Positions 1 to 64,000 of a stretch of DNA of 64,000 bases are shown here, in pieces. A program made the position numbers and the translations under genes. The DNA is from Pseudomonadales bacterium (lineage in GTDB: Bacteria > Pseudomonadota > Gammaproteobacteria > Pseudomonadales > Azotimanducaceae), in assembly GCA_028285415.1 (NCBI GenBank), contig JANQPF010000009.1, forward strand, positions 868,001-932,000, read 5' to 3'. The notes beneath the pieces are model-generated. The model did no database searches. It saw nothing but the letters and a program-made list of their open reading frames with translations, and was not told the origin of the DNA. Each line of letters begins with the position of its first letter. Positions within the stretch are counted from its first letter, which is position 1.

Positions 1-1
1 G

Positions 2-451
2 CCGCTGCTGGTGGAGAGCACTCTGCCGGTACCGCGCTGCGAAGAGCTCATGCGCAAATCCCACGTCAAGCTGATGCTGGTCGTCGATACCCAGGACCAT
101 CTCCTTGGCATCGTGGATCTGGTTGATCTGGTTGGGCCGAAGCTACAGAAGATGATTGGACCCGACCTGCCGAAAACCGAGGTTGCCGTAGGCAGCTTGA
201 TGACAAGCCGGGACGAGCTGAAATCCATTGCGTACGAAGACTTACAGCACGCGACCATCGGCGACCTGGTCGTGACGCTGCAGCACGAGCATTGTCCGCA
301 CATTCTCGTGCAGGACCGCAGCCGCAACGAGATTCGCGGGGTCATCTCCGCCGCCGACATTGCACGCTGCCTCGACGTCCCGTTGGATATCACCTACTCG
401 CCGACGTTCGCCGACATCTGCCACGTCACACAGGAGCACCTGTACACGTAA
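2..451 (+). CDS. CBS-domain protein, C-terminal part (5' end outside window)
   Basis: The reading frame is open to the left edge of the window, so the true start is upstream; an internal GTG at 11 is unlikely to be the start. The visible 149 residues hold the end of one CBS motif (LMLVVDTQDHLLGIVDLVDL) and a second, complete one (VGSLMTSRDELKSI through the GVISAADIARCL segment). CBS pairs usually bind adenine nucleotides and tune an attached enzyme or channel; no effector domain is visible here. The protein ends in a short tail, and the next gene is convergent only 10 bases away. Confidence 0.8.
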   Translation, partial: PLLVESTLPVPRCEELMRKSHVKLMLVVDTQDHLLGIVDLVDLVGPKLQKMIGPDLPKTEVAVGSLMTSRDELKSIAYEDLQHATIGDLVVTLQHEHCPHILVQDRSRNEIRGVISAADIARCLDVPLDITYSPTFADICHVTQEHLYT

Positions 452-461
452 GCGCGTACGC

Positions 462-1415
462 TCAATCAGGCAGGCGCTGGCGCGCGGCGAAGGCTTCGCT
501 ATAGCCCCCGTCGTTGTTCTGCACCGCGCCCGACCAGTCCCGCCACATGTCCCCATCCGGAGGGGCAGCCCGATACTGATCCAGCTCGAGCTTCCAGAAA
601 TCGGCCAGCACGGCCTGGCGAATGACGCTGGAGTAGTTGTGACCCGCCATGTGTGCCAGCCGGTGATGCCAGAACACGATGTCGCCCGCCCTGCCCCAGC
701 ACTCCACCGGAGTGACCGTCTCGTTCAGCGCTTCGATTTCCTCGAGATAGGCGTCGGTGTGCACGATGCCTTTGAAACTCGGCAAATGGGCGTAGTACGG
801 AATCCGCGGTTGATCGTAGCGCAGCTGGAAGGTGGGATAGAGACGTCGATGCGAACCCGGCCAGACCTTGAACGCGCCGCCATCTTCAGGGATGTCGTCG
901 ATGAGCCCCACAACGCCCAGCTGGAACGGATGACCATCGGTATGACAGGCATCCGGCTCGCGTGCTTTAGCGCCGTAGGGGAGCGTGCAGTAAACGCCGC
1001 GCGCCCCTTCGTTGGCCAGGGCCGGGTCGGTGGGCCCGCCGGGCCAGGCCGGCCCTTCACTGCCCATGGGACTGCCGTCGACTACCGCCTGGCGCAGGGG
1101 ACCACCCAGGAGCGCTTCCGCCATCGCCGAGATGCGCTCCGAGTAGATGAGATCGATGACGGTCTCGCTGACGCCCAACGCTCTGTTCAGCCAGCGATGA
1201 CCCTGCCGGAAGAGGATTGAGTCATCGCTGCTCTCCTCGTCGGCAAACGGGCCTGTGTGCGTGGCAGCGTCTTCGCGGTTGAGAGCCACCGAATCCGGCA
1301 GCGCCGCCCACATCTCGTCCCGGACCCGCGCGCAGAGATCAACGTCCATTGCGCCCGGCACCAGGAGATACCCCTGCGTTTTAAAAAATCCGATCTGCTC
1401 CGCGTTGAGACTCAC
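462..1415 (-). CDS. Phytanoyl-CoA dioxygenase (PhyH) family protein
   Basis: A 317-residue Fe(II)/2-oxoglutarate-dependent oxygenase of the PhyH family. The metal triad is visible as HTD (His158, Asp160) in CHTDGHP and a distal His near residue 255 in HRLAHMAGH. The family hydroxylates lipid-like or small organic substrates; the substrate is not inferable here. I prefer the GTG start at 1415 because an AGGGGGG Shine-Dalgarno stretch lies about 6 bases upstream; an ATG at 1442 is the alternative (326 residues). It is divergent from the GMC oxidoreductase at 1480, with about 65 bases between them, which suggests a shared control region and possibly sequential oxidation of one substrate. Confidence 0.85.
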   Translation of the reverse strand: MSLNAEQIGFFKTQGYLLVPGAMDVDLCARVRDEMWAALPDSVALNREDAATHTGPFADEESSDDSILFRQGHRWLNRALGVSETVIDLIYSERISAMAEALLGGPLRQAVVDGSPMGSEGPAWPGGPTDPALANEGARGVYCTLPYGAKAREPDACHTDGHPFQLGVVGLIDDIPEDGGAFKVWPGSHRRLYPTFQLRYDQPRIPYYAHLPSFKGIVHTDAYLEEIEALNETVTPVECWGRAGDIVFWHHRLAHMAGHNYSSVIRQAVLADFWKLELDQYRAAPPDGDMWRDWSGAVQNNDGGYSEAFAARQRLPD

Positions 1416-1479
1416 GCTCACCCCCCTGCTGTTCCCAGCCATTCTAGCCTGACGGGACGACGCCCACTAACATGCCGCT

Positions 1480-3048
1480 ATGGGCAGCAACTACCTCATT
1501 GTCGGCGCAGGTTCTGCCGGCTGCGTCATGGCTAACCGGCTGAGCGAGAATCCGGATTGTTCCGTCGTCCTGCTGGAAGCTGGTGGCAGCGACCGGCGTC
1601 TCATGGTGCGCATGCCGTCCGCGTTCTACATGCCGGTACGTCACCCGAAGCTCAACTGGGGGTACGTCTCCGAGCCGGAGACACATCTCAACGGACGGCG
1701 GCTGCTGTGTCCGCGCGGCCGGGTGCTCGGTGGTTCGTCATCCATCAACGGGATGGTCTACGTGCGCGGGCATCGCGACGACTTCGACCGCTGGCAAGCC
1801 CTCGGTGCCAGGGGGTGGAACTACGACACCGTCCTGCCCTACTTCAGGAAGGCGCAGCGTTTTGCCGGCCAGACCGAACCGCATCCGAGCAAGGGTCACA
1901 ACGGCCCGCTCGCAGTCACCAACGGACAAATGGAAAACCCCCTCTACCAGGCATTCCTCTCGGCAGCGGCGCAAGCGGGTCATACACTGCGCGATGATCT
2001 CAACGACGGTGACCAGGAGGGCTTCGGTGCCCTGCCGATGACCGTGGACAACGGCTGGCGCGCCTCCGCCGCACGCGCCTACCTGACACCGGCCAGGAGC
2101 CGCAGCAACCTGACGATCGAGACACACGCCCGCGCGTTGCGTTTGATGAGTTGCGCTACGCGCGTCTCCGGCGTCGAATTCCTGCAGCGGGGCAGGCGAC
2201 GAACGCTCGACGCGGATCACGTCATCGTCTGCGCCGGCGCCATCGATTCACCCGCCCTGCTGCTGCGCTCCGGTATCGGCCCGGCGCAAGATCTGCGCAA
2301 GCTTGGGTTCGACGTCGTCGCGGATCTGCCGGGCGTTGGCCAGAACCTCATGGACCATCTGGAGATCTACGTGCAGCAGGCCTGCACGCAGCCCGTGTCT
2401 CTGTACCGGCACCTCTCACCCTGGGGACGGCTGAAGATTGGGCTCGAATGGCTGACCACCCGTCAGGGACTGGGGGCAACCAACCACTTCGAGGCTGGCG
2501 GATTCATCAAAAGCGAGCCCGAACGCGCCCAGCCCGACATCCAGTTCCACTTTCTGCCCGCTGCGATGCAATACGACGGCAGCGCAAAGGCGAGTCAGCA
2601 CGGCTTTCAGGCCCACGTGGGGCCAATGCTTTCTGCCAGCCGCGGCACTGTAGGCCTGCGCAGCAGCAATCCCGCAGCGGCACCCGTCATCCAATTCAAC
2701 TACATGTCGACCGAAGCAGACTGGCAGGTGTTTCGCCGCGCGATCGAATACGCCCGGGAGATTTTTGCGCAACCGGCGTTCGCTGCCTACCGGGGCGCGG
2801 AGCTACGACCCGGGTCCAGCGACGTGGATGCGTTTATCCGCGAACACGCCGAGTCCGCCTATCATCCCTGCGGGACCTGTCGCATGGGCGCCGACCCCGG
2901 GGCGGTCGTAGACGACCGGGGACGGGTCCACGGCATGTCAGGCTTGAGCGTAGTGGACGCCTCCGTGTTTCCCCACATCACCAACGGTAACCTGAACGCC
3001 CCTACCATCATGCTGGCCGAGCGCATGGCGGACCTCCACCTCGACTAG
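1480..3048 (+). CDS. GMC family FAD-dependent oxidoreductase (choline/alcohol dehydrogenase type)
   Basis: A 522-residue flavoprotein of the glucose-methanol-choline family, full length. The N-terminus carries the FAD-binding Rossmann loop GAGSAG (residues 8-13) followed by LLEAGG. The GMC signature GGSSSINGMVYVRGH is near residue 86. The catalytic histidine is His462 in AYHPCGTCRMG, and the conserved Asn is in HITNGNLNAP near the C-terminus. Members oxidise primary alcohols to aldehydes. No signal peptide or choline-specific feature is evident, so an alcohol dehydrogenase (AlkJ/BetA-like) role is a family inference. It ends on CTAG, sharing its stop bases with the convergent DUF3604 gene. 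Confidence 0.9.
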   Translation: MGSNYLIVGAGSAGCVMANRLSENPDCSVVLLEAGGSDRRLMVRMPSAFYMPVRHPKLNWGYVSEPETHLNGRRLLCPRGRVLGGSSSINGMVYVRGHRDDFDRWQALGARGWNYDTVLPYFRKAQRFAGQTEPHPSKGHNGPLAVTNGQMENPLYQAFLSAAAQAGHTLRDDLNDGDQEGFGALPMTVDNGWRASAARAYLTPARSRSNLTIETHARALRLMSCATRVSGVEFLQRGRRRTLDADHVIVCAGAIDSPALLLRSGIGPAQDLRKLGFDVVADLPGVGQNLMDHLEIYVQQACTQPVSLYRHLSPWGRLKIGLEWLTTRQGLGATNHFEAGGFIKSEPERAQPDIQFHFLPAAMQYDGSAKASQHGFQAHVGPMLSASRGTVGLRSSNPAAAPVIQFNYMSTEADWQVFRRAIEYAREIFAQPAFAAYRGAELRPGSSDVDAFIREHAESAYHPCGTCRMGADPGAVVDDRGRVHGMSGLSVVDASVFPHITNGNLNAPTIMLAERMADLHLD

Positions 3049-4898
3049 CTGGCCGGCAGCACCCAGATTGGCGAAGACCAGGCACGCTCCTGCAGCGTGA
3101 CCGGCATGGTCGGATTGGGTGCAATACCGGCGCGCAGCGCATCCCAGGTCGACCAGCGGCAGGTCGGGTTTTCCAGCACGCGCACGTAATAAAACGCCCG
3201 CTCAGCCGGATCGAAGTCCGGGTCCTGCCAGACCGCGTGGAGTTCCGCATCCCCCTTTGTGAAATCCGGCTCGCAGTTGCTCAGGTTGACGCGCGCATCG
3301 TTGGAGGGGCAGCGATGGGTCTCAGGATCCGGAGTGCCGCCGTCCGAGCAGGCGACGTCGAATACCCGTTCCCGGCTCCTGCCGTCCTCGATCCAGCCTT
3401 TGACGATCTGCAGCCGCTGCAGCCACGCGCTCTGCGGGTCGCGGGTTGCCCAGGCCACAAAGGTGGGCGTATCCCGCCCTCTGGCCAGGAGGTCAGCACC
3501 CATCGGCACCCCATTGGCGTAATAGCCATCAACCGCATCCATTGCCCGATGGTCAATCTCATCCAGACCATAACCGGCAAAGAGGCGCACGCGGATGCGG
3601 GTACCCGAAGTGGCGAAGGTCTCTTTGCGGCGCAGCGCTTCATAAATGGCGTCGCGCGTGTTTTCGTTCGCCCACACGCCGGCGAGCCCGCTTGCCCCCC
3701 ATTCCGCGAGGTACGGCTGCGGTTTCTGATCGGCCGGTAGCTCCGCATGGCTTTCCCAGTCGCCCACACCTTCCGCAGGCACCGATCCCCGGCGCACCGG
3801 CAGACCATCGTTCACGCCGGTTTTGGAATAGAAATACTGCTCTTCGTAGGGTGCACCGGCGTTGTGGGTATCGCTCGAGCCAATGAGACCAAAGCGATAG
3901 GGGTTGAATCCCTGGGTCTCCTCCATCTGCAGGCCGGCCAGATAGGCGTCCCGCACGTAGGAGCCTTTGAGATTGATTTTGATTTCTCCCACATCAGCGC
4001 CGGAGATGTTCAGCGCCGCGTCATTGTCGGCAAAAATCTCGAACTCCGCCCACTCGTCGTTCGGCGACAGCAGCGGGTGGGTATCCGAAGTGCCTTTGAC
4101 CTGCGTCATCTCGACAATCGGTTCATTACGCATGCGCTGCTCTGCGTAGGCTGCGGACAGCGGGTCGCCCTCAAAAGTCGTGCGCTGAAACATGAGGCCG
4201 TTCGACCAGTTGGGGTTGTGCGGAATGGCCAGCGATTCGATGCCGTTCTCCCGATTGGCGTCCATCCAGTCCCACAGATCTTCCGGGTTGCGCGAATCGG
4301 TCACCGCAAACGGCTTTTGCGGCACCCTGGCGCTTTTGAACACCACGTTACGGTGCAGGTTGTAAGGCGGCGACGATGTGTATTCGTAGGCCACGAAGGT
4401 TGTGAACTTACCCGGTTCGTTGTGGCGTTCAGCAGCGTCGACTTCCTCTTGCCACGCATCCTGAATCACATCGATGTGCTCCAACCGCGGATCCGCCTCG
4501 CCGGTGACAACCCCTGCGGCCACCTGGCGAAACGCGGTCATCACCTGGACGATGTCGTCACTGATGAGCTGGCTGGCAATCTCGGTTCTGGACAGGCGGT
4601 GTTCGGGATCGCCGAGCGCTTTCAGGACGCCCATGTACATCGCGTGGTCGGTCACCCCCATGAAGTCGAGCGGCGCGCCGCGCAGCCGAATCGGATAGCC
4701 GTATGCGTGCTTCAGCGGTGCGCCCTTGGCGTAGTTATACGCATCGTCCGGCGTGGTGCGCACGTTGAAAATGTAGGCATCAAAAGAGTTCTGCGTGTGC
4801 ACGTGCAGATCACCGAAGTAGGCCTGGCGTTCCTGCCCTGAAGCGTGACCGGTCAGCGCGACGGCTGCGACGGTCAAGAGTACTGCAAGTCGTTTCAT
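3045..4898 (-). CDS. DUF3604 domain-containing secreted protein
   Basis: A 617-residue protein with an N-terminal signal peptide (MKRLAVLLTVAAVALTGHASG). It starts its mature part with YFGDLHVHTQNSFDA, a PHP-like metal-binding opening typical of DUF3604. Further His/Asp motifs follow (GVTDHAMYMG, AIPHNPNWSNG, GSSDTHNAGAPYEE) that look like metal ligands of a PHP-type hydrolase fold. The family is common in marine bacteria and its reaction is not established; periplasmic metal-dependent hydrolase is an inference. It is last in the run of minus-strand genes from the Rieske oxygenase, about 80 bases downstream of the cyclase-type gene. Confidence 0.85.
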   Translation of the reverse strand: MKRLAVLLTVAAVALTGHASGQERQAYFGDLHVHTQNSFDAYIFNVRTTPDDAYNYAKGAPLKHAYGYPIRLRGAPLDFMGVTDHAMYMGVLKALGDPEHRLSRTEIASQLISDDIVQVMTAFRQVAAGVVTGEADPRLEHIDVIQDAWQEEVDAAERHNEPGKFTTFVAYEYTSSPPYNLHRNVVFKSARVPQKPFAVTDSRNPEDLWDWMDANRENGIESLAIPHNPNWSNGLMFQRTTFEGDPLSAAYAEQRMRNEPIVEMTQVKGTSDTHPLLSPNDEWAEFEIFADNDAALNISGADVGEIKINLKGSYVRDAYLAGLQMEETQGFNPYRFGLIGSSDTHNAGAPYEEQYFYSKTGVNDGLPVRRGSVPAEGVGDWESHAELPADQKPQPYLAEWGASGLAGVWANENTRDAIYEALRRKETFATSGTRIRVRLFAGYGLDEIDHRAMDAVDGYYANGVPMGADLLARGRDTPTFVAWATRDPQSAWLQRLQIVKGWIEDGRSRERVFDVACSDGGTPDPETHRCPSNDARVNLSNCEPDFTKGDAELHAVWQDPDFDPAERAFYYVRVLENPTCRWSTWDALRAGIAPNPTMPVTLQERAWSSPIWVLPAS

Positions 4899-4977
4899 GG
4901 ATTAGCCTCCCGTTTCTAACCTGGTACTTCGTTGAGCGCTCACGCGCTGCTCGAGTCATGGCACTCGCGTGCACCCG

Positions 4978-5907
4978 CTAGTGAATGGCAATCGGATTGA
5001 TGAACATCTGCACCGCACCACGCACCTTCGCATGGCCGAGCACAAACAAAAACTCGAACGCACCGTCGCGAACCAATGGTCCGGTGTTCATGGTTTCGAG
5101 GATGTAGATGCCGTTTTCTTTGAGATAGGTCACGTGTCCCTGAAAAGGGCGCTGCGGATTCTGGGGCGGGAACACGTCCAGGCCCCACGTATCAGCACCA
5201 ACCGCAATCACGTTCTTACTGGCAAGATACTCTGCGACCTCTTCAGACTGGCCGGGCTCACCGGATACCCACGCCTGCGGATCGCTATCCAGCTTGTTCT
5301 CGGTCCAGCCCGTGTGAAAGAGCACAACGTCACCCTCGCGCACGGGGGTGCCCTGCTTCTTCTCGACGGCTTTGACGTCTTCTACAGAAAAGTATTCTCC
5401 GGCATCGAGAAAGTCTTTGCCGTAGTACCCGGCGATGTCGAGCACCACGCCACGCGCGACCATTGGCGGGACCTTTTCGATGCCCAGCTTCTTGAGACCC
5501 GTGATGTCCGCAAAGTCCCGCGCATGGTTGCAGTTGTAGTACATGCCTTCGTAGCCGAGGTGGCCGAGACCATCAAGCTGCGAACCGATCCCGAACCAGC
5601 CCTGGAAGACATCGTCGTTGTAGGTCATGCCGACGTTCGGCCGTGCGCTTTCCTGCTGGCCTGGCTGGACAACCTGCAACGAAAGACCTCGCGGCGCAAA
5701 TGCCGGCGTTGCGGAATCGATGGTGATGCCCAGGCTGTAGGTTTTACCGGTCTTGATGAGGCTTGCCGCCTGCAACACCGTCTCGGGCGTAATCAGATTG
5801 AGGTTGCCTACCTCATCCGCCGCTCCCCAGCGTGACGGTTTACATTCTTCAGCCGCCCACGCCGGCAGCCCGGCGGCAATCAGCGCCGCACAAATCAACA
5901 ATCGCAT
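4978..5907 (-). CDS. Cyclase-family metal-dependent hydrolase (kynurenine formamidase-like), exported
   Basis: A 309-residue protein with a signal peptide (MRLLICAALIAAGLPAWA). The cyclase fold (PF04199) is recognisable from SLGITIDSATPAF, the central GIGSQLDGLGHLGYEGMYYN segment and VLFHTGWTEN. In classical members the first motif is HxGTHxDxPxH; here it reads SQLDGLGH, so one expected metal-binding His is Gln. The Asp and the final His remain. This variant occurs in a long subfamily of about 300 residues, so it is not necessarily inactive. Substrates of the family include formylkynurenine and isatin; the actual one is unknown. Confidence 0.8.
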   Translation of the reverse strand: MRLLICAALIAAGLPAWAAEECKPSRWGAADEVGNLNLITPETVLQAASLIKTGKTYSLGITIDSATPAFAPRGLSLQVVQPGQQESARPNVGMTYNDDVFQGWFGIGSQLDGLGHLGYEGMYYNCNHARDFADITGLKKLGIEKVPPMVARGVVLDIAGYYGKDFLDAGEYFSVEDVKAVEKKQGTPVREGDVVLFHTGWTENKLDSDPQAWVSGEPGQSEEVAEYLASKNVIAVGADTWGLDVFPPQNPQRPFQGHVTYLKENGIYILETMNTGPLVRDGAFEFLFVLGHAKVRGAVQMFINPIAIH

Positions 5908-5977
5908 ATCCCTTCCCCTTTATGGCTCAGAAGATTATGCATCGCAACGCCGCGACATGCACAGCTCAGTCAGGGTA

Positions 5978-6394
5978 CTACGCGCGCCGCAGCTCCGCTC
6001 CGAGCACGGTGCCACCCGTAATCGTGACCTCAACCCGCATGGTCTGGTCGTCGAGCAGGGTATAGGCAAGCCCTTCGATGGCCGCTCCCGGGGAGACGAA
6101 CGAAACCGACCGCGCGTCACACGCGCTGAGCCGCATGTCGTCTGAGTGACGGAGCGAGAGATCAGGACCAAACTGTCTGAGGTGCAGCACCAGGGTTTCC
6201 CCGACTTCGCGAATGGCAATGAGCTCGATCATGTCCACGCTGTCGGCACTGCCCAGCCGGACCATGGTGGACATCACGCCGCCGTTGGGCAGGCTCCAGG
6301 CTTCTTCGACGGTCTGTGGACCGAGGCTGCCCGCCCAGGGCCCGACCATCCACCCGATGTCGCCCAGACTTCCCGAAACTGAATGATTCGCCAC
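5978..6394 (-). CDS. DUF6265 family protein
   Basis: A 138-residue small soluble protein. It matches the DUF6265 pattern: an early IGWMVGPWAG box, EEAWSLPNGGVMSTMVR, then a beta-rich body (VDMIELIAIREVGETLVLHLRQFG). The fold is probably lipocalin-like; function is unknown. I chose GTG at 6394 because GGAGG sits 5 bases upstream; a TTG at 6406 is the longer option. It lies between the MFS transporter and the cyclase-type hydrolase and is likely co-transcribed with both. Confidence 0.72.
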   Translation of the reverse strand: MANHSVSGSLGDIGWMVGPWAGSLGPQTVEEAWSLPNGGVMSTMVRLGSADSVDMIELIAIREVGETLVLHLRQFGPDLSLRHSDDMRLSACDARSVSFVSPGAAIEGLAYTLLDDQTMRVEVTITGGTVLGAELRRA

Positions 6395-6415
6395 TCTTGC
6401 CTCCAAAACTCCGAT

Positions 6416-7606
6416 TTACGCCGGCTGCGCCCGCCGCGACGAGCGGACCGACCAGAGGACCGCAAGCAGCATGATGACCAGTGCAGGCACCGCGCTCCAC
6501 AGGAGGATCTGCCAGCCAAGCGCAAACAGAATTGAACCCGCCAGGAGCGATGCCAGCGCGGATGCGCCAAAGACGCTGAAATCGTTGAGCGCCTGCGCGC
6601 GAAAGCGTTCTGCAGGACGGTACGATGCCACCAGCTGCGTAGTACCGCCAACAAAAAGGAAATTCCAGCCAACCCCGAGCAGCACCATGGATCCCCAGTA
6701 ATGCATGTAATGGTGACCGGCGAGACCGACCACAATCGTCGCGCCCATGGCAATCACGCCAATGGTCATCATTCGCGGCAGGCCCAGATGGGCGATCAGC
6801 CAGGGGGTGATCAACGAGGGAAGGTACATCGCTATCACGTGGGCGCGGATGACGTCTGCCGTTGCGTTGAGCGAAAAGCCTTCCTCCACGTTCATGCTGA
6901 TGGGCGTCGCCGTCATCACGTAGGTCATGACGCCCTGCCCTACGACGCCGGCCAGCACGGCCGTAACAAAAACGGGCTGCCGAATCACGGTGGAGAAAGG
7001 TCTCGCGTCATCCGCCAGTTCTACTTCGGTATCCGCGCCGCGACCCTCCTCGAGACAGAGCAAGAGCACCCCCGCAAGCAGGTAGAGCCCGATCATGGCG
7101 GCAAAAGCGAAGTCGTAGGGGGCTTCGGCGTCCAGCTCGGCAGCGGTTGCCACCAGCTGGGGCCCAATGAACGCGCCAGTGATCGAACCCAGAAGAATAA
7201 AAGACACGGCATGGCTGACCTTCGCAAGGTCAACGCTTTCCGCAGCGGCAAATCTGAACTGCTGCGAGAACCCGAGGCTGGATCCGATGAGCGCGGTGGC
7301 AACGCAGAACACCCAGAAACTCTGCGCATCGAGTGCCCAGGTAGCAAGCCAGGCGCCACCCGCGGCAATCAGAGTGGCGATTGCAAATCCCCAGCGTCTG
7401 CCCAAGAGCTGCATCGTGAACGCGGCGGGCACCGTGGCAAGTGCCGTGCCTACCACCATCAGCGCCACCGGCAGGGTCGCGAGCGTGGCGTCCGCCGCAA
7501 GCTCGTGCCCGACAATGCCGCCTACCGTTACCAGGAGAATCGAACCCGAGACGAAGATCGTCTGCGCAACGAAAAGCAGCCCGAGGTTACGGTTGAGAAA
7601 GCTCAC
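6416..7606 (-). CDS. MFS transporter
   Basis: A 396-residue protein with about 12 hydrophobic segments in two halves joined by a polar loop (EEGRGADTEVELADDARPF) near residue 200. The N-terminal half contains the MFS-type loop MQLLGRRWGF. It most resembles drug/metabolite exporters of the YbjJ/UMF type, though the substrate cannot be read from sequence. Start is GTG at 7606, just 12 bases downstream of the stop of the luciferase-like monooxygenase, so the two are very probably co-transcribed. Confidence 0.87.
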   Translation of the reverse strand: MSFLNRNLGLLFVAQTIFVSGSILLVTVGGIVGHELAADATLATLPVALMVVGTALATVPAAFTMQLLGRRWGFAIATLIAAGGAWLATWALDAQSFWVFCVATALIGSSLGFSQQFRFAAAESVDLAKVSHAVSFILLGSITGAFIGPQLVATAAELDAEAPYDFAFAAMIGLYLLAGVLLLCLEEGRGADTEVELADDARPFSTVIRQPVFVTAVLAGVVGQGVMTYVMTATPISMNVEEGFSLNATADVIRAHVIAMYLPSLITPWLIAHLGLPRMMTIGVIAMGATIVVGLAGHHYMHYWGSMVLLGVGWNFLFVGGTTQLVASYRPAERFRAQALNDFSVFGASALASLLAGSILFALGWQILLWSAVPALVIMLLAVLWSVRSSRRAQPA

Positions 7607-7618
7607 ACGGTCAACCCA

Positions 7619-8896
7619 TCAGCCGGCTGAGGGCTCATCGTAGATGGACGGCTCCGCGTTGCTCTCCTCTGTGATCTTGCGACCCAGGGCGGGAAAGACG
7701 GGAATGTCTGCATCAGCCAGGGGCTCCACGCCCGCCTTGCGGGCAAGCGCTGCTTCGATATAGGGCGCAAGCTCGAGCGCCTTCGCCGCTTCCCGTTCAG
7801 CCTCATTCGCTTTGAACTCGGGCATTACGTCCCGGGCAAAAAGCTCCAGCGAATGACAGATGTCTTCATGCCTGTTGTTGCCTGCCTGCTGGATGAACGT
7901 CACCTGATCTACCCCTACCTCGGCAAACTTGGCGAGATGCCCGCGCAGATCGTCCGGGGTACCAATGCCACCGGCGCTGCCCGATAGCGCGTTGTTGTAA
8001 TCCGTGTCCTCCGTTGCGCGCTTGGCTGCCTGCGCCTGCTGGAAGTTTTCCCACAGGTTCGTTCGGCCGGGCTTGTGCTCGCCAAAACCGTACAAACTGC
8101 CAAGGGCGTAACCGAAAAACTCGAATCCTTCGAGACCGTTCTTGATGGCAAGCTCGCGATCCTCATGACAGGAAAAGCTCGACACCATGCAGATGTTGGC
8201 GTTCACCGCATGCCCAATCGGCACACACTCCTCACTCTTGATGATGCTGTAGTACTCATCAACCCAGGACTTGGCCTCCAGGGGGTCGACAAAGGCAAAG
8301 GTCAGCGCGCCGATGCCAAGGCGTGCGGCCATGCGGATGGTTTCCCGCTGCGAGCACGCCACCCACAGCGGTGGATGCGGTTTCTGCACCGGCTTCGGGA
8401 CGAGGTTGCGGCACGGCATGGAGAAGTACTTGCCGTCGAATCCAGGGTACGGATCCATCGCCAGGATGTTGGCAATCTGCTCCGTGGCTTCGAGGTACAT
8501 GTCGCGCTTCTGCTCGACCGGTATCTTGAATCCGCCGAGCTCGAGCTCCGCGGACGACTCCCCGGTGCCGAACTCCACGCGCCCATTGCTGACGAGATCG
8601 AGCGTCGCTATCACCTCCGCCGTGCGGGCCGGATGGTTGTACTGGGGAATGACCTGGCGGATACCCTGACCGAGGCGAATGTTTTTCGTACGCTGAGAGC
8701 AGGCGGCGAGAAACACCTCCGGGGCTGACGAGTGGGAGTATTCCTCCAGAAAGTGGTGCTCCACCTCCCACGCAAAGTCGATACCCAGCTCATCCGCCAG
8801 CTGCACCTGGTCCAGCGCTTCGTTGAAGAGCCGCTGTTCGTCGCCTTCCTGCCAGGGCCGCGGCAGCTGATGCTCGTAGAAAATCCCGAATTTCAC
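7619..8896 (-). CDS. LLM class flavin-dependent oxidoreductase (luciferase-like)
   Basis: A 425-residue member of the bacterial luciferase-like monooxygenase family. Recognisable elements are the N-terminal MKFGIFYEHQLPRPW, the EVEHHFLEEYSHSSAPE segment, VSNGRVEFGTGESSAE and PHPPLWVACSQRETI, all characteristic of FMN or F420-using TIM-barrel oxygenases. It is longer than the typical 330-380 residues because of an extended C-terminus (KANEAEREAAKALELAPYIE onward). The oxidised substrate is unknown; neighbouring Rieske and MFS genes suggest a catabolic operon. Confidence 0.87.
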   Translation of the reverse strand: MKFGIFYEHQLPRPWQEGDEQRLFNEALDQVQLADELGIDFAWEVEHHFLEEYSHSSAPEVFLAACSQRTKNIRLGQGIRQVIPQYNHPARTAEVIATLDLVSNGRVEFGTGESSAELELGGFKIPVEQKRDMYLEATEQIANILAMDPYPGFDGKYFSMPCRNLVPKPVQKPHPPLWVACSQRETIRMAARLGIGALTFAFVDPLEAKSWVDEYYSIIKSEECVPIGHAVNANICMVSSFSCHEDRELAIKNGLEGFEFFGYALGSLYGFGEHKPGRTNLWENFQQAQAAKRATEDTDYNNALSGSAGGIGTPDDLRGHLAKFAEVGVDQVTFIQQAGNNRHEDICHSLELFARDVMPEFKANEAEREAAKALELAPYIEAALARKAGVEPLADADIPVFPALGRKITEESNAEPSIYDEPSAG

Positions 8897-8986
8897 TGAT
8901 CTCTCCCCTTACTCTTAAGCGTCATGTTGCCGGTCCGTGCCGGCCCCGGTCAACGCATCGTGCTCACGCCGACTTGAATACACCTC

Positions 8987-10327
8987 TCAGTCGCCTGCCG
9001 CCATGTACTTTTCCCACCAGTGATGGAAGTTGCGGATGCGACGCTCGTGATGGGAGATCCAGAAGCCTTTCATACCGCGGGAATGCAGGCCTTTCTGCAC
9101 GCCTTCAAGGCAGGATGCGTCCTGATCCAGCAGCAGCCCCGAGGAACGCTCGCCGTAGCGGTAGAAGACGTGTTCCGGGCGGCCTTCGACGACGTCGTCC
9201 CCCAACTCGACGAACAAATCCACCGCACCCGCGTTGGCAGCAGCATTGACCTCGCCTCTGGGTACACGGTTGAAGATCATCCGGTCAAAATACATCTTGT
9301 CCGGATCGGTAGGATGCGGCCGGTGCCGGAACATCCACATCTGTTCGCCAAACAGGTTGAACGTCACGTTCGGAAATATGTTGTAGTGGTAATCGGCGGT
9401 GAGCTGATCGTCAGTCAGATTCGAAAAGTCGAGCCCGTGCACGTTGCTGGTGGCGCGTTTGTGCGCGGCGACCGCATCGCGCAGCGTGGTTACGTCGCCG
9501 TCGAACGTATCCACCGGAAATCCCTCTGACTTCAGATAGTCGACCATCACTTCGTTGAGGGCCTTGTCTTCACCAATCTTTCTCGGGCTGGGTATGTACA
9601 TCGGCGCAATGAAGCGCGAGTGCGGGCCGTACAGATCCATCTGCACGTTGACGTCATCGGCAATGTACTCGGACTCGGGGTGTACCCCGCGCACGTGATA
9701 GGTCTCAGAAAAGATGTCGACCGAGGTTTTCCAGTTACAGTTCCACTCCACGGTTTCGTCCGAGACGAGCACCATGTCGTCAAACTCATAAGGCGCCAGG
9801 TGATCCGGTACGATGCCGAGATAATCGAGGAGCGGCTCGATATCAGGGTCCATCGACACCCACACGAAGCCACCCCAGGTGTCACAGCGCAGCGTTTGCA
9901 AGCCGAGCTCCTCGGCGGGTGTCCCCTGAGGAAAATCGTGGGCCTCCGGTACGTAATGCAGCGTACCGTCCAGATTCCAGCTCCAGCGGTGAAACGGGCA
10001 GCTCACGTAATCCGCCTGACCACAGCCGGCAGGTTTCAACTGATTACCACGGTGCTGACAGACATTGTAAAAAGCGCGAATTTGCCCGTCAGCCGCGCGA
10101 GTGACGAGAATCGACTCCCGCAGGTTTTCGAAGACGAAATAGTCTCCCGGTTCGGCAACGTCACAGACAGCCCCCGCCAGCAGCCAGGTTCTGGACCAGA
10201 CGCGCTCATCCTCGAGCTTCAGAAACTTCGGATCCGTATAGCGGTCCACCGGAATGCGGTCCGTGCCGAGATCAGGATCCGGCGCCTTGTCTGCCGGCGT
10301 AAACTCGAACTTGGCCGATTCGCTCAT
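8987..10327 (-). CDS. Rieske [2Fe-2S] aromatic ring-hydroxylating oxygenase, alpha subunit
   Basis: A 446-residue oxygenase alpha subunit. The Rieske cluster ligands are Cys90-x-His92 (VCQHRGNQLKPAG) and Cys110-x2-His113 (VSCPFHRWSW). The mononuclear iron site follows in the DIFSETYHVRGVHPE segment, with the conserved Asp that bridges to the Rieske centre. The start is ATG at 10327, preceded by a GGGGGGAG ribosome site; open frame upstream of it overlaps the divergent GST gene and is not coding. No beta subunit, ferredoxin or reductase is adjacent, so electron-transfer partners must lie elsewhere. Substrate class (aromatic ring or quaternary amine) is undetermined. Confidence 0.92.
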   Translation of the reverse strand: MSESAKFEFTPADKAPDPDLGTDRIPVDRYTDPKFLKLEDERVWSRTWLLAGAVCDVAEPGDYFVFENLRESILVTRAADGQIRAFYNVCQHRGNQLKPAGCGQADYVSCPFHRWSWNLDGTLHYVPEAHDFPQGTPAEELGLQTLRCDTWGGFVWVSMDPDIEPLLDYLGIVPDHLAPYEFDDMVLVSDETVEWNCNWKTSVDIFSETYHVRGVHPESEYIADDVNVQMDLYGPHSRFIAPMYIPSPRKIGEDKALNEVMVDYLKSEGFPVDTFDGDVTTLRDAVAAHKRATSNVHGLDFSNLTDDQLTADYHYNIFPNVTFNLFGEQMWMFRHRPHPTDPDKMYFDRMIFNRVPRGEVNAAANAGAVDLFVELGDDVVEGRPEHVFYRYGERSSGLLLDQDASCLEGVQKGLHSRGMKGFWISHHERRIRNFHHWWEKYMAAGD

Positions 10328-10451
10328 CTCTACTCCCCCCAAAAGCGAATCCACGAGTCTACCCAAAGCCGCCGGGCGTTCGAAGACCGAAGCCTTGCCG
10401 ACAATCATCCAGGCGAGCATGCTCCGCAGAGAGCTACCAACGAGGCGCACG

Positions 10452-11036
10452 GTGAAACTGTATTCTGACCAATCTGGTAGAGCGCCAAGCCCGCGGCGAG
10501 TTCGTATTTTTGTTGCCGAGAAGGCGCTCGAACTCGATGTCATCGACATGGAGTTGCACACAGAAAACCGAACCGAAGCGTTCAGGAAGAAAAATCCGCT
10601 GGGGAATCTGCCTGTTCTCGAGCTCGATGATGGCCTCTGCATTGCCGAGTCCATGGCAATCTGCCGATACCTGGAGGAGCTGTCCCCTGAGCCGCCGTTG
10701 TTCGGCTCGACACCTCTGGAAAAGGCTGTCATCGAGATGTGGAACCGCCGTTCGGAGCTCGCCTTCTACCTTCCGATCGAGTACGCCGGCGGATTTCTCG
10801 GGGAAAAAGTTGCGGAAGGTGCACGAAAGCGCGTTGCCAGGATGCTGACACTGTTTGACGCCGAGTTAGCGACGCGCCAGTTCATTGCTGCAGCGCATTT
10901 CTCCGTTGCCGACATCACCACGAAGGTTGCCATCGACTTTGGAGTGCGCTTCAACGATATCAATGTCCCTGACGAGTTGAGCAACTTCAAACGTTGGAAC
11001 GCTGAGATGAACGAAAGACCGAGCATGGCGGCTTGA
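10452..11036 (+). CDS. Glutathione S-transferase family protein
   Basis: A 194-residue GST. The thioredoxin-like N-domain is VKLYSDQSGRAPSPRRVRIF, with the cis-Pro motif NLPVLELDDG and the Glu-Ser glutathione contact in CIAESMAICRYLE. The helical C-domain ends with FSVADITTKVAIDFG. A conserved catalytic Tyr/Ser/Cys is not obvious; Ser6 or Ser9 of the first strand-loop region may serve. I chose GTG at 10452 because GAGG lies 6 bases upstream and the protein then opens on the family-typical KLY strand; ATG at 10419 is an alternative. It diverges from the Rieske oxygenase. Confidence 0.85.
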   Translation: MKLYSDQSGRAPSPRRVRIFVAEKALELDVIDMELHTENRTEAFRKKNPLGNLPVLELDDGLCIAESMAICRYLEELSPEPPLFGSTPLEKAVIEMWNRRSELAFYLPIEYAGGFLGEKVAEGARKRVARMLTLFDAELATRQFIAAAHFSVADITTKVAIDFGVRFNDINVPDELSNFKRWNAEMNERPSMAA

Positions 11037-11073
11037 GGGCACCGAGATTCCCAGTTTGGCATGTGAGGTTCGA

Positions 11074-11859
11074 TCACAGCCCGGCAAACTGATCCTCGAA
11101 ACGTGCGACGGTGCCATCCTCGTGCATCTGTTCCAGCGTCAGCTGCAGCCGCGAGACCAGCTTCGGGTCGGTGTCTGGATTCAGCGCAAGCCCCATCTCA
11201 GTGCGCTTGAAGGTGAAAACCTTTTTCACGGCCACACCCTCCTGCACGGCCAGCGGTGGCGGACCTTCAACTTCGACAACCGGCCAGAGGTCGATGCGTC
11301 CTCTGGCAAGCTTACGCACGTTGAGCACGTCGTTATTGACATAGTCCACGTGGAGACTCTGCGCCTCCAGATAGGCGGCAAGCGAGTCACCGAGGTAACC
11401 ACCAATCCGATAACGGCCGGCGTCCGCAAGCGTCTCGAGCTCAATGCCGCTGTCGGCGCGCGCCATGAGGACCCAGTTGTTTTCAACAAGAGGTCCAACC
11501 CACAAAAACAACGGATCGCGTTCAGGCGTTCGAAACGTCGGGAAGACGCCGTTGTTCGGATGTTCGAGCGCTTGTGCGTACGCCCGTTTCCAGGGCACCA
11601 GCTGCAGAGTCGACGCAACCCCGGCGCGCCGCATCAGCTCTTTGAAGGTTTCGGCGGCAAAACCGGTGATCTGGTCGGCTGACGACGCATGGGCGGAACC
11701 ATCGGTGGTCATGCTGAAGGGTGGAAACGGCTCCGTAAATAGATGCAGCACTTCGCTGCGCTCTTCGGCGAGCGCACCCGCGTTTGCCGCACACATCAGC
11801 GCCAGCAGCACAGATCGGATCACCATTTGCGTCAAACCCCCAGCTTTCGGGAGATGCAT
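11074..11859 (-). CDS. Periplasmic solute-binding protein (SBP_bac_3-like)
   Basis: A 261-residue exported protein with a signal peptide (core VIRSVLLALMCAANAGALA). The mature part has the type-II binding-protein layout: LHLFTEPFPPFSM, GFAAETFKELMRRAG, YAQALEHPNNGVFPTFRTPE and a C-terminal LQLTLEQMHEDGTVARFE. That pattern is shared by ABC amino-acid receptors and by stand-alone periplasmic sensors. No ABC permease or ATPase is adjacent. It diverges from a hybrid sensor kinase, so delivery of a ligand signal to that kinase is a reasonable inference. An ATG at 11826 would give a more standard signal peptide. Confidence 0.8.
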   Translation of the reverse strand: MHLPKAGGLTQMVIRSVLLALMCAANAGALAEERSEVLHLFTEPFPPFSMTTDGSAHASSADQITGFAAETFKELMRRAGVASTLQLVPWKRAYAQALEHPNNGVFPTFRTPERDPLFLWVGPLVENNWVLMARADSGIELETLADAGRYRIGGYLGDSLAAYLEAQSLHVDYVNNDVLNVRKLARGRIDLWPVVEVEGPPPLAVQEGVAVKKVFTFKRTEMGLALNPDTDPKLVSRLQLTLEQMHEDGTVARFEDQFAGL

Positions 11860-11996
11860 GCGATCGCTGCGCCTCCGTTTGTTGTTGTGCTAACAAAAGC
11901 CTAGACAAACCTCACGGTTTCGCACGCCCCGGCGGGGGGATCCCAACCCGTGTGCTAGGTTTAAAGAGATAAGAACCAAACGGCTATCCGTGCGAA

Positions 11997-13913
11997 ATGT
12001 CCGTGTTTTCGAGAGATCACGCCAGTAGCGGCCGCTCGCCGCTGGCGTCAAAGCTGCTGCGGATCGTTTTGTCAATTTACCTGATTGCAGCGTTTGCCAT
12101 CACCTGCTTTCAGCTGGTGCTCGAGTACCGGGACGAAGAGCGTCGCCTGCGCCAGGAAATCGATCAGGTGGCCAACGCCTTTCTGCCTGCGCTTGCGCCC
12201 GCGTTGTGGAATCTCGACAACAAGCAGGTCCGCAGCACCAGCGAAGGCATGTGGGTCAATCCGGCCATCTGGCACCTCACCGTACGCGACGACCTCGGGG
12301 AGGTGATCACCGAACGGGTCCGCAAAGCTGAAGGTTTCGCAAGCGGCTGGGATTTGACCCGCTACGAGTACGTCTACGACATTCATTTTTCCGACGACGC
12401 CGGTAACGCACCCGTTGGCGTGCTCACGCTCGCGTCCAGCGCCTATGTGGTTGCCGGGCGCGCGACGAGCACGTTCCTCTTCACGCTGGCCAACGCGGCG
12501 CTGAAGACGCTGCTCTTGTGGCTGATCTTCTACTACGTGCTGGTTCGCGTGGTCACGCGCCCGATGGGGGTGTTGACCCGCGCCATTCACCGGATTAATC
12601 CCGACAACAGTCAGGCGGCGAGATCGCAGCAGCAGAACCTGTCCGTTTTACATACCAACGACGAACTGGGCGCCATGGCCCTCAGCGTCAATCAGCTGGA
12701 GTCCGCTCTCATCCAGAAGAACAAGGCCATCGCGGAACGCCAGGGGCGCCTCGAAGCAACGGTCGAGGAGCTCGAGCGTGCTTCCGCTGCAAAAAGCCGC
12801 TTTCTCGCACACATGAGTCACGAGCTGCGCACGCCGCTGAACGGCATGCTCGGCATGACCGATCTGATGGCCTCGACGCCGCTCAGCAACGAACAGAACC
12901 AATACGTCTCTGTGTTGAAAAGCTCCAGTCAGCAGCTCTTGGCCGTCATCAACAACATCCTCGACTACTCGAAGATCGAGTCCGGCCGGCTGGAGCTCGA
13001 GCACATCGAATTCGATCTGCGGGCGCTCGTCGCCGACTCCGTCGCGCTTGCCGGAGTCGATGCCGCACGCAAAGGTCTGAGCCTACCCTGCACTTTCAGC
13101 TGCGACGGCTCGTCGCGAGTGCTCGGCGATCCGACCAAACTGCGCCAGGTGCTCGACAACCTGCTGAACAACGCAATCAAATTCACGGCGGAGGGCAGCG
13201 TGGCGATCAATGTCGAACTCAAGCCAGACAGCACCGGAATGCAGGCTCAGTTCTGTGTCAAAGATACCGGCATCGGCATCACGCCCGAGCAGCAAGCCAG
13301 ACTGTTCCGGCCGTTCAGCCAGGGTGATCAGTCGACGACCCGGCAGTTCGGCGGTACGGGGCTCGGCCTTGCCATCTGCAGACAGCTTGTTGAACTGATG
13401 GGTGGCCAGATTGAGCTCGATTCGCAGCCGGGGCGCGGCACGGCGTTCACCTTCAACATCTCATTCGACCCGCCGGAAGCATCGTCACGGATCATCGAGA
13501 AAGGCACCACGGCGCGACCCGCGCAGTACCCTTCTCTCCGTGTCCTGGTCGCCGAGGACAATGAGGTGAATCAGCTCGTCGTGAAAGGCATGCTGAAACG
13601 TTTCGGCGTCGACGCGGACTTCGCTGACAACGGCGCCGAGGCGCTCGAGCGCTGCGAGGCCTCGAACGCCGCCTATGATCTCGTCTTCATGGACATCGAA
13701 ATGCCGGTCCTCGACGGCTGGGCGGCAACGCGCGCGCTGCGGGATGGGCCCGCTGCAGATCGGGTGGGGATGATTGTCGGCTTGAGTGCCCATGCGCTGG
13801 ACGTAGATCGTGCCAAGGCTGACGCGTGCGGCATGGATGCTTACTTCGCCAAACCGGTGCGGATGGAAGAGATTGCCGAAATTCTCGGCAGAGCGGCAGG
13901 CCCGGGTTCTTGA
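11997..13913 (+). CDS. Hybrid sensor histidine kinase / response regulator
   Basis: A 638-residue inner-membrane signalling protein. Two membrane segments (about 20-44 and 160-183) flank a periplasmic sensor domain with the ALWNLDNKQVRSTSEGM motif seen in CHASE-like/dCache sensors. A HAMP-like linker and coiled coil follow. The HisKA domain has its phospho-acceptor at His275 (MSHELRTPLNGMLG), and the ATPase domain shows the N box (LDNLLNNAIKFT), DTGIGI and GTGLGLAI. A C-terminal receiver has its acceptor at Asp566 (VFMDIEMP). There is no Hpt domain, so a separate phosphotransfer protein or cis autoregulation is implied. Confidence 0.93.
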   Translation: MSVFSRDHASSGRSPLASKLLRIVLSIYLIAAFAITCFQLVLEYRDEERRLRQEIDQVANAFLPALAPALWNLDNKQVRSTSEGMWVNPAIWHLTVRDDLGEVITERVRKAEGFASGWDLTRYEYVYDIHFSDDAGNAPVGVLTLASSAYVVAGRATSTFLFTLANAALKTLLLWLIFYYVLVRVVTRPMGVLTRAIHRINPDNSQAARSQQQNLSVLHTNDELGAMALSVNQLESALIQKNKAIAERQGRLEATVEELERASAAKSRFLAHMSHELRTPLNGMLGMTDLMASTPLSNEQNQYVSVLKSSSQQLLAVINNILDYSKIESGRLELEHIEFDLRALVADSVALAGVDAARKGLSLPCTFSCDGSSRVLGDPTKLRQVLDNLLNNAIKFTAEGSVAINVELKPDSTGMQAQFCVKDTGIGITPEQQARLFRPFSQGDQSTTRQFGGTGLGLAICRQLVELMGGQIELDSQPGRGTAFTFNISFDPPEASSRIIEKGTTARPAQYPSLRVLVAEDNEVNQLVVKGMLKRFGVDADFADNGAEALERCEASNAAYDLVFMDIEMPVLDGWAATRALRDGPAADRVGMIVGLSAHALDVDRAKADACGMDAYFAKPVRMEEIAEILGRAAGPGS

Positions 13914-13919
13914 CCCGGG
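13901..13919 (+). other. Strong inverted repeat over the hybrid kinase stop codon
   Basis: CCCGGGT at 13901-13907 pairs perfectly with ACCCGGG at 13913-13919 across a five-base loop; the TGA stop of the kinase lies in it. No T-run follows, so it is not a canonical intrinsic terminator. It may stabilise the kinase mRNA 3' end or limit read-through into the selenoprotein gene. Confidence 0.45.
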
Positions 13920-13928
13920 TCACCTTCG

Positions 13929-13958
13929 TTGCGGAGAATCTTCGTCCGAATCCAATAC
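13929..13958 (+). promoter_or_regulatory. Weak candidate promoter for the ArsC-like selenoprotein
   Basis: TTGCGG at 13929-13934 and CAATAC at 13953-13958 are separated by 18 bases and lie just upstream of the ribosome site GAGGAAG (13963-13969). Both hexamers match sigma-70 consensus only partly. The ribosome site is itself inside a small palindrome, GAGG/CCTC around a four-base loop (13963-13974), that could partly hide it. Confidence 0.3.
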
Positions 13959-13974
13959 ACTCGAGGAAGTCCTC

Positions 13975-14304
13975 ATGGCCAAATCCGTAGACTGGTACTA
14001 CTACCGCGGCGGCTGAACCAGCTGCGCCAAAGCATCCAAGTTCTTGGAAGCCCGTTCCGTAAACATCAAAGAGCAGATCCCCGCCAGCCGTAAGCTGCAG
14101 CGCGACGACGCTGAAGCTCTCCTCGCCAAAGCCAGCAGCATGACCGTTGCCAAAGGCAAGAAGGTGCAGGAGTTCAAAGGTGTGAGCGACGAAGCTCTGG
14201 ACGCCATGCTCGGCGCCACAGGCAATCTACGCGCACCGGCGATTGTCGTCGGCAAGAAGCTGCTGATTGGTTTCAACGAAGACGTCTACAGCAACGTCTT
14301 TTAG
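13975..14304 (+). CDS. ArsC-like thioredoxin-fold selenoprotein (UxxC, in-frame TGA = Sec14)
   Basis: One frame runs from ATG 13975 to the stop at 14302-14304, interrupted only by TGA at 14014-14016. Reading that TGA as selenocysteine gives 109 residues opening MAKSVDWYYYRGG, then U-T-S-C, so Sec14 and Cys17 form a UxxC redox motif at the end of the first beta strand, exactly where ArsC/glutaredoxin-fold proteins place CxxC. Downstream segments AKGKKVQEFKGVSDE and GNLRAPAIVVGKKLLIGF (cis-Pro motif) match the small ArsC family that is known in both Cys and Sec forms. GAGGAAG precedes the ATG by 5 bases. A SECIS-like hairpin follows the TGA. Probable role: thiol/disulfide or selenenyl redox exchange; arsenate reduction is not shown. 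Confidence 0.92.
14032..14051 (+). promoter_or_regulatory. Candidate bacterial SECIS element of the ArsC-like selenoprotein
   Basis: Downstream of the TGA (14014-14016), TCCAA (14035-14039) pairs with TTGGA (14044-14048) around the tetraloop GTTC; the stem is extended by GC/GC (14032-14033 with 14050-14051) after one A-A mismatch. The apical loop begins 23 bases after the TGA and its first base is G. Both agree with the published bacterial SECIS description (loop 16-37 bases from UGA, G among the first two loop bases), as I recall it. Confidence 0.8.
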
Positions 14305-14312
14305 CGAGTTGG

Positions 14313-15071
14313 CTAGTAGTCGACGGCGGTGTTCTCGAAGGTGAAGCCGCCGCTCGACATCACCAGCCGGTGTCGCGCACCTTCCGCCTCAGCATCCCAG
14401 GCGTCATAGCCCGCATCTCCGGTCCACATCGCCACCCGAACGCCGGCGGCGTTCTTCACGACCCGGGTCTGATAGATCCGCGGTTCACGCGAGGCCAGGT
14501 TTTCCAGGATTGCCGCCGTGGGTGAATAACGGGAAAGGTGATACAACGTCACCCAGGTCGGCGGCACCAGATCAATCTCACCTCTGGCGTGATTGGCGAG
14601 CGCTTGTTCAGGCTTGACCCAGGCATGATCTTTGATTTCGCCGTCGTCGATGACCACGTCATCTGCATCTTGCAGGTGCGCCGCGAAAAACCAGGTGGTA
14701 AAACGCTTCTGCGGCCCCGGCGGTGGGGTCCAGCGGGCGAACCAGGTGAACGCGTCCGGCTCGACGACCAGCCCCGTCTCTTCCTCGGTCTCCCTCACCA
14801 CCGCAATGCGAGCCGCATGATTGTCGTCTTCAGCCTCAGCGTGATCTTCCGCATCGATTTTGCCACCGGGAAAAACCCACATGCCGCCGAAGGAGATTTT
14901 CGAATTCTTCTTGAGCATCAGCACCTCCGGACCGTCTGCGGTATCGCGCAGCAGCACCACCGTTGCTGACGGGATCGGCGCTTCGACGCCCGCTTCCTGC
15001 TCGTTGCGGGCGTCGATGTTGCCGTACATGTCGTTTTTGTGCTGACCCGGATCCGGAGGTGTGTTGGACAT
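14313..15071 (-). CDS. NUDIX hydrolase (NUDT19/RDR-like)
   Basis: A 252-residue Nudix protein. The Nudix box is seen as GGMWVFPGGKID followed, after an acidic insertion, by RETEEETGL with the metal-binding glutamates. The longer spacing and WFARWTPPPGPQKRFTTWFF are typical of the NUDT19/CoA-diphosphatase-like branch that hydrolyses CoA derivatives or other nucleoside diphosphates. The start is ATG 15071, five bases after the stop of the thiolase gene upstream, so the two are co-transcribed. A CoA-linked role would fit that neighbour but is inference. Confidence 0.85.
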   Translation of the reverse strand: MSNTPPDPGQHKNDMYGNIDARNEQEAGVEAPIPSATVVLLRDTADGPEVLMLKKNSKISFGGMWVFPGGKIDAEDHAEAEDDNHAARIAVVRETEEETGLVVEPDAFTWFARWTPPPGPQKRFTTWFFAAHLQDADDVVIDDGEIKDHAWVKPEQALANHARGEIDLVPPTWVTLYHLSRYSPTAAILENLASREPRIYQTRVVKNAAGVRVAMWTGDAGYDAWDAEAEGARHRLVMSSGGFTFENTAVDY

Positions 15072-15075
15072 TTTG

Positions 15076-16272
15076 TCAGAGAACCTCGAACAGCCCCGCT
15101 GCGCCCATCCCACCGCCGATGCACATCGTGCAAACGACGTACTTGGCGCCGCGGCGCTTGCCTTCGATCAACGCGTGGCCAACCATGCGCGAACCGGACA
15201 TCCCGTACGGGTGGCCGATGGAGATTGCCCCACCGTTGACGTTCAGGTTTTCGTCTGGAATTCCGAGGGTGTCACGGCAGTAGAGCACCTGCACGGCAAA
15301 CGCTTCGTTCAGTTCCCAAAGCCCGATGTCATCCATGGTCAAACCGTTCTTCTCCAGGAGCTTCGGCACCGCAAACACGGGACCAATGCCCATTTCATCC
15401 GGGTTCGTGCCGGCAACCGCGATACCACGATAGGCGCCAAGCGGCTGAAGACCGCGCTTCTCCGCCACAGAGGCTTCCATCAGAACGCAGGCAGAGGCGC
15501 CGTCAGAGAGTTGGGAGGCATTCCCTGCGGTGACGTGCTTCCCTTCTTTGATGACCTGTCCGTTGCTGAACACCGGCTGCAGGCCGGCAAGCGCTTCAGC
15601 CGTCGTACCCGGACGGTTGCCTTCGTCTTTGTCGAGGGTAACTTCTGATTCACTGACCTCGCCGGTTTCCTTGTTTTGAAACTTCATGGTGGCGGTCAGC
15701 GGCACAATTTCGTCGTTGAATTTCCCGGAAGCCTGGGCCTCCGCGGTCCGCGCCTGTGAGTTTGCGGCAAGCTCATCCTGTGCTTCGCGGCTGACGCCAT
15801 AGCGCTCACCAACCACCTCCGCAGTTTCGATCATTGCCATGTAAAGCGCCGGTTTGTTGGCAATCGCCCACGGGCTCGGGATGGTGAACATGTCAGCCGT
15901 CTGGTTCATTGAGATCGACTCCACGCCGCCGCCGATGGCCACATCCATGCCGTCAGTGATGATCTGCTTGGCCGCGATGCCGATGGCCATCATGCCCGAG
16001 GAGCACTGACGGTCGATGGTCTGACCGGACACCGTGTCGGGCAAACCCGCTTCGAGCAGGCACTGACGCGCGGTGTTCATTGATGCCGAACCCATCTGGA
16101 TGGCGGAACCCATGACAACGTCCTCAACTTCGGCGGGATCTACACCTGCCCGCTCCACGGCGTGCTTGATGACGTGGGCACCCAGCGCCTGACTGCCGGT
16201 GTTATTGAACGCGCCCCGATAGGCTTTACCGATCGGGGTACGGGCGGTGGATACGATGACTGCTTCGCGCAT
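15076..16272 (-). CDS. Acetyl-CoA acetyltransferase / thiolase
   Basis: A 398-residue thiolase of normal family length. Cys90 in DRQCSSG is the acyl-accepting nucleophile; the C-terminal catalytic pair is in [12 protein letters not shown] (His) and [11 protein letters not shown] (Cys). The start [20 protein letters not shown] is the classical opening. The enzyme cleaves 3-ketoacyl-CoA in beta-oxidation or condenses acetyl-CoA. It is followed five bases later by a Nudix hydrolase and diverges from the nitroreductase. Confidence 0.93.
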
Positions 16273-16361
16273 GAGGGCGCACTCCTTATGAAGGTGAATG
16301 GGCGTAGTGAATAAAGCGGCGCGCAGGGTAACATAAGCGGCTTTTCACGGGGAAACCTACG

Positions 16362-17015
16362 ATGAACGTCTCTGATGCAGTAGCCGGCCGCACCTCCATT
16401 CGCGCTTTTACCGACAAACCTGTCGACACAGCCCTGATTCAGGAGCTCCTGGAGAAAGCCGCGCGCGCGCCGTCCGGAGGTAACCTGCAACCATGGCGTG
16501 TATTTGTGATCACGTCCGAGACGATGCCGCGCTTTCTCAGTTTTCTCAGTGAAACCGACATCACTGACGAAGCGGCTTATCAGATCTATCCGAACGATCT
16601 GAAGTCGCCCTACCGGGATTCTCGCTTCAAAGTCGGCGAGGACATGTATGCGCTCCTCGGCATTCCCCGCGATGACAAGGCAGCCCGCTTCGCCCGGCTG
16701 GCGGAGAACTACACCTTCTTCGGCGCCCCCACCGGATTTTTCTGCTTTGTCGACCGGCAGATGGGGCCGCCGCAGTGGTCTGACCTCGGCATGTTCCTGC
16801 AAACGTTCATGCTGCTGGCTCAGGAGGCCGGACTTGCTACCTGCGCTCAGGAAGCCTGGGCAATGCGTCCAAATTCCGTGAGCTCATTTGTGGGAGCAGA
16901 TGAGGAACTCTTGCTCTTCTGCGGCATGGCCATCGGCTACAAAGACCCTGACGCGCCGGTAAACGGCCTCTACTCCGACCGCGAACCGCTCGACGTCTGG
17001 GCCAGATTCGTCTGA
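16362..17015 (+). CDS. Nitroreductase family FMN protein
   Basis: A 217-residue nitroreductase. Features are the N-terminal RTSIRAFTDKPVD (FMN phosphate contact), ARAPSGGNLQPWRVFV (second flavin contact) and the GLATCAQEAWAMRPNSV region with the C-terminal ELLLFCGMAIGYKDPDAPVN. These proteins are dimeric and reduce nitroaromatics, quinones or enones with NAD(P)H. A ribosome site (GGGGAAACC) precedes the ATG. It is convergent with the DoxX gene eight bases beyond. Confidence 0.9.
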   Translation: MNVSDAVAGRTSIRAFTDKPVDTALIQELLEKAARAPSGGNLQPWRVFVITSETMPRFLSFLSETDITDEAAYQIYPNDLKSPYRDSRFKVGEDMYALLGIPRDDKAARFARLAENYTFFGAPTGFFCFVDRQMGPPQWSDLGMFLQTFMLLAQEAGLATCAQEAWAMRPNSVSSFVGADEELLLFCGMAIGYKDPDAPVNGLYSDREPLDVWARFV

Positions 17016-17022
17016 ACCCCGA

Positions 17023-17442
17023 TCAGGCTGCCGCTTCGCTGGGTGGTGCCTCGCTGGACGAAAACCCGGCCACACACATGAGCCCGGCCATGATCGCCAG
17101 GTTTTTGATGAAATTCTGGGTCTCGTGAGCCTGCTGCAGGCCTTCTTCCATGTTCCAGAAGTCGTGCATGAACAGGCTGATGACGAGCGTCAAGCCTGCC
17201 AGAACAAACGCCACAAGCTGGGTACGGTAGCCGAGAAAAAGGCTCACGCCGCCGCCGATCTGGAGGATGATGGTCAGGACCAGTAATACCGGAATCAGCG
17301 GCACGCTGTGGGCTGCCATGTATTCCACGGTCCCGGACCAGCCGGTGACTTTGGTGATGCCCGGAATGATGAAATAGAGACCGAGAAGCCCTCGACCCAC
17401 AATCAAAAGCAGGCGTTGGCCCTGCGCTACGTTTGCTTCCAC
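17023..17442 (-). CDS. DoxX family membrane protein
   Basis: A 139-residue membrane protein with four hydrophobic segments and the DoxX opening LLLIVGRGLLGLYFIIPGITKVTGW. An SFLGYRTQLVAFVLAGLTL stretch lies mid-protein. Members are linked to quinone or thiol redox chemistry, but a specific role cannot be assigned. I chose GTG 17442 because an AGGGG site lies 5 bases upstream; ATG 17478 would add 12 charged residues. Confidence 0.82.
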   Translation of the reverse strand: MEANVAQGQRLLLIVGRGLLGLYFIIPGITKVTGWSGTVEYMAAHSVPLIPVLLVLTIILQIGGGVSLFLGYRTQLVAFVLAGLTLVISLFMHDFWNMEEGLQQAHETQNFIKNLAIMAGLMCVAGFSSSEAPPSEAAA

Positions 17443-17521
17443 TTTTTCCCCTTGCCCCTTGTGTCCCCTCATGCCCACGGTCGACTCCCCTTGCCGCCCC
17501 CGGAGTTCGCTTGTTAAGCGC

Positions 17522-17977
17522 TCAGCTCACAGAGTGATGCTTCGTAACGTACCGGTCAAGGGCATTCGCAAACGCCTGGACTTCCTTGTTGCCGTAGGCA
17601 TCCGGCCCCCCGCTGACAAGCCCGCTATCACGCAGCTGCTCCCGCATGTCCCGGCGCTGCAGATGGTCGCGGACGTTTTCCGGCGTATAGAGCGTGCCGC
17701 GAGGATTCAACGCGGCGCCGCCTTTGCTGATGATCTCGTCCGCCAGTGGAACATCCGCCGTGACCACCAGGTCATCTGCGTCTACGCGGGCAACTATCTC
17801 GTTGTCGGCAACGTCGAACCCTTTCGGAACGACAACCGACTGCACGTACTTCGACCGCGGCGTTGCAAGATGCTGGTTTGCGACCAGCGTGACCATCACA
17901 CGACGGCGGTCCGCCAGGCGAAAGAGCACCTCCTTGGCCGCACGCGGACAGGCGTCAGCGTCTACCCAGATCTGCAT
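17522..17977 (-). CDS. YaiI/YqxD family protein (UPF0178)
   Basis: A 151-residue protein opening MQIWVDADACPRAAKEVLFR, the diagnostic start of the UPF0178 family. SVVVPKGFDVADNEIVARV and DLVVTADVPLADEI carry the conserved acidic residues of a PIN/NYN-like nuclease fold. Function has not been established; an RNase-like role is inferred from fold. It starts four bases after the Baeyer-Villiger-type monooxygenase gene ends, implying co-transcription. Confidence 0.9.
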   Translation of the reverse strand: MQIWVDADACPRAAKEVLFRLADRRRVMVTLVANQHLATPRSKYVQSVVVPKGFDVADNEIVARVDADDLVVTADVPLADEIISKGGAALNPRGTLYTPENVRDHLQRRDMREQLRDSGLVSGGPDAYGNKEVQAFANALDRYVTKHHSVS

Positions 17978-17980
17978 GCG

Positions 17981-19492
17981 TCATGCGGCGCTGCGAGCTT
18001 TCTCGTCCGTGCCTGCACGCGCCGGCCCTCTGGCCTCCACCGGGGACGGACCAAAGGTCAGCGCGCCGTCTTCCAGCGGAGCGTTGCGGATGAGCTTCTT
18101 GTCGAGGTCAAAGTCCTGGGTGTTGCGCCAGGGGTCGCTACCCTGCTTCGGGAAGAAATGCATCACACGTTGCATGTAGCCCGCTGAGAAGTCCTGTATC
18201 CAGGGGCCAAGCACCATATTTCTGTCTTCTTCTCTGAGCCTTGGCGTCACCTGCGCGACATCCAGCTCGTCCATGCGATTGATGACGCGGCACGCATACT
18301 CGGCGGTGAGATCCGCGCGCAGCGTCCAGGACGCGTTGATATAGCCGAACGTCTGTATGAGATTGGGAATGTCCGAGTACATCATGCCTTTGTAGGTGAC
18401 GGTGCTCGGGAAGTCGACGGGGGCGCCGTCGACGGCAAACTGAGTGCCACCCAGAAGCTGCAGGTTGAGGCCGGTAGCCGTGACGAGAATGTCCGCCTCC
18501 AGCACCTCGCCCGTCTTGAGGCGCACCCCATGCTCGGTGACGCGGTCAATCTCTTCCGTCACAACCTCAGCCTTACCCGAGCGGATGGCTTTGTAGAGAT
18601 CCGCATTGGGAATCAGGCAGAGACGCTGATCCCAGGGGTTATAGGTTGGAGTGAAGTGTTTTTCCACGTCATAGTCCGGCCCCAGCCCGTCGCGCACCAT
18701 CTTGAGCAGACGCGCCTTGACCTTCTCGGGTGCCACGCGCGTCCGCTTGTACATGTAAGCCTGCAGCTTGGTGTTCTTGAACCGGGTAATGGCGTAAGCC
18801 CACTTCTCCGGCAGCACCTTGCGCAGGAAGTTGGCGATTTTGTCCTGGTCCGGACGGGAGACGACATAGGTGGGCGAACGCTGCAGCATCGTAACTTTGG
18901 CTGCTTTGTCAGCCATTGCCGGTACCAGCGTCATCGCAGTGGCGCCGCTGCCGATGACAACCACCTTCTTTCCATCGTAGTCGAGATCTTCGGGCCAGTG
19001 CTGTGGATGAATGAGGGTGCCGCGGTAGTCTTCGAGACCGTCGAATTCGGGTGTATAACCTTTGTCGTAGTTGTAGTAACCGCTGCACATCATCAGGAAG
19101 TTGCAGGTGAAGGATTCCACGCGGCCTTTGTGTTCGGTTGTCACCGTCCAGCGCGCGTCATCGCTGGACCAGTCGGCGGCGGTGACCTTGTAACCACAGC
19201 GGATGTGGTCGCGGATGCCATATTCATCCACGGTCTCGTGGAGGTACTTGCGGATCGCAGGGCCATCGGCAATGGCCTTGGCCTCGCGCCAGGGTTTGAA
19301 GCTGAAGCCTAGCGTATGCATGTCGCTATCGGAGCGGATACCGGGGTAGCGAAAGAGATCCCAGGTGCCACCGAGCGCTTCGCGGCTCTCCAGGATGGTA
19401 TAGCTCTTGCCGGGGCACTGTTCCATCAGATGCACCGCGGAGCTGATCCCCGAAATACCCGCACCCACGATGACTACGTCAAAATCGTTCAA
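17981..19492 (-). CDS. FAD/NADPH-dependent Baeyer-Villiger-type monooxygenase
   Basis: A 503-residue flavoprotein. The first Rossmann motif is VVIVGAGISGISSA (residues 5-18), the second VVVIGSGATAMTL. Between them lies YRGTLIHPQHWPED, a variant of the Baeyer-Villiger fingerprint FxGxxxHTxxW with Pro-Gln in place of the usual Thr. C-terminal DILVTATGLNLQ is also conserved. Such enzymes insert oxygen into ketones or hydroxylate heteroatoms. The fingerprint variation means an FMO-like role is also possible. Confidence 0.87.
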   Translation of the reverse strand: MNDFDVVIVGAGISGISSAVHLMEQCPGKSYTILESREALGGTWDLFRYPGIRSDSDMHTLGFSFKPWREAKAIADGPAIRKYLHETVDEYGIRDHIRCGYKVTAADWSSDDARWTVTTEHKGRVESFTCNFLMMCSGYYNYDKGYTPEFDGLEDYRGTLIHPQHWPEDLDYDGKKVVVIGSGATAMTLVPAMADKAAKVTMLQRSPTYVVSRPDQDKIANFLRKVLPEKWAYAITRFKNTKLQAYMYKRTRVAPEKVKARLLKMVRDGLGPDYDVEKHFTPTYNPWDQRLCLIPNADLYKAIRSGKAEVVTEEIDRVTEHGVRLKTGEVLEADILVTATGLNLQLLGGTQFAVDGAPVDFPSTVTYKGMMYSDIPNLIQTFGYINASWTLRADLTAEYACRVINRMDELDVAQVTPRLREEDRNMVLGPWIQDFSAGYMQRVMHFFPKQGSDPWRNTQDFDLDKKLIRNAPLEDGALTFGPSPVEARGPARAGTDEKARSAA

Positions 19493-19593
19493 AACTCACC
19501 TCTCGCCGCCACTTCAGGCGTTTTGCTGAAACTAAACCTGTTATTCTCGCAGTTCAGCCTACCTCTGGAAAGGGTCCGAAAACGGCGCGCAGG

Positions 19594-22500
19594 TCAGGTT
19601 TCAACCGTGACGAACTTCAGATTGTCCTCCGGATTGCGGTCGATGAGCTTGTTGTACGGATCCACACCGACGCGACGGGGCTTGTCTTTGACCCGCACGA
19701 CAATCTCGGTATCTCCCGTTGCCACCCGCTTTTTCTCGAAGTAGAGGGGCTCGGGCAGCTGATAGTCCTCGAGCGCTTCCGGCTCTTCCGGAAAGACGGC
19801 AAAGTCGACCCAGGTATCCAACAGCACTTCGCTTTCACGCCCCTGGCCGTCCACATCGTATTGCGTCGCTGACGCGATAAAGCGTACCTCCCACTCGTCC
19901 TCCACCGGGGTCACCTCAACGTCGCCTACGCGCAGGTCGTAGACCGTGATCTTTTCCCACAAATCGGTGATGAAGTCCTGGTACTGCGGCGCGGCAACGG
20001 CACGGATTTCATCCACCAGATCCTGCGTCGTCGGAAACGGGCCGGTGCCATAAGCCCATTTGCCGAGAAAATTCCTGAGCGCCAGATTGACGTTGTCTTC
20101 GCCGATCACGTCTTTGAGGGCGTACATGACCAGACTGCCTTTCTGGTAGTGGATGTACTGCTGATTCTCCGCAAGCATGAGCGGCAGCTCTTCGATGATC
20201 TCACCGCCGCGCTGCTGCAGGTAACGGTCGAGCTCATAGCGCAGAAAACGCCGCATCTTGTCCGGTCCGTACTCTTCCTCCATGACCATGAGCGCAGAGT
20301 ACTGCGCCAGGGTTTCGACAATGACGGTCATCCCCTGCATCTGCGCGCCCGCCACCTGGTGACCCCACCATTGATGGGCCAGCTCATGTGCGGTGACGTA
20401 GAAGACGAGGTCCAGAGCGTCTTCGTCCCTGAGATCCGCAACAAAGCCGATACCTTCGCTGTACGGAATGGTATTGGGGAATGATTGGGCAAACGTTTGA
20501 TACCGCGGAAATTCGAGAATGCGGAACTGACGGTATTGATACGGTGAAAACGCAGCGTTGAAGTAGTCGAGGGACTTCTTCGTGCTGCGAATCATCGGCT
20601 CAATGTTGTAGGGGTGCTTGGCATCGTAATAAACCTCTATCGCCACCCCGTTGTGACTGTCGCGGGCGACTTCGTAGCGCGCGGACACGAAGGCAAAAAA
20701 CGGCCAGATTGGCTCATCCATCTCGTAGGTGAAGTACCGGCGCCCGTCCCGCTCTTCCACATCACCGACGAGATATCCCGGCGCCACCGCGGTCTGATCG
20801 GGAGTGGTTGAAAACGTCGTGCGGAAGTTCGTGCGCCTGGCAAGCCCCAGCTGCGACCGGTACAGCCAGAAGGGATCGCCGAGCTTGGGCAGGCGCTGGA
20901 CCGGCGGCAGCTCCTGCTCGCGGCGGGTGTTCGGATCAGAAAGCTCGAGCGCGCCGTTGTAGCCGATAATCGGCATGATTTCAGTGTTGTTGACGAACGT
21001 GCCGTTCGCCACCACACGATCGCTGGACGGGCCAAGCACGGCCCGCTCGTTCGGATTGGCAAAGCCGTCATGATCCCACGTCAGGTCCCACTGCAGATGA
21101 GCCTCGCTACCCGGCGCCAGTCCTTCGGGAAAGGCGAACATGTGCACGCCATTGTCGAGATCCTGTTCGCCCAGCGTCGCGCCGTCCAGATCCAGAGCGT
21201 TGACCGCAATGAATGGATGGGTGCTGACGAGAAGACTGCTGATGACCTCGTCCGACTCGTTGACGAGACGCATGCGACCGCGGCTTTCCAGTCGTCGCTC
21301 GTCGGGAAACAGATCCACTTCACTGTCGACGTCCAGCACTTCGGGCAGGGTTGCCATCTCATAGCGTTTGTAGGTTCTTTCGTATTCAGCCCGCTGTGCT
21401 TCCACATCGTCGGTCGTGCGATATTCGTTGACGACGTTGGTATTCACAAAAATCCATGCGCCCGTTGCGACAAACGCCAGCGTCGCAAGGGCCGAGATTG
21501 CAGCAACGGATCGCGTGACGCGCGAGCGCGCAACGTCCGCGCGCTCGGCAAATCCGAACACGTTGCCCCGCGTAAAGAAGAGATGTGCGGCAATCGTCAA
21601 CAGCACGCAGAAGAACGCCCAGTACGCGGTGAAGGCTGCGAGCGGCATCCAATAGTGCCCATAGTCGTTCATATCGGAATGCGGTGCCGGCGGCGTGCCG
21701 AAATTGTAGAGCCCGTGCTGGAAGTCGATGCTGAACAGCGTCTGAAATACGATGAAGATCACGAGCATGGCCAACATCCCGAGCCACTTGTTACCAGCCA
21801 GTACCTGCACGAACACGGCCAGAACGCAGAGGAGGTAAAAGAACCCTCCCTGGACGAAAAACAGTGACTGGAAGTACAAACCAAACTCGAAGTTGGTATA
21901 CCCCTCGATGATCTGCATGAGCACTGCTGCCGCCATGGCAAACAGCAGCAGGCAGGTCACGATGAACCACAACGTACCGATTTTGCTGGCCACCATGACA
22001 ACGCTGGGAAAAGGTGTGCCGTCGACAACCTCGGCAACACCGGTCTGGCGCTCACGATGAACGAGCTCACCGGCGTAGTAGATGATGATCAGCAGAATGA
22101 AAAACACGTAGCTGTTTGCAATCGCCTGCAGCAGCGCGCTGGTGATGGGTAAAAGCGGCGTGCCGAAAGCCTGACTGGCACCAAGAAAGCCCCCCCAGAC
22201 GTTGAGGGCGGCAAAGCCGAGAACGGCATAAAACGGAATGCTCTTGACGATCCCGCCGATATCCATGCGCATCTGCGAAAGGAGCTGGCGCCAATATGTC
22301 GCCGTGCGGAATACCCGGGTGACTTCAGGCTTAGGGCTCATTGCCGGGGTGAGCTGGACTTTCGCGGACTTGCGCGCCCGGCGACGGAACGGGCTTGGGT
22401 TCAGATTAAAGCGAAAACGCCAGGCCGTGAAGCCGAGCATGGCCATTGCGAGACCCACGCAGAGGAGACGATTTGCGAGCAGGTTACCGGTAACGGGCAC

Positions 22501-23190
22501 CAGCTCGTTGTTGCGTTCATACACCGTCCAGTAACGGGAGACTTCGGCAAACGCCGTCTGACCGAACGGGTCGAGTACCGCAAAGACGGTGATGTCTTCA
22601 GGGTCCACGAGATTACCGACGACAATATAGAGGACCAGAAATCCCACTGCCGCGGTGAAGGCGGCAATCATCGAGCGGAAGAGCGCCGCCACGGAGAAAA
22701 ACAGTGCCGCGGAGAAGAAGAGATTCGGCGCCGTCACGACGGCAAACGCATAGAGGAACGGCGCAAGCGTAAACGGACCCACCTTCTCGGCGTCGAGCCA
22801 TGGCATGACCGATCCGGCGAGCGTGCCCAGAATGGCCGCAACCCCCACACCAATGCCGAAGAGGCCCGCGCCGAAAAACCTACCCAGCAGGAACTGACGT
22901 GCGCCGATACCGGTGGCAAAGAGGAGCTCGGCCGTCTTGAGCTCATAGTCACGAGTGATCGCCTGGGACACGATGGCAATGGCTGCCAGCATGCCGATCA
23001 GGCTGAAAAAGAACTGGGTATAGACGATTGACCATGCCGCGTTGATGTTGAGATTACGGCCAATGCCACCCAGCTGCACGCTCTCGGCCGCGATGATCAT
23101 GAACGCAAAGAGAAAAAAGACCACCGCCAGCACAATGAAGAGCGGTGACTTCAGCTGATAGCGGCACTCGAATTTGAATACTTCCCACAT
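19594..23190 (-). CDS. ABC-2 permease fused to an M1-family aminopeptidase domain
   Basis: A 1198-residue membrane protein. About the first 550 residues hold two ABC-2 permease-like sets of hydrophobic segments (ELKTAELLFATGIG and VHRERQTGVAEVVDGTPFP are the cytosolic elbow motifs). The rest is a gluzincin domain with zinc motif HELAH at 935-939 and the third ligand Glu about 20 residues later (VETLAQYSALMVME). The usual GAMEN substrate motif is replaced by EGIGF. The start MWEVFKFECRY overlaps the stop of the ABC ATPase gene by one base (TGATG), giving translational coupling. The fusion family exists in other bacteria; substrate is unknown. Confidence 0.9.
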   Translation of the reverse strand: MWEVFKFECRYQLKSPLFIVLAVVFFLFAFMIIAAESVQLGGIGRNLNINAAWSIVYTQFFFSLIGMLAAIAIVSQAITRDYELKTAELLFATGIGARQFLLGRFFGAGLFGIGVGVAAILGTLAGSVMPWLDAEKVGPFTLAPFLYAFAVVTAPNLFFSAALFFSVAALFRSMIAAFTAAVGFLVLYIVVGNLVDPEDITVFAVLDPFGQTAFAEVSRYWTVYERNNELVPVTGNLLANRLLCVGLAMAMLGFTAWRFRFNLNPSPFRRRARKSAKVQLTPAMSPKPEVTRVFRTATYWRQLLSQMRMDIGGIVKSIPFYAVLGFAALNVWGGFLGASQAFGTPLLPITSALLQAIANSYVFFILLIIIYYAGELVHRERQTGVAEVVDGTPFPSVVMVASKIGTLWFIVTCLLLFAMAAAVLMQIIEGYTNFEFGLYFQSLFFVQGGFFYLLCVLAVFVQVLAGNKWLGMLAMLVIFIVFQTLFSIDFQHGLYNFGTPPAPHSDMNDYGHYWMPLAAFTAYWAFFCVLLTIAAHLFFTRGNVFGFAERADVARSRVTRSVAAISALATLAFVATGAWIFVNTNVVNEYRTTDDVEAQRAEYERTYKRYEMATLPEVLDVDSEVDLFPDERRLESRGRMRLVNESDEVISSLLVSTHPFIAVNALDLDGATLGEQDLDNGVHMFAFPEGLAPGSEAHLQWDLTWDHDGFANPNERAVLGPSSDRVVANGTFVNNTEIMPIIGYNGALELSDPNTRREQELPPVQRLPKLGDPFWLYRSQLGLARRTNFRTTFSTTPDQTAVAPGYLVGDVEERDGRRYFTYEMDEPIWPFFAFVSARYEVARDSHNGVAIEVYYDAKHPYNIEPMIRSTKKSLDYFNAAFSPYQYRQFRILEFPRYQTFAQSFPNTIPYSEGIGFVADLRDEDALDLVFYVTAHELAHQWWGHQVAGAQMQGMTVIVETLAQYSALMVMEEEYGPDKMRRFLRYELDRYLQQRGGEIIEELPLMLAENQQYIHYQKGSLVMYALKDVIGEDNVNLALRNFLGKWAYGTGPFPTTQDLVDEIRAVAAPQYQDFITDLWEKITVYDLRVGDVEVTPVEDEWEVRFIASATQYDVDGQGRESEVLLDTWVDFAVFPEEPEALEDYQLPEPLYFEKKRVATGDTEIVVRVKDKPRRVGVDPYNKLIDRNPEDNLKFVTVET

Positions 23191-24074
23191 CAGTCGACAT
23201 CCACGCTGAAGCCTGCGGCACGCAGGGTCGCGAAGTAGACGTCTTCGAGCGTCGGCGCTGCAGCTTCGAACCCCTCGGGCGCAGTATCCGCGTGTACCTT
23301 CACCTCTGTTTTTCCGCTCACACGCTTGCTTGTGAGCACCGGAATCTGCGTCCTCAACGACTCGACGTCGCCATTGGCTACAAGTAGCCGCCACAGCTTT
23401 CCTTCGAGCGCCGCGATCAGCTCGTGAGGCTCACCCTCGTCGAGAATGCTGCCACCAGCCATGACGGCCATGCGCGAGCATAGATCCGAAACGTCTTCGA
23501 CAATGTGGGTGGAAAGGATCACGACAACCTCTTCACCAATGTCTGCCAGAAGGTTGTGGAACCGTCGGCGCTCCACCGGGTCGAGACCGGCGGTCGGCTC
23601 ATCGACGATGATCAGGGAAGGATCGCCAATCAGCGCCTGAGCGATGCCAATACGCTGTTTCATGCCGCCGGAGAAGGTGGTCATGTTCTTCTTGCGTACC
23701 TCCCATAGATTGGTCTGCACCAGTAGATGCTCGACGAGCGATTTGCGCTCACCGCCGTTCACCACACCTTTCATCACCGCAACGTGTTCGAGAAATGACA
23801 GCGGCGACGTCCGTGGATAGACCCCGAACTCCTGCGGCAGATAGCCCAGCGCGCGACGCAACTGATCAACGTCATCGAGCACGTTGATGCCGTCCAGGCT
23901 GACCCCGCCGGAGTCGGGGGTCTGCAGCGTCGCGAGCGTTCGCATGAGCGTCGATTTACCGGCACCGTTCGGACCAAGCAGGCCGAACATGCCCTTGGGG
24001 ATAGTGAGTGAGACGTCTTTCAGCGCCTGCACACCGTTATCGTAGGTTTTGTTCAGATTGGCGATCTCAAGCAC
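23190..24074 (-). CDS. ABC transporter ATP-binding protein
   Basis: A 294-residue ABC ATPase. Walker A is GLLGPNGAGKSTLM, the signature TFSGGMKQRIGIAQAL, Walker B LIIVDEPTAGLDP and the switch His is in ILSTHIVEDV. The C-terminal about 70 residues form an extra domain (EGKLWRLLVANGDV onward). It is coupled to the permease/M1 fusion downstream and must be its motor. The combination resembles other ABC-2 export pairs, with the substrate unknown. Confidence 0.93.
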   Translation of the reverse strand: MLEIANLNKTYDNGVQALKDVSLTIPKGMFGLLGPNGAGKSTLMRTLATLQTPDSGGVSLDGINVLDDVDQLRRALGYLPQEFGVYPRTSPLSFLEHVAVMKGVVNGGERKSLVEHLLVQTNLWEVRKKNMTTFSGGMKQRIGIAQALIGDPSLIIVDEPTAGLDPVERRRFHNLLADIGEEVVVILSTHIVEDVSDLCSRMAVMAGGSILDEGEPHELIAALEGKLWRLLVANGDVESLRTQIPVLTSKRVSGKTEVKVHADTAPEGFEAAAPTLEDVYFATLRAAGFSVDVD

Positions 24075-24236
24075 GTCTTTATCCCTGTTGGTTGTTGTTT
24101 TTTCAGCACATCTCTGAGGTCGCAGATGCGCCGTTTTTAGTTCGTCTCAACTGAATATGGATGCGTGAGGGTCGCAAACGGTTGCATACCAAGTGGACCT
24201 GGAACACTGTAGCGTTTTCCGGTTACGGAGGGGAAC

Positions 24237-24698
24237 GTGGATCTGGAAGCGTTGAACGCGCGCATTACGCGCATGGAAGATATTGAGGCAATCAAGCAGC
24301 TGAAGGCGCTGTACTGCGAAATCTGCGACGACGACCACAATCCGGACCGCATCGTCGAGATTTTCACCGAGGATGGCATCTGGGAAGGACGCGGCATCGG
24401 CACGGCCCAGGGGCGCGAGGAGATCCGCGCTCTATTCGAGCGGTTCCGTGACATGATGAGCTTCTCGCAGCATATGACCATGAACCCGCGCATCGACGTG
24501 GACGGCGATACGGCCCGCGGCACATGGTACTTCTTCGGTCCGTTCACTTTTCGCGCAGACAACCAGGCCAAATGGCAGGCCACCCGCTATCACGAGGAAT
24601 ACGCGCGAGTCGACGGTGCGTGGCAGATCAAACACCTCAAAATCCGCGGCCCGGGATTCAGCGCGGACTACGACAAAGGCTGGGCCGCGACCGATTGA
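24237..24698 (+). CDS. Nuclear transport factor 2 / SnoaL-like family protein
   Basis: A 153-residue cone-fold protein with the usual opening LEALNARITRMEDIEAIKQL, then YCEICDDDHNPDRIVEIF and EDGIWEGRGIG, and the C-terminal WQIKHLKIRGPGFSADYDKG. This family includes dehydratases such as the bile-acid 7-alpha-dehydratase; no reaction can be assigned here. GTG at 24237 is preceded by a GGAGGGG site. It is convergent with an SDR gene. Confidence 0.82.
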   Translation: MDLEALNARITRMEDIEAIKQLKALYCEICDDDHNPDRIVEIFTEDGIWEGRGIGTAQGREEIRALFERFRDMMSFSQHMTMNPRIDVDGDTARGTWYFFGPFTFRADNQAKWQATRYHEEYARVDGAWQIKHLKIRGPGFSADYDKGWAATD

Positions 24699-24713
24699 GC
24701 GCTTCGATCTCCG

Positions 24714-25544
24714 CTAAGCGCGGGTCAGCGTCTGGTCGTCATTGAGCGCGTCGAGCTGCTTTTGCACCGCCTTGGCATACCGGGGATGCGTCAGAATCCA
24801 GAACTTGTCCTCGGCAATCGAAGCCGCGACGAGCTCACCGACGTCGTTAGGATGCATCCCTTCCTCGAGCGCCGCCTGTATGTTTGCGGCCACCTTGCCC
24901 GCTTTGTCGCCATCTGCCTTCGGTTTGGCCTGTCCGGGCCTCAGCGTCACCGAGTTCCTTGAGATATTCGTGTTGATCGGCCCGGGACACAGTACCGACG
25001 CCCTGACGTTGGTTTTCTTCGCGCGCAGCTCCCGCTCCACCGCCGCCATCAGGGCTACCACACCGTGTTTTGCCACGTTGTAGGCACCCATCATCTGGCT
25101 GGAGATCAGTCCGGCCATGGAGGACGTTGCGTTGATGTGGCCTTCATCCTGTGCTTCGAGCAGGGGTAGAAACACCTTGACGCCATAGATGGGTCCCCAG
25201 AGATCCACGTTGAGGATCCACTCCCAATCTGCAAGCTTCATGTTGCGTGCGGACGTGGGGATGCCAACGCCCGCATTGTTGCAGACCACGTGCGCGCCAC
25301 CGTAGGTGTCGAGCGTTGCCTGAGCCAGCGCCTCGACCTCTTCGAGCCGCGACACATCGCAGGTCATGCTGGCCGCGCGCACCCCGTCTTTCGTGAATTC
25401 CGCGACCGCCGCGTCCAGCGTACCGGCGTCCATGTCCGCGAGCATGAGGTGCATCCCTCTGGCGGCAAACGCCCGCGCCATGCCGAGACCAATACCGCTG
25501 CCGGCACCCGTCACAACCGCTACCCGATCTTCAAATTGCTGCAT
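24714..25544 (-). CDS. Short-chain dehydrogenase/reductase (SDR)
   Basis: A 276-residue classical SDR. The NAD(P) motif is VTGAGSGIGLGMA, followed by Asp in LADMD (NAD preference suggested), CNNAG, and the catalytic YNVAKHG preceded by the Ser in INATSSMAG. It has a C-terminal extension (EDKFWILTHPRYAKAVQKQL) seen in SDRs that act on hydroxylated lipids or alcohols. It diverges from a second SDR at 25596 with a 51-base gap. Confidence 0.9.
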   Translation of the reverse strand: MQQFEDRVAVVTGAGSGIGLGMARAFAARGMHLMLADMDAGTLDAAVAEFTKDGVRAASMTCDVSRLEEVEALAQATLDTYGGAHVVCNNAGVGIPTSARNMKLADWEWILNVDLWGPIYGVKVFLPLLEAQDEGHINATSSMAGLISSQMMGAYNVAKHGVVALMAAVERELRAKKTNVRASVLCPGPINTNISRNSVTLRPGQAKPKADGDKAGKVAANIQAALEEGMHPNDVGELVAASIAEDKFWILTHPRYAKAVQKQLDALNDDQTLTRA

Positions 25545-25595
25545 AATCCCTCCTCCAGGCGGCTTACACTACACGATTAACATCAAGGGGGAGAA

Positions 25596-26402
25596 ATGGC
25601 GGTAGCACGACTCGAAGGCAAGGTGGCGGTCATCACCGGCGGCGCCAGCGGCATCGGCAAAGCCTGCGCAATCAGATTTGCGGAGGAAGGCGCAAACATT
25701 GTCATCAGCGACATCGGCGGCGAGCGCATCGAAAGCGCCGTCGGTGACATTCGCAATTCCACCAACGGCCAGGTCATTGGCGTGGAGGCGAACGTCTGCT
25801 TCGAGGAGGAGATCAGCGCGCTCTTCGACCAGAGCGTGAATGAGCTCGGTCGCGTCGATTGCGTCGTGGCGGCGGCCGGCGTTGCCAGCGCCAACTACGT
25901 CAGCGGCACGGCCAACGCCAACGACGGGCCCGACCATCCGCTGATTGAACAACCCCTGGAAGATTGGAATCGCGTGCTCCAGATCAACCTGACCGGCGTC
26001 ATGTTGACCAACCGTCTCGCAGCCCGACACATGATTGCGCTCGGCAACGGTGGCAGCATCGTCAATATCGCTTCTACGGCTGCCCGCGTGGCGCTGCCCG
26101 GCGCCGTGGACTATTGCGTCTCCAAGGCCGGCGTTGCCATGCTCACCCACGCCTTTGCCATGGAAATGATCGAGCACAACATACGCGTCAACGCGATTGG
26201 ACCCGGGTTCATCGAAACGCCCATGACCCAGGGCATGCAGGACGACCCCGAAGGGCTCGACATGATGAAGGGCATGACCCCAATGGGACGTCTCGGCAGA
26301 CCTGTTGAAATGGCCAATACCGCCCTGTACCTCGCCTGCGACGAGTCGAGCTACACCACCGGCGCCACGCTCTATCCCAACGGCGGTATGTTCGTCGGCT
26401 AG
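25596..26402 (+). CDS. Short-chain dehydrogenase/reductase (SDR)
   Basis: A 268-residue classical SDR: cofactor loop ITGGASGIGKACA, ISDIGG after the second strand, VAAAGVASANYV in place of the usual NNAG, and active-site VNIASTAARVALPGAVDYCVSKAG (Ser, Tyr-x3-Lys). It ends YTTGATLYPNGGMFVG as in most FabG-like SDRs. An insertion (GTANANDGPDHPLIEQP) after the fourth strand is longer than normal. GGGGGAG precedes the ATG. Confidence 0.9.
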   Translation: MAVARLEGKVAVITGGASGIGKACAIRFAEEGANIVISDIGGERIESAVGDIRNSTNGQVIGVEANVCFEEEISALFDQSVNELGRVDCVVAAAGVASANYVSGTANANDGPDHPLIEQPLEDWNRVLQINLTGVMLTNRLAARHMIALGNGGSIVNIASTAARVALPGAVDYCVSKAGVAMLTHAFAMEMIEHNIRVNAIGPGFIETPMTQGMQDDPEGLDMMKGMTPMGRLGRPVEMANTALYLACDESSYTTGATLYPNGGMFVG

Positions 26403-26424
26403 CGCGCGGGAGTACCACCGCCAG

Positions 26425-27501
26425 ATGGATCCCATCAGTCAGGGAGCAATCGGCTCGGCGTTCGCCCAGGCCACCTCACGCCGGGAGGCGATCCGCGCGG
26501 CGGCGATATTCGGGTGTCTGGCGGGTATGGCGCCGGATCTGGACGTATTCATCAATTCCGATACGGACCCGCTGCTCTTTCTCGAGTACCACCGACACTT
26601 CACCCACGCCCTCATCTTCATCCCTGTCGGCGCACTGATCGTGAGCGGCGTTTTGTTTCGCCTGTTCAAACACCCGCTGACTTTCAAGCAGGCCTACCTT
26701 GCTGCATTTGTCGGCTACGCCAGCCACGGCCTTCTGGATGCCTGCACGTCCTACGGCACGCAGCTCTTCTGGCCGTTCAGCAACGTGCATGTGGCCTGGA
26801 ACAACGTCTCGGTCGTCGATCCGCTGTTCACGCTGCCGCTGCTCGTGCTTGTCATTGCGTCCCTCAAGCGGCGCAGCACCAGGCTCGCGCTGTTCGGCAT
26901 CGTCTGGGCAGTCACGTACCTCAGCATCGGCGTCATTCAGAACAGCCGCGCTACAGACGCCGCGCGGGAACTGGCGGCGACCCTCGGCCACGAGCCACAA
27001 CGGCTCAGCGTCAAGGCCGGGTTTGCCAACCTGCTGGTGTGGAAGGCCATTTATGAGCACGATGACGCTTACCACGTTCACGCCATCCGTGCCGGGATGG
27101 ACATCAACTGGTGTCCCGGCGTGCGCGTCGAGAAGCTCGACGTCTCACGGCACTTCCCTGCGCTCGACCCAACCAGTCAGCAGGCTGCAGACATCGAACG
27201 CTTCCGCTGGTTTTCCGACGACTATCTGGCACCCCACAACGGCAGCGCCAACATCATCGACGTCCGCTATTCGGCCGTACCCAATCAAACCGAGCCGCTG
27301 TGGGGTATTCATGTGGACATCCATGCGGATGCCACATCACACGTGCAATTCATCCCCAACCGGCGTACATCAGCGGCGCAGAACGCTGCGCTCTTCAGAC
27401 TGCTGACCGGCGAGGACTGCCAACCGCTGCGACAAGCCGCCAGCTGGGAAGGCCCGCCCGGCACTGCAATGCAAGGCACCGGCCGGGCTGCAGGGAACTG
27501 A
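26425..27501 (+). CDS. Membrane-bound metal-dependent hydrolase (YbcI/DUF457-like)
   Basis: A 358-residue membrane protein starting MDPISQGAIGSAFAQA. It has the family's metal-binding motifs PDLDVF, HRHFTHALIF and GYASHGLLDACTSYGT, all on the membrane-facing first half with about five hydrophobic helices, followed by a soluble C-terminal domain. The family was once called LexA-binding inner-membrane hydrolase; its reaction is not known. It begins 22 bases after the SDR stop and is probably co-transcribed. Confidence 0.85.
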   Translation: MDPISQGAIGSAFAQATSRREAIRAAAIFGCLAGMAPDLDVFINSDTDPLLFLEYHRHFTHALIFIPVGALIVSGVLFRLFKHPLTFKQAYLAAFVGYASHGLLDACTSYGTQLFWPFSNVHVAWNNVSVVDPLFTLPLLVLVIASLKRRSTRLALFGIVWAVTYLSIGVIQNSRATDAARELAATLGHEPQRLSVKAGFANLLVWKAIYEHDDAYHVHAIRAGMDINWCPGVRVEKLDVSRHFPALDPTSQQAADIERFRWFSDDYLAPHNGSANIIDVRYSAVPNQTEPLWGIHVDIHADATSHVQFIPNRRTSAAQNAALFRLLTGEDCQPLRQAASWEGPPGTAMQGTGRAAGN

Positions 27502-27506
27502 TCTGC

Positions 27507-27809
27507 CTAGAGAACTGCTTCGAACGTTTCAAGGTCCGGATGGCCGAGATAGGTGCCTTTGGGGGCACTCGCCTGGGCGTGAGCCTTCTGAAACGCATCT
27601 GACTCCGTCCATGCGAGAAAAGCGTCTCGAGATTCCCAGGTTGAATGAGAGGCATAGAGTACGAATTCGTCCGTCACCGGCCCTTTCAAGAGATTGAATG
27701 CCTTGAATCCGGGCACACTTTCCAGATACGAGTCCCGCTCGCGCCAGACCTGCTCAAAGCCGTCTTCGAAACCAGGCGTAATTTTGAAACGATTCATTGC
27801 GATGAACAC
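27507..27809 (-). CDS. IsdG/HmoA-like heme-degrading or ABM-domain monooxygenase
   Basis: A 100-residue antibiotic-biosynthesis-monooxygenase fold protein: MFIAMNRFKITPGFEDGFEQ, then the segment SYLESVPGFKAFNLLKG, then YASHSTWESRDAFLAW. HmoA-type heme oxygenases have the same opening and share the FxxxW core. It is the last gene of the hmu operon, 11 bases after hmuV, which strongly suggests breakdown of imported heme to release iron. Whether the key His and Asn ligands are placed as in IsdG needs alignment. Confidence 0.78.
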   Translation of the reverse strand: MFIAMNRFKITPGFEDGFEQVWRERDSYLESVPGFKAFNLLKGPVTDEFVLYASHSTWESRDAFLAWTESDAFQKAHAQASAPKGTYLGHPDLETFEAVL

Positions 27810-27820
27810 TTAACTTCTCC

Positions 27821-28600
27821 TTATGAGTAAACAACCAGGCGATCCAACTCTGCATGCCGCTCCACCCGCATGGGCGTGTCGTAGACCGCGCTGAGTGTCT
27901 CCGCCTGAAGTACGGATTCTGTGGGACCCTGGCGAATCACTCGTCCCCTCTGCATGAGGATCAGCTGATCCGCAAAGCGGCTCGCCAGATTCAGATCGTG
28001 CATGACCACGGCGACCCCGACACCGTGTGCGGCCGCCTGTCGCATGAGCCCGAATACAGTCAACTCGTGCGCAACGTCGAGGCTTGCCGAAGGCTCATCC
28101 AGCAGCAGATAGCGTCCGCTCAGCCCGTCACTGAACTCGGGACAAATCTGCAGCAGCGCGCGCGCGAACTGCACCCTCTGCTGTTCGCCGCCCGACAGGG
28201 AATTGAACTGTCGGCCAATGAAAGCGTCGATGTGACAGGCATGGATTACCCAGTTGAGCGCATCTGCAAAGCGTACTGAATCACGATGCAACCAGCCCAT
28301 CGACAGAATTTCCTCAACCAGGAAATCGAACACTACCCGGCTGCTCTGCGTCATGACGCTGCGCAGCTCCGCCCGCTCCAGCAGGGGGACGTCGGCCAGC
28401 CGCTTGCCGTTGATGGAGATCCAGCCATCGCCGGGTATGATCTCGCCGCTCAACAGCCGCAGCAAACTGGTTTTGCCAGCGCCATTCGGCCCAACCACTG
28501 CCGTTACCTGACCTGCCGGAAAGTCAACGTTGACGCCTTCTACGATGTTTCTGCCACCTTGTCTCCAAGAGACTTCGTGCGCAATCAATACATCACTCAT
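27821..28600 (-). CDS. hmuV: Heme ABC transporter ATP-binding protein
   Basis: A 259-residue ABC ATPase of the FecE/HmuV type. Walker A is VVGPNGAGKTSLL, signature SLSGGEQQRVQFARALL and Walker B YLLLDEPSASLD with the following HGVGVAVVMHDLNLASR. The ATG at 28600 overlaps the stop of the HmuU frame (ATGA). Together with HmuT and HmuU it forms the inner-membrane heme importer. Confidence 0.93.
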   Translation of the reverse strand: MSDVLIAHEVSWRQGGRNIVEGVNVDFPAGQVTAVVGPNGAGKTSLLRLLSGEIIPGDGWISINGKRLADVPLLERAELRSVMTQSSRVVFDFLVEEILSMGWLHRDSVRFADALNWVIHACHIDAFIGRQFNSLSGGEQQRVQFARALLQICPEFSDGLSGRYLLLDEPSASLDVAHELTVFGLMRQAAAHGVGVAVVMHDLNLASRFADQLILMQRGRVIRQGPTESVLQAETLSAVYDTPMRVERHAELDRLVVYS

Positions 28601-29630
28601 GTCGCCCGTACCCGCGCAATCAACCACAGAAAAAACGGTGCACCGAGTGCACTCGTCACCAGACTGACAGGCAGCTCCGCCGGGGCGATGACCGTCCGCG
28701 CCATGAGATCCGCCAGCACCATGAGCGCTGCACCCAGGAACATGGAACCCGGCAGAAGAAAGACATGACCCGGCCCGATCATGAGACGCACCAGATGCGG
28801 CACGATGAGGCCCACAAAGCCTATGATGCCCGACAGTGCCACACCCGCACCTACGGCAGCCGCAGCGCCGAGTACAACTAGACGCTGAGCAGGCTGACTC
28901 GCACACCGAGAAACGAAGCCTCCGCTTCGCCCAGTTGCAGGAGGTCCAGCGCGCGCCCCTGCCTGAGCAGCATGATCGATGCAATCGCCATGAAGCCCAA
29001 CGCAGGCAAGACCGTCTGCCATTCGGCGCGTCCAAAGCTGCCCATCATCCAGAAGACGAGCGAGCGCAGCTGTCGATCATCGCTGAGATATTCGAAAGCC
29101 CCTATCCCCACCGTTGACAGCGCATTCACGGCAATTCCAACGAGCAGCAAAGTGACGATACTGAAGTGACCGTAATAGCTGGCAAACGCATACAGGAAGG
29201 TTGTCACAGCAAGCGCACCCGCAACCGCCGCCAGGGGTAACAGGAAAGGGCTCAGCCACGCCGGCACTATCAGCGCGTCACCCAGCACAATCATGGAGAT
29301 TGCGCCAAGCGCAGCGCCCGCGGAAACGCCAATGAGGCCCGGATCAGCCAAGGGATTGCGAAACAAGCCCTGCAACGCAGCTCCGGCGAGGCCTAGAACG
29401 GCACCCACTGCGGCCGCTAGAACAACTCGCGGCGCGCGGATATCCGCAAACACCATCTGCTCGAACTCACCAGCCTGCCCGGTCAAGAGCTGCCAGACCG
29501 GCAGCGGCACAGCACCGATGGCGAACGCAGTCAGAATCGCAGCAACGAGACTTACACCCAGGAGAATCACCCCGAGCAGGCGTTTTTGCTCTATCGCGAA
29601 ACCGCGGCTGCCCGTTTGCGGCAGCACCAT
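28597..29630 (-). pseudogene. hmuU: Heme ABC transporter permease HmuU, interrupted by a one-base frameshift
   Basis: A FecCD/BtuC-type permease split between two frames. The N-terminal two thirds (QGLFRNPLADPGLIGVSAGA is the family motif) ends at LGVRVSLLSV and TAG 28880-28878. The C-terminal third continues at QRLVVLGAAAAVGAGVALSG and FVGLIVPHLVRL in another frame, to the stop at 28597. Adding one base around 28881-28893 rejoins the halves as SLLQRLVVLG, which fits the family. There is no classical slippery heptamer. A true mutation or an assembly error are both possible. The intact operon argues for an error or a very recent lesion. Confidence 0.82.
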
Positions 29631-29634
29631 GGAT

Positions 29635-30513
29635 TCACTCACCGGCCCCGGACTCCAGAGTGCCGAACGTTTCGGCCAGAGACACCGCGACACCGAGCGT
29701 GCGTGGGCCAAAGCCAAGCATGGCCATACCGTCGATGGCAATGATCGCCCGGTTACGGCCGGCCGTCGTCAAACGCAGGGAAGGATGGGCGACCACCGCA
29801 TCAATCCCGCCGGCAGCTTCCACACCGCGAAGCGGCATGACCACAAATTCCGGATCGGACCTGGCCATGGCTTCGAGAGAAACAGGTTTCCAGCCGTCGA
29901 ACTCGGTGAATACGTTGCGGCCGCCTGCCATTTGTAGGAGCCCGTCCGCCGACGTATCCGACCCGCCGGCTGTAGGCACGCCGTCCGTGAGGTTTAAAAG
30001 CAGCGCAACTCTCGGCGCGCCGTCGCGGGCGACTTTCTGTAAGCGTGCGGCTGCGCCATCCAGCCTGTCGCGCAGCGTCCGATACGCCCCCCCTTCAGCA
30101 CCCGCCAGACGCGCCACGCATGCGGTCTTCTCGAGCACACCATTGATGGAATGCGCTTCGGGAATGCGCACGATATCAATGCCGGCAGCCTGTATTTGAC
30201 TGACAACGGCCTCTGGACCCATATCGTCTTCGCCAAGGATCAGCGTCGGCTGCAATCCCAGCAGGCCTTCGGCGGAGAGATTGCGCACGTATCCCACCTG
30301 CGGCAACTCGAGCGCAGCCGGGGGGTAGTTTGACGTCCTGTCTGCACCAACAATCTGACCCTCGAGACCCAGCTCATATATGATCTCGGTGATCGAGCCA
30401 CCCGCAATCACCAGTCGCGATGCGTCGTGCTGGATCTCGGCGTCGTCGTCGCAGGCAAACGCCGGGGCGCTAACGACGCTGGTCAAACTCAAGAGAACAG
30501 CGCAGAGCTTCAT
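29635..30513 (-). CDS. hmuT: Periplasmic heme-binding protein
   Basis: A 292-residue BtuF/HmuT-like binding protein with a signal peptide (MKLCAVLLSLTSVVSAPAFA). Typical features: RLVIAGGSITEIIYELGLEG, VGADRTSNYPPAA, LPQVGYVRNLSAEGLLGLQP and VRIPEAHSINGV. It is encoded immediately after the TonB receptor (the genes abut without gap) and just before hmuU; the overlap with hmuU depends on the start chosen (ATG 29630 or GTG 29642). It should pass heme from the receptor to the ABC importer. Confidence 0.92.
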   Translation of the reverse strand: MKLCAVLLSLTSVVSAPAFACDDDAEIQHDASRLVIAGGSITEIIYELGLEGQIVGADRTSNYPPAALELPQVGYVRNLSAEGLLGLQPTLILGEDDMGPEAVVSQIQAAGIDIVRIPEAHSINGVLEKTACVARLAGAEGGAYRTLRDRLDGAAARLQKVARDGAPRVALLLNLTDGVPTAGGSDTSADGLLQMAGGRNVFTEFDGWKPVSLEAMARSDPEFVVMPLRGVEAAGGIDAVVAHPSLRLTTAGRNRAIIAIDGMAMLGFGPRTLGVAVSLAETFGTLESGAGE

Positions 30514-32742
30514 TTAGAAGGTTACCTTGAGCGTCGCGCCCGCGTTGAAGCCCGGTTGAGTGAAACGTTCAGGCGCATCGCCACCAATCGAGACAGTATC
30601 CGCCCAGCGAATGTATTCCTTGTCCGCCAGATTGAAGAGGCCAAGGTTCAACGACACGTGTTCTGTGAAGTCGTAGTAGGCGAGCAAATCGACAATCCCG
30701 TATCCGGACGTTTCCAGGCGCCCGCTGGCCGAAGAGATGTCACTGCCATCCTTGCCTTCAACCACGGTGACCACCAGCTGGCCACCCCAGTTTCGCTCGG
30801 GTGCGTCATAAACGAGACCAATCACGCCGGTGAGTGGGTTGATCGTATCCAGCGGCTCGTCCGCGTCGGTGTCCTCGCCATCGGCATAGGCGACCGCGTA
30901 GCGCACGCCGAATCCGTCCAACGCGTCGCTGAACGCGCCGAGCTCCAGGTAGCCGTTGAGCTCGATGCCGTCAATCTCCACTTCAGCACGGTTAATCGAC
31001 TGGAAGGTAAGGAACCCATCTGCCGGATCGATGCCGCCAAACGGCAGAAACTCAGGCGCAATGGCCAGCGACTCGATGAAGTCTTCGTATTCATTGCGGT
31101 ACACGGCAAGGTTTACGTCCCCGAATTCACCCTGAAATCGGATGCCAACCTCGAGACCCTGGCTGGTTTCGGACACAAGGTCGGGATTGGAGATCGTCTT
31201 GTACCCGCCCAGCGGATTGGTGAATCCGACGTTGACGTCGTCGTAAGGCGGGGCGCGGAAGCCTTCGCTGTAGCGCGTGAAGCCCGAGACGTTGTCAGAG
31301 AACTGGTAGAGCGCTGCAAACGACAGCGTGACCTCTGAGTCGTCGTAATCCTCGGGCGCCGTCGTGCCAGGGTTACCGGCTAGATAGACGGCGTCGACTT
31401 CGGTGTCCGCATCAAACCGGTCGTATCGCAGACCGGGCGTCAGGCGCAGCTTCTCATCCAGCATGACAATCTCGTCCTGAATGAAAAACGCGGTCTGGGT
31501 GACTTCTGTGATCGGAAAGTCGCGGGTCGGCAACGGCGAGAATTCGAACTGTGGGACTCCCGCTGCGTCGAACGTGCCGCCATTGCGCAATGACACGCTG
31601 TCGATGACGTAGTAATCCACCCCGTAGGTCACCGCGTGGGTCGAATTCCCGACGTTGAAGTCCGAGCCAAGCTGCAAATACGCACCATCAATCTCCTGTT
31701 CGAACTCCGAGTAGCGGAACCGGGTCTGCGGACCGGATACGGGCGTGCGCGCTTCGTTGGTGAGCTGGTTGCTCTCGGAGGTCTGCCGATACACTTTGAG
31801 ATCAACGCGATTCAGGAATCCTTCTTCGGCGTTGTACTGATAGCCCAACGTCAGCTTGTCTCGTTCACGCTCATCGAACGCGTTGCGCGAATTGATCAGC
31901 GTCGGCGGACCAAAGCCGCCGAGCAAGAGGCCGTAATCAGAGAGAATCTGTGCATCGGTTTCCTGTTCGTAGAGATCGTAGGCGACATCGAAAGAGTGGT
32001 TCTCCCAGGGCGCAAAGCGAATCTTTGCTGCGAGACTGTTCGTTTCGTTTTCCTGTGGGTCTGCTTCCTGCCGCGCGGCTGCAACGCCGCCGCTCGACCC
32101 TTGCGTTTCGGTCTCGTCACCTTCACGACGGGTCAGCGTGAGGACACCCGCAATCAGATCATTGCCTGCCGCGAGCGTCGCTGAGGTGGCAAAGCTCGAA
32201 TCGTCGCTCGAGTATCCCGCGTTTAGCCCCGCATAAAATGGGTTGTCCGCGTTGACATAGCTCTGCGGTCCCTTGGTCGTGAACGACACGACGCCGCCCA
32301 GGGCATCGCTGCCATACAGGGACGAAATGGGTCCGCGGGCGATTTCGACCACAGCCACGCTGTCGACATCGACGAAGTCCCGGCGTGAGCTAAGGAACGG
32401 ACCGAAGCTGAATTCATCGGCCACCCGCACGCCATCAACGATGGTCAGCACGCGATTGCCTTCGATGCCGCGAATGTTGAAGCCGGACAGGCCAAAGCGG
32501 CTGCCTGTACCGCTGACGCTGACACCGGGTTCATAGCGCACGAGGTCTGCAATGTCTCGCACGATCTGGCGCTCGATCTCTTCTTCGCTGATCACGGAAA
32601 TCGTCGCGCCCACCTGCTCGAGCGTGCGCTCCGTTCTGGTGCCAACAACCGTGATGGTTTCTTCAGCGGGAGCAGGCTCGCTCGCCGCTGCCTGCGCGGG
32701 TACTGCGAACGCCAGAATCAGCATTGCCAGAGGTCTAACCAT
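30514..32742 (-). CDS. hmuR: TonB-dependent heme/hemoglobin receptor
   Basis: A 742-residue outer-membrane receptor with a signal peptide (MVRPLAMLILAFAVPAQAAA). It has a TonB box (EETITVVGTRTERTLEQ), a plug domain (DIADLVRYEPGVSVSGTG, FNIRGIEGNRVLTIVDGVR, ALGGVVSFTTKGP) and a beta barrel ending with FTQPGFNAGATLKVTF. The YSEGFRAPPYDDVNVGFTN barrel motif matches the FRAP block of heme receptors, though the NPNL box is replaced by SNPDL. A Fur box overlaps the promoter. It is the first gene of the heme operon. Confidence 0.93.
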   Translation of the reverse strand: MVRPLAMLILAFAVPAQAAASEPAPAEETITVVGTRTERTLEQVGATISVISEEEIERQIVRDIADLVRYEPGVSVSGTGSRFGLSGFNIRGIEGNRVLTIVDGVRVADEFSFGPFLSSRRDFVDVDSVAVVEIARGPISSLYGSDALGGVVSFTTKGPQSYVNADNPFYAGLNAGYSSDDSSFATSATLAAGNDLIAGVLTLTRREGDETETQGSSGGVAAARQEADPQENETNSLAAKIRFAPWENHSFDVAYDLYEQETDAQILSDYGLLLGGFGPPTLINSRNAFDERERDKLTLGYQYNAEEGFLNRVDLKVYRQTSESNQLTNEARTPVSGPQTRFRYSEFEQEIDGAYLQLGSDFNVGNSTHAVTYGVDYYVIDSVSLRNGGTFDAAGVPQFEFSPLPTRDFPITEVTQTAFFIQDEIVMLDEKLRLTPGLRYDRFDADTEVDAVYLAGNPGTTAPEDYDDSEVTLSFAALYQFSDNVSGFTRYSEGFRAPPYDDVNVGFTNPLGGYKTISNPDLVSETSQGLEVGIRFQGEFGDVNLAVYRNEYEDFIESLAIAPEFLPFGGIDPADGFLTFQSINRAEVEIDGIELNGYLELGAFSDALDGFGVRYAVAYADGEDTDADEPLDTINPLTGVIGLVYDAPERNWGGQLVVTVVEGKDGSDISSASGRLETSGYGIVDLLAYYDFTEHVSLNLGLFNLADKEYIRWADTVSIGGDAPERFTQPGFNAGATLKVTF

Positions 32743-32779
32743 GACTCAAGTCTTCCCATCATTATGTCCGAGGCGCCAG

Positions 32780-32807
32780 ATCATATACGAATCTTAATGA
32801 TAATCAA
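32780..32807 (-). promoter_or_regulatory. Candidate sigma-70 promoter of the heme operon
   Basis: On the minus strand TTGATT (32807-32802, four of six consensus) and TATGAT (32785-32780, five of six) are 16 bases apart, about 40 bases before the hmuR start. The Fur box covers the -35. Confidence 0.6.
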
Positions 32808-32818
32808 TCTCATTATCA
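32798..32818 (-). promoter_or_regulatory. Fur box (iron-responsive operator)
   Basis: The palindrome TGATAAT-caatctc-ATTATCA (32798-32818) contains the 19-base Fur core, closely matching GATAATGATAATCATTATC. It overlaps the -35 hexamer of hmuR, so Fur-iron would block transcription of the operon. Confidence 0.85.
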
Positions 32819-32948
32819 TTTAAATCGGAAACGTTACCCAGGGCGCATCTTCAAACAGCGCTGGTTCTCACAAACTGGGGGGCAGGTCACTGACACCGTC
32901 GCCGTCCATCCGGCAAAATGAAGGATGCTGAGTTAATGCACCGACGCG

Positions 32949-33626
32949 ATGCTCAAATCCGTTTCCACGATTCTCCTTCTCCTGCTGACAACGCTCTCCA
33001 CCCTCCCGGGCACGGCTGCGGTCTACCGTTGGGTCGACGAAAACGGCAAGGTCCACTTCAGCGACAAAAAGCCCGAATCGAAAAAGGCTGAAACGGTAGA
33101 CATCGACGCACCGCCGGTGCTGCCCCCCGACGAGGGTGAGCTGCGCCGCAGGGAGCTGCTGCGCCGCGCAGAATCGGATTTCCAATACAACCGCCGCCGC
33201 GCCGCCGAGGAAGAAGCCAAGACACAGGCCCGGGAGGCCGAAATTGCCAGCCGGCAGAACACGGCGCAGGCGAGGTGCGACGAGGCGCGCATCCGTCTCG
33301 GGGTGCTCGGCGAGCCCATGCCGATTTACTGGACGGACCGCGGTGAGATGCGTCCGGCCTGGTCGAATGACGTCTACAAGGGGGAGCGCCGCTACATCGA
33401 CGACAGTGAGCGGCCGGCACTGCGAGCGGCGGCTGAGCGGGACATGCAGACGCACTGCGCCAACCCCGACGACGGCAACGCCCAGTACTACACGTACCGT
33501 TACTGGGAGCATCATCAATGGTGTCAGGCGCTGAAGGCCGATATAGTCGATGCGCAGAAGCCGCGCACGCGCACGCCCAAGGACGAGATTGAGGCCATGC
33601 AGGCGCAGTTCCAGCGGGAGTGTTAG
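32949..33626 (+). CDS. DUF4124 domain-containing protein, exported
   Basis: A 225-residue protein with a signal peptide (MLKSVSTILLLLLTTLSTLPG) and the DUF4124 motif VYRWVDENGKVHFSDKKP right after the cleavage site. The rest is charged, with a RRAAEEEAKTQAREAE helix. The family is widespread in Gammaproteobacteria and unassigned. It faces away from hmuR with a 206-base gap holding the Fur box, so it might respond to the same region, although its own promoter is not evident. Confidence 0.82.
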   Translation: MLKSVSTILLLLLTTLSTLPGTAAVYRWVDENGKVHFSDKKPESKKAETVDIDAPPVLPPDEGELRRRELLRRAESDFQYNRRRAAEEEAKTQAREAEIASRQNTAQARCDEARIRLGVLGEPMPIYWTDRGEMRPAWSNDVYKGERRYIDDSERPALRAAAERDMQTHCANPDDGNAQYYTYRYWEHHQWCQALKADIVDAQKPRTRTPKDEIEAMQAQFQREC

Positions 33627-33650
33627 ATCGAACGATCAGGGGAGGGGAAA

Positions 33651-34205
33651 TTGCAGCGGCAGATGTTTTGCGCAGTCGCCGGCACAGACCGGCGCGCGGT
33701 TCAGGATCTGGTGGGTCTTCATCGCGGCAGACTGTTCGTCGACGAGCGCGACGATCCGAGCCGCCTGCCCTTTGCAGCACTCGGCGTCATCACCACGGAC
33801 AATCTCGACCCGCTCGAGGCGGTGGCCGATGTGGGGCTCTACCTCATCTGCGAACGGGTCATCAAACCCGGCACGGCCGCCGTGTACGGATTGTTCCCCA
33901 TGCTTCATCATCCGACCCTGAGTCATGCTGAGTCCGATGCTCATTGGCGGGACGTACATGCGCCCCTTGCGCTCAAACACCACGCCTACATGAGCCAGTA
34001 CAGCCAGCTGAGCGTTGTCAGCACGCTGAACGGCACGCCGTTCGACGGCTTTGCGCTCTGCGGCTTCGACAGCCTGGAAGACCTCAAAGAACGGTTTTTT
34101 TCAGAAGCTGACAGCCGTGAGGTGATCGAAGCGGACATCCAGAAATTTGCCGACGTGAAGCGCTCACCACGCCGGCTCATCGCAACGCCTTACGACCATG
34201 GCTGA
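33651..34205 (+). CDS. EthD domain-containing protein
   Basis: A 184-residue two-part ferredoxin-like protein. The C-terminal half matches EthD: YGLFPMLHHPTLSHAESDAH followed by WRDVHAPLALKHH and the FDSLEDLKERFFSEAD block. A TTG start at 33651 is preceded by GGGGAGGGG and is the only good start. It overlaps the next gene by eight bases (ATGGCTGA), indicating co-translation with the CinA-like gene. Confidence 0.75.
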   Translation: MQRQMFCAVAGTDRRAVQDLVGLHRGRLFVDERDDPSRLPFAALGVITTDNLDPLEAVADVGLYLICERVIKPGTAAVYGLFPMLHHPTLSHAESDAHWRDVHAPLALKHHAYMSQYSQLSVVSTLNGTPFDGFALCGFDSLEDLKERFFSEADSREVIEADIQKFADVKRSPRRLIATPYDHG

Positions 34206-34689
34206 CCTCACCCGGCACACCGCTGAAATAGCCAAGCTGCTCATGGCCCGCGGCGAGACCATCGCCGTTGCTGAATCGTCGACCGCTGGACTCATATCCG
34301 CGAGCCTGCTGGCGGTACCGGGGGCGTCTGCCTATTTCACCGGGGGCTCCGTCATCTACACGCTGGCCTCCCGGCGCGAGCTGCTGGGCGTACGCAAAGC
34401 CGACGTCGAAGGCCTGGAACCGCTCACCGAGGCCATGGTGTTACGTTTTGCAGAGCGTGCCCGGGATCAGCTGGGCGCAACCTGGGGGATTGCCGAACTC
34501 GGCGTGGCGGGTCCAACCGGCGCCCGTTACGGCCACCCGCCGGGAATCAGCGTGATTGGTATCCACGGTCCGCGCGAAGCGAGTATCACCATCGAAACCG
34601 GTAGCGCCGACCGCGAGCGCAACATGTGGACGTTTACCCGCGGGGCATTGGACCTGCTGCGCGACACGCTGGAAGAGAGCGGCGACTAG
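34198..34689 (+). CDS. CinA-family protein (NMN amidohydrolase-like)
   Basis: A 163-residue stand-alone CinA C-terminal domain. Its core is TIAVAESSTAGLISASLLAV, then ASAYFTGGSVIYTL and the LGVAGPTGARYGHPPG loop, which match the nicotinamide-mononucleotide deamidase fold (PncC). The nucleophilic Ser/Thr region AESST is slightly changed from the common AESCTGG, so activity is not certain. It ends on CTAG, interlocked with the convergent dehydrogenase gene. Confidence 0.85.
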   Translation: MADLTRHTAEIAKLLMARGETIAVAESSTAGLISASLLAVPGASAYFTGGSVIYTLASRRELLGVRKADVEGLEPLTEAMVLRFAERARDQLGATWGIAELGVAGPTGARYGHPPGISVIGIHGPREASITIETGSADRERNMWTFTRGALDLLRDTLEESGD

Positions 34690-36245
34690 TCGCCCGCGCG
34701 AGCCTGCAGCGTCTCGTCCGGCGCAGGCACCAGCCGAACGATGCGGCCGCCGCTGGCGTGCTCGAGGAGGAGGACAACCTCTCCGTTGATGCCGGTCTCG
34801 ATGTCGCGAATGCGGGCAAGATCGTCGATGAGAAGTTCCTGATGACGCACCCTGCCCTCCTTGATTTCAACGCGGTAGAGGTCTGTCGCCTTCAATGAAC
34901 CGACGAGGAAGCTACCCCGCCAGTCCGGGAACAGGTCACCCGCGTAGATCACAAAGCTCGAGATGGCGGGACTGGGCGTGAAGTTCACGACCGGCTGCTC
35001 GATGTCGGCAAGCTCGAGCTCGGAGCCTTTGTCCCGGCCGTAGGCCACCTCGCTGCCATCGTAGTTCTGTCCCAGCGAAAAGAGTGGCCAGCCGTAGTTG
35101 CGCCCCGGACGCAGCAGGTTGATCTCGTCCCCACCGCGGGGCCCGTGTTCCGTCTCCCAGAGCGCGCGCGTCTCGGGATCGAACTCGAGCCCCTGAGGAC
35201 TGCGGTGACCCACGCTCCAGATGGCTTGCAACACTTTCGGATCATTGGCGTATGGGTTGTCCGTCGGAATTCTGCCGTCGTCGTGCAGACGCAGCACCTT
35301 GCCGTGCGGTGAGGTCATGTCCTGGATCCCGTCCATGCTTTTCATGCCGATGCTCATGAACACGAAACCGTCGGGGTCAAACGCCAGGCGCCCGCCCGCA
35401 GCCACGTCGGAGAACGGAGAATAGTGCACCTTATCGGCCTGCCACAGAATTTCCGCGTCCACCCAGATCCCGTCTCGGATGCGCCCGCGCATGAGCGCAT
35501 TCATGGAAACCGGGCGTTTGAGCTTGCGGCTGACGGCGTTGCAGCCCTCGCAGCGATCCGTGTAGTGCAGGTATATCCACCCGTTGTCCGCGTAATCCGG
35601 ATGTACGGCAACGTCGAGCAGCCAGCCCATGCCGTACTGCAGTCCAACGGAGCTGTCACGGACGTCGTCGTATACCTTCGGCGTGCCGTAGACGAGCCTG
35701 CCTACCTCTCCGGCAGGAGAGACGAGCCGCAAACCGCGCATCTTTTCCGCCACCAGCATGCTGCCGTCCGGCAGCACGGAAAGTGAGTACGGCAGCGGAT
35801 CGAGGCCTTCGGCTATCGTTTCAACGGTAAATCTATAGTGCTCCGAGTCGATCGCAGTTTCAGGCAGCGTCAGCTCGCTTGTGATATTGAAATCGGTATA
35901 CAGCATGCCGCCGCGAAACTCTGCGATCCAAAGCGCCAGACTCTTGATCTCCTGAGCATCGAACACTTCTGCCCAGGCCGGCATGCCGCGATCGGGAAAC
36001 CCGGCGCTGATGTTCCGCACGAGATCGTCAACGCTGTCGCCATGCTGCAGCGCGCCTGCCAGCGGTGTGCCCTGGGCTTCTCCTTCGAGATGCTCGCCGT
36101 GGCAGACGGCACAGTGCTCCACGAACACGCTGGCAAACCGGTCTTCCGGGTCTTGCTCGCGCTCGCCCGTCGCCGCGTGGACTAAGCAGCCGGACAACGC
36201 GGCAACAAAGATCCCACCGCGCAGCATCAATCGGACAACGGACAC
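34686..36245 (-). CDS. Cytochrome c - PQQ-dependent sugar dehydrogenase fusion (lipoprotein)
   Basis: A 519-residue envelope protein. A lipobox-like LSGC follows the first hydrophobic stretch (GIFVAALSGC), suggesting membrane anchoring. A class I cytochrome c domain follows with heme motif CAVCH and distal Met in GFPDRGMPAWAEVF. The main part is a beta-propeller of the glucose/sorbosone dehydrogenase family (LPDGSMLVAEKMRGLRLV, GLQYGMGWLLDVAVHPDY, WETEHGPRGGDEINLL). I chose GTG 36245 because a purine-rich ribosome site precedes it. Electrons from a sugar or alcohol would pass to the attached heme. Confidence 0.87.
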   Translation of the reverse strand: MSVVRLMLRGGIFVAALSGCLVHAATGEREQDPEDRFASVFVEHCAVCHGEHLEGEAQGTPLAGALQHGDSVDDLVRNISAGFPDRGMPAWAEVFDAQEIKSLALWIAEFRGGMLYTDFNITSELTLPETAIDSEHYRFTVETIAEGLDPLPYSLSVLPDGSMLVAEKMRGLRLVSPAGEVGRLVYGTPKVYDDVRDSSVGLQYGMGWLLDVAVHPDYADNGWIYLHYTDRCEGCNAVSRKLKRPVSMNALMRGRIRDGIWVDAEILWQADKVHYSPFSDVAAGGRLAFDPDGFVFMSIGMKSMDGIQDMTSPHGKVLRLHDDGRIPTDNPYANDPKVLQAIWSVGHRSPQGLEFDPETRALWETEHGPRGGDEINLLRPGRNYGWPLFSLGQNYDGSEVAYGRDKGSELELADIEQPVVNFTPSPAISSFVIYAGDLFPDWRGSFLVGSLKATDLYRVEIKEGRVRHQELLIDDLARIRDIETGINGEVVLLLEHASGGRIVRLVPAPDETLQARAGD

Positions 36246-36352
36246 GCTCCTATCTCCCCCTCCGAGCACGCATGATGCGCCTGAGGATAGCACTTTCACC
36301 GGGCGGTGTTAGCATGACGTCCTCGCGATGGGATCCGGATGGGACTAAAAAC

Positions 36353-37363
36353 ATGCGCATCGACGCCCCGGTCAACGCCACGCTCGACAACATCAAAGAC
36401 ACCGCTGTCCGCCTCGAACGGCTCGGCTACGATGGCCTGCGACTCGCCGAGACCAACCATGATCCGTTCCTGCCGCTGACCGTCGCAGCGGAGCACACGC
36501 AAACGCTCGAGCTCGTCACCTCCGTGGCGGTGGCCTTTGCACGCAACCCCATGTCGATGGCCGTGCTGGCGCACGATCTCAATGCGTTTTCCGCCGGACG
36601 GCTCGTGCTGGGTCTGGGCTCCCAGGTAAAGCCGCACATCGAACGCCGTTTCAGCATGCCCTGGCACAAGGCGGCCGCGCAGATGCGCGAGTTCATCGAA
36701 GCCATGAACGCCATTTTCGACTGCTGGTACGACGGGAAGCGTCTGGAATACCAGGGTGAGTACTACCGCCACGATCTCATGCCGGCCACGTTCACACCCG
36801 ACAATAGAGACGCGCCGCGGCCGCGCATTGTGCTGTCCGCAACCGGGCCACTGATGACGAAGGTCGCCGCCCGCGTCGCGGACGGCATGATCATGCATCC
36901 GTTTTCGTCCGAGAAGTACATGCGCGAAGTGACGCTGCCGGCGATCGAGGAAGGTCTTGCCGACCGCGGTCGCGGGCTCGAGGACTTCAGCCTCGACTAC
37001 GCGCCGATGATCGCCGCCGCGGATACGGACGAAGCGATGGACAAAGCCGTGGCGACGCTGCGCGGGCGCATTGCATTCTACGGGTGCACGGTGGCGTACA
37101 AACCGGTGCTGGACATCCACGGCTGGGGAGATTTACAGGATGAGCTGATCGCCCTGAACCGGGCGCACCGCCCGGATGACATGGCGGCGCTCATCACCGA
37201 TGAGATGGTCGAAACGATTGGTATCGTGGGCTCACCGGAGTCGGTCGTCGAGCAGATGAAAAGCCGCTTCGGCGGCGTCATTCGCCGCACCAGCTTCGCC
37301 GGAATCGATCTCGACGACGACCGGCTGCGGGCATTGCTGGAAAGCCTGCGTTTAGACGGCTAA
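36353..37363 (+). CDS. LLM class (F420-type) flavin-dependent oxidoreductase
   Basis: A 336-residue luciferase-like protein resembling the TIGR03617 F420-dependent group: MRIDAPVNATLDNIKDTAV, FARNPMSMAVLAHDLNAF, GRLVLGLGSQVKPHIERRFS and PFSSEKYMREVTLPAIEEG. The ATG at 36353 fits the family opening; an upstream in-frame ATG (36314) would add 13 residues. Whether the host makes F420 is not known from this window, so FMN is the other possible cofactor. Its stop TAA shares bases with the convergent VOC gene. Confidence 0.86.
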   Translation: MRIDAPVNATLDNIKDTAVRLERLGYDGLRLAETNHDPFLPLTVAAEHTQTLELVTSVAVAFARNPMSMAVLAHDLNAFSAGRLVLGLGSQVKPHIERRFSMPWHKAAAQMREFIEAMNAIFDCWYDGKRLEYQGEYYRHDLMPATFTPDNRDAPRPRIVLSATGPLMTKVAARVADGMIMHPFSSEKYMREVTLPAIEEGLADRGRGLEDFSLDYAPMIAAADTDEAMDKAVATLRGRIAFYGCTVAYKPVLDIHGWGDLQDELIALNRAHRPDDMAALITDEMVETIGIVGSPESVVEQMKSRFGGVIRRTSFAGIDLDDDRLRALLESLRLDG

Positions 37364-37779
37364 CGCTTGTTCTTCTCGTCCCAGAGCTTCGGCTCCCACA
37401 GCTCCACTTTGTTCCCTTCAGGGTCCAGGATCCAGGCGAACGCGCCGTTCTCGTGGTACTGGGGGCCTTCGATGATATCCACGCCGGCAGCGGTCAGCTT
37501 GGCGATGAGCGCCGCAAGATCGTCAACGCGATAGTTGATCATGAAGCGCGCCGCGCTCGGGGCAAACCAGTCGCTGTCCTGCGCGCCGACGTGCCAGACC
37601 GTTGAGCCACCGTCTTCTGCTCGATCGTTCTGCCACTCGAGGACTCCACCACCCCAGTCCTGCATGGGAATCCCGAGGTGCCTCTCGTACCAACGCGCGA
37701 GCTCACCATTGTCCGCATTGGCGAGGAAAAAAACGCCCCCAATCCCGGTGACCCGGCCTGCACTATCCTGTTCTGCCAC
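37360..37779 (-). CDS. VOC family protein (glyoxalase/dioxygenase fold)
   Basis: A 139-residue two-module VOC protein. It opens with VTGIGGVFFLANADNGELARWY and ends with AFAWILDPEGNKVELWEPKLWD, which carries the C-terminal Glu metal ligand. The metal-binding pattern resembles bleomycin-resistance/glyoxalase proteins; the substrate is unknown. Confidence 0.85.
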   Translation of the reverse strand: MAEQDSAGRVTGIGGVFFLANADNGELARWYERHLGIPMQDWGGGVLEWQNDRAEDGGSTVWHVGAQDSDWFAPSAARFMINYRVDDLAALIAKLTAAGVDIIEGPQYHENGAFAWILDPEGNKVELWEPKLWDEKNKR

Positions 37780-37836
37780 GACTAGCTTCCTTAACGCGAG
37801 GAAGCAGCACGATAACAGACTTGGGAAGCAAGCTGG

Positions 37837-38466
37837 CTAACCCTTGCGGGCAATCATGAAGACCGCAATCCCATCACGGGCGTGATGCCACTGGGTTTCG
37901 ATTTCGAGACCGGCACGTCGGACCTCCGCGGCCAGCTCCTCTTCCGTGAGGATGTAGAGATCCGGCATGAGGCCGAGCAGCTTGCCGAGCGGATTCAGCA
38001 GCTTGATGAAACGCAGCTTCGATCGACCGACGCAGACCGTGCTAGTGACAAGCGCACCACCGGGTTTCAGAATGCGAGCCGCTTCAGCAATGCTCGCCTG
38101 CCAGTCCGCGATGAGGTGCAGCACGTTGAGACCCAACACCACGTCGTAACTGTCGTTCGCCGCGCCAAATTCAGCCAGCGTGCCGCGAGTGAAGGTCACG
38201 TTGTCCACGCCCGCTTCCCGGGCTTTACCCCGGCCGATCTCGAGCATGTTCTCGGAGATGTCGATGGCATCGATGTGGCGCACGTGCGGCGCATGGTGCA
38301 CGGCGGTTGTGCCCGTACCACAGCCGAACTCCAGAACCCGCATGTCCGGTGCGAAGAGCGCCTGCGTCTCGGCGAGTTTCCGCTGATAGGTTGTTTCATC
38401 AGACACCGGGCTTTTGGCATACCGTGCCGCGGTCTTATCCCAGAACTTCTGCGCGCTGCTAGGCAT
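37837..38466 (-). CDS. Class I SAM-dependent methyltransferase
   Basis: A 209-residue methyltransferase with motif I VLEFGCGTGTTAVHH, motif II IDAIDISENMLEIG, and GLNVLHLIADWQASIAEA plus ILKPGGALVTS. It resembles the UbiE/methyltransferase-11 type; substrate unknown. Its start overlaps the end of the ABC permease gene by eight bases, so it may belong to that operon. Confidence 0.86.
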   Translation of the reverse strand: MPSSAQKFWDKTAARYAKSPVSDETTYQRKLAETQALFAPDMRVLEFGCGTGTTAVHHAPHVRHIDAIDISENMLEIGRGKAREAGVDNVTFTRGTLAEFGAANDSYDVVLGLNVLHLIADWQASIAEAARILKPGGALVTSTVCVGRSKLRFIKLLNPLGKLLGLMPDLYILTEEELAAEVRRAGLEIETQWHHARDGIAVFMIARKG

Positions 38467-39385
38467 CGTTCAGCCTGTTGCGGCAAACCGTGGTTGCCCA
38501 GAGCAGCAGCGCGCCCACCAGCACGCCCAGCCAGATTCGATAGTCGCCGAGGAGCGCAAAGTGGCCGAGAATCTGCACGCCATCACCCCCGCCGGTGCTT
38601 CCCCAGGCGCGCATGTGACCGGAAATGAGACTGGCCAGCCCTTCCGTGCCGATGAAGATTCGCTCGAGGATCGTCAACACCAATGGCACGCCGAATACCC
38701 AGAGGATCGGCAGACGCGGGGCGGCCGCCGAGACCAGCATGAACCAGCCGGCAAGCGGCAACACCCAGATGCCCATGACCAGGTAGCGGCTGACGAGCTC
38801 CACCGGCCGCAACCAGATTTCACTGGCAGCCCAGATCCGTCCGCCCATGCCACTTTCCACGAAGATGCTGCTGACGATGACGGCAAAAAGCTGAGCAATC
38901 AGAATCGCGGCGATCGTCGCGAGCGGCGCCAGCCACAAGACGAAGGTGAGCTTGCTGAGCACGGTCTGCCAGTCAGCTACGGGCATCGACTTCCAGAAGA
39001 GGATGGACCCGTCCCGCCGCTCGTCGTAGAGGCAGCCGATGAGCGCAAAGAACGCAACGATCACGAAGACGAGCTGGAACGGTTGGGCAACGCCGTCGAG
39101 CAGTTTGTCCATCTTGCCGACCAGCTCCGCATCGGTGCTGCCCGCGGCGTCCAGTGACATGGCCGTGAGCACCTCGAGCATGCCGGCTTCGCGTCCGTTC
39201 TCACCCAGCTTGTCTTCCAGCTCCTGCACCTCGACATCGCTGAGATCAGCGTCGAGGTGATCGTTGAGCCCCATGATGGAAAGCCCTGCCAGCAGGACGA
39301 GCGTAAGGACCACCGCCGGTGTCCAGACGAACGCACTCTTGTGCTCGTGCCACTCCCTGAGCCAGAGACCCACAAAGCTACCCAT
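38459..39385 (-). CDS. ABC transporter permease (ABC-2 type)
   Basis: A 308-residue membrane protein with about six hydrophobic segments (WTPAVVLTLVLLAGLSIMG and later helices). It begins with MGSFVGLWLREWHEHKSAFV, the cytosolic elbow typical of ABC-2 exporters. The DERRDGSILFWKSMPVADWQ motif is seen in YtrC/EcsB-like proteins that work with YtrA-type regulators. The ATG at 39385 overlaps the ATPase stop by eight bases. Confidence 0.86.
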   Translation of the reverse strand: MGSFVGLWLREWHEHKSAFVWTPAVVLTLVLLAGLSIMGLNDHLDADLSDVEVQELEDKLGENGREAGMLEVLTAMSLDAAGSTDAELVGKMDKLLDGVAQPFQLVFVIVAFFALIGCLYDERRDGSILFWKSMPVADWQTVLSKLTFVLWLAPLATIAAILIAQLFAVIVSSIFVESGMGGRIWAASEIWLRPVELVSRYLVMGIWVLPLAGWFMLVSAAAPRLPILWVFGVPLVLTILERIFIGTEGLASLISGHMRAWGSTGGGDGVQILGHFALLGDYRIWLGVLVGALLLWATTVCRNRLNDA

Positions 39386-40235
39386 GACTGCCCTCCACAA
39401 CGGCGACAAAAAGTTCCGCCAGATTTGGTGTCGACACTTCACCCAGCTCCGCAAGCTCACCCGCCGGGACGCCGCGGAAAATGTATTCGGTTCCGGACAG
39501 CGAACGACGCTGAAAGAGCGGGGTCGCCGGTGCGCTTATCTGTTCACCCGCGGTCAACTTGACGTACTGCGTGGCGATGTCTTCCATGGATGAGGTCAGA
39601 CAGGCTCTGCCGCGGTGGATGAACACCACGTCCGTGAGAATGTGCTCAATCTCACGCACCTCGTGGGTGGTCACCAGAATGCTGCGATCTTCCGTGAAAT
39701 AGTCGTTCAGCACGGCGTCATAAAACTGCTGACGGTACAGAATGTCGAGGCCGAGCGTCGGCTCGTCGAGCACCAGAAGCTCTGCGCCGATGGCAAGGAC
39801 AATGGCCAGGTGCAGCTGGACGTGCATCCCTTTGGACAGTACCCGCACTTTCTTCGACAGATGGATGTCCGTGCTGGCAAGCTGCGCCTCGGCAACCTCG
39901 CGGTTGAAATTGGGGTGCACGTTCTCGGCATAGTCGAGCAGATCTTTCACGCGCATCCACCGCGGCAAGATGCCGGTGTCCGCAATGTAGGCCACACGGC
40001 TCATCATTGCCGCCCGCTGCGTGGCGGGATTGCAACCAAGCACGCTCAGATCTCCGTCATCGAGCCTTGATAAGCCGAGCATGGCTTTCAGCGCGGTGGT
40101 CTTGCCGGAACCGTTCGGACCGATGAGACCCACAATCCTGCCTCGCTCGACGGAAAGGTCGAAGCCATCCAGCGCTTTCACGTCCTTGAACGCTTTGCGT
40201 AAACCGTTTGCCTGAATCACCGCGCTGCCGTTCAT
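39378..40235 (-). CDS. ABC transporter ATP-binding protein
   Basis: A 285-residue ABC ATPase: Walker A GLIGPNGSGKTTALKAM, signature replaced by VLSKGMHVQLHLAI, Walker B LLVLDEPTLGLD, and TTHEVREIEHIL. The signature is not LSGGQ but LSKGM, as commonly seen in YtrB-like transport proteins. The ATG at 40235 overlaps the regulator stop by four bases (ATGA), so regulator, ATPase and permease are one operon. Confidence 0.9.
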   Translation of the reverse strand: MNGSAVIQANGLRKAFKDVKALDGFDLSVERGRIVGLIGPNGSGKTTALKAMLGLSRLDDGDLSVLGCNPATQRAAMMSRVAYIADTGILPRWMRVKDLLDYAENVHPNFNREVAEAQLASTDIHLSKKVRVLSKGMHVQLHLAIVLAIGAELLVLDEPTLGLDILYRQQFYDAVLNDYFTEDRSILVTTHEVREIEHILTDVVFIHRGRACLTSSMEDIATQYVKLTAGEQISAPATPLFQRRSLSGTEYIFRGVPAGELAELGEVSTPNLAELFVAVVEGSHG

Positions 40236-40597
40236 GAGCGCGCTCCCAGGAGGCTTGCCGCATCCAGACCCAGCCCCTCGATGCGATCGAGAATCCTCGG
40301 CCATTCTTCCTCTAGAAACGTCTCGCGCTCCTGCGCGAGCGCCTTGGCCTGCGCGCCATCGCGGACGAACATGCCCAGGCCGCGGCGTTTTTCGAGTAGT
40401 TCTTCTTCTACCAGCATCTGATAAGCCTTAGAGACGGTCAGTGGATTGATTTTCTCTTCCGCCGCCACCTGGCGTACCGACGGCACCGACTCCCCCTCCG
40501 CAAGAAAGCCCTGCACGATGCGCTCCACCACGGTGGCGCGCACCTGCAGGTATATCGGAATGTTGTCGTCCCATGTCTTCATCTGTCGAAGTTCCAT
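40232..40597 (-). CDS. GntR-family regulator, YtrA subfamily
   Basis: A 121-residue regulator with an N-terminal winged helix (IPIYLQVRATVVERIVQGFL, SVPSVRQVAAEEKINPLT) and only a short C-terminal tail, the YtrA layout. It should repress its own operon. Four TGTAT boxes lie just upstream. ATG at 40597 has an AAGGGC site three bases before; ATG 40582 and TTG 40609 are alternatives. Confidence 0.88.
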   Translation of the reverse strand: MELRQMKTWDDNIPIYLQVRATVVERIVQGFLAEGESVPSVRQVAAEEKINPLTVSKAYQMLVEEELLEKRRGLGMFVRDGAQAKALAQERETFLEEEWPRILDRIEGLGLDAASLLGARS

Positions 40598-40625
40598 GCC
40601 CTTGACCAATTACGGCCCCAATCAC

Positions 40626-40668
40626 TGTATGGGTACTGTATTAGTGATTTGGTGTATTAGTTTTGTAT
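40626..40668 (-). promoter_or_regulatory. Four-box TGTAT operator candidate upstream of the GntR gene
   Basis: On the plus strand TGTAT starts at 40626, 40637, 40653 and 40664, spaced 11, 16 and 11 bases. The central two extend to a perfect repeat TGTATTAGT (40637-40645 and 40653-40661). The array ends about 30 bases from the regulator start and is the AT-rich point of the area, as expected of an autoregulatory operator/promoter. Confidence 0.55.
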
Positions 40669-40724
40669 AACACCATAGCAGAACACAGGATGCAAGCAGA
40701 AATTTGTGGAATCGGATCAGCTGG

Positions 40725-41570
40725 TCAGAAAGTGCGGGACACGCGCTCGGCACGCCGCGCTCGCAACTCCTCTCCCTTGCGAGCCAGCGCCTCGCGGTTT
40801 TCGTCCGTGACCGCCATGTAACGATCTTTCCAATCCTCCGCACCCCAGGACTCGTCCGCGACCAGAGTCGTCTCCGCGGCGACGGCCGCTGCTAAGAGCC
40901 CTACCGCAGCGCGCACGTTGCGGTCCTGCATCTGCCGATCGCCGGGGGTGCCGCAAGGATTGCCCAACGGCGCATCAAAGAAGAAAAACCGCGGTACCCG
41001 GCAATGCTCGACGATGTCGCGAGCAGAACCCATGATGACGGTTGGCATACCCTGTGACTCGAGAAAACGCGCGGTCAGACTCACGGTCTGATGACACACC
41101 GGTCACAACGGCACGAGAAGGGCAACGTCTGCGCCATCGGCAACGAGGCGACGATGAATCTCCGGCGCGTCATGTTCGAGCGTTGCCTTGTGACTGTACT
41201 CGGTCGGCAGACAGTGAAAGTGTCGGGTCAGCGCGCCGATGACGCCTTCGCCAACCAGCGTGTTCAGGCTCGCAACGGGAAAGCAACTGTTGAGATCGTC
41301 CAGATGGGTAGCAGCCTTGTCCCAGGATAGATCGTCTGCATACAGCGAAATCCCGTCTTCCAGCCTGCCGGAATCGACCTTACGCGGCTCGAGCGAAGCG
41401 CGCGGATAGGTGCTCGCGGTGGTGACCACACCCAGCGTACAGTCTGCAAGCGGCGTCGAGAGCTTCGCGAACGGCGCGTTCTCATGCTGCGCGTAACGAT
41501 AGTCGTTCGTGAAACCCTGGGCCCGGTAGTAGTTGTGGGAGCGGTCGATGTAGCGGACAGGTTCACTCAT
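40725..41570 (-). CDS. GrdB/PrdB-like selenoprotein (UxxC, in-frame TGA = Sec156)
   Basis: One minus-strand frame from ATG 41570 to 40725, interrupted only by TGA at 41105-41103. Read as selenocysteine it gives 281 residues. The first 155 end in VALLVPL, then U-P-V-C-H-Q-T, so Sec156 and Cys159 form UxxC. Beyond it lie VIMGSARDIVEHCRVPRFFF and DAPLGNPCGTPGD, which match the conserved region after UGTC in glycine/betaine/D-proline reductase subunit B and the shorter proteobacterial 'selenoprotein B family'. A SECIS-like hairpin follows. The genes for the other glycine reductase subunits are absent, so a reductase of another substrate is likely. It is coupled to the holin-like gene by ATGA. Confidence 0.92.
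41075..41091 (-). promoter_or_regulatory. Candidate bacterial SECIS element of the GrdB-like selenoprotein
   Basis: On the minus strand, starting 11 bases after the TGA, TCAGAC (41091-41086) pairs perfectly with GTCTGA (41080-41075) around loop CGTGA. The apical loop is 17 bases from the UGA and its second base is G, within the published bacterial SECIS limits as I recall them. Confidence 0.75.
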
Positions 41571-41941
41571 TTGCGTATCTCAATCACTTCGTAAGTACCG
41601 CGATCGTTGATGAAGGCGGAGCCCGCCCAGCTGACGATGCTGACGACGATGGCGCCAAAGACCGAGCTGAAGAAACCTTCCACCTCAAAACCGTCAACAA
41701 ACCAGGCTGCCAGGTTCAACATCGCCGCGTTGATGATCAACAGGAAGAGGCCCAGCGTCAGAAGCGTAATCGGAAAGGTCAACACCACCAATAGCGGCCG
41801 GATGAAGGCGTTCACGAGACCCAGCGCAATCGCCGCCCAGACGAGGGCCGCGTTGCTGTGCGTATCGATGCCAGGTATGACGGCGGCGGCAATCCAGATT
41901 GCCAGCATGTTGATCAACAGTCGTAATACGATGCCCTTCAT
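41567..41941 (-). CDS. Small four-helix membrane protein (phage-holin/DUF360-like, PF04020)
   Basis: A 124-residue protein with four hydrophobic segments: LRLLINMLAIWIAAAVIPGI, ALVWAAIALGLVNAFIRPLL, ITLLTLGLFLLIINAAMLNL and FFSSVFGAIVVSIVSWAG. The pattern (NAFIRPLL, PITLLTLGLF) is that of the mycobacterial-phage-holin-like family, common in bacterial genomes and of unknown cellular role. Its stop overlaps the start of the selenoprotein gene, so translation is probably coupled. Confidence 0.88.
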   Translation of the reverse strand: MKGIVLRLLINMLAIWIAAAVIPGIDTHSNAALVWAAIALGLVNAFIRPLLVVLTFPITLLTLGLFLLIINAAMLNLAAWFVDGFEVEGFFSSVFGAIVVSIVSWAGSAFINDRGTYEVIEIRK

Positions 41942-42066
41942 GTCTTCTTCCTTCTTCCCGCCCTCATGTGGAATTGGCCGAAGCGGCTGCGCCCGACCCT
42001 ACCAAGACCATGGCCGAATGAGAACCGGCTGCACATGATCTTCACAACGCACCAACAAGAACTCTG

Positions 42067-42094
42067 TTGGACTGCTGCCGCGTTGATCCATAAT
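42067..42094 (+). promoter_or_regulatory. Weak candidate promoter for the acyl-CoA dehydrogenase
   Basis: TTGGAC at 42067-42072 (three of six consensus) and CATAAT at 42089-42094 (five of six) are 16 bases apart in the 200-base gap between the divergent holin-like and dehydrogenase genes. Confidence 0.35.
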
Positions 42095-42145
42095 GCGCCT
42101 CGACGCATCTTTCATACGAGCAGGCATCAGGAGATGGAAACTACG

Positions 42146-43333
42146 ATGACCACAGACGTCGAAACCTTCCGCACCGAAGTCCGATCCTTTCTTTCCGGCG
42201 CGCTCACGGACGATCTCAAACTCGCCGCCCAACAGGGGTTTGGTATATCCCGGGATGCCGGCGCCAAATGGCACAACCTGCTTTTTCAACAGGGCTGGGT
42301 AGCGCCGAACTGGCCGGTTGAACACGGCGGGACCGGTTGGAACGACACACAGAAGCACGTTTTCAGCGAGGAGTTGGCGCTCGCCGGTGCGCCCATGCTC
42401 ATGCCGTTTGGTCTCGGCATGGTCGGACCGGTCATCTATTCCTTCGGTACCGACGAGCAGAAAGCCCGGCATCTACCCGGCATCCTCGACGGCAGCGTGT
42501 GGTGGTGCCAGGGATACTCGGAACCCGGCAGCGGCTCGGATCTTGCTTCGCTGAAGACGAGCGCGGTGCGCGACGGCGATGACTACGTCGTCAACGGCCA
42601 GAAAATCTGGACCACCAACGCGCACAAAGCAGATTGGATCTTCGCGCTCGTGCGCACGGACACCGAGTGCAAGCCGCAGCAGGGCATTTCTTTTCTGCTG
42701 ATCGACATGCACAGCCCAGGCATCGAAGTGCGGCCCATTGTTTCCATTGACGGGCTGCATCACCTCAACGAAGTCTATTTCACAGACGTGCGCGTACCCG
42801 CGGGAAACCGCATCGGCGACGAGAACAAAGGCTGGACCTACGCGAAATACCTGCTCGGCCACGAGCGTACCGGCATCGCCGGCGTGGCCTCTTCACGACG
42901 CGCGGTGGACGCGTTACGCAACTTCAGCAGAACCGCCACCAATTCTTCCGGCGCCACGCTGGCAAACGACGCAGGCTTTACGAACCGGCTGAACGCAACC
43001 AGCGTGAAGCTGGAGGCGCTGGCGCAGACTGAAGCGCGGATGCTCGCGGCACTCGAGGCCGGCGGCAACCCCGGGGACATCTCGTCGATGCTGAAAATCA
43101 TCGGCACCGAAGTGCAGCAGTCGCTGGAAACGCTGCGAGTCGAAGCGGTGACGTACTATGCCCTGCCCTTCGAGCTTGCACAGATCCGCGGCGAAAGTAA
43201 CGAGCCCGCACCCGGGCCGGAGTTTGCCGTCACGGCGGTGAGCGACTACAACTTCGGCCGCGCAGCCAGTATCTACGGCGGCTCCAACGAAATTCAGCGC
43301 AACGTCATCGCCAAGGCCGTGCTCGGCCTGTAA
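42146..43333 (+). CDS. Acyl-CoA dehydrogenase family protein
   Basis: A 395-residue flavin acyl-CoA dehydrogenase. Signature blocks: WCQGYSEPGSGSDLASLKT, VNGQKIWTTNAHKADWIF, and near the C-terminus IYGGSNEIQRNVIAKAVLGL. The catalytic Glu usually lies in the GRAASIYGG region or in helix G; neither could be fixed without alignment. I chose ATG 42146 because AGGAG is 12 bases upstream and is too close for the ATG at 42134. The enzyme introduces a 2,3-double bond in acyl-CoA; the acyl chain is unknown. Confidence 0.9.
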   Translation: MTTDVETFRTEVRSFLSGALTDDLKLAAQQGFGISRDAGAKWHNLLFQQGWVAPNWPVEHGGTGWNDTQKHVFSEELALAGAPMLMPFGLGMVGPVIYSFGTDEQKARHLPGILDGSVWWCQGYSEPGSGSDLASLKTSAVRDGDDYVVNGQKIWTTNAHKADWIFALVRTDTECKPQQGISFLLIDMHSPGIEVRPIVSIDGLHHLNEVYFTDVRVPAGNRIGDENKGWTYAKYLLGHERTGIAGVASSRRAVDALRNFSRTATNSSGATLANDAGFTNRLNATSVKLEALAQTEARMLAALEAGGNPGDISSMLKIIGTEVQQSLETLRVEAVTYYALPFELAQIRGESNEPAPGPEFAVTAVSDYNFGRAASIYGGSNEIQRNVIAKAVLGL

Positions 43334-43336
43334 CCC

Positions 43337-44746
43337 TCAGGCCGCAAGCAGCGCTCTCGCCTCCGTTGCCTTCAACGTGGCGTCGATGTAACGGCTGACC
43401 GCGGTACAGTTGCGAATCATCTCAATCTTCGGCCACGTTGCCCGCTCGCCCGCCTGAATGAGCTGGAGCGTTTCCTTTTCGGACAGCACCGACAACAGCT
43501 TCGCCGGGTTGAAGAAGCGCGTGGAGGGTGAAATGTTGATATCCGCCGTGTACTCCTGGGTCAGGAGACCAAACCACATGCGGGTCATGATGTTCACGGG
43601 ATAGACGTTGCGAACCAGGTTCATCGTAAACGGGTAGACCGCACGCGAGACGTCACGCACCGCTGCCTGATAGACGGAGGCGAGCTGCGACACCAGCGAC
43701 GTGGAGTGCGGGTCCTGCAGCGCCCACAACACGATCGGATTGGCCTGACTGCTGATGAAGTGGTTGACGCCATACAGCCGTGTCAGACGCCGTGCCGGCA
43801 GGTCGTCAGAAATGGAACCGTCCACCCACTTGCGGGTGGCAATGTAAGGTTTGCGTTCGCCGGACGCCGTTTTCGCCGCAAGCGTCACCGGCGGGAAGAT
43901 GCCCGGGATGGAGCAGGACGCAACCACGGCTTCCCGGATGCAGCAGTTCGGCGAAATGATGGCGTTCAAAAGACGCGAGCGCTGGTTGACCGCCGTCGGC
44001 GCCACCGACACGTTGATGTAACGACCGGTTTCCTCGAGGGCCTCCTCGAACGTCATATCCGGAATGATCTCATGCACCAGGTCAACGAGATCTTTCCGCC
44101 GAACCTGGCTGCCGGTGCGCCGTTCATCCCCGCCGCTGAGCGCATTGAGAATTTCGTCCGTCGAGAGCATGCGCGACAGCTCGTCCTGGTGGCGGGTGCC
44201 CGCAACGGCGGTGACAATCGATCCCGCGCTCGCGCCGGAGAGGACGTTCGGCAACAGGTGCTGCTCGCTGAGCGCCTTCACGACGCCGATATGGAAAGGT
44301 CCGAGCGAACCGGCCCCGCTCAGCATCAACGCGCTGCGTCCAAAACAATCCGCCGCACGCCGGTAGAATGCCAGTCTTTCCTGCATGCTGATCTCGTTTT
44401 CCGGTACGTTCTCGAGGTCCTCGAGCGCACCCACCATCTCGCTGATGTAGTTGGTAATGAGCTCTTTGGTGCCGTACTCGGCGCGGCCATAAAGGGCAGG
44501 TGATCCCATACCCGCCATGTTGCCGTGAAAACCCTCGTGCAGATAAAACAGCAGGCGTTGCGTGTCGCCGGAGTTGCGGACGTCGCGGATTTCATCATAA
44601 CGGCGGCGAATCACACGGTAGTCGTAGAGGGTGCTCTCCTCGCGGCGCCGCCAGTTGGCCGCACCGGTCAGCTCGTCTTTGCGCTGCGCATCTACTTTCC
44701 AGTCTTCATAAGTATCAATTTCGGCCACCGCTGCGCACATGGGCAC
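43337..44746 (-). CDS. Patatin-like phospholipase with DUF3336
   Basis: A 469-residue protein. The first 130 residues match DUF3336 (YEDWKVDAQRKDELTGAANW, YDYRVIRRRYDEIRDVRNSG). The patatin part shows the oxyanion loop LSGAGSLGPFHIGVVKAL, nucleophile GASAG and catalytic dyad Asp in KWVDGSISDD. It should hydrolyse lipid acyl esters at the membrane. The layout resembles the eukaryotic TGL3-5 lipases and their bacterial relatives. Confidence 0.9.
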   Translation of the reverse strand: MPMCAAVAEIDTYEDWKVDAQRKDELTGAANWRRREESTLYDYRVIRRRYDEIRDVRNSGDTQRLLFYLHEGFHGNMAGMGSPALYGRAEYGTKELITNYISEMVGALEDLENVPENEISMQERLAFYRRAADCFGRSALMLSGAGSLGPFHIGVVKALSEQHLLPNVLSGASAGSIVTAVAGTRHQDELSRMLSTDEILNALSGGDERRTGSQVRRKDLVDLVHEIIPDMTFEEALEETGRYINVSVAPTAVNQRSRLLNAIISPNCCIREAVVASCSIPGIFPPVTLAAKTASGERKPYIATRKWVDGSISDDLPARRLTRLYGVNHFISSQANPIVLWALQDPHSTSLVSQLASVYQAAVRDVSRAVYPFTMNLVRNVYPVNIMTRMWFGLLTQEYTADINISPSTRFFNPAKLLSVLSEKETLQLIQAGERATWPKIEMIRNCTAVSRYIDATLKATEARALLAA

Positions 44747-44873
44747 CTACCTCCTCTTCCAGGGCTGTTCAGGTGTTTCGTCAAATTAGTTGCTACGAAT
44801 ATGCCTACCGGGCGTCCGCGTCGGCATCGTCAAACGCCATCCATAGTAAGCGAAATCTCGCGAAATGTGGGCC

Positions 44874-44896
44874 TTGCGCGCGATTTTCGCGCGCAA
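44874..44896. promoter_or_regulatory. Perfect inverted repeat upstream of the MBL/TauE pair
   Basis: TTGCGCGCGA (44874-44883) and TCGCGCGCAA (44887-44896) form a perfect ten-base inverted repeat with a three-base spacer. It sits in the divergent 236-base gap between patatin and MBL genes, just before an AT-rich stretch (44910-44967). As DNA it would suit a dimeric regulator; as RNA it would form a strong hairpin. No T-tract follows. Confidence 0.5.
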
Positions 44897-44982
44897 CGGT
44901 TGAAGACCCCATGGGATTGATATATATTTCTTTTCGCTATATCTATATTCTATTTTGTTATTTATCTGAGGCCGCCCCAGCC

Positions 44983-45831
44983 GTGGAAATCGCCGCTTTT
45001 TTCGATCCGGACACGTTCAGCTACAGCTACGTGGTTGCCGTAGGCGGTGAAGCCGCCATCATCGACCCGGTGCTCGACTACGACCCCGTCGCAGGACGCA
45101 CCACCACCCACAACGCAGATCGATTGATCAGCCATGCGCGCGCACACAATCTCAAGGTCCAATGGATCCTCGAGACACACGTGCATGCCGATCACCTGAC
45201 CGCCGCCCGGTATGTGCAGGAGACGCTCGGTGGAAGCACCGTCATTGGCGAACGCGTGACCGCCGTGCAGGACATCTTCGCCGGCGTCTTCAACGCAACG
45301 GACGTCGTCGCGAACGGCAGTCAGTTCGACCTGCTGGTTGCTGACGGCGCTGAGCTCGTTCTGGGTGATGGTGTCATCCGTGTCATGCACACGCCTGGTC
45401 ACACGCCTGCCTGCGTCACGTACGTGATCGAAGACGCGGCCTTTGTTGGCGACACCTTGTTCATGCCCGACTACGGCACGGCCCGCACGGACTTTCCAGG
45501 CGGCGACGCCGTGGCGCTTTTCGGTTCCATCCAGAAAATTCTGTCCCTGCCGGATGAAACGCGCCTTTTCATGTGTCACGACTATGGGTCTGCAACCCGC
45601 TCCGAGTATCAACACGAAACATCCGTTGCAGCTGAGCGGAACGACAACATTCATCTTGCAGGCGCCGCCGACGCGGCGGCGTTTGCCGAGTTTCGCGAAG
45701 CTCGTGACAAGGATCTTGCCGCGCCGCGCCTGCTCTACCCCGCCGTGCAATTCAACATGCGCGGCGGCAACTTTCCCCCGGCAGAGAGCAACGGCCAGGT
45801 GTATTTCAAAATCCCGGTAAAACGACACTGA
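44983..45831 (+). CDS. MBL-fold metallo-hydrolase (Blh/persulfide-dioxygenase-like)
   Basis: A 282-residue metallo-beta-lactamase fold protein. The metal motif HVHADH is at 66-71, followed by HTPGHTPACVTYV, VGDTLFMPDYGTARTDF and CHDYGSA. This pattern is that of ETHE1-like persulfide dioxygenases and of Blh in the bigR operon. GTG 44983 (GAGG 11 bases upstream) gives the canonical IAAFFDPDTFSYSYVV start; the ATG at 44911 lies in an AT-rich, hydrophobic-coding stretch and is less likely. The TauE transporter starts one base after its stop. Confidence 0.87.
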   Translation: MEIAAFFDPDTFSYSYVVAVGGEAAIIDPVLDYDPVAGRTTTHNADRLISHARAHNLKVQWILETHVHADHLTAARYVQETLGGSTVIGERVTAVQDIFAGVFNATDVVANGSQFDLLVADGAELVLGDGVIRVMHTPGHTPACVTYVIEDAAFVGDTLFMPDYGTARTDFPGGDAVALFGSIQKILSLPDETRLFMCHDYGSATRSEYQHETSVAAERNDNIHLAGAADAAAFAEFREARDKDLAAPRLLYPAVQFNMRGGNFPPAESNGQVYFKIPVKRH

Positions 45832-45832
45832 C

Positions 45833-46594
45833 ATGGTTGTGGTACTCGCATGGCCCGGCGCTCTGCTCATCGGCCTGAGCCTCGGTCTCCTGGGCTCAGG
45901 CGGCTCCATTCTGACCGTACCGGTACTCGTGTATCTTGCGGGACAGGAGGAGAAAGTTGCCATTGCCGGATCGCTCGCCATCGTCGGTATGATTGCGGCA
46001 GCAGCAGCCATCCCCTACGTGCGCGACAAGCTCGTCGACTGGCGTACCGCCGTGCTTTTCGGTGTGCCCGGTATGGCAGGCACGTACCTCGGCGCGTGGT
46101 CTTCGTCTTTCGTCAGCGGCACGGTGCAATTGGCGGTATTTGCACTGGTCATGCTGCTGGCGTCCTATTTCATGCTGCGACCGTTCGCGTGCGACACGCA
46201 GCCCAGCACCGGCTCCCGGAGCATGACGAGCGTAACGCTGGACGGACTCGTCGTGGGCATGATCACGGGCTTCGTCGGCGTTGGCGGCGGTTTCCTGGTG
46301 GTACCCGCGCTGGTCCTTCTGGGCGGATTGAGCATGCAGCGCGCCGTGGCAACCAGCCTCGTCATCATTGCCGCCAAGTCCCTCGCCGGTTTTTACAAGT
46401 ACCTGGACGTCCTGGACGCCGAGAACCTGGCGCTTGACTGGGGTGTGATCGGCATCATCACGGCCGTGGGCATCCTGGGCAGCTTCTTCGGCAGCCAGCT
46501 CGGCTGCCGCATACCACAAGACAAGCTCAAACGAGGGTTCGGCTACTTCCTGGTCATCATGGGCGCGGCCATATTCCTGCAAACCACCCTGTAG
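45833..46594 (+). CDS. TauE/SafE family sulfite/anion exporter
   Basis: A 253-residue membrane protein with about seven or eight helices and the repeated family motif: LSLGLLGSGGSILTVPVLVY and ITGFVGVGGGFLVVPALVLL. It ends KLKRGFGYFLVIMGAAIFLQ. Members export sulfite or small sulfonates. The gap from the MBL gene is one base, so both form one transcription unit whose theme is probably reactive-sulfur detoxification. Confidence 0.9.
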   Translation: MVVVLAWPGALLIGLSLGLLGSGGSILTVPVLVYLAGQEEKVAIAGSLAIVGMIAAAAAIPYVRDKLVDWRTAVLFGVPGMAGTYLGAWSSSFVSGTVQLAVFALVMLLASYFMLRPFACDTQPSTGSRSMTSVTLDGLVVGMITGFVGVGGGFLVVPALVLLGGLSMQRAVATSLVIIAAKSLAGFYKYLDVLDAENLALDWGVIGIITAVGILGSFFGSQLGCRIPQDKLKRGFGYFLVIMGAAIFLQTTL

Positions 46595-46653
46595 CCTGAC
46601 AACAAGATTGCCATTAGGCAGGTGTCTCTGCATGGGCGGGCTATGCTTAACAC

Positions 46654-47142
46654 ATGCGAAACCAAGGATTTACGCTGGTCGAGCTGGTGGTTGTCATTGT
46701 GCTCCTCGGCATCATCGCCGCGGTGGTGCTGCCCCGTTTTCTCGACGTGACCGATGATGCCCGGATTGCACACGCCCAGGCGTCAGCGGGCAGTTTTGCC
46801 ACCAGCATGGTGAACACGCGCGCCGCCTGGATCGCCAGTGGCGAGCCGGGCACGTTGGACCTCGATGGCAAAACCGTGACGTTCACCAACGGCTGGCCGC
46901 ATCCCGCCACGATGAGCAATGCCGCGTGCGCGGACTTGTGGGACACCGCGTTTCGCGGAGCGGAACCAGTACAACCCTATGTTGCGGGGGCCGCCGCACC
47001 CGCTTGGAGTACCCTGGGGTTTGGCATCAGCTGCCTGTTCATCTACCACGACGGTGAAATCTTTGCCGGCTCGAATCTCCTTCCGATCATCCTGTACCGA
47101 CCTCTGAACGGCTCGCCCGACGTGCTGCGCTTCTATATGTAA
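46654..47142 (+). CDS. Type IV pilin-like / MSHA-type prepilin
   Basis: A 162-residue class III signal protein: MRNQG|FTLVELVVVIVLLGII, with peptidase cut between Gly5 and Phe6 and Glu10 (position 5 of the mature protein). The rest has two cysteine-linked loops (AACADLWDTAFRG, GFGISCLFIYHDG) of MSHA-pilin type. No assembly genes are adjacent; it may be an isolated minor pilin. Confidence 0.85.
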   Translation: MRNQGFTLVELVVVIVLLGIIAAVVLPRFLDVTDDARIAHAQASAGSFATSMVNTRAAWIASGEPGTLDLDGKTVTFTNGWPHPATMSNAACADLWDTAFRGAEPVQPYVAGAAAPAWSTLGFGISCLFIYHDGEIFAGSNLLPIILYRPLNGSPDVLRFYM

Positions 47143-47148
47143 GGCTGC

Positions 47149-47763
47149 CTACAGCGGTTCCGCTGCTATGTGGTTGTCCTGCATCCAGCCCTGGCCGATG
47201 GCCTTCGTCGGGAGGTTGAGCCCCAGCTCCGGCACCTCCAGCGCGATCCAGGCGATGAACGAGTTGCTGTTCGGACCCGGCCACATCGTATACGTCTCGG
47301 CCCATGGGTAACTCGCTACCGCCTGCTGTATGGGCTCGATCAACGCCTGTGCGCGGGGTCCTTTGACCTCATGCAGCAGTATCGGTGGAGAACGAAACCA
47401 GGGGCGATCCGGCATGCCGGTAGTGATGCTGACCTTGCTCGTTTCGCGACGCCAGCCGATGACCTGATAACTGGTATAGGTCCGCGCGCCCTCGGCTTTC
47501 ACCGCAAGCCAGGTGTGGATGGCAAAGTTGCCACGAAAGCCCCACACGTCGGCGCCGTACACCTGCACCACTGCCTCAGTGTGCTGCTCCGGCAATGGTG
47601 CTACCGGCGGGCCCGCTGGCGTTGGCTCCAACGCCACAGAGACGCCCCAGCCGAGGCCGAAGATGGCGAGGATGAGCAACAGGGAATAGCGGAGCCAACG
47701 CACGGATAAAACAACCACAGCGACTTGAAACCCCATCGTATCGGCTTCGACAGACGCCACCAA
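47149..47763 (-). CDS. DUF3750 domain-containing protein
   Basis: A 204-residue protein with one hydrophobic N-terminal segment (LRYSLLLILAIFGLGWGVSV) and then the DUF3750 body: AVVQVYGADVWGFRGNFAIH, SYQVIGWRRETSKVSI, SYPWAETYTMWPGPNSNSF and AIGQGW. The family is unassigned; the anchor suggests the periplasmic face of the inner membrane. An ATG at MGFQV is a shorter start. Confidence 0.85.
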   Translation of the reverse strand: MVASVEADTMGFQVAVVVLSVRWLRYSLLLILAIFGLGWGVSVALEPTPAGPPVAPLPEQHTEAVVQVYGADVWGFRGNFAIHTWLAVKAEGARTYTSYQVIGWRRETSKVSITTGMPDRPWFRSPPILLHEVKGPRAQALIEPIQQAVASYPWAETYTMWPGPNSNSFIAWIALEVPELGLNLPTKAIGQGWMQDNHIAAEPL

Positions 47764-47828
47764 CTCCCTGTCCTACGTGGTTGTGCTGACTGGCAGCAGG
47801 CAGCTTCGAGTGGCAGGATCGCGCCACG

Positions 47829-48710
47829 ATGAACGATGCGCAACGTCAAGATCAGATCGGCAGGTTGCTGCGGAGCGCCACCCGCGCCTCGGTCAGCGTA
47901 TCCAGCGGGCTGGTCATCGCCAAGTTCTTCGCCTGGTGGACCACCGGCTCGGTCAGCGTGCTCGCTTCCCTGCTGGATTCCCTCATGGATACCGCCACGT
48001 CGCTCATCAACATGTTTGCGGTAAATTACTCCCTGAAGCCCCCGGATGCGGACCACCGCTTCGGTCACGGCAAAGCCGAGGCGGTCGCCGGGCTGGTGCA
48101 GGCCATCGCCATCACCGCCTCCGCCTGTTTTCTGCTCTACCAGGCCATCGGCCAGCTGCTGTCGCCGGCACCGCTGGCTAACCTGGGCCAGGGCCTGTGG
48201 ATTCTCGCATTGGCAATCGCCGCCACGCTCGCGCTTGTCGTTTTCCAACGCTACGTCATCAAACGTACGCGCTCGACGGCCATCCGCGCGGACTCGCTGC
48301 ACTATCAGGCTGATCTCCTGACCAATTCCGCGGTCATTGTCGCGCTTTATCTCAGCAACCTCGGCTGGGTGCAGGCGGACGGCTGGATTGGCGCCGGCAT
48401 CGGTGTTTACGTGCTGGTCAGCGCCATGCAGGTGGGCCACTCGGCCGTGCGCCTGCTGATGGACGAGGAGTTGCCTGACGCGGAACGCCGGCAGATCATC
48501 GACGCCGCTTCGCAGGTGGCAGAAGTGGTTGAGCTCCGCTCCTGGCGCTCGGGCCAGATTCCCGTCGTGCAGCTTGTGCTCGCGTTCCCCGGCGATACGC
48601 CGCTCGATCTCATCGACAGCCACGCCCGTGACGTCAAAGCGGAAATCCAGCAGATTGCGCCCGGTGCCGACGTTGCCGTCGAGCCGGTGCCGCAGGAAAA
48701 ACCTAGGTAA
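47829..48710 (+). CDS. Cation diffusion facilitator (FieF-like)
   Basis: A 293-residue metal/proton antiporter. Six helices include DSLMDTATSLINMFAV (site in TM2) and DSLHYQADLLTNSAVI (TM5 site), with the HRFGHGKAEAVAGL loop and a C-terminal ferredoxin-like domain. FieF transports Zn or Fe out of the cell; the site composition (Asp-x3-Asp and His-x3-Asp) suits Zn/Fe/Cd. Confidence 0.9.
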   Translation: MNDAQRQDQIGRLLRSATRASVSVSSGLVIAKFFAWWTTGSVSVLASLLDSLMDTATSLINMFAVNYSLKPPDADHRFGHGKAEAVAGLVQAIAITASACFLLYQAIGQLLSPAPLANLGQGLWILALAIAATLALVVFQRYVIKRTRSTAIRADSLHYQADLLTNSAVIVALYLSNLGWVQADGWIGAGIGVYVLVSAMQVGHSAVRLLMDEELPDAERRQIIDAASQVAEVVELRSWRSGQIPVVQLVLAFPGDTPLDLIDSHARDVKAEIQQIAPGADVAVEPVPQEKPR

Positions 48711-48778
48711 ATGTACGGATAGGTGTTGGCCACCGGCTAATTCAAGGTGAGCCCAACACAGCCCAGGAGAAGCCGACA

Positions 48779-49348
48779 ATGTCACGAAGGACACGATGGA
48801 TTCGCCGAAGCGGAGCAATGCTACTGGCGATTGCCGCGTCGTCAGCCGCCGCTGACGAGATGGTCGAGCGCGGTGAATACCTGACAAACATCCTCGGCTG
48901 CGGCGGCTGCCATACTGAGGGTGCACTGCTCGGTAATGCCCACGGCGAATGGCTGGCAGGCGCTAAAGTCGGCGTCGCGTACACGCCCGAAGAACAGGGT
49001 TCGCCTGGCGTGGTGTTTCCCGCAAACCTGACCGGCGACCTGGCGACCGGGCTGGGTGCCTGGCGCGCCGAAGACATCGTGCGCTTTCTGAAAACGGGGA
49101 TGGATCACTACGGCAGGACGGCCAATCCGGTCATGCCGTGGCCCAACTACGCCATGCTGGAGGAGGAGGACCTCAAAGCCATCGCAGCCTTTCTCAAGAC
49201 GCTTCCCGGAGTGCGTTACGAGATTCCCGAGGCGATCGCGCCGGGGGAAGCGCTGACGCACGCTTTCGTCAGGATCGGGGTTTATCTCTTCGTACCTGAA
49301 GAAGGCGAAGCCGCGGAGGCGCCCGGAGCCGGGGCAGCGGATGATTGA
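48779..49348 (+). CDS. Monoheme cytochrome c
   Basis: A 189-residue exported cytochrome with an arginine-rich signal peptide (RRTRWIRRSGAMLLAIAASS) and heme site CGGCH at 41-45. Distal ligand candidates are the Met residues of GMDHYGRTANPVMPWPNYAM. A family trait is the motif ANLTGDLATGLGAW, as in the subunit III-like cytochromes of alcohol dehydrogenases. It overlaps the UspA gene by eight bases. Confidence 0.87.
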   Translation: MSRRTRWIRRSGAMLLAIAASSAAADEMVERGEYLTNILGCGGCHTEGALLGNAHGEWLAGAKVGVAYTPEEQGSPGVVFPANLTGDLATGLGAWRAEDIVRFLKTGMDHYGRTANPVMPWPNYAMLEEEDLKAIAAFLKTLPGVRYEIPEAIAPGEALTHAFVRIGVYLFVPEEGEAAEAPGAGAADD

Positions 49349-49784
49349 ATATTCCACCGTTCTCGCGGCGGTCGATCTGACCGACGAGGCGCCGGAAGTC
49401 ATCGCAACGGCGCTGGCCGCCACGGGTGGCGGTGTCCTGCATGTCATGACGGTCATCCGACCCTTATCCCACGCCTACACCGGCCTCGAAGTTGCCGGAC
49501 TGGCCGCGGCAGCTTTGAATTTCGAAAGTAAAGCCGAGGCCAGCGCACGCAAGTCCCTCGCCGCCCTCTGCGACGATCACCGAATCAGCAACCCACAGCT
49601 GACAATCACCTTCGGCGTGCCCGCCCAGGAGATCAAGAAGCATGCCAGGGAGATAGGTGCGGATCTCATTGTCATGGGATCTCACGGCCGTCATGGGCTC
49701 GGCCTGCTGCTCGGTTCCACCGCCAACGGCGTTTTGCATGACGCACCCTGTGACGTGCTGACGGTGCGTATCCGCGAGTCCTGA
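49341..49784 (+). CDS. Universal stress protein (UspA family)
   Basis: A 147-residue Usp. The ATP-binding motif G-x2-G-x9-G-S is seen in GSHGRHGLGLLLGSTANGVL. N-terminal STVLAAVDLTDEAPE is the typical Asp-containing opening. Its start lies inside the end of the cytochrome gene, so the two are coupled. Confidence 0.88.
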   Translation: MIEYSTVLAAVDLTDEAPEVIATALAATGGGVLHVMTVIRPLSHAYTGLEVAGLAAAALNFESKAEASARKSLAALCDDHRISNPQLTITFGVPAQEIKKHAREIGADLIVMGSHGRHGLGLLLGSTANGVLHDAPCDVLTVRIRES

Positions 49785-49857
49785 CGCCAAGCCGCTCGGT
49801 GGAGTCCCATCCCGGGCTACGGTAGGCTGCACGCAGAATCAGAAGAAGCCGACCGCC

Positions 49858-51399
49858 ATGACCGATCCCGCAGCACAACCCCAGGGCGTTACCTATCGTT
49901 TCCTGACCGCCGTCGAAAAGCTTGGCAACCGCCTGCCGGATCCTGCGGTGCTTTTCCTCTATGCCATGTTCATCGTGTGGGCCGTTTCCTGGCTGCTGGC
50001 TGACTACGCGTTCACGGTACCTTCGCTGGATGGCGAACGTGAGCTTGCCGTACAGAATCAGCTCACCGGCACCAGTCTCGCGACCTTCCTTTCCAGCATG
50101 GTGAGCACGTTCACGGGCTTTGCGCCGCTGGGCGTTGTCCTTGTCGCCATGCTCGGCGTCGGCGTGGCAGAACAGACCGGATTCATCAACGCCGGTTTGA
50201 AGAGCCTGCTGTCGGTCACGCCCCAGCGTCTCCTCACACCGATGCTGCTCCTCGTTGCCATTGTCAGCCACACGGCCGCCGACGCCGGCTATGTGCTGGT
50301 GATTCCGCTCGGCGGGATCATCTTTTATGCCGCGGGCAGGCACCCGCTGGCGGGAATCGCGTGCGCGTTCGCGGGCGTATCCGGCGGCTTCAGCGCCAAC
50401 TTCATTCCCTCCGGCATCGATCCGCTCCTGCAGGGCTTCACCCAGCAGGCCGCACAAATCATCGATCCGGCGCGAGAAGTGAACCCGCTGTCCAACTGGG
50501 GATTTACGAGCGTGTCCTGCATCTTCGTCATTGCCGTCGGCTGGTACGTGACCGACAAGATCATCGAGCCGCGCCTGCAGGGTACAAAGCTCGACGGCGA
50601 AGATCTTGGCAGCTCCGAGATGGAGGCGCTGAAACCCGAGGAACGCCGGGGTCTGATCGCCGGGCTCACGGCAATGATCATCGGCATCGCGCTGCTCGTT
50701 GCGGCAGCTTATCCGGATGACTCGCCGCTGCGTTCCAGCACGGGAGAGCTGACCGCGTTCAGCGCACCGATCATGCAGTCCATCGTGCCGCTCATTTTCC
50801 TGCTGTTCATCATTCCGGGTGCCATCTACGGCTACGTTGCCGGCACCGTCCAGAATCATCGCGACATCATTGCCGGGATGACCCAGAGCATGCACACCAT
50901 GGCTTACTACCTGGTCATGATCTTTTTCTGCGCCCAGTTCACCTACGCCTTCGGCCAGTCGAATCTCGGTGCGCTCCTGGCCGTCGAAGGCGCAGACCTG
51001 CTGCAGCGCCTCGCTCTGCCCGGCAGCATCACGCTCTTCGGTATCATTCTCCTGACCGCTTTCGTGAACCTCCTGGTGGGTTCAGCGTCCGGCAAGTGGG
51101 CGCTGCTTGCGCCGGTGTTCGTGCCCATCCTGATGCAGGTGGGTTTGTCACCGGAGCTGACTCAGGCGGCGTACCGCGTTGGCGACTCATCGACCAACAT
51201 CATCACGCCGCTCATGCCGTATTTCCCGCTGGTGGTGGCTTACTGCCAGCGCTGGGTGACCGGCACGGGCATCGGCACCGTGACGGCATTGATGCTGCCT
51301 TTTTCAGCTGCGCTGCTGATTGGCTGGAGCCTGCTGCTCGTCGCCTACTGGGCCCTGGGAATACCACTCGGTCTTGCGGCCACCTACGTTTACCCCTGA
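49858..51399 (+). CDS. AbgT family transporter
   Basis: A 513-residue membrane protein with about 11-13 helices. Motifs: FLYAMFIVWAVSWLLA, SHTAADAGYVLVIPLGG, GVSGGFSANFIPSGIDPLLQ, VNLLVGSASGKWALLAPVFV and YRVGDSSTNIITPLMPYFPL, which match the AbgT re-entrant hairpins. The family moves p-aminobenzoyl-glutamate or sulfonamides, using the proton gradient. Confidence 0.93.
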   Translation: MTDPAAQPQGVTYRFLTAVEKLGNRLPDPAVLFLYAMFIVWAVSWLLADYAFTVPSLDGERELAVQNQLTGTSLATFLSSMVSTFTGFAPLGVVLVAMLGVGVAEQTGFINAGLKSLLSVTPQRLLTPMLLLVAIVSHTAADAGYVLVIPLGGIIFYAAGRHPLAGIACAFAGVSGGFSANFIPSGIDPLLQGFTQQAAQIIDPAREVNPLSNWGFTSVSCIFVIAVGWYVTDKIIEPRLQGTKLDGEDLGSSEMEALKPEERRGLIAGLTAMIIGIALLVAAAYPDDSPLRSSTGELTAFSAPIMQSIVPLIFLLFIIPGAIYGYVAGTVQNHRDIIAGMTQSMHTMAYYLVMIFFCAQFTYAFGQSNLGALLAVEGADLLQRLALPGSITLFGIILLTAFVNLLVGSASGKWALLAPVFVPILMQVGLSPELTQAAYRVGDSSTNIITPLMPYFPLVVAYCQRWVTGTGIGTVTALMLPFSAALLIGWSLLLVAYWALGIPLGLAATYVYP

Positions 51400-51407
51400 T
51401 GCAGACA

Positions 51408-51764
51408 TCATCCGGCTTCGAACACATCGAGTAACGCTTTCAGATCTTCGAAGCCGAACGGTTTCTGCAAAAATCCCAGGAGATTCGGCGCGTCCAGCGC
51501 GCCAACGGCGCCCGCGCCACTCATCAACACAATCTGCGCGGGGTGTTGCCGTGCAACCACATGATCGAGAACGTCATAGCCCGTGATGCCCGGCAGCGTG
51601 ACGTCGACCATACAGAGGTAGCGATCCACGTTGGCATCGAGATAAGCAACGGCGTCTTCGCCGCTGGCAACGCTGACACCGGCGTAGTCGTAGTAGCCCA
51701 ATACGCGCTCGACAACGCGCAGCATCTCCGCGTTGTCGTCGACAATGAGCACGGGTGCCGTCAC
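51408..51764 (-). CDS. Stand-alone response-regulator receiver
   Basis: A 118-residue CheY-like protein without output domain. Acidic pair Asp9/Asp10 (IVDDNAEM), acceptor Asp54 (CMVDVTLPG), Ser/Thr in VLMSGAGAVG and Lys in GFLQKPFGFEDL. Its start overlaps the stop of the histidine-box protein by four bases, so the two are made together. Confidence 0.9.
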   Translation of the reverse strand: MTAPVLIVDDNAEMLRVVERVLGYYDYAGVSVASGEDAVAYLDANVDRYLCMVDVTLPGITGYDVLDHVVARQHPAQIVLMSGAGAVGALDAPNLLGFLQKPFGFEDLKALLDVFEAG

Positions 51765-52258
51765 AGCGTCTGCCCCGAAAGATCGGGATCGAGTTGCTGC
51801 TCCAGACGCCTGAGCCCGGTCTCCACCTCGACCGTCACGCGCAGGAGCGCCTGCAGGGCACCGAGCGCCTCGTCATCCACCACACCGCCATCACGTTCGA
51901 TCAGGCGCAGGGCAAGCTCACCGTTGAGGCGCACGGCGGAGAGATCATTGCAAAGATCGTGAACTGTCCCCCGGCGAACACCCGACAATCCGAGGCCGGG
52001 TGGGACAGCTAAGTCTTCGAGCGGGATCAGCTGGCAAATCACCCCACCCGATTCCGGTCTAGCCACGAAGAGCGCACGCTCGGAGCTTGCCAGAGCCGTA
52101 AGCATGGTGCACCGGCGCCCGCCTGCGACCGCAGCCGCCACGGCGTCGCGATATTCGGGATCAACCGCTTCGAGCAATGCGGCAAGGGTCGTCGCTTCAG
52201 CGCCGGCCGGCACCTCGTTGCCGGCTCCATCCGCGAGGAAAAGCAGTGGCTCGCGCAT
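51761..52258 (-). CDS. Histidine-box protein lacking an ATPase domain (possible phosphotransfer protein)
   Basis: A 165-residue soluble protein I do not recognise as a named family. Residues 99-113, VHDLCNDLSAVRLNG, resemble the HDLNN-type H box of some histidine kinases, with candidate phospho-His at 100. A long helix pair follows (LALRLIERDGGVVDDEALGA, LQALLRVTVEVETGLRRLEQ). The first 85 residues are a short alpha/beta domain with no clear relatives. No ATPase domain is present, so it could act as a phosphotransferase or a pseudo-kinase scaffold between the NarL-type regulator and the receiver. Confidence 0.6.
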   Translation of the reverse strand: MREPLLFLADGAGNEVPAGAEATTLAALLEAVDPEYRDAVAAAVAGGRRCTMLTALASSERALFVARPESGGVICQLIPLEDLAVPPGLGLSGVRRGTVHDLCNDLSAVRLNGELALRLIERDGGVVDDEALGALQALLRVTVEVETGLRRLEQQLDPDLSGQTL

Positions 52259-52264
52259 AGCGGC

Positions 52265-52921
52265 TCAGTGATCTTCCTGGAGAAGATTGTTCAGACGCGC
52301 GTACGACGCAATTTCCTCGTTGGATGCCAGGTCGAGCTTGTCCAGAATTCGCTTGCGGTAGGTGCTGATGGTTTTGACGCTCAAATTGAGCTCTTTGGAA
52401 ATACCGGTGACGCTGCGACTCCGCGCGAGCATGAGCATGACCTCGTGCTCGCGAACCGACAACGCTTCATGCAGCGCCGTTGCGCTTTCGCCAAATGCCT
52501 GTTTGGTCATCATACGCATCAGATCGTCGCTGACGACGAGCTCACCCTCGTTGACCTTTTCGATGCCAGCAATCAGCCCGTCGAGCGAGGTGCTCTTGTG
52601 CAGATAACCCGTAGCGCCAAGGCGGATGAGCTTAATGGCGTATTCGTCTTCCTGGTGCGCGGACAGGACCAGCACCTTGATCTCCGGGTAGCGCTGCTTC
52701 AAACCGAGCAGCACATCGCCGCCTCCACGCCCCGGCAGCGACAGGTCGAGCACAACAACATCCGGGGTATGGCGAGACAGCGCCTCCCAGCATTCCGCGG
52801 AGTTGCGTGCCTCGGCAATCACTTTGATATTGGAGCCTGCCTGCAGGCTGTTCTTCAGCGCCTCACGGAGGATGTCGTGATCGTCAACCAGAACAACTGT
52901 TATTTCGCCGCCTGCAACCAT
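52265..52921 (-). CDS. NarL/FixJ-type response regulator
   Basis: A 218-residue regulator. The receiver has Asp13/Asp14, acceptor Asp59 (VVLDLSLPGRG), Ser in VLSAHQ and Lys in YLHKSTSLDGL. A LuxR-type HTH follows (LSVREHEVMLMLARSRSVTG, ISKELNLSVKTISTYRKRIL). It stands six bases upstream of the histidine-box gene, the first of the cluster. Confidence 0.92.
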   Translation of the reverse strand: MVAGGEITVVLVDDHDILREALKNSLQAGSNIKVIAEARNSAECWEALSRHTPDVVVLDLSLPGRGGGDVLLGLKQRYPEIKVLVLSAHQEDEYAIKLIRLGATGYLHKSTSLDGLIAGIEKVNEGELVVSDDLMRMMTKQAFGESATALHEALSVREHEVMLMLARSRSVTGISKELNLSVKTISTYRKRILDKLDLASNEEIASYARLNNLLQEDH

Positions 52922-53275
52922 GCCTTCGACTCACTCAAACCACTTACGCGACCTATCGTGCGATGATCGGGGTTCCTCGCTGACGCCTTCCAGAACCCGC
53001 GCAGTGCTGAAGGTGGCCAGCACCGCCGCGATTTACGTGTGGTTTCTTTCCCCGGATTTGTTGCCGGCCCCGTCCCCGATCGGGTCTAGCCGCAACGCAT
53101 CGTTTCTTCCCGTGCGTTCCCTTCGGCGCTCCGTGGTCGACTATGCACCGACCGCGCTCTTGTTGTTGCCGCCAGGAGGTGGAGGTAGAAACCTCTGGGT
53201 ACCCCGATCCACACCGTGAGCATGAGAAAGATCGGGATTGGAGACAACGGCGTGGCGCCATTTTATACAGAAGAT
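52922..53275. other. Non-coding interval (354 bases) upstream of the regulator cluster
   Basis: I see no convincing gene here. A ten-base palindrome CCCGATCGGG lies near 53077-53086, and GATCGGG recurs at 53230-53236 opposite CCCGATC at 53204-53210. A GAGGT-AGAA-ACCTC hairpin lies around 53180-53195. These could be regulatory or weak 3' structures of the orphan gene at 53276. Confidence 0.4.
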
Positions 53276-53902
53276 TTACATTGATACCAATCGCCCCTTG
53301 CGAGCCGCATCGACGAACCCCGGTGGTGGCGGAGCGCAAAGCTGCTGCCCGAGAATGCCACTCTGACTGACAAAGAGGTCAACGAGCTCTGGATCCAGCT
53401 CGTGATGAGCACGGGCGCAAACGAGATCCAGAGCAGCCAGGTGGTCAGCGATGACGGGGTTTTCCGGCATATTCGATGCCATGTTCGATGCATAGGTTTT
53501 CACGACGGCGGCAAGACGCGCGACCAGCGGAATGAGTTCACCCGCCGGGATTCGATTGGCGGCGCCATCCCAACGGCAGTTGCCAAAGCGCACGATCGTA
53601 CCGAGCACCGCTTCAAACGGCCTCGGGCGAACGGATAATTGCGCTCGGCGCGGCGTTGGGACGTTTGCTGCAGAGCCGCCGCAGAATCCCGCGCACACGG
53701 GAAACCAGAAGAGTTCCCGATACGACAAGCGTGTATTCAGATACCCCTGCTTAACCAGCGCGTCGCAGTAAATTTCACCCACGCGCCGGGCCATGAGCCG
53801 TGGCGCCGACATCGTCCGGGAGCGGTCGCCAAAGAGCGCCTCCAGATCTGCATGCCAGGCCGTTGCCTGATGTTCGTCCATATCCACAGATTGATTACCC
53901 AC
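53276..53902 (-). CDS. Hypothetical protein, 208 residues
   Basis: I do not recognise the family. The protein is soluble, with a GYLNTRLSYRELFWFPVCAG segment and a helical C-half (LVARLAAVVKTYASNMASNM, HLAALDLVCARAHHELDPEL). Three or four cysteines (in CAGFCGG and near the ends) might bind metal or form disulfides. GTG 53902 is the start of the open frame; ATG 53881 is the alternative. It lies between the regulator cluster and WS/DGAT and is isolated by gaps on both sides. An imperfect direct repeat covers its start. Confidence 0.6.
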   Translation of the reverse strand: MGNQSVDMDEHQATAWHADLEALFGDRSRTMSAPRLMARRVGEIYCDALVKQGYLNTRLSYRELFWFPVCAGFCGGSAANVPTPRRAQLSVRPRPFEAVLGTIVRFGNCRWDGAANRIPAGELIPLVARLAAVVKTYASNMASNMPENPVIADHLAALDLVCARAHHELDPELVDLFVSQSGILGQQLCAPPPPGFVDAARKGRLVSM

Positions 53903-53965
53903 TCTTTCGATGTATCGGCAGCGCGCGCGGAAACCTGAGCATTACCCACTTTCGCTGTATCAGCC
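53895..53965. repeat. Imperfect direct repeat upstream of the orphan gene
   Basis: TTACCCACT..TTCGATGTATCGGC at 53895-53919 and TTACCCACTTTCGCTGTATCAGC at 53942-53964 match except for a two-base insertion and two changes; the copies begin 47 bases apart. One covers the start of the orphan gene. This could be a local duplication or a tandem binding site. Confidence 0.5.
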
Positions 53966-54049
53966 TGGACCGCACGGCCGCGCCATGACCCCGTAGACAT
54001 TGTCTGCAAACCCGTTGATAGTGCACCCAGGGACACCGGGAGAAGTTCT

Positions 54050-55513
54050 TTGCGTTTATCCACGACTGACGCCTCATTCCTCTATCTGGAATCGGCAAGC
54101 GGACCTATGCACATATCCTCCATCAACATCGTGGAGGGAGAGCTCGACTACGACGCGGTATTCGAGCACTTTGCGGCGCGGATGCATCTGCTACCCGCCT
54201 ACCGACGCAAGCTCGTGCAGGTGCCTTTCAACATTGCCCACCCGACCTGGGAGGACGATCCCGAATTCGACCTCGCCAATCACCTGCTGCATCATCCGCT
54301 GCCGCCGGGTACGAGCCTGGACGATGCGGTCGACGCGGCGATTACGCTCAATGAGCCTCTGCTCGACCGGAGTCTACCGCTGTGGCGAGCATACGTGATT
54401 ACCGGCGTGGAAGACCGGACGCTGATCCTGCATCAAACCCACCACGCCATGATCGACGGCGCGTCCGGCGTGGAGCTGATGGCCATCATCTACGACTTCG
54501 AGCCGGATCCCGCCCCCGTGCCGCCGCCCGAGACACCCTGGCAGCCCGCAGAGCCGCCCAATCCGGGAGCGCAGCTCGGCAGCGCGCTGCGGGAAAACAT
54601 GCAGGCGCTCGGCAAAACCGACTGGCAGAGCATGCTCTCCGCGGGAGGAGATCAAAGCGGCATGTTGCAGAAGGCGGCAAAGATCGTCTCCGAGTTTGTC
54701 ACGCGCCCGGTGATGACAGCGCCATTCAACGCAGGCATTGTCGGGCCACGCCGCCGGCTGGCCTGGACGAAACAATCTTTCAGCGAGATCCGCGAAATCC
54801 GCCGCGCGCTGGGCGGCACCATCAACGACGTAGTGCTTACCGTCGTTTCCAGCGCCATTGCAAACTACCTGGAAAGCCGCGGCGAAAAGACGACCGATCA
54901 GCACATCCGGATCATGTGCCCGGTCAACGTACGCACCGAGGATCAGCAGGGATCGCTCGGCAACCAGGTCTCCGCCATCTTCCCCGTACTGCCGGTCTCG
55001 CCGATGTCGGAGACCCAGCGACTGACGGCCGTTGTGGCTGAAACCCAGCGCATCAAACAAAATCAGGATGCGCAGGCTTTGACGTTCCTGCAGGAATCCG
55101 CGCCCGAGCCCTGGCCGGTGGCAATGTGGGCCAACCAGCTGATCAGCACACCGCTCGATCCCACAGCCCTCGCAGCGCGGCTGCCGATGCCGGTACTGCC
55201 TGCCGGGCTGCGGCCACCAAACGTCGGCTACAACTTCGTATGCACCAACGTCCCCGCAGCGCAGGTACCGCAATACCTGCTCGGCCACCTGGTGACCGAT
55301 CAGATTGGCATCCTGATCCTCACCGGCAACGTGGGTTTCAGCACCACCATCCTGAGCTACAACCAGCAGCTTTGCTTCGGCTTCATCAGCGAACCGCGTT
55401 TGATGCCGGACGTCGAGAAGATCGTGGAATTCGCGGACGCTGCGTTTGAATCTTTGCTCGAATCCGCACGCGAGCATACGGCGAGCCTTTCAACCAACAC
55501 CGCACAGCGATAA
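54050..55513 (+). CDS. Wax ester synthase / diacylglycerol acyltransferase (WS/DGAT)
   Basis: A 487-residue bifunctional acyltransferase. Catalytic HHxxxDG is His131-His132-Ala-Met-Ile-Asp136-Gly137 (HHAMIDG). Other family blocks are PLWRAYVITG, TINDVVLTVVSSAIANYL and VPAAQVPQYLLGHLV. It should make storage wax esters or triacylglycerol from acyl-CoA. The start is TTG 54050, with GGGAGAAG before it. Confidence 0.9.
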   Translation: MRLSTTDASFLYLESASGPMHISSINIVEGELDYDAVFEHFAARMHLLPAYRRKLVQVPFNIAHPTWEDDPEFDLANHLLHHPLPPGTSLDDAVDAAITLNEPLLDRSLPLWRAYVITGVEDRTLILHQTHHAMIDGASGVELMAIIYDFEPDPAPVPPPETPWQPAEPPNPGAQLGSALRENMQALGKTDWQSMLSAGGDQSGMLQKAAKIVSEFVTRPVMTAPFNAGIVGPRRRLAWTKQSFSEIREIRRALGGTINDVVLTVVSSAIANYLESRGEKTTDQHIRIMCPVNVRTEDQQGSLGNQVSAIFPVLPVSPMSETQRLTAVVAETQRIKQNQDAQALTFLQESAPEPWPVAMWANQLISTPLDPTALAARLPMPVLPAGLRPPNVGYNFVCTNVPAAQVPQYLLGHLVTDQIGILILTGNVGFSTTILSYNQQLCFGFISEPRLMPDVEKIVEFADAAFESLLESAREHTASLSTNTAQR

Positions 55514-55526
55514 GCAGGAGAGATCC

Positions 55527-56099
55527 ATGGCAGAGTATCCAACGAACGTTCAACTTCCAGACGGCAGCGCCGTCGAGCTGCGGAGAATGAGCACCGACGA
55601 TCGCGACTCGATCCTCGATTTTGCCAGATCGCTGCCGCAGGAAGATCTGCTGTTTCTGCGCGTCGATCTGACCGAATCCGCAGTCGTCGACGACTGGGTA
55701 AACAATGCAGTGAACGGCAATTCCGTGGCGCTGGTAGCCTACGACAGCGACGGCCTCATCGGTTACGCCGCAATCCATCGCAATCCGACATCCTGGACGC
55801 GCCATCTCGGTGAGGTCCGGGTAAACGTCAACCCCGAATATCGCAGCCGCGGTCTGGGCCGGGCGCTGACCTCACACGTATTCGACCTTGCCGGCGAGCT
55901 GGGTTTGCAGAAACTGACCGCGCACATGACTTCCGATCAGCGTGGCGCGCAGGCGGCATTTCGCCGGCTGGGGTTCGTGCCCGAAGCGCTGCTTGCGGAC
56001 TACGTGCAGGACCGCAACGGCACCACACACGACATGGTGATCATGTCGTTCGACATTGCCGGTCATACCGACCAGGCGCTGGGCACCGTTCGCATCTAG
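55527..56099 (+). CDS. GNAT family N-acetyltransferase
   Basis: A 190-residue acetyltransferase. Acetyl-CoA motif A is RVNVNPEYRSRGLGRALTSH, followed by AQAAFRRLGFVPEALLADYV (motif B). GCAGGAGAGATCC precedes the ATG. Substrate is unknown. It is 14 bases after the WS/DGAT stop. Confidence 0.88.
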   Translation: MAEYPTNVQLPDGSAVELRRMSTDDRDSILDFARSLPQEDLLFLRVDLTESAVVDDWVNNAVNGNSVALVAYDSDGLIGYAAIHRNPTSWTRHLGEVRVNVNPEYRSRGLGRALTSHVFDLAGELGLQKLTAHMTSDQRGAQAAFRRLGFVPEALLADYVQDRNGTTHDMVIMSFDIAGHTDQALGTVRI

Positions 56100-56146
56100 A
56101 ATCGGCTCCCGCCTCCAGGGCGGGACCACCATCACTTCACCCTGAC

Positions 56147-56590
56147 ATGAATACCCGTGTGCCCGCAGGAGACTCGAGCGTAGTGGATGACAAATCGCAG
56201 TTTTTCGATGAATTCGACGCCAATCCATTTCACAAGATGCTGGGCATCTCGCTGGTCGAACGACGAGCCGGCTACGGGCGTATCAAACTGAGGCGCACTG
56301 AGCAGACACCCGCGGGTATCGGCGGCAGCGTCCACGGCGGCGTGCTGGCCAGCATGGTCGACATCGCCATGCTGGTGGCCATGTTTGCCGAAATGCGCGA
56401 AGGAGAGGTGCCGGCCGGAACTGCCGAGCTCAGCATCTCCTACCTGCGACCGGCCATGGCAGAAGACATCTACGCGACAGCACGCGTCATCAAACGCGGC
56501 CGCCAGCTGTCATTGGTGGAAGTCGACATCACCGACGAAGACGAGACGCTTCTGGCACGGGGCCGCACGTTGTATGCGTTTCGCGCTTAG
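56147..56590 (+). CDS. PaaI family thioesterase (hotdog)
   Basis: A 147-residue hotdog-fold thioesterase. The core is GIGGSVHGGVLASMVDIAML (His-Gly-Gly and Asp), then EMREGEVPAGTAELSISYL and a final SLVEVDITDEDETLLARGRT. It should hydrolyse an acyl-CoA. The stop TAG overlaps the convergent NTF2 gene stop. Confidence 0.88.
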   Translation: MNTRVPAGDSSVVDDKSQFFDEFDANPFHKMLGISLVERRAGYGRIKLRRTEQTPAGIGGSVHGGVLASMVDIAMLVAMFAEMREGEVPAGTAELSISYLRPAMAEDIYATARVIKRGRQLSLVEVDITDEDETLLARGRTLYAFRA

Positions 56591-57090
56591 GCGGGCGCCT
56601 CGAGATCACCGAGCGGACGGCGCTCGGAAGACACCTCGCGCAGCGTCATTGCGTTGATCTGCCAGCCGATATCCGGCACAAACTCAACCGTATCCTCGTA
56701 GGTGCCGATGAACACCCAGACGTGGCCATCATTGTGCTCGTGCCACGCCTGCAGGTAGCTGCTCATCGTCGCGCTCCCGGACACCACGCCCGCTTCGTTC
56801 GTCTCGAATGCATCAAACGTGACCAGCTGCGTGCCGATCAGGTGCTGCGTGGCAACATAGTCTTCGAGCGCGCCTTCCACGGTCTCGACCCAGGCCTGCG
56901 GGCCGGTGGCTGCAAACGGCACGGATCCGCCCACGGTCTGAATCTGCACGTCCGGCGTAAAGATCCGTTCGTAAATGGCGGCGCCCTGCGCCACCGCCGC
57001 GGGCTCATTCGTGCCGATCAGATCCGTCGCCAGCGCGTATTGCCGACGCAAACCCTCAATCTCCAACTGTGCCCTGAGTTCTGCTGCCAT
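56587..57090 (-). CDS. Nuclear transport factor 2 / SnoaL-like family protein
   Basis: A 167-residue NTF2-fold protein: LEIEGLRRQYALATDLIGTN, YERIFTPDVQIQTVGGSVPF, YVATQHLIGTQLVTFDAF and DTVEFVPDIGWQINAMTLR. The relatives include small dehydratases/isomerases; no reaction is assigned. It lies 27 bases downstream of an amidohydrolase. Confidence 0.83.
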   Translation of the reverse strand: MAAELRAQLEIEGLRRQYALATDLIGTNEPAAVAQGAAIYERIFTPDVQIQTVGGSVPFAATGPQAWVETVEGALEDYVATQHLIGTQLVTFDAFETNEAGVVSGSATMSSYLQAWHEHNDGHVWVFIGTYEDTVEFVPDIGWQINAMTLREVSSERRPLGDLEAPA

Positions 57091-57117
57091 CTTTCTCTCC
57101 CCTCCAGCTGTTGGCCG

Positions 57118-58788
57118 CTATACAACCTTCCCCGCGCGGGCGGTTGTGTAGTTGCCGTCATCGTAAGTCAGTTCGCCGTTCACCATCACGGCGCGATAGC
57201 CGCTCGAGCGGCGCACGTAGCGGCGCGCCTCTCCCGGAAAATCATCTACGAATTCCTCACCACCCACGCTGACCTGTGCCGGATCGAATATGGCAATGTC
57301 GGCAGCTTTGCCGGGCTTGAGCTCGCCGCGGTCGCGCAGCCCCCAGTCGCGGGCTACTTCACCCGTCATGCGGTGGACGGCATGCTCGAGGCTCAGCTGT
57401 CCCGTTTCGCGCACGTAGTGCTCGAGCAGATGGGTGGTATCACCGGTGCCGCAGAATTGGGTAATGTGAGCGCCGGCATCCGAAGCGCCGAAGTGGCAGA
57501 GCGGATGATCGATCAGTTTCGCCACGGCCGCTTTGTCCGCGTTGATGACGTTTTTCAGCTGAAACTCGGTTTCCAGCTCATCGGCGTTGGCGATGTCGAG
57601 AATGACCTCACCGATCTCTTTTCCCTCTTCCTGGGCAATCTCAGCCAGGTAGCGGCCGACATAGGGCTTGTTGGCATCACTGTGCACTTCACCCACCGTG
57701 AGAAACGGCAGCGCACCGCTCATACCCGCAGCGGCCTTCATCTCCTCCACGAGGCTCGTGCGTCTTCCCGGATCGGCAAACTGCTCGCGCCGCGCGGCTA
57801 CCGGCAGATCCATGATCGCCTTCCACTGCGGCAGGGCAAAGAGCAGCATGCTGGTTTCGGAGAGGCGCATGTTGAGATCAAAACAGCGTGGCATGACCTG
57901 ACCATATACTCTGGCACCACGCGCCTGCTCCGCTTCCAACGCCGACATGATTTCTTCAGCATTGGGTGACGTCGGTGAGCTCAGCACCGGCTGCAGACTG
58001 CAGGGTACGCCCGCGGCGAGGCTGATTTCGCCGAGCTCACGGATGTTCTCTAGCTCTCTTTCCATGTCCGGAAAGTACGGCACAATCTGCCAGATCCCGC
58101 GGCCGCTTTTTGCCATGGCGCTGGCAAGCGCTATCTTCTCATCGAGATCGGCGAACTGACTGGGGACCGGATGGCCGTTTTCGTCGATATCCACATAAGA
58201 GCTGGAAATGCCGAGCGCGCCCGCCGCCATCGCCTCCTCGACGATGCCGCACATCTCGGCAATTTCTTCTGGATTGGCTGCCCGCTCCTGGCTGGCAGGA
58301 CCCATCACGTACAGGCGCAGCGCCGAGTGGCCAATCAACGCGCCCACGTTGATGGCGAGATCGCGGCGGATGTGGTCGAGATACTCCGGAAAACTGCGCC
58401 AGGAAAAAGGCACCGCTTCGTCAAAGGTGCGCTTTTTGATGTCTTCGATGACACCAAACATGCTGACAATCTTCTCCGCACCGGCCAGATCGCGAATCGG
58501 CGCCAGACTCAGGGAACAATTCCCGGTCACCACGGTGGTGATGCCATGTTCAATCGAGGGTGTGGCATGCGCGTCCCAGCAGAGCTGCGGGTCGAAATGG
58601 GTATGAATGTCGATGAACCCGGGGGTAACCACGAGACCGTCAGCGTCAATCTCCCGCTCCGCGTCGCCCTGCAGCGTACCGAGCTCGGCGATGACGCCTC
58701 CGCGAATACCCACGTCCGCCTGCCGCGCCGGCGCGCCGGTGCCATCCACCACGGTGCCGCCACGAATGATGATGTCGAATTCAGCCAT
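57118..58788 (-). CDS. N-acyl-D-amino-acid deacylase-type amidohydrolase
   Basis: A 556-residue amidohydrolase. Metal motif His62-x-His64 (PGFIDIHTHFDPQLCWD), conserved TVVTGNCSLSLAPIRD, GHSALRLYVMG, and HITQFCGTGDTTHLLEHYV toward the end with DWGLRDRGELKPGKAADI. It matches the D-aminoacylase group; the substrate could be an N-acyl amino acid or another cyclic amide. Confidence 0.9.
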   Translation of the reverse strand: MAEFDIIIRGGTVVDGTGAPARQADVGIRGGVIAELGTLQGDAEREIDADGLVVTPGFIDIHTHFDPQLCWDAHATPSIEHGITTVVTGNCSLSLAPIRDLAGAEKIVSMFGVIEDIKKRTFDEAVPFSWRSFPEYLDHIRRDLAINVGALIGHSALRLYVMGPASQERAANPEEIAEMCGIVEEAMAAGALGISSSYVDIDENGHPVPSQFADLDEKIALASAMAKSGRGIWQIVPYFPDMERELENIRELGEISLAAGVPCSLQPVLSSPTSPNAEEIMSALEAEQARGARVYGQVMPRCFDLNMRLSETSMLLFALPQWKAIMDLPVAARREQFADPGRRTSLVEEMKAAAGMSGALPFLTVGEVHSDANKPYVGRYLAEIAQEEGKEIGEVILDIANADELETEFQLKNVINADKAAVAKLIDHPLCHFGASDAGAHITQFCGTGDTTHLLEHYVRETGQLSLEHAVHRMTGEVARDWGLRDRGELKPGKAADIAIFDPAQVSVGGEEFVDDFPGEARRYVRRSSGYRAVMVNGELTYDDGNYTTARAGKVV

Positions 58789-58924
58789 TACCCCGCCTCA
58801 CGATGAGAAACGAATGAGCATAAAGGAGAGTCAAGCTACCAGCCAGCGCTGCAGGTTCACGGCGAGGTAAGATGGACACTTGCGCCACACCGGCGACCCC
58901 ACACCAAAAACCAGGGAGCCCCAA

Positions 58925-59638
58925 TTGCCAACACAGCTGAACGCCATCGAAACCCGCATCATGGGCTGCCTGCTGGAAAAAGCGGTCATCACGCCCGACC
59001 AGTATCCACTGACGCAGAACGCGCTGACCAACGCCTGTAACCAGAAGTCGTCGCGAGATCCAGTCATGTCCTTGAGCCCCGGCGAGGTGCTGAACGGCAT
59101 TCGCAGCCTGCAGGACAAACACCTGGTCAGGGTTGATGAGAACTTCAGGAACCAGACCGAGAAGTTCACCCAGCGTTTGTGCAACACGCCGTTCAGCGAC
59201 TATCAGTTCGACCCGGCCCAATATGCCGTCATCTGCGTGCTGCTCCTGCGCGGCCCACGAACGCCGGGTGAGATCCGTGCCAACAGCGGCCGACTGCATA
59301 CGTTCGCCAACAACGAAGAAGTGGTCGCCACGCTCGAGACCCTGATAGACGGCGAAAACGGCACGCTCGTGACTCAACTGGCCCGCACCCCGGGACGCCG
59401 GGACGCGGAGTACATGCATCTTTTCCTAGACACGCCGCAGGCTCTCCCTGGCACGCCGCAGGCGCTTTCCGACACGCCGCAGGCGCTCGGCCAGCCCGAA
59501 CCGCAACCCATCGCGGGATCTTCGCAAGATCAGGCGATCCCGGATGACGGGCTCGAGGCGCGCGTGGCACGGCTCGAGACGGAAGTTGCCGAGCTGCGCC
59601 AGGCGCTTTCGGATATCATGCGTGAACAAGAGGATTAA
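58925..59638 (+). CDS. YceH family protein (DUF480)
   Basis: A 237-residue protein opening with LNAIETRIMGCLLEKAVITP, then YPLTQNALTNACNQKSSRDP, LSPGEVLNGIRSLQDKHLV and LLLRGPRTPGEIRANSGRLH, the tandem winged helices of DUF480. TTG 58925 with a GGGAG site is my start. Near the C-terminus is a threefold repeat TPQALPG/TPQALSD/TPQALGQ, then a coiled coil. Function is unknown. Confidence 0.87.
   Translation: MPTQLNAIETRIMGCLLEKAVITPDQYPLTQNALTNACNQKSSRDPVMSLSPGEVLNGIRSLQDKHLVRVDENFRNQTEKFTQRLCNTPFSDYQFDPAQYAVICVLLLRGPRTPGEIRANSGRLHTFANNEEVVATLETLIDGENGTLVTQLARTPGRRDAEYMHLFLDTPQALPGTPQALSDTPQALGQPEPQPIAGSSQDQAIPDDGLEARVARLETEVAELRQALSDIMREQED
59431..59493 (+). repeat. Three 21-bp tandem repeats inside the YceH gene
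   Basis: CACGCCGCAGGC starts at 59431, 59452 and 59473, a period of exactly 21 bases, encoding TPQALxx three times. The copies lie in the linker before the coiled coil, so copy number could vary without harming the frame. Confidence 0.85.
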
Positions 59639-59650
59639 CAGGGGCAGATA

Positions 59651-60415
59651 GTGGACACGTTGCAGAGACTGTTCGGACTCGAGGGTGAGGTTGCCATTGT
59701 CACAGGCGCAGGTCGCGGCATCGGCGAAGGGATCGCCAAAGTGCTGGCGGGCGCAGGCGCTCACGTGGTGTGTGCAGCGCGACGCAAAGCCGAGGTCGAC
59801 CGCGTCGCCGACGAGATCAACAACGCCGGCGGCAGCGCCATCGCCGTGCCGACCGACGTTACCGATCCACAGGCGATCGAAGCGCTGGGGCAGGCAGCCA
59901 TCAGCAAATTCGGCAAGCTCAACATATGGGTCAACAACGCCGGCGGCTCTCCCATCCAGACACCGCTCACAGAACTGCCCCTGGAGGAGTGGAACGCTAC
60001 GCTGGCCCTCAATCTCACCGCCGTCTGGGAATGTACCTGCACCGCCGCACGTCTGATGGAGGACGGGGGGCGCGTGGTGAACATCTCGTCGATTGCGGCC
60101 CAAATGATTGTCCCCGGCAGCGGCCACTACAGCGCCGCCAAGGCCGGCGTCAACATGCTCACACAGACCTTTGCCCAGGAACTGGGGCCGCGCATCCGCG
60201 TCAATTGCATCATGCCCGGCGCCGTGCCCACCGAGATCATGATGACCGCCATGAACCTCAAAGAAGAGGATCTGCCGGGCCTGGAAAACATGCTGCGCCT
60301 GCCAGCCGGCCGCCTGGGAACGCCCGAGGATCTGGGCGCCGCTGTCCTCTATCTCAGCTCCAAAGCGTCCGAATGGGTCACCGGCCAGTGCATCCGGGTA
60401 TCCGGCGGGCCGTAA
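59651..60415 (+). CDS. Short-chain dehydrogenase/reductase (SDR)
   Basis: A 254-residue SDR: cofactor loop VTGAGRGIGEGIA, NNAGGSPI, active-site NISSIAAQMIVPGSGHYSAA(KAG) with Ser/Tyr/Lys, and C-terminal WVTGQCIRVSGGP. GTG start at 59651 follows CAGGGGCAG. Twelve bases separate it from YceH. Confidence 0.9.
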   Translation: MDTLQRLFGLEGEVAIVTGAGRGIGEGIAKVLAGAGAHVVCAARRKAEVDRVADEINNAGGSAIAVPTDVTDPQAIEALGQAAISKFGKLNIWVNNAGGSPIQTPLTELPLEEWNATLALNLTAVWECTCTAARLMEDGGRVVNISSIAAQMIVPGSGHYSAAKAGVNMLTQTFAQELGPRIRVNCIMPGAVPTEIMMTAMNLKEEDLPGLENMLRLPAGRLGTPEDLGAAVLYLSSKASEWVTGQCIRVSGGP

Positions 60416-60423
60416 TACCCGGG

Positions 60424-61728
60424 TCACACATAAACCGCATCGCAGTACACGGTCTTCGCCTGAAAGTCAGGCACCAGCCAGGGCAGCGTATGCAGCGCGA
60501 AGCGCTGCGCGTCATCCGCAAGCTCCGCAAGCATGGCGTACTCCGGTGCCCGCGTGTCACAGATGAACGCCAGGTGGGTTGTGCCCTGCTTGGCGAGCCG
60601 CGCGCACAGCTGTCGCAGCAGCAGCTCGAAGTCTTCGAGACTGGCAAACCCGTAGTCGAGCGCAAAGGCGAGCCGGTATTCTTCGTGACTATCTCCGTGA
60701 TCCAGCTTGTTCAACTCGTTGACCGCCCACGTGCCTATTACGGCGTCGCCATGAATCAGGTAGTCCGCCGCCCCGAAGGAGCCAATCCGCGAGCAGCGCT
60801 CCGCCAGCCGGGCGAGATCGTATGGCCGGAAGAGCTCGCGGTCACCGTGTGTGGCGTTGACTAGTTCACAGACGCGCTCTTCGGGTGCCGCGGCACAGCC
60901 GGTGCTGTCCACGCCTTCACCCAGACTCACCGGCAGCGACAGCCTGACAATCTCCACGTCGTCGACCTGCGGAAAGCCCACGTTCTGCATGTGCACGTTG
61001 TTGGGGTCTATCAGCGAGTAAGGAAAGAGCAGATTGGTATCTTCAAACGAGCGTCGCGGATCCACGGCGCTGGCAAGCGCCATTGACACCGAACCCGCCC
61101 GGTGGTCGGGGTGCACACGATAATGATGCTGATACACGCAGTGTCCGTCTTCGCCTTTGAAACGGATGGGCCTGAGTGCACAGCTGTAAAAGCCGATGAT
61201 CTGTCCTTCCTTTTCGACAACGCTGGCGTCGACTCTCCCCATCAGCTGCAGATAGTCGTCAAAGGCAGCGCCGCGATCGATGATCCAGCGCGAACCGTCC
61301 TTCAGCTCCATGGGACAGGCTTCCTCGAGCGCAACGCAACCCGGCGCGTCCGAAGAAACATAATGGCGCACGCTGACCCCGGGTGGCAGGGGTGGGTACG
61401 ACATCCAGTACATGAGCCGGTTAGGGGGTTCAGCTTCAAAGCGGACATAAAGCTTGAATACGACTTCGTCACCCGCCTCGAGATCCGCGTAGCTCAGATC
61501 CGGCGCTTCGTGCGTGATCTCGCCGAGGGTCAGCTGTACATCACCCAGGCGTTTGCGCAGCTTCACCAGAGGCGGGAACGTCTCCGCAAACGTGTCGAGC
61601 CCGAATAGATGTTCGCTGTCGTAAAGCTCAGCCTCAGCGGCTGCAGGAGTTGCGGATTCCGCATCACCGTTGTAGATGCGCGTCAGCCATTCCAGGCGGC
61701 CGAGTTTTGCCGCTGCGGTCTTGTCCAT
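60424..61728 (-). CDS. GNAT-like hypothetical protein
   Basis: A 434-residue protein with no sure family. The middle has a GNAT-like block (CVYQHHYRVHPDHRAGSVSM, with PDHRAG resembling the acetyl-CoA loop R/Q-x-x-G) and a YSCALRPIRF strand. A second, similar fold seems to lie toward the C-terminus (GDAVIGTWAVNELNKLDHG, HLAFICDTRAPEYAML). It may be a tandem-GNAT protein, but the motifs are weak. ATG 61728 has GGGGAGAGGTC before it. Confidence 0.6.
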   Translation of the reverse strand: MDKTAAAKLGRLEWLTRIYNGDAESATPAAAEAELYDSEHLFGLDTFAETFPPLVKLRKRLGDVQLTLGEITHEAPDLSYADLEAGDEVVFKLYVRFEAEPPNRLMYWMSYPPLPPGVSVRHYVSSDAPGCVALEEACPMELKDGSRWIIDRGAAFDDYLQLMGRVDASVVEKEGQIIGFYSCALRPIRFKGEDGHCVYQHHYRVHPDHRAGSVSMALASAVDPRRSFEDTNLLFPYSLIDPNNVHMQNVGFPQVDDVEIVRLSLPVSLGEGVDSTGCAAAPEERVCELVNATHGDRELFRPYDLARLAERCSRIGSFGAADYLIHGDAVIGTWAVNELNKLDHGDSHEEYRLAFALDYGFASLEDFELLLRQLCARLAKQGTTHLAFICDTRAPEYAMLAELADDAQRFALHTLPWLVPDFQAKTVYCDAVYV

Positions 61729-61833
61729 GACCTCTCCCCTCGAGATTGGAGACCCGATTCTATGTCCCTGCAGCGCCGGCTGCGACCTTGGCAATACCCA
61801 GGGTCCGGGTTAACTTAGATTGCAGGGGGATAC

Positions 61834-63384
61834 ATGAACATCAGCACCATTATTTCGAAGTGGGCCAATCTGGACCCGGAGCGGCCGGCACTCGTGGACG
61901 TGCCGAGCAACCGCCGCATCAGCTTCGGCGCGCTGGAAGGCCGCATCCGCCGCCTGACCAATGCGCTCGCTGCCGCCGGTCTTGCCAAAGGCGACCGGGT
62001 GGGCGTGCTGTCGAAAAACAGTATCGAATACTTCGAAATCTACTACGCCTGCGCGCGCGGCGGTTTCATCGCCCAACCCATGAACTGGCGGCTGGCGGAC
62101 GCGGAGATAGCGCGTATTGTCGAAGACGGCGAGCCGTCGGTGTTCGTCAGCGAACGGGAATTTCGCGAGACCCGCGACGCCGTGCGCGGCCAGCTCAGCC
62201 TCGATATCAGCTACCTCGAATACGGAGAAGGCTCCGACGGCAGCTACGAGGCGCTGCTCGAGAGCGGTGCCGACGAAGATCCCGCGCGCAACGTGGGCGG
62301 CGACGATCCGGTCCTCATTCTCTACACCGGCGGCACCACCGGGCTTTCGAAAGGCGCGCTGCACACCCACCACAGCCTCTACATGGGCATGCTCAACCAG
62401 ACGGTTGCGGAGCGCATTGTGCCCGGCGACGTCTACATGCTGACGGGACAGATGTTCCACATCCCGGTGGCGCTTGCCATGAACTACATGGCGCACGGCT
62501 GTCCGGTGGTGCTCATGAACTTCGAGGCCAAAGCTGCCCTCGAGATCATTCAGGCAGAGCGGGTATCGGCATTTCTCGGCATCACCACGATGCTGAACTG
62601 GATGATGGCCGTGGAAGATTTCGACAGCTACGACCTCTCCTCATTGCGCAACATCCAGTACGGCGGCGGGCCAATGCCCGCTTCGGTCGTCAAAGCCGCT
62701 CTCGACAAGTTTCCGTGCACGCTGATACAGGGCTACGGCCAGACGGAAGGCATGACCATGACCTTTCTCTCCCAGGAGGACCACCACGAGGCGGTCAACG
62801 GCAATCACGCCGAACGCCTGAACTCCTGTGGACGTGAGGGCTTCGTCACCCGCGTGCGGGTTGTCGATGAAGCCGGCCACGACGTGCCGAAAGACGGCAG
62901 CACGCCGGGCGAGATTATCGTGCAGTCCGAGGCCAACATGGTCGGGTACTGGCGCAAGCCCGAGCTCACCGCCGCAACCCTGAGGGACGGCTGGATGTGG
63001 ACCGGCGACGTTGCGGTCTGGGATGCCGAGGGCTACGTGTTCATCGTCGATCGCGCCAAAGACATGATCATCTCAGGCGGAGAGAACATCTACTCGACCC
63101 AGGTGGAAGCTGCCATCCACAAGCATCCCGGGGTGCTGGAGTGCGCGGTGATCGGGGTGCCCGACGATGAATGGGGCGAGGCGGTCAAAGCCGTGGTCGT
63201 CATGAAGCCGGGGGAGACCGCCACCGAGCAGGAGATCATCGACATCGCACGCGAGCACCTCGCGTCTTATCAGAAACCGCGCTCCGTCGATTTTGTCGAG
63301 AGTCTGCCAAAGGCGCCCACCGGTAAAATCCTCAAACGCGATCTGCGCGACCCCTACTGGCAGACACAAGAAAAGAAGGTCTGA
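61834..63384 (+). CDS. AMP-dependent acyl-CoA synthetase/ligase
   Basis: A 516-residue adenylating enzyme. A3 motif LILYTGGTTGLSKGALHTH, A5 GYGQTEGMTM, A7 TGDVAVWDAEGYVFIVDR, A8 KDMIISGGENIYSTQVE and C-terminal catalytic Lys in PTGKILKRDLR. It converts a carboxylic acid to its acyl-CoA. It is followed after two bases by a MaoC-like hydratase. Confidence 0.93.
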   Translation: MNISTIISKWANLDPERPALVDVPSNRRISFGALEGRIRRLTNALAAAGLAKGDRVGVLSKNSIEYFEIYYACARGGFIAQPMNWRLADAEIARIVEDGEPSVFVSEREFRETRDAVRGQLSLDISYLEYGEGSDGSYEALLESGADEDPARNVGGDDPVLILYTGGTTGLSKGALHTHHSLYMGMLNQTVAERIVPGDVYMLTGQMFHIPVALAMNYMAHGCPVVLMNFEAKAALEIIQAERVSAFLGITTMLNWMMAVEDFDSYDLSSLRNIQYGGGPMPASVVKAALDKFPCTLIQGYGQTEGMTMTFLSQEDHHEAVNGNHAERLNSCGREGFVTRVRVVDEAGHDVPKDGSTPGEIIVQSEANMVGYWRKPELTAATLRDGWMWTGDVAVWDAEGYVFIVDRAKDMIISGGENIYSTQVEAAIHKHPGVLECAVIGVPDDEWGEAVKAVVVMKPGETATEQEIIDIAREHLASYQKPRSVDFVESLPKAPTGKILKRDLRDPYWQTQEKKV

Positions 63385-63386
63385 AC

Positions 63387-63839
63387 ATGGGTTTACTGAC
63401 ACCGGAACTCCTCGCCAACATCGGCAAAAAAGCGGCGCCCAAAACCGAAATCGTAACGCGTCGGGACATCCGCAAATATGCCATTGCCACCGGCGCGCGG
63501 TTGCGAAAGTACCTGGACGGCGACGAAGCCCCGCCGCTCTACCACGTGGCGCTCTTCTGGGACGTCGTCGAGATGGACGAACTGTCTCCGGACGGTGTTT
63601 CGATCGACAGGCTCCTGCCCAAATTTCCGCTCGAACGGGCAATGGCCGGCGGTCTCGAAATCTCCTACAGCGGCAAGATCCACCCGGGCGACGTGCTGAC
63701 TGCAAACCGCACCCTGACCGATATCTACGAAAAAGAGGGCCGCAGCGGACCGCTCATCTTCTACGAGGTGATCATGGAGGTCACCCGCGAGGACGGCAGC
63801 GTTGCGGTCAGCGAAAAAACCACGAGGATTCTGCGATGA
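63387..63839 (+). CDS. MaoC/FAS1-like hydratase domain protein
   Basis: A 150-residue hotdog protein: NIGKKAAPKTEIVTRRDIRK, YAIATGARLRKYLDGDEAPP, LPKFPLERAMAGGLEISYSG and HPGDVLTANRTLTDIYEKEG. It is the N-half type of a two-subunit enoyl-CoA hydratase. Its stop overlaps the next start (ATGA), so the two encode the partner halves. Confidence 0.86.
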   Translation: MGLLTPELLANIGKKAAPKTEIVTRRDIRKYAIATGARLRKYLDGDEAPPLYHVALFWDVVEMDELSPDGVSIDRLLPKFPLERAMAGGLEISYSGKIHPGDVLTANRTLTDIYEKEGRSGPLIFYEVIMEVTREDGSVAVSEKTTRILR

Positions 63840-64000
63840 GCCGGGTCAGCGAAGCCACCGTCGGCGACGCGTTGCCGAACCACAATCACAGCTGCGACGA
63901 GATCCAGCTCTTTTTCTACAACGCAGCTTTGTGGAACGCCCACCGCATTCACTACGACCTGCCATACGCCACCGAAGCGGAAGGTTATCCCGGCCTCGTG
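63836..64000 (+). CDS. MaoC-like hydratase partner, 5' part only
   Basis: The frame opens with MSRVSEATVGDALPNHNHSC and runs off the window with FYNAALWNAHRIHYDLPYAT, the conserved hotdog N-A-x-x-x-N/H-R-I-H-Y-D segment of the second-half MaoC proteins. It is the coupled partner of the preceding gene. About 55 residues are seen. Confidence 0.8.
   Translation, partial: MSRVSEATVGDALPNHNHSCDEIQLFFYNAALWNAHRIHYDLPYATEAEGYPGLV

Follow-up and report, generated by a model that had tools for sequence, protein, structure and literature searches.

In the mechanism proposed in PMC3091704, the selenol of the proline reductase protein PrdB attacks the alpha carbon of a proline held on the pyruvoyl group of PrdA, a cysteine of PrdB splits the selenoether and PrdC reduces the Se-S bond. 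Selenoproteins labelled proline reductase PrdB have been recorded from the sea as well, with 42 Sargasso Sea genes and 235 Sec sequences of the GOS survey (PMC1088965, PMC2398784), and the latter survey places the family with the most abundant ones of its samples (PMC2398784). A marine selenoprotein family of this abundance is named after a fermentation enzyme of anaerobes.

The window analysed here is a stretch of 64,000 nucleotides from a Pseudomonadales bacterium. On its minus strand, one frame is open from 41570 to 41106 (155 aa from the ATG at 41570-41568) and again from 41102 to 40725, where it terminates at a TGA (40727-40725); the TGA at 41105-41103 is its sole break. The initial annotation had joined these two stretches across the single in-frame TGA, and the joined reading stands, as both lie in the same frame and give, when read through, a protein of 281 aa with Sec at position 156 within LVPL-U-PVCHQ. 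The gene at 41570-40725 almost certainly encodes a Sec-decoded PrdB-like protein, judging from the comparison with its relatives. The best explanation overall, to which we assign a probability of roughly 0.6, is a Sec-containing PrdB relative that would act without PrdA/GrdE and PrdC, by the reductive mechanism set out below.

Kinship, missing partners and proposed reaction

The best NCBIfam profile was TIGR04483 (PrdB), with an E-value of 2.4e-18 and 66.5 bits, which does not reach the curated cut-off of 300; the betaine, glycine and sarcosine B proteins ranked after it and were far weaker. TIGR04483 matched all 36 members of alignment A3, and the GRDB Pfam model PF07355 gave an E-value of 0.3 only, below its gathering score. 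The kinship to PrdB and GrdB proposed earlier is upheld and can be refined, the protein being closer to PrdB than to GrdB; by profile and alignment it is assigned to the PrdB/GrdB-like superfamily. In alignment A7, Sec fell on Sec with two annotated PrdB proteins, so that UPVC is indeed the equivalent of UGTC. Cys159 (codon 41096-41094, minus strand) is put forward as the resolving partner within the UxxC pair; it was invariant in alignments A1 and A3 and stood opposite the Cys of the PrdB motif UGTC. In the tree, PrdB fell outside the subfamily of the window protein.

No match to PF09338, the family of PrdA and GrdE, was found in the genome, of which the assembly is 99% complete, with a model that does detect real PrdA. 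Of 97 genomes searched, a single one matched, leaving 96 without. PrdC (TIGR04481) had no match in the genome either. The earlier remark that no other glycine or proline reductase subunit is near was correct for the neighbourhood and extends, for PF09338 and PrdC, to the whole genome. In the absence of PrdA, the known PrdB chemistry could not proceed as described. The sole PF09338 protein among the 97 genomes is that of G054 (L053/L164), where a glycine-reductase-type pair may exist; the open frame adjoining its gene resembles, by eye, the start of a GrdB.

The genome of the window encodes three COX1-family oxidases, so the bacterium very likely respires oxygen, in agreement with the aerobic host assumed at the outset. 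Six PrdB-like TGA genes are present in it, the window gene and five paralogues elsewhere (L055-L059, on contigs C30, C11, C15 and C2); a seventh match proved to be the second piece of the C30 gene. Three of the six motifs read UPVCHQ, the others UPLDHQ, UPLCTR and UPNCTR. As the C15 paralogue carries Asp for the second Cys (U-P-L-D), the wider family does not always keep this Cys. Against a 2016 survey in which 110 organisms account for 131 proline reductase selenoproteins (PMC5029168), six in one genome is unusual. An MlrC/M81-family gene begins in overlap with the stop of the C11 paralogue (L056, 10445), and the two likely form a two-gene operon.

An AlphaFold2 model of the protein was obtained with a pLDDT of 93.5 and a pTM of 0.92, in which Sec156 lies between a strand (149-153) and a helix (157-172). 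The PDB fold search returned nothing at an E-value of 0.001 or better, the best hit (0.027) being a LacI-type domain with a meaningless TM of 0.19. Relatives of known structure were not found by sequence at an E-value of 1 or better, and one sequence-profile match against the PDB at 0.35 was taken as chance. Away from Sec, alignment A3 showed Y7, Y15, TT50-51, W83, D92, Y125, R194 and PLGN 201-204 to be invariant, and so many invariant residues far from Sec suggest a specific substrate pocket.

Sec, a Cys close to it and a probable pocket are retained, but PrdA and PrdC were not found, and from this we infer a self-sufficient Sec reductase. The protein very probably functions without PrdA and PrdC. 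It is not a proline reductase of the clostridial type but most likely a Sec/Cys reductase that needs no partner, in a host that respires. Placed where a helix begins, right after a core strand, Sec156 would serve as the nucleophile. It would attack a carbon (or heteroatom) poor in electrons, in a small substrate with a carbonyl group, with no need for a pyruvoyl adduct. Cys159 would then resolve the product, leaving a Se-S bond, and the selenol would be restored by thiols of general use, for instance the thioredoxin or the glutathione system. The five paralogues may represent versions for other substrates. That the reaction is the reductive cleavage of a carbon-heteroatom bond is a tentative proposal, and a somewhat doubtful one. 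It is improbable, as a more specific version, that partner-free Sec enzymes, six of them in one genome, cleave C-halogen, C-N or C-S bonds beside a carbonyl in aerobic Proteobacteria with thiols as the electron source. The substrates of such enzymes would perhaps be CoA thioesters, in view of the gene family found 3' of the Cys forms in 8 of 17 loci, a CoA-transferase in the two members checked.

The main rival to a partner-free reductase is a Sec/Cys thiol peroxidase or thiol-disulfide oxidoreductase, which would remove peroxides or repair oxidised small molecules; we regard it as possible but rather unlikely. UxxC is a frequent motif in the tables of marine selenoprotein families given by PMC2398784 and PMC1088965, a peroxidase activity of GrdB is named in a title cited by PMC3091704, and the COX1-family oxidases point to aerobic respiration. 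Such an enzyme would nevertheless have to be one that matches neither peroxiredoxin, thioredoxin nor glutaredoxin in Pfam or NCBIfam and for which the PDB fold search gave nothing significant. The invariant residues away from Sec suggest a specific substrate pocket, and six diverged copies would suggest different substrates.

Far less survives of the literature label, a subunit of a D-proline (or glycine-type) reductase, which is very unlikely to apply here. The marine family carries this label in PMC1088965 and PMC2398784 and PrdB is the best profile, but the score lies far below the cut-off, the motif reads UPVCHQ in place of UGTCHR, PrdB stands outside the subfamily in the tree, and neither PF09338 nor PrdC was found in the genome. 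With the pyruvoyl subunit lacking a match in nearly all genomes searched, PrdC not found here and six Sec copies in one genome, the printed function is very likely wrong for the group. For assigning what would be a Sec-dependent reaction of aerobic bacteria, the Sec and Cys forms provide clean test material.

The in-frame TGA and the downstream stem-loop

Relatives were collected by a scan with one genome per species, which gave 484 encoded relatives, and the best 80 of these were kept; they match the window protein across most of its length. The patterns permitted any residue at the Sec site, so TGA was not selected for, and the view is that of the nearest 80 of 484. The TGA at 41105-41103, the codon of U156 in U-P-V-C-H-Q, was found at the Sec site in all 81 sequences, i.e. 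these 80 and the window (77 loci and the window by motif, three read directly). The 81 are partly dependent, with 70 distinct 45-nt stretches among 78. Homologues ending naturally at this codon, which would have spoken for a true stop, were looked for and not seen in any of the 81.

In a set of 146 genomes, a homologue was present in 83, and among the rows listed each had one TGA with few exceptions, namely two rows with an additional stop and one genome (G065) with Cys at the site. Across 398 genomes of the phylum, homologues occurred in 16, at 23 places. Fifteen of these places had no TGA and all carried Cys instead (PNCPVCHQ, PNCPICHQ or PLCPVCHQ); six had the TGA in the source genome and two in G279. 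Cys also occupies the Sec site in two Alphaproteobacterial plasmid genes. In the tree, the Cys member L200 lies inside Sec members and the Sec member L212 inside a mainly Cys sister clade, so Sec and Cys seem to have been swapped more than once, some of the forks being weakly supported.

Beyond the TGA, comparison of 123-124 codons with the relative L018 gave 34, 27 and 76 differences at codon positions 1, 2 and 3, and against four orthologues the differences likewise fell mainly at third positions. The downstream stretch therefore evolves as protein. The reading of the TGA as an artefact or a true stop (a sequencing error, a pseudogene or two separate genes) has a negligible chance of being correct: the program-made ORF list does give the two halves separately, and a perfect 6-bp stem is by itself not rare among TGAs of the window, but the TGA occupies the same codon in all sequences compared, from many assemblies, none ends there, and both conservation and third-position bias persist past it.

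The perfect six-base-pair stem announced by the initial annotation is present at 41091-41075 on the minus strand, beginning 11 nt 3' of the TGA, with arms at 41091-41086 and 41080-41075 and a loop CGTGA (CGUGA in the RNA). Taken alone it is weak. The single-sequence fold of the window stretch had a z of -0.79, with 36 of 200 shuffles folding at least as well, and a perfect 6-bp stem at the same spacing follows 75 of the 2045 TGA triplets counted on the two strands together (about 4%); of the 27 window TGAs with an open frame before and after them, two have one, TGA 41105-41103 included. The best single-sequence folds of the paralogues C30 and C2:128989 lacked the proposed stem.

Its significance comes from the comparative evidence, that is pairing, double changes and the conserved TGA, and not from the lone sequence. 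In 75 aligned sequences (the window, the five paralogues and 69 distinct relatives), 97.1% of the stem cells were paired, against a shuffled mean of 88.3%, and 41 cells were changed on both sides, against 10.6; neither value was reached by any of 500 shuffles. Double changes affected four of the six stem pairs, a number also reached by 13 of the 500 shuffles, and the other two pairs varied solely through non-pairing cells. When the partner was slid by one to three columns, pairing was 37.1% at most. Five and four of the six pairs were retained in two paralogues whose stem letters differ considerably. A SECIS stem-loop conserved by compensatory change is thus indicated after the TGA, and by comparison it directs the decoding of the UGA as Sec.

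The covariance model R1, built from these sequences, scored 61.0 bits at 41091-41075 in the window, which is part of its training set, with the next site at 15.2 bits. Across the genome as a whole, its six PrdB-like genes, all in the training set as well, scored 34.7-61.9 bits and the next site 20.0. At gathering thresholds, Rfam gave no match in the window. Two other sites in the window were dismissed as selenoprotein candidates. A 6-bp stem also follows the TGA at 43339 (minus strand), where, however, the frame beyond the TGA is antisense to an acyl-CoA dehydrogenase gene. The site at 53381, which the model scored at 15.2 bits, showed no proper stem, and its frame is closed by a stop 22 codons upstream; after the site the frame is open for 59 codons, up to the end of the stretch that was read.

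The machinery for Sec is present in the genome, so the selenoprotein reading does not fail for want of it. Contig C4 carries SelA (523.7 bits) next to SelB (409.9 bits) and tRNA-Sec, and contig C21 carries SelD (271 bits). Among the 146 genomes, 69 had both homologue and SelB, 14 the homologue only, eight SelB only and 55 neither, an association with a Fisher p of 2.3e-18, a statistic that ignores kinship. Within family f1 the counts were 68, 14, three and six, and the association, again irrespective of kinship, was much weaker (p 0.003). The limit for SelB (E 1e-75) is strict, so that fragments of the gene could be missed. Of the 14 homologue genomes without SelB at this limit, eight are less than 91% complete and six are at least 91% complete (G009, G029, G055, G057, G079, G080).

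TGA, Cys at the TGA-less loci, stem covariation and Sec machinery together agree with the selenoprotein reading given initially. Genome-wide use of TGA for tryptophan or another residue, with the TGA within an open frame in its favour, is the least credible reading of all, given that the selenoprotein gene and its upstream neighbour both terminate at TGA, that SelB and a tRNA for Sec (anticodon tca) occur in the genome, and that the aligned residue is Cys in 15/15 TGA-less loci.

Genomic neighbourhood and taxonomic spread

Directly upstream of the gene, on the same strand, lies a PF04020-family gene (41941-41567), the stop of which overlaps the selenoprotein ATG by 4 nt (ATGA); the overlap suggests translational coupling. 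Only one of 42 upstream neighbours scanned matched PF04020, so this gene is not a conserved partner. Downstream, a gene for a GntR-type regulator (40609-40232, minus strand) stands beside an ABC transporter gene as context, and was matched by one of 33 downstream neighbours scanned.

Open frames around the 80 loci and the window were clustered, with genes called by a simple ORF script, so that some frames may be spurious. A conserved operon was not supported, as no general partner appeared and the next most shared clusters were lineage-specific or antisense frames. The 33 downstream same-strand neighbours, picked by hand, included seven HpcH/HpaI aldolases and six FAD oxidases; the 42 upstream neighbours, on either strand, included eight alpha/beta hydrolases, six amidohydrolases and four CoA-transferases. 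No more than a hint comes from the Cys-form relatives in genomes of 6-9 Mb, where one gene family lies directly 3' in 8 of 17 loci (L201, L203, L204, L206-L210), and both members checked by Pfam belong to CoA-transferase family III.

Two other genes of the window were noted. The product of 44929-45828 has a metallo-beta-lactamase fold, and its closest match is a bifunctional sulfur transferase/dioxygenase, of which it resembles the dioxygenase half (343.7 bits, below cut-off). At 36185-37360, an LLM-class oxidoreductase scored above the cut-off of the F420-dependent TIGR03617 (415.2 bits), a match that suggests F420 use in the bacterium.

Among named relatives, the closest are drafts from Gammaproteobacteria, UBA7803 and UBA4421 for example. 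Homologues were also found in records titled Rhodospirillales, Myxococcales and Chloroflexi. Most of the records are metagenome bins, some of them probably with binning errors. L113 (Gammaproteobacteria) and L114 (Chloroflexota) share the same coordinates and neighbours, which makes a binning error likely in one of them. Plasmid records gave 24 matches; among the 20 listed, 16 are annotated prdB and two carry the Cys forms used in the alignment.

Comparison with known systems

Terrisporobacter and Peptoclostridium, the hosts of the two PrdB proteins compared, are anaerobes. Their PrdB proteins share with the window protein the aligned Sec, the UxxC followed by His and a downstream P-[LM]-G motif, with LTAG-U-GTCHR and FTAG-U-GTCHR standing against LVPL-U-PVCHQ. 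Identity is 23%, however, and they are shorter, at 241 and 237 aa against 281 aa. In Terrisporobacter, PrdA adjoins PrdB, whereas no PrdA was found in the genome of the window. Likeness to GrdB (TIGR01917/01918) is confined to a weak match in the C-terminal third (5.1e-6 and 3.8e-6); the GrdB models span about 430 positions against 281 aa, and a GrdE-type partner was not found in the genome.

The alignment proposed by the initial annotation was made with PrdB as above and also with the products of two plasmid genes, from Roseomonas and Haematobacter, which carry the NCBI name 'glycine/sarcosine/betaine reductase selenoprotein B family protein'. These are 42% and 38% identical to the window protein (A7) and share the PVCHQ/PICHQ motif, but have Cys for Sec and lie in the sister clade. 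FarB of fluoroacetate-degrading Synergistota, set beside the window protein by description only, is a GrdB-type Sec protein proposed in PMC10838667 to attack a C-F bond where no Schiff base is possible; it works with FarE and parts of the glycine reductase.

A literature search that left most subscription papers outside its reach yielded none on the function of the group or on the absence of its partners. The marine 'PrdB' family of PMC1088965 and PMC2398784 shares Sec in UxxC and homology to PrdB/GrdB with the window protein, a placement made by motif and homology only. These surveys, as far as available, name its function after the clostridial enzyme and do not treat partner absence. The family itself is thus already in print, and what the present locus adds to it is the absence of the partners, the six copies in one genome and the covariation of the SECIS stem.
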